This document shows, piece by piece, positions 1 to 13,136 of a stretch of 13,136 nt of DNA. Source of the DNA: Deltaproteobacteria bacterium. GTDB taxonomy: Bacteria; Desulfobacterota; Desulfobacteria; Desulfobacterales; UBA11574. How positions within the stretch are numbered: the stretch's first letter is position 1; every line of letters starts with the position of its first letter. The DNA is taken from the NCBI GenBank assembly GCA_019313025.1, contig JAFDCA010000059.1, positions 1-13,136 on the forward strand, in the 5' to 3' direction. The translations under genes were made by a program, and so were the position numbers. Below the pieces are notes generated by a model. That model was not told the DNA's origin, ran no database searches, and saw only the letters and a list, made by a program, of their open reading frames with translations.

Positions 1-369
1 GGGGGTATAAAAAAGACATTTTAAAAATCCGCAGCGACTTTTCGTATGAAGCCCCACCATAACATTTTCTCGAACCGTCATATGGCGAAAAACCTGGATA
101 TTCTGGAATGTTCGACCGATTCCCATATACGCCAATTGATACGGCCGTTTTTTATAAAGATTCTGGCCTTCAAAAAAGATGTCACCGGATGTGGGAGGGT
201 ATACGCCGGCAATCAGATTAATCGCTGTTGTTTTCCCTGCTCCGTTGGGACCGATAATAGAAAAAATCAAACCGCTTTTCACTTTCAAGGATAACCGGTT
301 GATGGCCTGCAATCCTCCAAAATTTTTTGAGGCATTTGTCACTTCGAGGATGTACTTGGAATTGTTCAC
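1..369 (-). CDS. livG: Branched-chain-type ABC transporter ATP-binding protein (partial)
   Basis: N-terminal 123 codons of an ATPase of the HAAT (hydrophobic amino acid, Liv) ABC importer family; the rest lies beyond the left edge. On the minus strand the protein opens MNNSKYILEVTNASKNFGG. The Walker A motif GPNGAGKTT is near residues 44-52 and the Q-loop segment IGRTFQNIQVF near 91-101, both typical of LivG-type subunits. It would power uptake through an inner-membrane permease. The proposed start is a GTG at 369-367; no ATG is in frame nearby and the ribosome-binding site is weak. It is codirectional with paaK, iorB and iorA, so the transporter may import arylacetates or aromatic amino acids, but substrate is inference. 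Permeases and binding protein are not in the window. Confidence 0.88.
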   Translation of the reverse strand, partial: MNNSKYILEVTNASKNFGGLQAINRLSLKVKSGLIFSIIGPNGAGKTTAINLIAGVYPPTSGDIFFEGQNLYKKRPYQLAYMGIGRTFQNIQVFRHMTVRENVMVGLHTKSRCGFLKCLFYTP

Positions 370-689
370 TGTAAACGATGCTTTTTTTATCTTATTAAAT
401 TTGTAACACGTTAGTCTTTTGAAAATATTATCGCTTCAGATATCATAAAATTTTTGCTGAAAGAACTCTTGAATAAGGGCTCATAATGAAAGAATTTTTC
501 CAGGCTATTCATAAAGGTAGTTGCTTTATCAGGGGGTTTCATCCATAAAGTTAATATTGTCTATGCTTCTTTCAAAATGATCCCTAATTCACTCAGACAG
601 CTTCCAGTCAAAAATCTAATCATACCTGAAGCTCCTTTGAACGCGATTGGTTTAAAGGACTAAACTGCTGCTAAAACTTGTCATCAAAA
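370..689. other. Intergenic gap between paaK and livG
   Basis: 320 bp without a convincing gene. On the minus strand there is a 20-codon ORF with a good Shine-Dalgarno (AAAGGAG, 8 nt before ATG; MIRFLTGSCLSELGIILKEA). A 33-codon ORF (512-411) that opens MNSLEKFFHYEPLF lacks a ribosome-binding site. Neither resembles a known family, and both could be chance or decayed coding sequence. I see no strong terminator after paaK, so read-through into livG is possible. Confidence 0.4.
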
Positions 690-1979
690 TCAGGAATTAT
701 TTCTATGGTCAAACACCCGTTTGCTTTTTCTTTCGGTACGGGGAAGGGAGCCATAATCAACAATTTCCACCTGGCTTCTCACCAGTATCTTGCGTCGAAT
801 TTCTGTTGCCACCTGTTCGGCCAGATGTTTATCATTCCTACTGCTTGCACCCGTCTCTCGCTCCACCTTGATCAGCATCATGTCACGGCCACTTTCACGT
901 TGTTTGAGATGGATCTGAAATTCACTGCTGATGCCTTTCACACGGCTTAACACATGATCAATCTGGCTGGGATAGATATTTACCGCCCTGTAGATAAACA
1001 TATCATCCGTTCGGCCAAGGATTCGGTCATGCATGGGAAACGGCGCACCGCAGGGGCACATGGAACCCATGAGCCGTGTGATGTCATGGGTTCTATAGCG
1101 AACCAGCGGGCTGCCCTCCTTGCAGAGCGTCGTCACCACGAGTTCACCCTGTTTTCCTTGAGAAACCGGCTTTAATGACACCGGGTCGAGAACTTCGAAA
1201 ATAAAATGGTCGGCCCAGTAATGAATGCCGTTATGAAGACTGCAGTCAAGACCGGTTCCCGGACCGTAAAGTTCGGTTAATCCATAAATATCATAAATAT
1301 GCTCAACGCCCATGAGTTCAATGATTCGATCTCTCATGGCGTCACTGTGACGTTCCGCACCCAGGATAATCTTTTTAACCTTTATTTTGGACAATAAATT
1401 TCTTTTATGAATTTCTTCCGCCATGAGCAATGCCATGGATGCCGTGGAACAAAAAACAGTGGTTTCCATGTCCACCAGCATTTCACAGTGCATATCCGCA
1501 TTGGCAGGGCCAAGGGGAACCGCCATGGCGCCGAACCTTTCACAGCCGGCCTGAAATCCCACACCGGCCGTCCAAAGACCGTAGCCAACAGCGATCTGTA
1601 CGCGATCATGCCGGGTCAGACCGGCCATTTGATAACACCGGGCAAATAAATTGGCCCACACGTCAAGATCTTTTTGTGTGTAGCAAAGCACTTTGCGTTT
1701 GCCCGTTGTTCCTGAAGACGCATGAATCCGAACGATATCCTTATATGGCACCGAACGTAATGGGAAAGGGTATTCCTGCTGCAAATCATTTTTATCGGTA
1801 AACGGCAGAAGTTCGATGTCATCCAGTGATTGGATGTCTTCAGGCTTAATGCCTGCGGCGTCGAATTTTTTACGATAGAACGATGAATGTTCATAAACAT
1901 GATTCATGGTCCATTGAAGGCCTTTTAGTTGGATCTGTTTTAATCCTTCTTCGTCCAGATCGTAGGGGATAAAGGGCAT
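690..1979 (-). CDS. paaK: Phenylacetate-CoA ligase family (arylacetate-CoA ligase)
   Basis: 429-aa adenylate-forming enzyme of the PaaK family (usual length about 430-440), which joins an arylacetate such as phenylacetate or indoleacetate to CoA using ATP in the cytoplasm. Visible motifs are the P-loop SSGTTGK (88-94), YGLTE (232-236), RYRTHD (294-299) with the nucleotide-binding Asp, and GRTDDM (322-327) at the hinge to the C-terminal domain. Lysine-rich ERKSKRV (416-422) is where the catalytic Lys is expected. The start is ATG at 1979, with AGAGGAG 6 nt upstream; a TTG 21 nt further upstream would place the SD inside the gene. It lies 155 nt after iorB on the same strand. Pairing with iorAB is the known arrangement for interconversion of arylpyruvates and arylacetates. 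Exact substrate cannot be read from sequence. Confidence 0.9.
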   Translation of the reverse strand: MPFIPYDLDEEGLKQIQLKGLQWTMNHVYEHSSFYRKKFDAAGIKPEDIQSLDDIELLPFTDKNDLQQEYPFPLRSVPYKDIVRIHASSGTTGKRKVLCYTQKDLDVWANLFARCYQMAGLTRHDRVQIAVGYGLWTAGVGFQAGCERFGAMAVPLGPANADMHCEMLVDMETTVFCSTASMALLMAEEIHKRNLLSKIKVKKIILGAERHSDAMRDRIIELMGVEHIYDIYGLTELYGPGTGLDCSLHNGIHYWADHFIFEVLDPVSLKPVSQGKQGELVVTTLCKEGSPLVRYRTHDITRLMGSMCPCGAPFPMHDRILGRTDDMFIYRAVNIYPSQIDHVLSRVKGISSEFQIHLKQRESGRDMMLIKVERETGASSRNDKHLAEQVATEIRRKILVRSQVEIVDYGSLPRTERKSKRVFDHRNNS

Positions 1980-2043
1980 GATAAACTCCTCTTTGAACAA
2001 ACCGCAAAGTGACTAACGTTTGAAATGAGCTAAAGTTAAGGAA

Positions 2044-2058
2044 CGCGCTTTCAGCGCG
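2044..2058 (-). other. GC-rich hairpin between iorB and paaK
   Basis: Perfect 6-bp inverted repeat CGCGCT/AGCGCG with a 3-nt loop, in the iorB-paaK gap. On the minus strand it is followed by TTCCTTAACTTT, not a clean T tract. It could be a weak or partial terminator that lowers paaK expression, or an mRNA-stabilising stem. The gap is otherwise AT-rich. Confidence 0.4.
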
Positions 2059-2134
2059 GTCAATTATTATCAAATCTGATATAACACCTTAATTTTAGTC
2101 ATTCTTATCCGTTTTCGCAGTTTGGCGGATTAGA

Positions 2135-2701
2135 TCACTTTACACTTTTAAATCCTGCTTCAAGAGCCTTTAGGGCATCATTAAGCATTTGTTTCTGTTT
2201 TGCCAGACGATGGTGTAAAACCGTTTTTATATCTTCCAAGGTGCAAAAAAGATCATTTTCATGGGTTTCTGGGATTGCTGCCAGGGCAAAACCGAGAAGG
2301 ATCAGATTGACCGATTTGGGATTAAGAATGTGTTGTGCCAGAATCTCGGCAGCAATGGTATATGCCGAGAATTCCGGTCCGACCATTACATCTTCACGGC
2401 TATTCGCGACAATCCATGCACCCGGTTTCAGAAAGTAGCCATGCCGGGTGAAACTATCCGCCCTTAGCGCCAGCAGACCGTTTGCATTCCCGGGCCGTAT
2501 CAACGGGCTTGAAAAATTTCCCACCTTAAGGTGGGATAATACCGTTCCCCCCCGCTGGGCCATACCGTGGGTTTCCGATGTAAAGACGGAAATCCCCTTC
2601 ATGATTGCCGCTTCCGCCAGCAGCCGCGTGACAAAAAGGACGCCCTGGCCACCTACACCACTGATGACAATCTGCTGCTTTATGGAACTGTCATCCAGCA
2701 T
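2135..2701 (-). CDS. iorB: Indolepyruvate:ferredoxin oxidoreductase, beta subunit
   Basis: 188-aa subunit of the pyruvate/2-ketoacid oxidoreductase gamma-domain family, the usual size for IorB. The N-terminus has ISGVGGQGVLFVTRLLAEAA (13-32), followed by TSETHGMAQRGGTV, both characteristic of IorB. With IorA it forms the enzyme that interconverts indolepyruvate (or phenyl-/hydroxyphenylpyruvate) plus CoA with the arylacetyl-CoA plus CO2, using ferredoxin. The ATG at 2701 has AAGGAAG 6 nt upstream. Its first 11 nt overlap the end of iorA, implying translational coupling and equal subunit production. It depends on the same leader as iorA, so its expression should follow the Trp-codon attenuator. 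Confidence 0.93.
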   Translation of the reverse strand: MLDDSSIKQQIVISGVGGQGVLFVTRLLAEAAIMKGISVFTSETHGMAQRGGTVLSHLKVGNFSSPLIRPGNANGLLALRADSFTRHGYFLKPGAWIVANSREDVMVGPEFSAYTIAAEILAQHILNPKSVNLILLGFALAAIPETHENDLFCTLEDIKTVLHHRLAKQKQMLNDALKALEAGFKSVK

Positions 2702-4514
2702 TTGATACTTCCTTTATCGACTTTTTGGGACAAATATTCATACAAACACCGCATCCATTGCACAGGATGGGGTCGATACTCACATGTTCTTCGGCTTTGT
2801 TTAGAATCAGGGCCGGGCATTCAAAATGGTCGATGCAAAACGCACAACCATCACATGTATCTGTAACTTCAACCTTAATCGGTTGCCATTCCGATATTTC
2901 TTTCCTGAACCGGTCGATCAGGCAGGGATGTCTTGAAATAACCACGGCCGGTCCGTTTTCCCGGCTGTAGGTGACGGCCTCTTTCAACAGTGCGGTAAAT
3001 TCTTTGAGTTGGTAAGGATTTCCCACACGACAAAATTCAACCCCGCACCCCTCAACCACACCCTCAATGTCTACGACATCCAGTGACTCTCCGCAGGCGC
3101 CCATGCCCATGGCAGGTGTGGGTTGGTTTCCGGTCATGGCTGTGGTTTGGTTGTCCAGAATGACAAGTACAAACCGCACCTTCTGAACCACCGCATCGAT
3201 GAGTGCTGGAACACCGGCATGAAAAAACGTTGAATCCCCGATGGTGGCCACAATGTCCGGCTGTTTATTTTCATGTTTATAGGCATGGTAAAGGCCCGCC
3301 GCCTGGCTGACGGCAGCTCCCATACAGAGCACTGTGTCCACCGCACCCAAATTTAATCCAAGGGTATAACATCCGATATCGCTGGGATAAATTCCCTTTG
3401 GGGCCGCCTTTTTAATGGCAAAAAAAGCCGCTCGATGGGGGCAGCCTGCACAAAGTGTCGGGCGTATGCCGGGTTCGGACGGCAGATGAACGGGTTCTGT
3501 ACCGATTCCGGCAAACTCGCCGATGATCTGTTGAATGGTTTCAGGAAGAAGTTCTCCGACCATCGGCACCGAACGGGTCAGCTTTCCTCTGATACGGTGC
3601 CGATCAGCAAGCTGCATCTCGATGACACCGGTGGTTTCTTCGATAACCAGAATTTCGGAATACGTCTTGATCATGTGAGACACGAAATCTTGATGCAAAG
3701 GAAACGGTTGCAACACCTGGTACATGGGAATAACATCCCATAGATTTAAATCTTTCAGGATTTCTTTGGAATGGGCGGCTGCAACACCGGATACGATCAA
3801 TGCTTTTAAAGCCTTTGCTTCGGCATTGAGTCTAATCGGGCCTGTTTTTTTATATCTGGAAATGTCGCTTAGTTTTTTCTCCAGTTCCTGATGCAGATGA
3901 AGGCGAAATTTGGGCGTGGCCGCCCAGCGTGCAGGGTCCTTTCGAAAGTCGACTTCCCGTTTGAAAGGTAAAGTCTCTCCCAGGGTAACATCCTGTCTTG
4001 CATGGCAAACGCGAGTGGTGGGACGCAGCATGACGGGGATTTCAAAGGTCTCTGACAGTTCGAAAGCCGCGGCAATCATCTCTTTGGCCTGTCTGGGAGA
4101 ATCCGGATCGAGCACCGGGATCTTAGCCATCATGGCCATAAGCCTGCTGTCCTGTTCAGTTTGTGAAGAATGGGGGCCCGGATCATCCGCACTGATCACA
4201 ACAAATCCGCCCTTTACACCAAGATATGCGGAACTCATCAGCGGGTCGGATGCCACATTCAAACCCACCTGTTTCATGCTAACCGCCGTTCGTAGTCCAG
4301 CCATACTTCCAGTATAGGCGATTTCAAATGCAATCTTCTCATTCACCGCCCACTGGATATGTCTTTTTTCCGAGCTTTTTTTTTCAAAAGCGGCAAAAGC
4401 GGCAAGAATCTCGGAAGCCGGTGTTCCCGGATAGGATGTTGCCATGACGCAACCGCTTTCCATCAACCCTCGTGCAATTGCTTCATTTCCCAGCATTAAT
4501 TTAGGTTTGCTCAA
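2691..4514 (-). CDS. iorA: Indolepyruvate:ferredoxin oxidoreductase, alpha subunit
   Basis: 607-aa catalytic subunit carrying thiamine diphosphate and iron-sulfur clusters. Seen: the N-terminal 2-ketoacid oxidoreductase domain (LGNEAIARG, SYPGTPASEI), LCAGCPHRAAFF near 354-365, the ThDP/Mg-binding stretch GDSTFF (426-431) to DNQTTAMTGNQ (454-464), and a C-terminal ferredoxin-like domain. That domain has two cysteine sets, C554/557/560/566 and C585/588/591/595. The start chosen is a TTG at 4514 because GGAGAAGG lies just upstream; a longer TTG start at 4532 would precede that SD. Family chemistry is reversible: oxidative decarboxylation of arylpyruvates in catabolism, or reductive carboxylation of arylacetyl-CoA for aromatic amino acid synthesis. 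The Trp-codon leader upstream argues for the second role here, by inference. Confidence 0.94.
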   Translation of the reverse strand: MSKPKLMLGNEAIARGLMESGCVMATSYPGTPASEILAAFAAFEKKSSEKRHIQWAVNEKIAFEIAYTGSMAGLRTAVSMKQVGLNVASDPLMSSAYLGVKGGFVVISADDPGPHSSQTEQDSRLMAMMAKIPVLDPDSPRQAKEMIAAAFELSETFEIPVMLRPTTRVCHARQDVTLGETLPFKREVDFRKDPARWAATPKFRLHLHQELEKKLSDISRYKKTGPIRLNAEAKALKALIVSGVAAAHSKEILKDLNLWDVIPMYQVLQPFPLHQDFVSHMIKTYSEILVIEETTGVIEMQLADRHRIRGKLTRSVPMVGELLPETIQQIIGEFAGIGTEPVHLPSEPGIRPTLCAGCPHRAAFFAIKKAAPKGIYPSDIGCYTLGLNLGAVDTVLCMGAAVSQAAGLYHAYKHENKQPDIVATIGDSTFFHAGVPALIDAVVQKVRFVLVILDNQTTAMTGNQPTPAMGMGACGESLDVVDIEGVVEGCGVEFCRVGNPYQLKEFTALLKEAVTYSRENGPAVVISRHPCLIDRFRKEISEWQPIKVEVTDTCDGCAFCIDHFECPALILNKAEEHVSIDPILCNGCGVCMNICPKKSIKEVSNAG

Positions 4515-4530
4515 TGGCCTTCTCCAAAAC

Positions 4531-4566
4531 AAAAAGCCAACGCTTTTGAAGAAGCGCCGGCTTTTT
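4531..4566 (-). terminator. Attenuator terminator hairpin in the iorA leader
   Basis: Inverted repeat: 8-bp outer stem (AAAAAGCC/GGCTTTTT), a 2x2 internal loop and a 5-bp inner stem (CGCTT/AAGCG), with a 6-nt loop. On the minus strand the 3' arm runs into TTTTTGTTTT. It ends about 6 nt before the iorA Shine-Dalgarno, where a terminator would block the operon, and its 5' arm can also pair with upstream leader RNA (see the attenuator entry). Confidence 0.75.
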
Positions 4567-4660
4567 TAAAAGAGCCATGAGCCTCTTCAACGTAAATTGC
4601 CGAAGCCTCTCACGACTCTGAAATCAATTCATCCCCTGTTTCAAAGGTGGTGAGCATGCT

Positions 4661-4702
4661 TCATGGTTTTCGCCACCACCAGCCCAAAAGTCTTATTTCC
4701 AT
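4661..4702 (-). CDS. Trp-rich leader peptide of the iorA operon
   Basis: A 13-codon ORF, MEIRLLGWWWRKP then TGA, too short for ordinary gene calling. Three consecutive TGG codons (4681-4673) sit four codons before the stop, and the GWWWR core closely resembles the GWWR core of the E. coli trp leader peptide. The ribosome-binding site is weak (AGAGA shortly upstream of ATG), as is common for leader peptides. The Trp codons form one arm of an RNA hairpin with segment 4652-4646. It is expected to sense charged tRNA-Trp and control read-through into iorA; the peptide itself probably has no function. Confidence 0.8.
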   Translation of the reverse strand: MEIRLLGWWWRKP

Positions 4703-4755
4703 GATTGTCTCTATCTGTAAGAATTCTATCTTGTTATCAGGCAAAAAGATATTTT

Positions 4756-4784
4756 CAATTACCCAAGTCAAATAAATTTGTCAA
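4756..4784 (-). promoter_or_regulatory. Possible sigma-70 promoter for the iorA leader
   Basis: Minus-strand TTGACA at 4784-4779 is a perfect -35. At 17 bp spacing the -10 would be TAATTG (4761-4756), which is poor. It would start a leader of roughly 215 nt before the terminator, suitable for attenuation. A second TTGACT overlaps at 4771-4766 without a better -10. Confidence 0.3.
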
Positions 4785-4943
4785 GTGCTTTCACTATTTT
4801 CTTCTGCAGATCGGTGCATATGCCTTGTACACTTTCCAAATCATTTAAAAAACATGTTGATCACACTGATGCCGTACCCATTTTCTGATATTTTTATCAA
4901 GCATAAATATGTTCATATGATACGATATTTTTTAGAACTCTGA

Positions 4944-5138
4944 TATTTACACTTTCATCTCAGGGATCGGCAATCAAGGGCAGTTACCGATCTTTTAGGA
5001 GGTACCCTACGTCCATGGGATGACAGCAAATTTCAGCTACCCATTACTTATACGTCCCGCCTCTATGGATTTGAATTGAGACCCGATGATTGTCTATCAA
5101 AACACTTGACACGGGCTGGTGGCTATAGATACTCCTAA
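4944..5138 (+). pseudogene. Coding-like remnant, no start codon
   Basis: A 64-codon open frame, bounded by TGA (4941-4943) and TAA (5136-5138), that lacks any ATG or GTG start with a ribosome-binding site. The translation reads like real protein, with segments such as AVTDLLGGTLRPWDDSKF and SRLYGFELRPDDCLSKHL and ending GGYRYS. I do not recognise the family. It looks like the 3' end of a gene whose 5' part has been lost, or a frameshifted remnant. An AGGAGG at about 4996-5001 lies inside the frame and leads only to ATG-GGA-TGA, so it starts no gene. Confidence 0.4.
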
Positions 5139-5207
5139 TTCATACTAATTCGCTATGTTAAGGTGATAGATCGGCCAAGTAGTCACCATTTTCCTGAAAA
5201 AGTAACA

Positions 5208-5236
5208 GTTAAATTTAACCGTATGCGTTAACATAC
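5208..5236 (+). promoter_or_regulatory. Inverted repeats upstream of the pagL-like gene
   Basis: A perfect 12-bp palindrome GTTAAATTTAAC (5208-5219) is followed by GTATG-N6-CATAC (5221-5236). Both lie 24-52 bp before the start codon, where a repressor or activator would act. AT-rich palindromes can occur by chance, so this is only a candidate operator. Confidence 0.3.
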
Positions 5237-5259
5237 AGACACGGGTAAGGGAAATCATC

Positions 5260-5847
5260 GTGTTGTGCGATATGAGCCGAACAATGCATAATTCCAGTAA
5301 GTTAGTTGCGATTTGGTTTGTTTTGTCGGTATTGGCTGTACCACCGGTATCTGCCGAAGATATCTGTCGAATTGAGGTCAGTGTTGGGCATGGTCCCCAA
5401 TGGGTAGACAATACCATCCAACAATACAACTCAGTAATTGATGTCAATTTCTTTTTGAAGGAATACCCCATTCCCAGATTGGGCCGTTCAACCCTTCTGA
5501 TAGGCGTAGGCTACAGTTATTTGTGGACCGATGCAGATATCAATCAGGACAACCACGTGATATCATTAATACCTGCATACCGGTATTATTTTGAAATATT
5601 AGAGAAATTTCAGATGTTTGTTCATCTTGCTGCAGGTCCTTCGTTCATGTCATCTTATAATTTGGGATATCAGGAGCAGGGATCCAAATTTATTTTCAAT
5701 GATTACGCCGGCTTTGGTGTGCGGTTCGCCCAAAGCAATAAATGGGAGTTAAGCTTGGTTTGGCGTCACCTGTCCAATGCGAACCTCTATAGGCCCAATC
5801 AAGGGTATGATGTGCCATTTACATTCATTTTGGGACGGGTGTTTTAG
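5260..5847 (+). CDS. pagL: PagL-like lipid A 3-O-deacylase / acyloxyacyl hydrolase
   Basis: 195 aa from a GTG start with AAGGG 8 nt upstream; an in-frame ATG four codons later is an alternative. A signal peptide is clear: Arg/His/Lys n-region, hydrophobic core about 15-26, and cleavage probably after VSA (32). The rest reads as an outer-membrane beta-barrel of PagL size, ending in Phe. The catalytic motif WRHLSNANLYRPNQGYD gives His170 and Ser172, as in PagL (His-x-Ser-Asn). The third triad position, 14 residues after the His, is Asp184 instead of the Glu of Pseudomonas PagL. Family members remove the 3-linked acyl chain of lipid A at the outer membrane. It stands alone between non-coding stretches. 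Family assignment is fairly sure; activity with Asp is uncertain. Confidence 0.77.
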   Translation: MLCDMSRTMHNSSKLVAIWFVLSVLAVPPVSAEDICRIEVSVGHGPQWVDNTIQQYNSVIDVNFFLKEYPIPRLGRSTLLIGVGYSYLWTDADINQDNHVISLIPAYRYYFEILEKFQMFVHLAAGPSFMSSYNLGYQEQGSKFIFNDYAGFGVRFAQSNKWELSLVWRHLSNANLYRPNQGYDVPFTFILGRVF

Positions 5848-6155
5848 TTTATTTTAACGGAAGAACCAGGCTTCTCTAAATTCCTTTCCCGATCTCAATT
5901 CCAATTCAGGGTTGCTCAGAGTTGAAGATACCACAACATTATCACAAATCATGACAAATTTCAGTTGAACTAAACCGCTTCGCGGTAGCTTTTTCGTCCG
6001 CCTTTTCTCATTTCAAAACACTTATCCTACTCAATCGATCACAATGATTCAAATATAAGGAATCTCTCGCGCAGCGCAGGCGCTTGCGCCGGGTGTCGCT
6101 CTATCTTTTATAAAAATCAGAATATCGTTCCAACCATCCAGCATCCCTCCAATCG
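5848..6155. other. Intergenic region, with a GC-rich palindromic island
   Basis: 308 bp without a gene. Apart from the possible terminator there is a GC-rich patch at about 6067-6100 in AT-rich surroundings, containing the palindrome GGCGC-TT-GCGCC (6079-6090). It may be a remnant of a small palindromic repeat; no second copy is visible in the window. Confidence 0.45.
5974..5994 (+). terminator. Possible rho-independent terminator after the pagL-like gene
   Basis: ACCGC/GCGGT stem with a TTC loop (5974-5986), extendable by CT/AG outside a small bulge, followed by AGCTTTTT. It lies about 125 nt after the stop codon. The stem is short, so it is only a moderate candidate. Confidence 0.42.
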
Positions 6156-6539
6156 ATAGTTTCTTTGTGTAGAAACTGTGAATATGAAAGAGAATTTACT
6201 CTTGGTGTTGGCATGCTGTATTCTTCACTTGAAAAGGCCATAGATGTTGTTCATTATTGGAACAGATAAAGAGTGTTAGATATATTACAAAATAATAAAG
6301 TTACTAAAAGTGAGTACTATCATGGATTATTTCGATGTTTGAGTTGTAATCAATTTCATGGAAGGTTCTACGTTAAAATTGAATATGATGACAACAAGAT
6401 CTATGAGACAAAATTAAATTGTAAAAAATGTAAAACCGAATTAGAACCTGTTGAAGATGAGGAAAACGTTAAGAATTATCCCTGCCCTTAATGAGGTGAA
6501 ACAGAGCTCTTCATTCGAGAGGATGTTCTATGGGATTGA
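6156..6539 (+). pseudogene. Zinc-ribbon protein gene interrupted by in-frame stop codons
   Basis: One reading frame of 128 codons gives a continuous, protein-like sequence with repeated Cys-x2-Cys knuckles: CRNC (6168), CLSC, CKKC and finally CP-stop-stop-G. It is broken by TAA at 6267-6269, TAA at 6489-6491 and TGA at 6492-6494, yet the same frame continues after each stop. The tail GETELFIREDVLWD leads to a natural TGA at 6537. The second TGA falls where the fourth CxxC needs its last Cys. The start is also doubtful: ATA at 6156 sits where an ATG would fit, with no ribosome-binding site. The piece 6273-6491 could still be translated from GTG but would lack a complete zinc site. Function unknown; decay by point substitutions only. 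Confidence 0.65.
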
Positions 6540-6594
6540 TTTTTTTGTGAAGCAAATCGAGATCACTTAGCTTTATGCCAAAATAGGAGGGTTT

Positions 6595-6693
6595 ATGGTA
6601 GATTACACAATCTATGATATAGACGATATCTTTTGGGGTAGAATCCAAACTATGAGGAAGGTTCTTAGAGTATCAATAAACAGAGTAGAATAA
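6595..6693 (+). CDS. Small ribbon-helix-helix-like ORF, probably truncated
   Basis: 32 codons from ATG with a strong AGGAGG 4 nt upstream. The translation opens MVDYTIYDIDDIFWGRIQ and ends RKVLRVSINRVE. The pattern W-x3-x-M-x5-SIN-R-V-E resembles the helix-turn of CopG/ribbon-helix-helix antitoxin-type proteins, which normally continue for 20 or more residues after 'SIN-x-L'. The TAA here cuts it off. It lies just after the broken zinc-ribbon gene and no toxin partner is visible. It may be an intact micro-protein, but a truncated antitoxin-like remnant is more likely. Confidence 0.42.
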   Translation: MVDYTIYDIDDIFWGRIQTMRKVLRVSINRVE

Positions 6694-6720
6694 ACACCAG
6701 TTCATCTAAAGGTTATAAAA

Positions 6721-7251
6721 ATGAGAAATTTCCACCGATGTTACCTGATATTTCAGTTATTCGCTTTTTTAATTTTTATAAATACCACTTCCTATGCAGG
6801 GCAGACTTCAGATCTGGCTAAGTCAGTATTCGTGAAAGTAATATATCAGATCAAAACTGTCCTAATTGAGCAATTTAGACGATCCGATATTGAAAAAATG
6901 ATTAATAAGGCTCGTGACATGGGTGCTACTGGTTATAAGCTAAATTATCATTCTGATGGTAAAATGGGATGGTCAATTGAAGATAGGAAAGGAAGCCAAG
7001 TGTTTTCTGTGATATTTACCTTTTTAGGACAGCGATCAAATATAGGAACTTATTTTGGCCCGCTCATGTCATTTAAAGACGCTAAAGTAATTCACAACTG
7101 GTATAAAAATACTTTATCAACGTATTTTAAACAGATTGATACTAACAAATATGATCTCGGTGATAACTGCTTTGCTATAATGGATTTGTTTAAAGGCACT
7201 ACGGGATTAGGGCGGACAATTATTACAGTCGAATGCCACGAAGATAGTTGA
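6721..7251 (+). CDS. Secreted protein of unknown function
   Basis: 176 aa, AT-rich, with AAGG 8 nt before the ATG. The N-terminus is a signal peptide: Arg at 2 and 6, hydrophobic core about 8-21, and likely cleavage after SYA or YAG near 26-27. The mature part has no Cys pattern or repeat and matches no family I recognise. Features are an early amphipathic segment (LAKSVFVKVIYQIKTVLIEQF) and a central stretch with GYKLNYHSDGKMGWSIEDR that reads as beta-strands. The protein is probably periplasmic or membrane-associated. It has no operon partner: the next ORF downstream is short, and the following gene (tatD-like) is convergent. Confidence 0.6.
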   Translation: MRNFHRCYLIFQLFAFLIFINTTSYAGQTSDLAKSVFVKVIYQIKTVLIEQFRRSDIEKMINKARDMGATGYKLNYHSDGKMGWSIEDRKGSQVFSVIFTFLGQRSNIGTYFGPLMSFKDAKVIHNWYKNTLSTYFKQIDTNKYDLGDNCFAIMDLFKGTTGLGRTIITVECHEDS

Positions 7252-7312
7252 CTATTGCAAACCTACAGGTGATTAAAACAATAATGGTGAATTGATCAAT
7301 TGAGTTAATACT

Positions 7313-7450
7313 ATGAATGCAGACAATAGGTTACGTTTGAAATCAAATGCAGTTACAATTGCCAAAAAGTGGGCTATGTGGCCAGCCGGATTTGGTGCTT
7401 TTGTTGGGATGTCAGACGTTATGAAAGGGGCCGGAACTCTTCGGATCTGA
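7313..7450 (+). CDS. Orphan 45-codon ORF
   Basis: ATG at 7313 to TGA at 7448-7450. The peptide opens MNADNRLRLKSNAV, then has a Trp/Gly/Met-rich, partly hydrophobic stretch (KKWAMWPAGFGAFVGMSDVM) and ends KGAGTLRI. The ribosome-binding site is weak (TTGAG). Composition looks coding, but I know no family. It may be a small membrane-associated protein or the start of a truncated gene, since the frame stops just before the convergent tatD-like gene. Confidence 0.35.
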   Translation: MNADNRLRLKSNAVTIAKKWAMWPAGFGAFVGMSDVMKGAGTLRI

Positions 7451-7477
7451 TGCGTCGTTCCCCCATGGAAATCAATT

Positions 7478-8275
7478 TCAAATGGGTGCCGCATCAGGCT
7501 CAACCCCATACAATCGACAGGTATTGTTCCATAGGGTTTCAGACAAAAGGACTAACTCTTCCTGTCTCACTTCAGCAAGCTTCAAAAGGACCGAGCGGAC
7601 AAAGGCCGGTTCGTTTCTTTGGGTGTGGTTTCTTTCGGGTGTGGGTGTCAAATAGGGCGCATCGGTCTCGATCATAATACGGTCCACCGGTATCAAAGGG
7701 ACCATCCTTCTCAAGTCAGCACCGCGTCCCTTGATGGTTACGATGCCGGTAATTCCGATGTAAAGGTCCAGATCAAGATACTGTTTCAGTTCATTCTCAC
7801 TGCCGCTAAAGCAGTGCACAACCCCTCTCTGGCCGGTTTTAAAATGTGTTTTCAAAATGTCGAGCAGACGGCCGTTGCTGTCTCGCTCGTGAAAGATGAC
7901 CGGGAGATCCAGCGCATGGGCAATTTCGAGCTGCCGAATAAGCCATTTTTCCTGAACGTTTCCGGGAGAAAACATTCGATTAAAATCAAGGCCGATTTCC
8001 CCCCATGCACGAACGGTGGGACTGTGGGTGAGATCCATGAGAGATTTTAAGACATCTTCATTGCAACTTTTTGCCGCGTGGGGATGAATGCCCACCGAAG
8101 CATACACCCCCGGTATGGATTCCGCAATGGCAACGCCCTTGATGCAACGCTCGAGGTTAGACCCGATGGTCATGGCCGACGCAACGCCGGCCTCATGCAT
8201 GCGATGGACGATATCGTCCAGATCTTTGTCGAAGGCTCTGTCGTCCAGATGACAATGACTGTCAAAAAGTTTCAC
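7478..8275 (-). CDS. tatD: TatD family metal-dependent deoxyribonuclease
   Basis: 265 aa, the full length usual for TatD/YcfH hydrolases (about 260). All metal ligands are visible: DSHCHLD (His7, His9), GEIGLD (Glu93), FHERD (His129), HCFSG (His154) and ETDAPYL (Asp205). These place it in the amidohydrolase TIM-barrel fold; family members are cytoplasmic 3'-5' DNA exonucleases or related phosphoesterases. The start is GTG at 8275 with GAGG 7 nt upstream. A 23-codon frame of unknown origin ends on the minus strand by overlapping this start (TCGTGA), perhaps the tail of a lost upstream gene. It is convergent with the plus-strand genes to its left. Confidence 0.92.
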   Translation of the reverse strand: MKLFDSHCHLDDRAFDKDLDDIVHRMHEAGVASAMTIGSNLERCIKGVAIAESIPGVYASVGIHPHAAKSCNEDVLKSLMDLTHSPTVRAWGEIGLDFNRMFSPGNVQEKWLIRQLEIAHALDLPVIFHERDSNGRLLDILKTHFKTGQRGVVHCFSGSENELKQYLDLDLYIGITGIVTIKGRGADLRRMVPLIPVDRIMIETDAPYLTPTPERNHTQRNEPAFVRSVLLKLAEVRQEELVLLSETLWNNTCRLYGVEPDAAPI

Positions 8276-8901
8276 GATGTGTCCTCATTCTCTTTCTCTA
8301 CAGGCTGTTGCCCAAATTCAGTAAAATAAAACCTTGGCAGCGTTTACCATCGAAAACCAATGAGATCAATTTATTTTTAGAAAACCGCCATAGATGATCC
8401 ATATATCCATTGTTACGAATGACAATTCATGCTTTCCTGAGATTCTACCGCTATGTAGCGCCACACATTGCCATTTATAATGCCTTTAAATTATAATAAA
8501 ATTATGTTATGCGGATATAACAATCTTTTTATACTCTTTCTGGGAACATCCGGCACGGGTTTAGTCAAACCATTTTTCTGGGCGATCATCTATGCAACCG
8601 CTTTCCCCCTGAATATATAATTTCATTGATCAAGGCAAAGGGAAAATGTATGAAAAAATTGATTGCTGAAGATGATTTTGACATCGGACGCCATGTGGGT
8701 CATACGGGTCTTAACATAACAACATATTGATATAATGCATAAAACATTAAATTTTGAGCCAGACAAGGCCTCAAAAGGGCATTTTGGGGGATTCAAAACA
8801 CCCTTTTAAGATAAAAACACGGGAAAAAACAACTCATAGAGAACAGCAGCAATTTATCCCTATTCAGACACAACACCGAACATCTTGGATAAAGAGGTTT
8901 T
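8276..8901. other. Long AT-rich intergenic region
   Basis: 626 bp with no convincing gene. A 26-codon ORF at 8650-8730 (opening MKKLIAEDDFDIGRHVGH) has a purine-rich sequence upstream, and its start is reminiscent of a response-regulator N-terminus, but it stops at once. Short hairpins occur: GTTAT-N6-ATAAC (8506-8521) and GGTTT-AGTC-AAACC followed by ATTTTT (8558-8577). A larger stem is listed separately. It probably holds the promoter of the DinB-like gene, not identifiable with confidence. Confidence 0.5.
8773..8807 (+). repeat. Inverted repeat / stem-loop upstream of the DinB-like gene
   Basis: AAAAGGG (8773-8779) pairs with CCCTTTT (8801-8807). After a 2x2 mismatch, TTTTG (8782-8786) pairs with CAAAA (8794-8798), leaving a 7-nt loop. 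The A- and T-flanked stem would look terminator-like on both strands. It could insulate the DinB-like gene from upstream transcription, or be a small palindromic element. Confidence 0.5.
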
Positions 8902-9414
8902 ATGACCGACCGACGTACTGAAATCATCGCTAACCTCGAAATAAATTTGAACAATTCTACATCTTTTTTTAGATCATTATCTTATGACCAACTGAGTGTT
9001 CAGGTTTATACCGACGGAGCAAAATGGACGGTGAAACAAGTACTGGCTCATTTTATTACCATCGAACGTTCAATGCATTGGTTGTTTAAAGATATTTTAG
9101 CCGGTGGTTCGGGCTCACCGGATGATTTTGATGTGGATCGATTTAATCTTACCCAGCCTAAGAAATTAGACGAACTAACTGTCGAGGAGCTCATTGAACA
9201 ATTTAAATCCGTTCGTGAAGATACTATTGTTATCGTAAAAGGGATGACGGAATCAGATTTTAACCGTGAAGGAACGCATGCATTCCATGGCCATGGCAAA
9301 CTTGAGCGGTTCATTATCTGGGCGTATGAGCATGTGCTTATTCACGAAGATGATATCCGCAAGGCATTGCGAATCAAATCGTCTGAATTAATGATGAGTA
9401 CAAAAAAATTTTGA
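8902..9414 (+). CDS. DinB-like superfamily protein
   Basis: 170 aa in the four-helix-bundle DinB/YfiT fold range. The typical segment WTVKQVLAHFITIERSM (42-58) supplies His50, and AYEHVLIHEDDIRKAL (141-156) supplies His144 and His148, together the classic metal-binding triad. Members include DNA-damage-inducible proteins of unknown role and bacillithiol or mycothiol transferases; no substrate can be chosen here. The ATG has AGAGG 4 nt upstream. It is the first of a run of unrelated single plus-strand genes. A ROS-defence or thiol-transfer role would be speculation. Confidence 0.82.
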   Translation: MTDRRTEIIANLEINLNNSTSFFRSLSYDQLSVQVYTDGAKWTVKQVLAHFITIERSMHWLFKDILAGGSGSPDDFDVDRFNLTQPKKLDELTVEELIEQFKSVREDTIVIVKGMTESDFNREGTHAFHGHGKLERFIIWAYEHVLIHEDDIRKALRIKSSELMMSTKKF

Positions 9415-9458
9415 TTCCATGAATGGGGTCGGACCAACCTTTTTGCCTGATAAATGTT

Positions 9459-9505
9459 ACCCAACATAGTTGCATTGGATCGCAAGGGGATGCGCGGCGT
9501 TAAAC
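9459..9505 (+). other. attC-like segment between the DinB-like and HNH genes
   Basis: ACCCAAC (9459-9465) fits the integron R'' consensus RYYYAAC, and GTTAAAC (9499-9505) fits the R' consensus GTTRRRY. Between them TGCAT/ATGCG can pair. The element is short (47 bp) and the inner stem weak. It shares GGGGAnnnGCGGCGTTA with the junction after the CsaA-like gene. No integrase is in the window, so this is only a candidate. Confidence 0.25.
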
Positions 9506-9538
9506 TTAATCCATACTGAACGAATAGAGGATACCCAC

Positions 9539-9925
9539 ATGTCATCGAAGAAGACGAACAGAGACTCCAACAGGCGGAATCAAATCATCGCCGAGGCCCG
9601 GCATGACCGAGAGCGCCAGGAGAAGACCTATCGAGGGCAAGCGCTCAAGATGCTTCCGTGGATCTGTGCGGGTTGCGGGCGTGAATTTTCGGGCAAGAGA
9701 GTTCGAGAGCTCACCGTCCATCACAAGGATCACAACCACGATAACAATCCGCCGGACGGCAGCAACTGGGAGTTGCTGTGTATCTACTGCCACGACAATG
9801 AGCATTCCCGGGACCAGGTTTCGGAATGGTATGACAAAACGACGCCGGACGGCGAACAAGAGCCTGATTACGATAACAGGCCTTTCGCGAGCCTGAAGGA
9901 TTTACTGAAGGACAAAAAATCGTAA
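9539..9925 (+). CDS. yajD: HNH nuclease family protein, YajD type
   Basis: 128 aa from ATG at 9539, chosen because GAGG lies 8 nt upstream and because an earlier start would add a 23-residue leader unlike the family. The order of motifs matches E. coli YajD: a basic N-terminus, PWICAGCGREF (Cys43, Cys46), LTVHHKDHNHDNNP with the HNH histidines (61, 62), GSNWELLCIYCHDNEHS (Cys81, Cys84, His85) and the C-terminal PFASLKDLL. The Cys pairs should hold a structural zinc, and the His-Asn-His core a catalytic divalent metal. The cellular role of YajD is not established. It is a stand-alone gene. Confidence 0.9.
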   Translation: MSSKKTNRDSNRRNQIIAEARHDRERQEKTYRGQALKMLPWICAGCGREFSGKRVRELTVHHKDHNHDNNPPDGSNWELLCIYCHDNEHSRDQVSEWYDKTTPDGEQEPDYDNRPFASLKDLLKDKKS

Positions 9926-9933
9926 AAGGTCAT

Positions 9934-9983
9934 TTTTTCTGGAATTATTCCCCCAAATCGGTGTTACAGTCCATCTTGGACCT
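9934..9983 (+). repeat. Dispersed imperfect repeat, copy A
   Basis: Downstream of the yajD-like gene. It shares GGAATTATT (9941-9949) and CCATCTTG (9971-9978), 21 nt apart, plus an intervening TCGG and a leading T tract, with copy B after dgkA (20-nt spacing). A short stem GTCC-ATCTT-GGAC lies in this copy. Confidence 0.4.
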
Positions 9984-10012
9984 GTTATACATCCAACCAT
10001 TGAGGAATGTTT

Positions 10013-10324
10013 ATGTTTCAATATAAAGTGAATTTTAACGACTTAAATTGGGAAGAACCACTTGAGGGTGTTAAATGCAAAATCTTTAAGCACGGCGACA
10101 AGCAGTTACGTCTTGTTGTATATTCAAAAGACATGCCTCTCCATTGGTGTGAAAAAGGGCATTACGGATACATCCTTGATGGTAAGTTCGAAATTGAATA
10201 CCAGAATGAAAAGATAGTCTATCAAACTGGAGATGGCGTATTTATTCCTGATGGCAAAGAACATAGGCATAGGGCTAAGGTGTTATCAGAATTTGTAAAA
10301 GTAATTTTTGTAGAAAACATATAA
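10013..10324 (+). CDS. Small single-domain cupin protein
   Basis: 103 aa. The ATG at 10013 is preferred over the ATG at 10007 because GAGG (10002-10005) then lies 7 nt upstream. The two cupin motifs are recognisable: MPLHWCEKGHYGYILDGKFE, with His and Glu ligand candidates, and GDGVFIPDGKEHRHRA in motif 2. A cytoplasmic beta-barrel metal-binding protein is expected. Small cupins range from oxygenases and isomerases to sensors, so no reaction is assigned. The stop codon TAA is immediately followed by an attC-like inverted repeat (separate entry). Confidence 0.8.
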   Translation: MFQYKVNFNDLNWEEPLEGVKCKIFKHGDKQLRLVVYSKDMPLHWCEKGHYGYILDGKFEIEYQNEKIVYQTGDGVFIPDGKEHRHRAKVLSEFVKVIFVENI

Positions 10325-10392
10325 CCATTTGTCGGACGGAGACTCGGTTGTTAGTTGGCGCTCACCCCGGTCTGGTCGGCACACCGTTAGAA
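10319..10392 (+). other. attC-like imperfect inverted repeat overlapping the cupin stop codon
   Basis: ATATAAC (10319-10325) overlaps the stop codon and pairs with GTTAGAA (10386-10392) at 5 of 7 positions. Four-nt unpaired spacers (CATT, CACC) separate these from a second stem, 10330-10340 with 10371-10381, in which 10 of 11 positions pair including three G-U. Paired outer box, unpaired spacer, paired inner box and a 5' box on the stop codon are the layout of an integron attC site. Consensus fit is imperfect (RYYYAAC and GTTRRRY each one base off) and no IntI is present. Confidence 0.35.
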
Positions 10393-10481
10393 GATGGGAA
10401 ATATTATGAAACTCAAACGATTAAGGTGTATACCGGATAGGGGAAACAGAGCATCTCACACCTGTCAAGTATCTTTAAAAC

Positions 10482-10877
10482 ATGAATCGCAAACTTAAGA
10501 CAAAAACCGGCATTGCTAGAATCTGGGCCGCCTTCTTTTATTCCCTGAATGGTTTACGTTTCGCAATTTCGAAAGAAGCGGCATTTCGTCAAGAGGTCTC
10601 CATACTCGTTGTTGTTTTGGTTGCACTCTTTTTTTTGCCCCTATCTCTTTTTTGGAAAGGGTTGCTCTTTTTTGCAACAACATCCGTACTTGTCGTAGAG
10701 CTGTTGAATTCGGCAATTGAGTCGGTTGTAGATATCGCGTCGCCAGAATATCATGCCCTGGCTAAACGGGCGAAAGATCTCGGTAGCGCCGCCGTATTGG
10801 TCAGCATTGTTCTTGCCATAGTATTGTGGGGTATTGCCATTTTTATCATGCTTCAGGGGACTTCCGGGACAACCTAA
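10482..10877 (+). CDS. dgkA: Undecaprenol / diacylglycerol kinase, DgkA family
   Basis: 131 aa integral membrane kinase that phosphorylates diacylglycerol (or undecaprenol) with ATP at the inner membrane, recycling lipid intermediates. Three hydrophobic segments lie at about 41-58, 62-82 and 104-124. The signature VELLNSAIESVVD (72-84) and SPEYHALAKRAKDLGSAAVL (87-106) carry the catalytic and ATP-binding Glu, Lys and Asp residues of DgkA, and AFRQE lies at 34-38 as in E. coli. No Shine-Dalgarno is clear. The preceding frame, which starts at 10408 (ATGAAACTC...), runs through this start and is not considered a gene. The gene stands alone. Confidence 0.92.
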   Translation: MNRKLKTKTGIARIWAAFFYSLNGLRFAISKEAAFRQEVSILVVVLVALFFLPLSLFWKGLLFFATTSVLVVELLNSAIESVVDIASPEYHALAKRAKDLGSAAVLVSIVLAIVLWGIAIFIMLQGTSGTT

Positions 10878-10892
10878 AATGATACGCTTCTA

Positions 10893-10942
10893 TTTTTATC
10901 CGGAATTATTTACTTCAAGTCGGGGTGAGGCCATCTTGCAAA
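10893..10942 (+). repeat. Dispersed imperfect repeat, copy B
   Basis: Downstream of dgkA. GGAATTATT (10902-10910) and CCATCTTG (10931-10938) are 20 nt apart with TCGG between, matching copy A after the yajD-like gene. This copy is followed by TTGCA-AATA-TGCAA, a 5-bp inverted repeat (10936-10949). Confidence 0.4.
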
Positions 10943-11042
10943 TATGCAATATCCGAGATAGCAGTCTAAACATGTGGTGGCAATTTGCGACCCGCTAAAC
11001 GCTGAAAATTAAAACACAATATCTATACTTGAAAAAGGTGGA

Positions 11043-11144
11043 TTGGTTATTAACAAAGAAATGAATCACGGCATTGGCACTGGCTGGGATTTCCCTAAGC
11101 TCAACCCGGCAGGTGATGCCCGCACTATGGTAGGAGTGAATTGA
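11043..11144 (+). CDS. Possible small ORF directly before the macro-domain gene
   Basis: 33 codons from TTG with AAGG 4 nt upstream, ending TGA one base before the macro-domain ATG. The peptide contains MNHGIGTGWDFPKLNPAGDA and ends ARTMVGVN, which looks protein-like. I do not recognise it. It could be a translationally coupled leader or the 3' remnant of a lost gene. The macro-domain gene has its own AGGAG inside this frame. Confidence 0.3.
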   Translation: MVINKEMNHGIGTGWDFPKLNPAGDARTMVGVN

Positions 11145-11145
11145 C

Positions 11146-11601
11146 ATGAAAGTTACCCAAGGTGATCTGATAAAGAAAGCAAAAGAAGGAAAATTCGATC
11201 TGATTGTTCATGGTTGCAACTGCTTTTGCACCATGGGGGGCGGAATTGCAAAGGGAATCAAAAAAGAGTTTCCAAAGGCCTTTGATGCAGACCAAGCAAC
11301 GCCCAAGGGATCAAAAGAAAAGTTAGGTACCTGCTCATTCGCAAAGATAGAACAAAAAGGAATCCATCTCATTGTTGTCAATGCCTACACCCAGTTCGAT
11401 TATCGTGGTAAGGGTGAAAAAGTTGACTACGATGCCGTAAGGTCTTGTATGAAATGGATCAAAGAGAATTTTGAAGGAAAAAGAATAGGACTCCCCAGAA
11501 TTGGCGCGGGTCTGGCCGGAGGAGACTGGGAGAGAATTTCGCAAATCATTGACAAGGAGCTGGCTGGAGAGGATGTTACGCTCGTTGAATATAAACCGTG
11601 A
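11146..11601 (+). CDS. Macro domain protein (ADP-ribose binding/hydrolysing)
   Basis: 151 aa single macro domain. Seen: VTQGDLIK at the first strand, the ligand loop HGCNCFCTMGGGIAKGIKKE (22-41), VVNAYTQFDYRG (78-89), and the phosphate loop LPRIGAGLAGGDWERI (116-131). The 'GAGLAGGDW' form resembles the Poa1/ADP-ribose-1''-phosphate phosphatase and DarG-like groups, which remove or process ADP-ribose. AGGAG lies 9 nt before the ATG. No ADP-ribosyltransferase toxin is next to it, so a DarTG pair is not supported here. Substrate is unknown. Confidence 0.86.
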   Translation: MKVTQGDLIKKAKEGKFDLIVHGCNCFCTMGGGIAKGIKKEFPKAFDADQATPKGSKEKLGTCSFAKIEQKGIHLIVVNAYTQFDYRGKGEKVDYDAVRSCMKWIKENFEGKRIGLPRIGAGLAGGDWERISQIIDKELAGEDVTLVEYKP

Positions 11602-11732
11602 TGCTTAGAGGTCGATGGTCAAATATGGACATTTAATTTTTTCACAATTTTACATATAATTTAAATGAATATAATAGAAACCGTAAAACCACCAGATTGT
11701 TATGAGCACTTATCATTAAATCAAAAGGTGGC

Positions 11733-11786
11733 ATGATTGTGTTTACAATACAAAATCCACGGATATTGTCCGGGCCAAAAGTATGA
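11733..11786 (+). CDS. 17-codon leader ORF overlapping the trpF start
   Basis: ATG at 11733 has AAGG 4 nt upstream. The peptide is MIVFTIQNPRILSGPKV, and its TGA (11784-11786) overlaps the trpF ATG as ATGA. trpF itself lacks a good Shine-Dalgarno, so re-initiation from this short ORF would explain its translation. No Trp codons are present, so it is not an attenuation peptide. A chance ORF is possible. Confidence 0.4.
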   Translation: MIVFTIQNPRILSGPKV

Positions 11787-12325
11787 ATATGTTTGCAAAA
11801 GTATGCGGGTTAAAAACAAAAGAACAGATAGATAAGGCCATAGAATATGGATATGACGCCATCGGAATTGTAACCTATTCAAAAAGTAAACGATATTGTT
11901 CTAATAAGGACGCAATTGAACTGGCAGCATATGCCAAAGGAAAAATAAAACGCTTCGTTGTCGGCCTTACGTATAGTGATGTGAAAGACATTGCATACCT
12001 ATTCGATTATACACAAATATATGAAGCAAAGCAGGTTCCCAACCTGGTATTGGCATCAAAAGAAATGCCGCCCTCGGATATCCATTATGAATATTTTCTA
12101 TATGACACCAGTATCGGCAGCGGTACTTTTCAGAAATTCCCGGAATGGGTAAAAGACATGACAGGAAAAATCATCATTGCCGGCGGTCTCAATAAAGAAA
12201 ATGTCTGTGCCGTAATCCAGGATATTAAACCTTTTGGTGTGGATGTATCCAGCGGTGTTGAAAAGGACGGCGTTAAAGATTTCAGGATGATGAAGGAATT
12301 CATCGATGCCGTAAAAAACTGCTAA
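11783..12325 (+). CDS. trpF: Phosphoribosylanthranilate isomerase-like protein, short form
   Basis: 180 aa TIM-barrel enzyme of tryptophan biosynthesis, converting phosphoribosylanthranilate to CdRP. Seen: FAKVCGL with the catalytic Cys (Cys8), YDAIGIV at strand 2, YDTSIGSGTF with the catalytic Asp (Asp108), AGGLNKENV (133-141) and DVSSGVEKDGVKD (154-166), which bind the phosphates. It is about 20 residues shorter than usual, and the canonical VQLHG segment is replaced by YTQIYEAKQVP around 76-86, so this is a divergent member. The N-terminus is well matched to the family. It is not in a trp operon; neighbours are unrelated. TrpF activity is likely but not certain, as side-branch isomerases share this fold. 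Confidence 0.8.
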   Translation: MNMFAKVCGLKTKEQIDKAIEYGYDAIGIVTYSKSKRYCSNKDAIELAAYAKGKIKRFVVGLTYSDVKDIAYLFDYTQIYEAKQVPNLVLASKEMPPSDIHYEYFLYDTSIGSGTFQKFPEWVKDMTGKIIIAGGLNKENVCAVIQDIKPFGVDVSSGVEKDGVKDFRMMKEFIDAVKNC

Positions 12326-12357
12326 CAACGGCCTTCCATCACCATCCTGTTCCGTTG
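12326..12357 (+). other. Short inverted repeat after trpF
   Basis: CAACGG (12326-12331) and CCGTTG (12352-12357) form a 6-bp stem with a 20-nt loop, starting at the trpF stop codon. There is no T tract, so it is not a convincing terminator. It may be an mRNA 3' stem. Confidence 0.3.
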
Positions 12358-12374
12358 ATCACGAAGTTTATGAA

Positions 12375-12713
12375 ATGAGACAAATTACCCTGAAAGATTT
12401 TGCCGAGGTTCAATTGATTGCTGGAACCGTTGTGTCGGTTAAAGATTTGCCGGAGATCCGAAAACCTTCCTACCGGATCGAGGTCGATTTCGGACCCGAA
12501 GTGGGGATCAAAAAAACCAGTTCTCAGGTTAAAGATCTTTACAGCAAAATAGATTTGATGGGACATCAGGTTATTGGGCTTGTCAATATACCCACAAAGC
12601 AAGTCGGGCCGATGATGTCAGAATTTTTGCTTGTGGGTTTCTATCGCGACGATGGAACTGTGGTGCTCGCCGTTCCCGAAAGGCCTGTTGCAGACGGTTC
12701 AAGATTGGCTTAA
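12375..12713 (+). CDS. csaA: CsaA-like tRNA-binding protein
   Basis: 112 aa, the length of CsaA/Trbp111-type stand-alone EMAP-like OB-fold proteins. Matching stretches are IAGTVVSVKDLPEIRKPSYR, EVDFGPEVGIKKTSSQ, GHQVIGLVNIPTKQVGPMMS and the C-terminal VVLAVPERPVADGSRLA. Family members bind tRNA as dimers; B. subtilis CsaA was first described as a secretion-linked chaperone. The ATG at 12375 begins in the family-expected place; an ATG at 12370 leads straight to a stop. The stop TAA is followed by sequence similar to the attC-like junction after the DinB-like gene. Confidence 0.9.
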   Translation: MRQITLKDFAEVQLIAGTVVSVKDLPEIRKPSYRIEVDFGPEVGIKKTSSQVKDLYSKIDLMGHQVIGLVNIPTKQVGPMMSEFLLVGFYRDDGTVVLAVPERPVADGSRLA

Positions 12714-12752
12714 CCTCAACATCACGCTCAAGTGGGGACAAGCGGCGTTATC
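12709..12752 (+). other. attC-like junction after csaA
   Basis: GCTTAAC at the csaA stop codon fits RYYYAAC. GGGGACAAGCGGCGTTA (12734-12750) agrees with GGGGATGCGCGGCGTTA at 9486-9502 in 14 of 17 bases. The GTTATCT box departs from GTTRRRY at two positions, and the inner stem is weak (CGCT/AGCG). A shared repeat is certain; an attC identity is not. Confidence 0.25.
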
Positions 12753-12775
12753 TACCCAGTCCGGGGATCCATCAC

Positions 12776-12817
12776 TTGCACAGAAAATTGTGCAATAGTG
12801 CACAGAAAAATGTGCAC
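12776..12817 (+). promoter_or_regulatory. Tandem enhancer-binding sites (two inverted repeats)
   Basis: TTGCACA-GAAAAT-TGTGCAA (12776-12795) is followed by GTGCACA-GAAAAA-TGTGCAC (12798-12817). Both have 7-bp perfect arms and 6-nt A-rich spacers, and their start-to-start distance is 22 bp, placing them on the same face of the helix. They lie about 85-110 bp before the expected start of the sigma-54 promoter, the usual place for an NtrC-family activator. The GCAC-N8-GTGC form resembles NtrC sites (N7) but is one base longer, so the activator is probably a relative. Confidence 0.7.
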
Positions 12818-12866
12818 ACCCCAACCCCCCAAAAATCATATCACAATAATATTAATATGTTATAAA

Positions 12867-12883
12867 TTGGTATGTTTGTTGCA
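12867..12883 (+). promoter_or_regulatory. Sigma-54 promoter
   Basis: TTGGTATGTTTGTTGCA has the invariant GG (12869-12870) and GC (12881-12882) exactly 10 bp apart, and the T-rich -12 element typical of RpoN promoters. Transcription would start near 12893 and run right. The two tandem inverted repeats upstream support it. A 10-bp palindrome GATACGTATC (12889-12898) sits at the predicted start, with a further CGTATC half site at 12902-12907. Confidence 0.7.
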
Positions 12884-13136
12884 TTTATGATACGTATCTA
12901 TCGTATCGGAATTCGGGATCACACCTTGGTTTATAATTAAAGTTGCTTAAATTTTTTTCGTAGATTGAGGTTAAGGTACAACACATTTTTCTCCGGTAAG
13001 CTTTATAGCAGTTGACAAAAATATGTTCCGATTGAATGAATAACGGTCACGATTTACCGTAAGCCGCCGGATGATTTCGTTGAGGTCGGGAAGCTGTGTG
13101 AGCAAATGAGAGCGCGATAAAGAGAACATCTTCGAA

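Follow-up and report, generated by a model that had tools for sequence, protein, structure and literature searches.

A leader on the minus strand of the window (the whole 13,136-nt stretch of DNA that was analysed) precedes iorA, iorB and a paaK-like gene. It is very probably a ribosome-mediated Trp-codon attenuator with a six-segment relay, by which a shortage of Trp would switch on the operon, likely for making Trp from indoleacetate. What is observed is the anatomy of the leader, how it is conserved and covaries, and which genes have leaders of this kind. Three features of an attenuator were seen, i.e. an ORF with a run of Trp codons, covarying exclusive pairings, and intrinsic terminators between the leader ORF and the first gene.

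Anatomy of the leader and the downstream genes

The initial annotation of this DNA had described a 13-codon ORF with three consecutive Trp codons, a terminator hairpin directly before the ribosome-binding site of iorA and, linking them, a chain of exclusive pairings (1:2, 2:3, 3:4, 4:5, 5:6). All three were found again (Table 1). In the window leader none of the five pairings requires a non-standard pair, the stop codon TGA shares bases with segment 2 (TGAAGC...), and the end of the second terminator (T2) lies 5 bases before the GGAGAAGG of iorA. The annotation had counted one terminator; the 5:6 terminator stands, but hairpin 3:4 (T1) is a terminator candidate too, and the two are in tandem in most relatives. 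Folding of the strand 4720-4528 was better than that of 200/200 dinucleotide shuffles (z -4.12).

The TTG start of iorA was chosen because relatives show a GTG/TTG site at the same place. The best-matching families of IorA and IorB were TIGR03336 and NF004916, both with scores slightly under the curated cut-offs, and the TIGR02155 score of the PaaK-like ligase is under the equivalog cut-off and therefore does not fix its substrate. A TrpF-like gene (phosphoribosylanthranilate isomerase, 180 aa), under the NCBIfam cut-offs and over Pfam's, is located about 7 kb off on the opposite strand, and no match to the covariance model described below (R1) was found before it.

Table 1. Positions of the leader elements, the operon and other genes in the window
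Feature	Position	Strand	Remarks
Putative promoter TTGACA-17-TAATTG	4756..4784	-	sequence pattern upstream of leader
Leader ORF MEIRLLGWWWRKP, 13 codons + stop	4661..4702	-	ATG 4702; Trp codons 4681-4673; stop 4663-4661
Segment 1 (Trp codons)	4674..4680	-	partner 4652-4646; 90.2% of cells paired (16 sequences), no two-sided change
Segment 2, start inside stop codon	4646..4662	-	partner is segment 1 or segment 3
2:3 pairing	4662-4658:4606-4602 and 4654-4650:4613-4609	-	halves 100% and 93.8% of cells paired
Segment 3	4599..4619	-	antiterminator with segment 2; first terminator (T1) with segment 4
Segment 4	4571..4591	-	partner is segment 3 (T1) or segment 5
T1 outer helix	4619-4609:4581-4571	-	97.7% paired; two-sided changes in 4/11 pairs
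T1 inner helix	4605-4599:4591-4585	-	76.4% paired; no two-sided changes
4:5 pairing	4590-4581:4555-4546	-	85.9% paired; two-sided changes in 4/10 pairs
T-run after hairpin 3:4 (T1)	4568..4571	-	
Second terminator T2	4531..4563	-	segment 5 (4563-4552), segment 6 (4545-4534), TTTTT 4535-4531
iorA Shine-Dalgarno GGAGAAGG	4518..4525	-	read from sequence
iorA, start TTG 4514	2691..4514	-	indolepyruvate ferredoxin oxidoreductase alpha; TIGR03336 646.9 bits (cut-off 650.9)
iorB	2135..2701	-	indolepyruvate oxidoreductase beta; NF004916 214.9 bits (cut-off 227)
paaK-like aryl-CoA ligase	690..2000	-	TIGR02155 E 1.6e-117, under equivalog cut-off
PagL-like lipid A deacylase	5260..5847		
HNH nuclease	9470..9925		
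Diacylglycerol kinase	10482..10877		
Macro-domain gene	11146..11601		
TrpF-like gene	11783..12325	+	

Conservation and covariation of iorA leaders

A scan of species genomes for IorA gave 49 loci, and 47 upstream stretches (46 loci and the window) were used; L008 and L041 were left out as too short and L048 because the gene start was absent. ORFs were taken as Trp-rich if three or more of six codons were Trp, and expectations came from dinucleotide shuffles. Such an ORF was found within 300 nt of iorA in 15/47 stretches (0.18 expected) and within 450 nt in 18/47 (0.27 expected). The reverse strand of the 47 stretches held no Trp-rich ORF, and shuffling of the window upstream region gave one in 0/200 (300 nt) and 1/200 (450 nt) shuffles. 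In 43/51 leaders the 130 nt before the leader contain an exact TTGACA, as compared to 1.88 expected from base shuffles.

Twenty leaders were located and the 16 most alike were aligned, while L071, L085, L098 and L115 were excluded as too divergent before covariation was counted. For the terminator folding (1:2, 3:4 and 5:6) 89.8% of the cells were paired (shuffles 87.3%), and 22 cells showed a two-sided change, as compared to 10.8 +/- 2.9 in shuffles, with 0/500 as high. Its 9 pairs with a two-sided change were matched by 64/500 shuffles and its 33 further pair types by 331/500. The antiterminator folding (2:3 and 4:5) had 91.6% of cells paired (shuffles 86.6%) and 19 cells with a two-sided change (7.0 +/- 2.0 in shuffles, 0/500 as high), its 6 pairs with such a change being matched by 66/500 shuffles and its 23 further pair types by 44/500. 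Slid controls reached 37-60% and 42-51% of cells paired for the two foldings, respectively, a difference that is in part artefactual because the structure was drawn from the window.

Over the 16 leaders, the 5:6 helix had 90.1% of cells paired and two-sided changes in 5/12 pairs, and helix 1:2 is the least supported since no two-sided change occurs there. One column of segment 3 covaries with partners in both segments 2 and 4, three of the changed rows (L013, L014 and L016) being close relatives. Column-wise counting undercounts 4:5 where the register shifts (L065 and the L013 group), and therefore duplex energies were used too. The comparison with related iorA leaders, which the initial annotation had proposed as a check, came out in its favour: the Trp codons are conserved, 2:3 and 4:5 carry compensatory changes, and terminators are present. 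Judged from the ORF counts and the compensatory changes in both foldings, the leader structure and the Trp ORF before iorA are not due to chance.

Pairing strength and folding of the nascent RNA

The covariance model R1, built on the 16 aligned leaders, was run against 389 genomes of the class and matched at E 0.01 or better in 119/389, the weak matches not all being real. The best R1 match was on the expected strand in 52/52 sources, which were picked because a leader or match had already been seen and 16 of which built R1. The duplex test set was 47 leaders, leaving out five for which the model alignment gave no segment 4 or no segment 5. Pairing 4:5 was better than shuffles (z<-2) in 36/47 leaders and 2:3 in 35/41. 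Non-model pairings reached z<-2 in 12/47 (3:5), 4/47 (4:6) and 4/47 (3:6) leaders, and because 3:5 has a mean z of -1.2 the shuffles are not a perfect null. The leader's own 4:5 was stronger than the mean of species-swapped 4:5 in 40/47. In L093, L098 and L102, which have weak T-runs at both terminators, 4:5 was no better than shuffles, and 2:3 was weak in L224 and L226.

A run of at least four T's follows hairpin 3:4 in 36/52 leaders, thus most leaders carry tandem terminators. Such a run follows 5:6 in 44/48 leaders, a count in which the sole terminator of L040 was aligned to 5:6, and both hairpins in 32. By reading of the sequences, L027, L045, L040, L042 and L049 have a single terminator with a T-run.

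Equilibrium folding was tried as a test of the switch, where terminators were favoured in most states, and was replaced by folding of the nascent RNA. For 2:3 the RNA was cut before segment 4 in 40 of the 47 leaders, those with a clear frame, and scored with a measure where about 1 equals ten pairs and 0.5 is the line for formed. With the ribosome on the Trp codons 2:3 was formed in 40/40 leaders, with the ribosome at the stop codon in 0/40 and with the ribosome absent in 28/40. Since 2:3 forms ribosome-free in these 28, 1:2 yields no clear basal termination, and for low expression without any translation the model gives no explanation. When segments 1-3 were set aside 4:5 formed before segment 6 emerged in 46/47 leaders, and with segment 6 present 4:5 stayed ahead in 10/47, the window not among them. 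At equilibrium 3:4 remained formed in the stalled state in 25/40 leaders, including the window. The switch must therefore be kinetic, because at equilibrium 3:4 mostly persists when the ribosome is stalled and 4:5 mostly loses to segment 6. The logic of the E. coli trp leader is likewise kinetic.

Distribution over iorA loci

The IorA orthologue of the window was found at E 1e-180 or better in 102/389 genomes, and 34/111 distinct iorA loci are leader-positive (window counted, paralogues aside). The 34 include L009, which has the hairpins without a Trp ORF, and L084, where the leader is before a trpB2 upstream of iorA (L084 and L228 are from the same genome). Upstream sequence was short in L008, L041 and L114 (<300 nt) and in L003 (332 nt) in the 111-locus count. 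Close relatives without Trp codons, named by the initial annotation as evidence against an attenuator, are not the pattern found: 10 of the 12 nearest iorA orthologues (74% identity or more) have the leader, L009 among these without Trp codons, and the other two have 332 nt (L003) and 180 nt (L008) of upstream sequence. Slightly under 74% identity, no leader was found in L011, L069 and L010. Mapped on a quick IorA tree, the leader takes 16 changes to explain, as compared to 29.8 in shuffles, so it is clustered but was gained or lost repeatedly. Downstream of iorAB, paaK is present in 19 leader-positive and 23 leaderless loci; it was not in reach in 8 and 37, respectively, and 24 of the 111 were not judgeable.

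A second iorA paralogue (36-38% identity) had an R1 match in 0/11 loci. At one of these paralogue loci, L152, a Trp-rich ORF without an R1 match lies 532-595 nt upstream, and the Trp-rich ORFs of L075, L079 and L152 were not counted as leaders, as the model did not match them. In the class of L040 a Trp leader precedes iorA in 5/8 genomes, and the other three have 0, 170 and 231 nt upstream. In Desulfonema magnum (L009, 3273-3467) hairpins 3:4 and 5:6 before iorA are kept, and a long inverted repeat without Trp codons replaces the leader-peptide region. L039 (2855-3500) has an insert between leader and iorA that by eye may encode a protein of four-helix-bundle type, and L003 may carry a similar insert.

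Other genes with the leader

R1-type leaders were also found before paaK alone in 10 loci, with a Trp ORF seen in 9 and L183 cut by the contig end; nine of these genomes have a distant iorA paralogue only, and G266 has no iorA match. The leader type was found before trpB2 in 8/17 trpB2 loci, one of the others having 72 nt upstream. In L228 one leader is placed ahead of a trpB2-iorA-iorB-paaK run, where trpB2 encodes a TrpB-like enzyme (NF009057). For trpE, 20 genomes were sampled, 17 had a match and 16 upstream regions were taken, that of G166 (weaker match) not. A Trp leader was present in 16/16, with WWW in 12 and WCW in 4. At least two Trp in six codons were found in 16/16 (1.43 expected) and at least three in 12/16 (0.04 expected). 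Trp leaders before trpE in 16/16 make the iorA leader one of a set of Trp leaders. Together with the leaders before paaK, trpB2 and trpB2-iorA-iorB-paaK, this means that iorAB-paaK seems, on sequence grounds, to be part of a Trp-starvation regulon.

Forty regions (39 further R1 matches and the G100 operon) were sorted by downstream gene, by BLAST or by eye, and family models were used to check eight proteins behind R1 matches. With a Trp leader there were trpE (10), trpB2 (6), and iorA, trpD, DAHP synthase, a shikimate-type operon (L218) and a TRAP binding protein (1 each). Without a Trp leader there were operons of aroA'-aroB' type (11), DAHP synthase (3), a chorismate-mutase-like gene and a paaK paralogue (1 each), and unrelated genes (3). 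The weaker matches before aroA'-aroB' type operons (L194, L200, L204, L207, L210, L212, L215, L216, L220, L223 and L227) had no Trp ORF in the scan, 2-amino-3,7-dideoxy-hept-6-ulosonate synthase being checked in L194 only. Perhaps these are attenuators for other aromatic amino acids.

L188 has an R1 match before trpB2 and no Trp ORF with an ATG or GTG start. R1 scores around 30 bits are unsafe; the match of L086, which by eye resembles a thiamin-type leader, is an example and was rejected. A TRAP transporter binding protein (DctP) gene in L193 (1935-2960, minus strand) has a Trp leader of its own, and a similar DctP gene in L086 (3284-4312, plus strand) comes directly after iorAB; these DctP proteins are candidate importers of indoleacetate. 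The trpB2 of G137, G147 and G363 (L265-L267) has one in-match TAG and that of G006 (L268) a TAA, which may be the natural end. An unrelated microRNA family of Rfam gives sub-threshold scores on both strands of L228 32-107, which probably reflects a near-palindromic repeat.

No trpE, trpD or IGPS (trpC) match was found in G002 and G100, which keep trpA, trpB2, iorAB and paaK, with Trp leaders. One missing contig each could explain this, because the trp genes lie close together in other genomes. A third genome, G241, also lacks trpE; it gave matches for a trpD-like gene and IGPS, and none for trpA. The chances seem about even that in Desulfobacterota one Trp-starvation regulon couples trpE, trpB2, iorAB-paaK and at times an importer, that reductive carboxylation of indoleacetate is a regulated, normal Trp route, the main one in some lineages where trpE/trpD/trpC are absent, and that the tandem-terminator relay was copied between operons.

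Proposed mechanism and alternative explanations

Termination in cells and its dependence on Trp are what we infer from this leader. With ample charged tRNA-Trp the ribosome would run to the stop codon and mask segment 2, so that 3:4 (T1) and 5:6 (T2) fold and transcription stops before iorA. With uncharged tRNA-Trp the ribosome would stall at the Trp codons and mask segment 1, allowing 2:3 to form, which would free segment 4 for pairing with segment 5; both terminators would be broken and iorA-iorB-paaK transcribed. Trp shortage would thus turn the operon on, as seems to be the case for trpE and often for trpB2. The earlier suggestion that charged tRNA-Trp controls iorAB gains support from the comparison, and the case is strong because in related genomes trpB2 can carry this leader type and trpE is preceded by Trp leaders.

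The attenuator may be real and IorAB-PaaK nevertheless oxidative, breaking down Trp or Phe to arylacetate with a gain of ATP and reduced ferredoxin, in which case the leader would only tune a catabolic operon. IorAB is best known as catabolic, from peptide-fermenting archaea, and the 23 loci with paaK and iorAB together without leader fit such a role. Switching on at Trp shortage would however be perverse for Trp breakdown, and the same leader type at trpB2, the Trp leaders at trpE, and in L228 a single leader serving both trpB2 and iorAB-paaK all speak against it, as does the lack of a leader at the other iorA paralogue, which is the candidate gene for a breakdown enzyme. We consider a catabolic operon rather unlikely. 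A sensor of free Trp like TnaC, inducing a catabolic operon at plenty, is much less probable still. TnaC has a conserved peptide with Pro before the stop codon and Rho-dependent control, and the window peptide does have Pro before its stop codon, but the peptide end varies among iorA leaders (KL, KS, RL, KF, EF, KP, RT, NL) and others (TP, RS) and is thus not conserved. The Trp-codon runs, exclusive hairpins and intrinsic terminators also suit codon stalling better than Rho-dependent arrest, and the TnaC-type reading was dropped.

Control could in part be translational, if release of 5:6 also frees the ribosome-binding site of iorA, to which T2 is close in the window. This appears improbable, as in some relatives the leader is far from the start (at -304 in L005, and with the insert in L039) and the T-runs point to termination. 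Finally, the hairpins could simply terminate something that lies upstream, the Trp ORF being accidental. A simple terminator scan listed no minus-strand site at the leader, only an overlapping plus-strand site, and terminator-like sites across the whole window are about as many as expected from shuffles (16 vs. 12.5). Conservation and covariation contradict an accident, as does the promoter-like site just upstream of most leaders, and we regard it as hardly conceivable.

Relation to known attenuators

The leader shares with the E. coli-type trp leader the short ORF with consecutive Trp codons, the 2:3 antiterminator and the 3:4 terminator with T-run. It differs in that its target is iorAB-paaK, that it has two more segments and that in most cases there is a second terminator. 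The Rfam model RF00513 (Trp_leader) did not match the window up to E 5, and the same holds for ten related loci up to E 0.5. The enterobacterial his attenuator has six segments with the foldings A:B, C:D and E:F versus B:C and D:E, which is the same chain with two exclusive foldings as in the iorA leader. Thus the five pairing steps, which the initial annotation had regarded as exceptional, are present but not unprecedented. Unlike the his leader, the iorA leader peptide has Trp codons and not His, and its hairpin 3:4 mostly has a T-run, whereas C:D of the his leader is not known to have one. By analogy the iorA leader would work like the his attenuator, but it is not a his leader.

Trp-codon leaders have been predicted for trp operons of Actinobacteria, including trpB2A in C. 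diphtheriae (PMC1262725), and share with ours the antiterminator, the terminator and, in one case, the position before a trpB2 operon. These are from another phylum, and no iorAB, paaK or tandem terminators are described in the part of that paper drawn on here. Among open-licence PMC papers, no report of Trp attenuation of iorAB or paaK was found in titles and the starts of abstracts. As far as searched, the mechanism is of a known kind and the targets iorAB-paaK and the tandem relay are new.

Probable metabolic role of iorAB-paaK

That control by Trp shortage would be common to iorAB-paaK and trpB2, with a parallel in trpE, speaks for a role in biosynthesis. The likely function of iorAB-paaK is the formation of Trp from indoleacetate through reductive carboxylation; the direction of the enzymes and the substrate we likewise infer. 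The PaaK-like ligase would convert indoleacetate to indoleacetyl-CoA, IorAB in reverse would carboxylate this reductively to indolepyruvate, and transamination would give Trp. Rumen anaerobes use aryl acids for amino acids in a similar way. In Methanococcus maripaludis aryl acids are reported to be converted to aromatic amino acids via indolepyruvate oxidoreductase (Porat et al., as cited in PMC4162585), which is the same proposed use of IorAB. That route is archaeal, and the part of PMC4162585 consulted does not mention an attenuator.

The direction in which IorAB and a CoA ligase work is unreadable from the protein sequence, and a Trp leader that senses starvation would be an independent, genome-encoded answer, since it implies that these enzymes are wanted at times of Trp shortage. 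Salvage of indoleacetate to Trp in relatives of anaerobic sulfate reducers thereby becomes directly testable. If true, iorAB, paaK and perhaps a TRAP importer join the genes under amino-acid attenuation, and a relay that disrupts two terminators with a single ribosome stall would offer an easy means of making an attenuator tighter.
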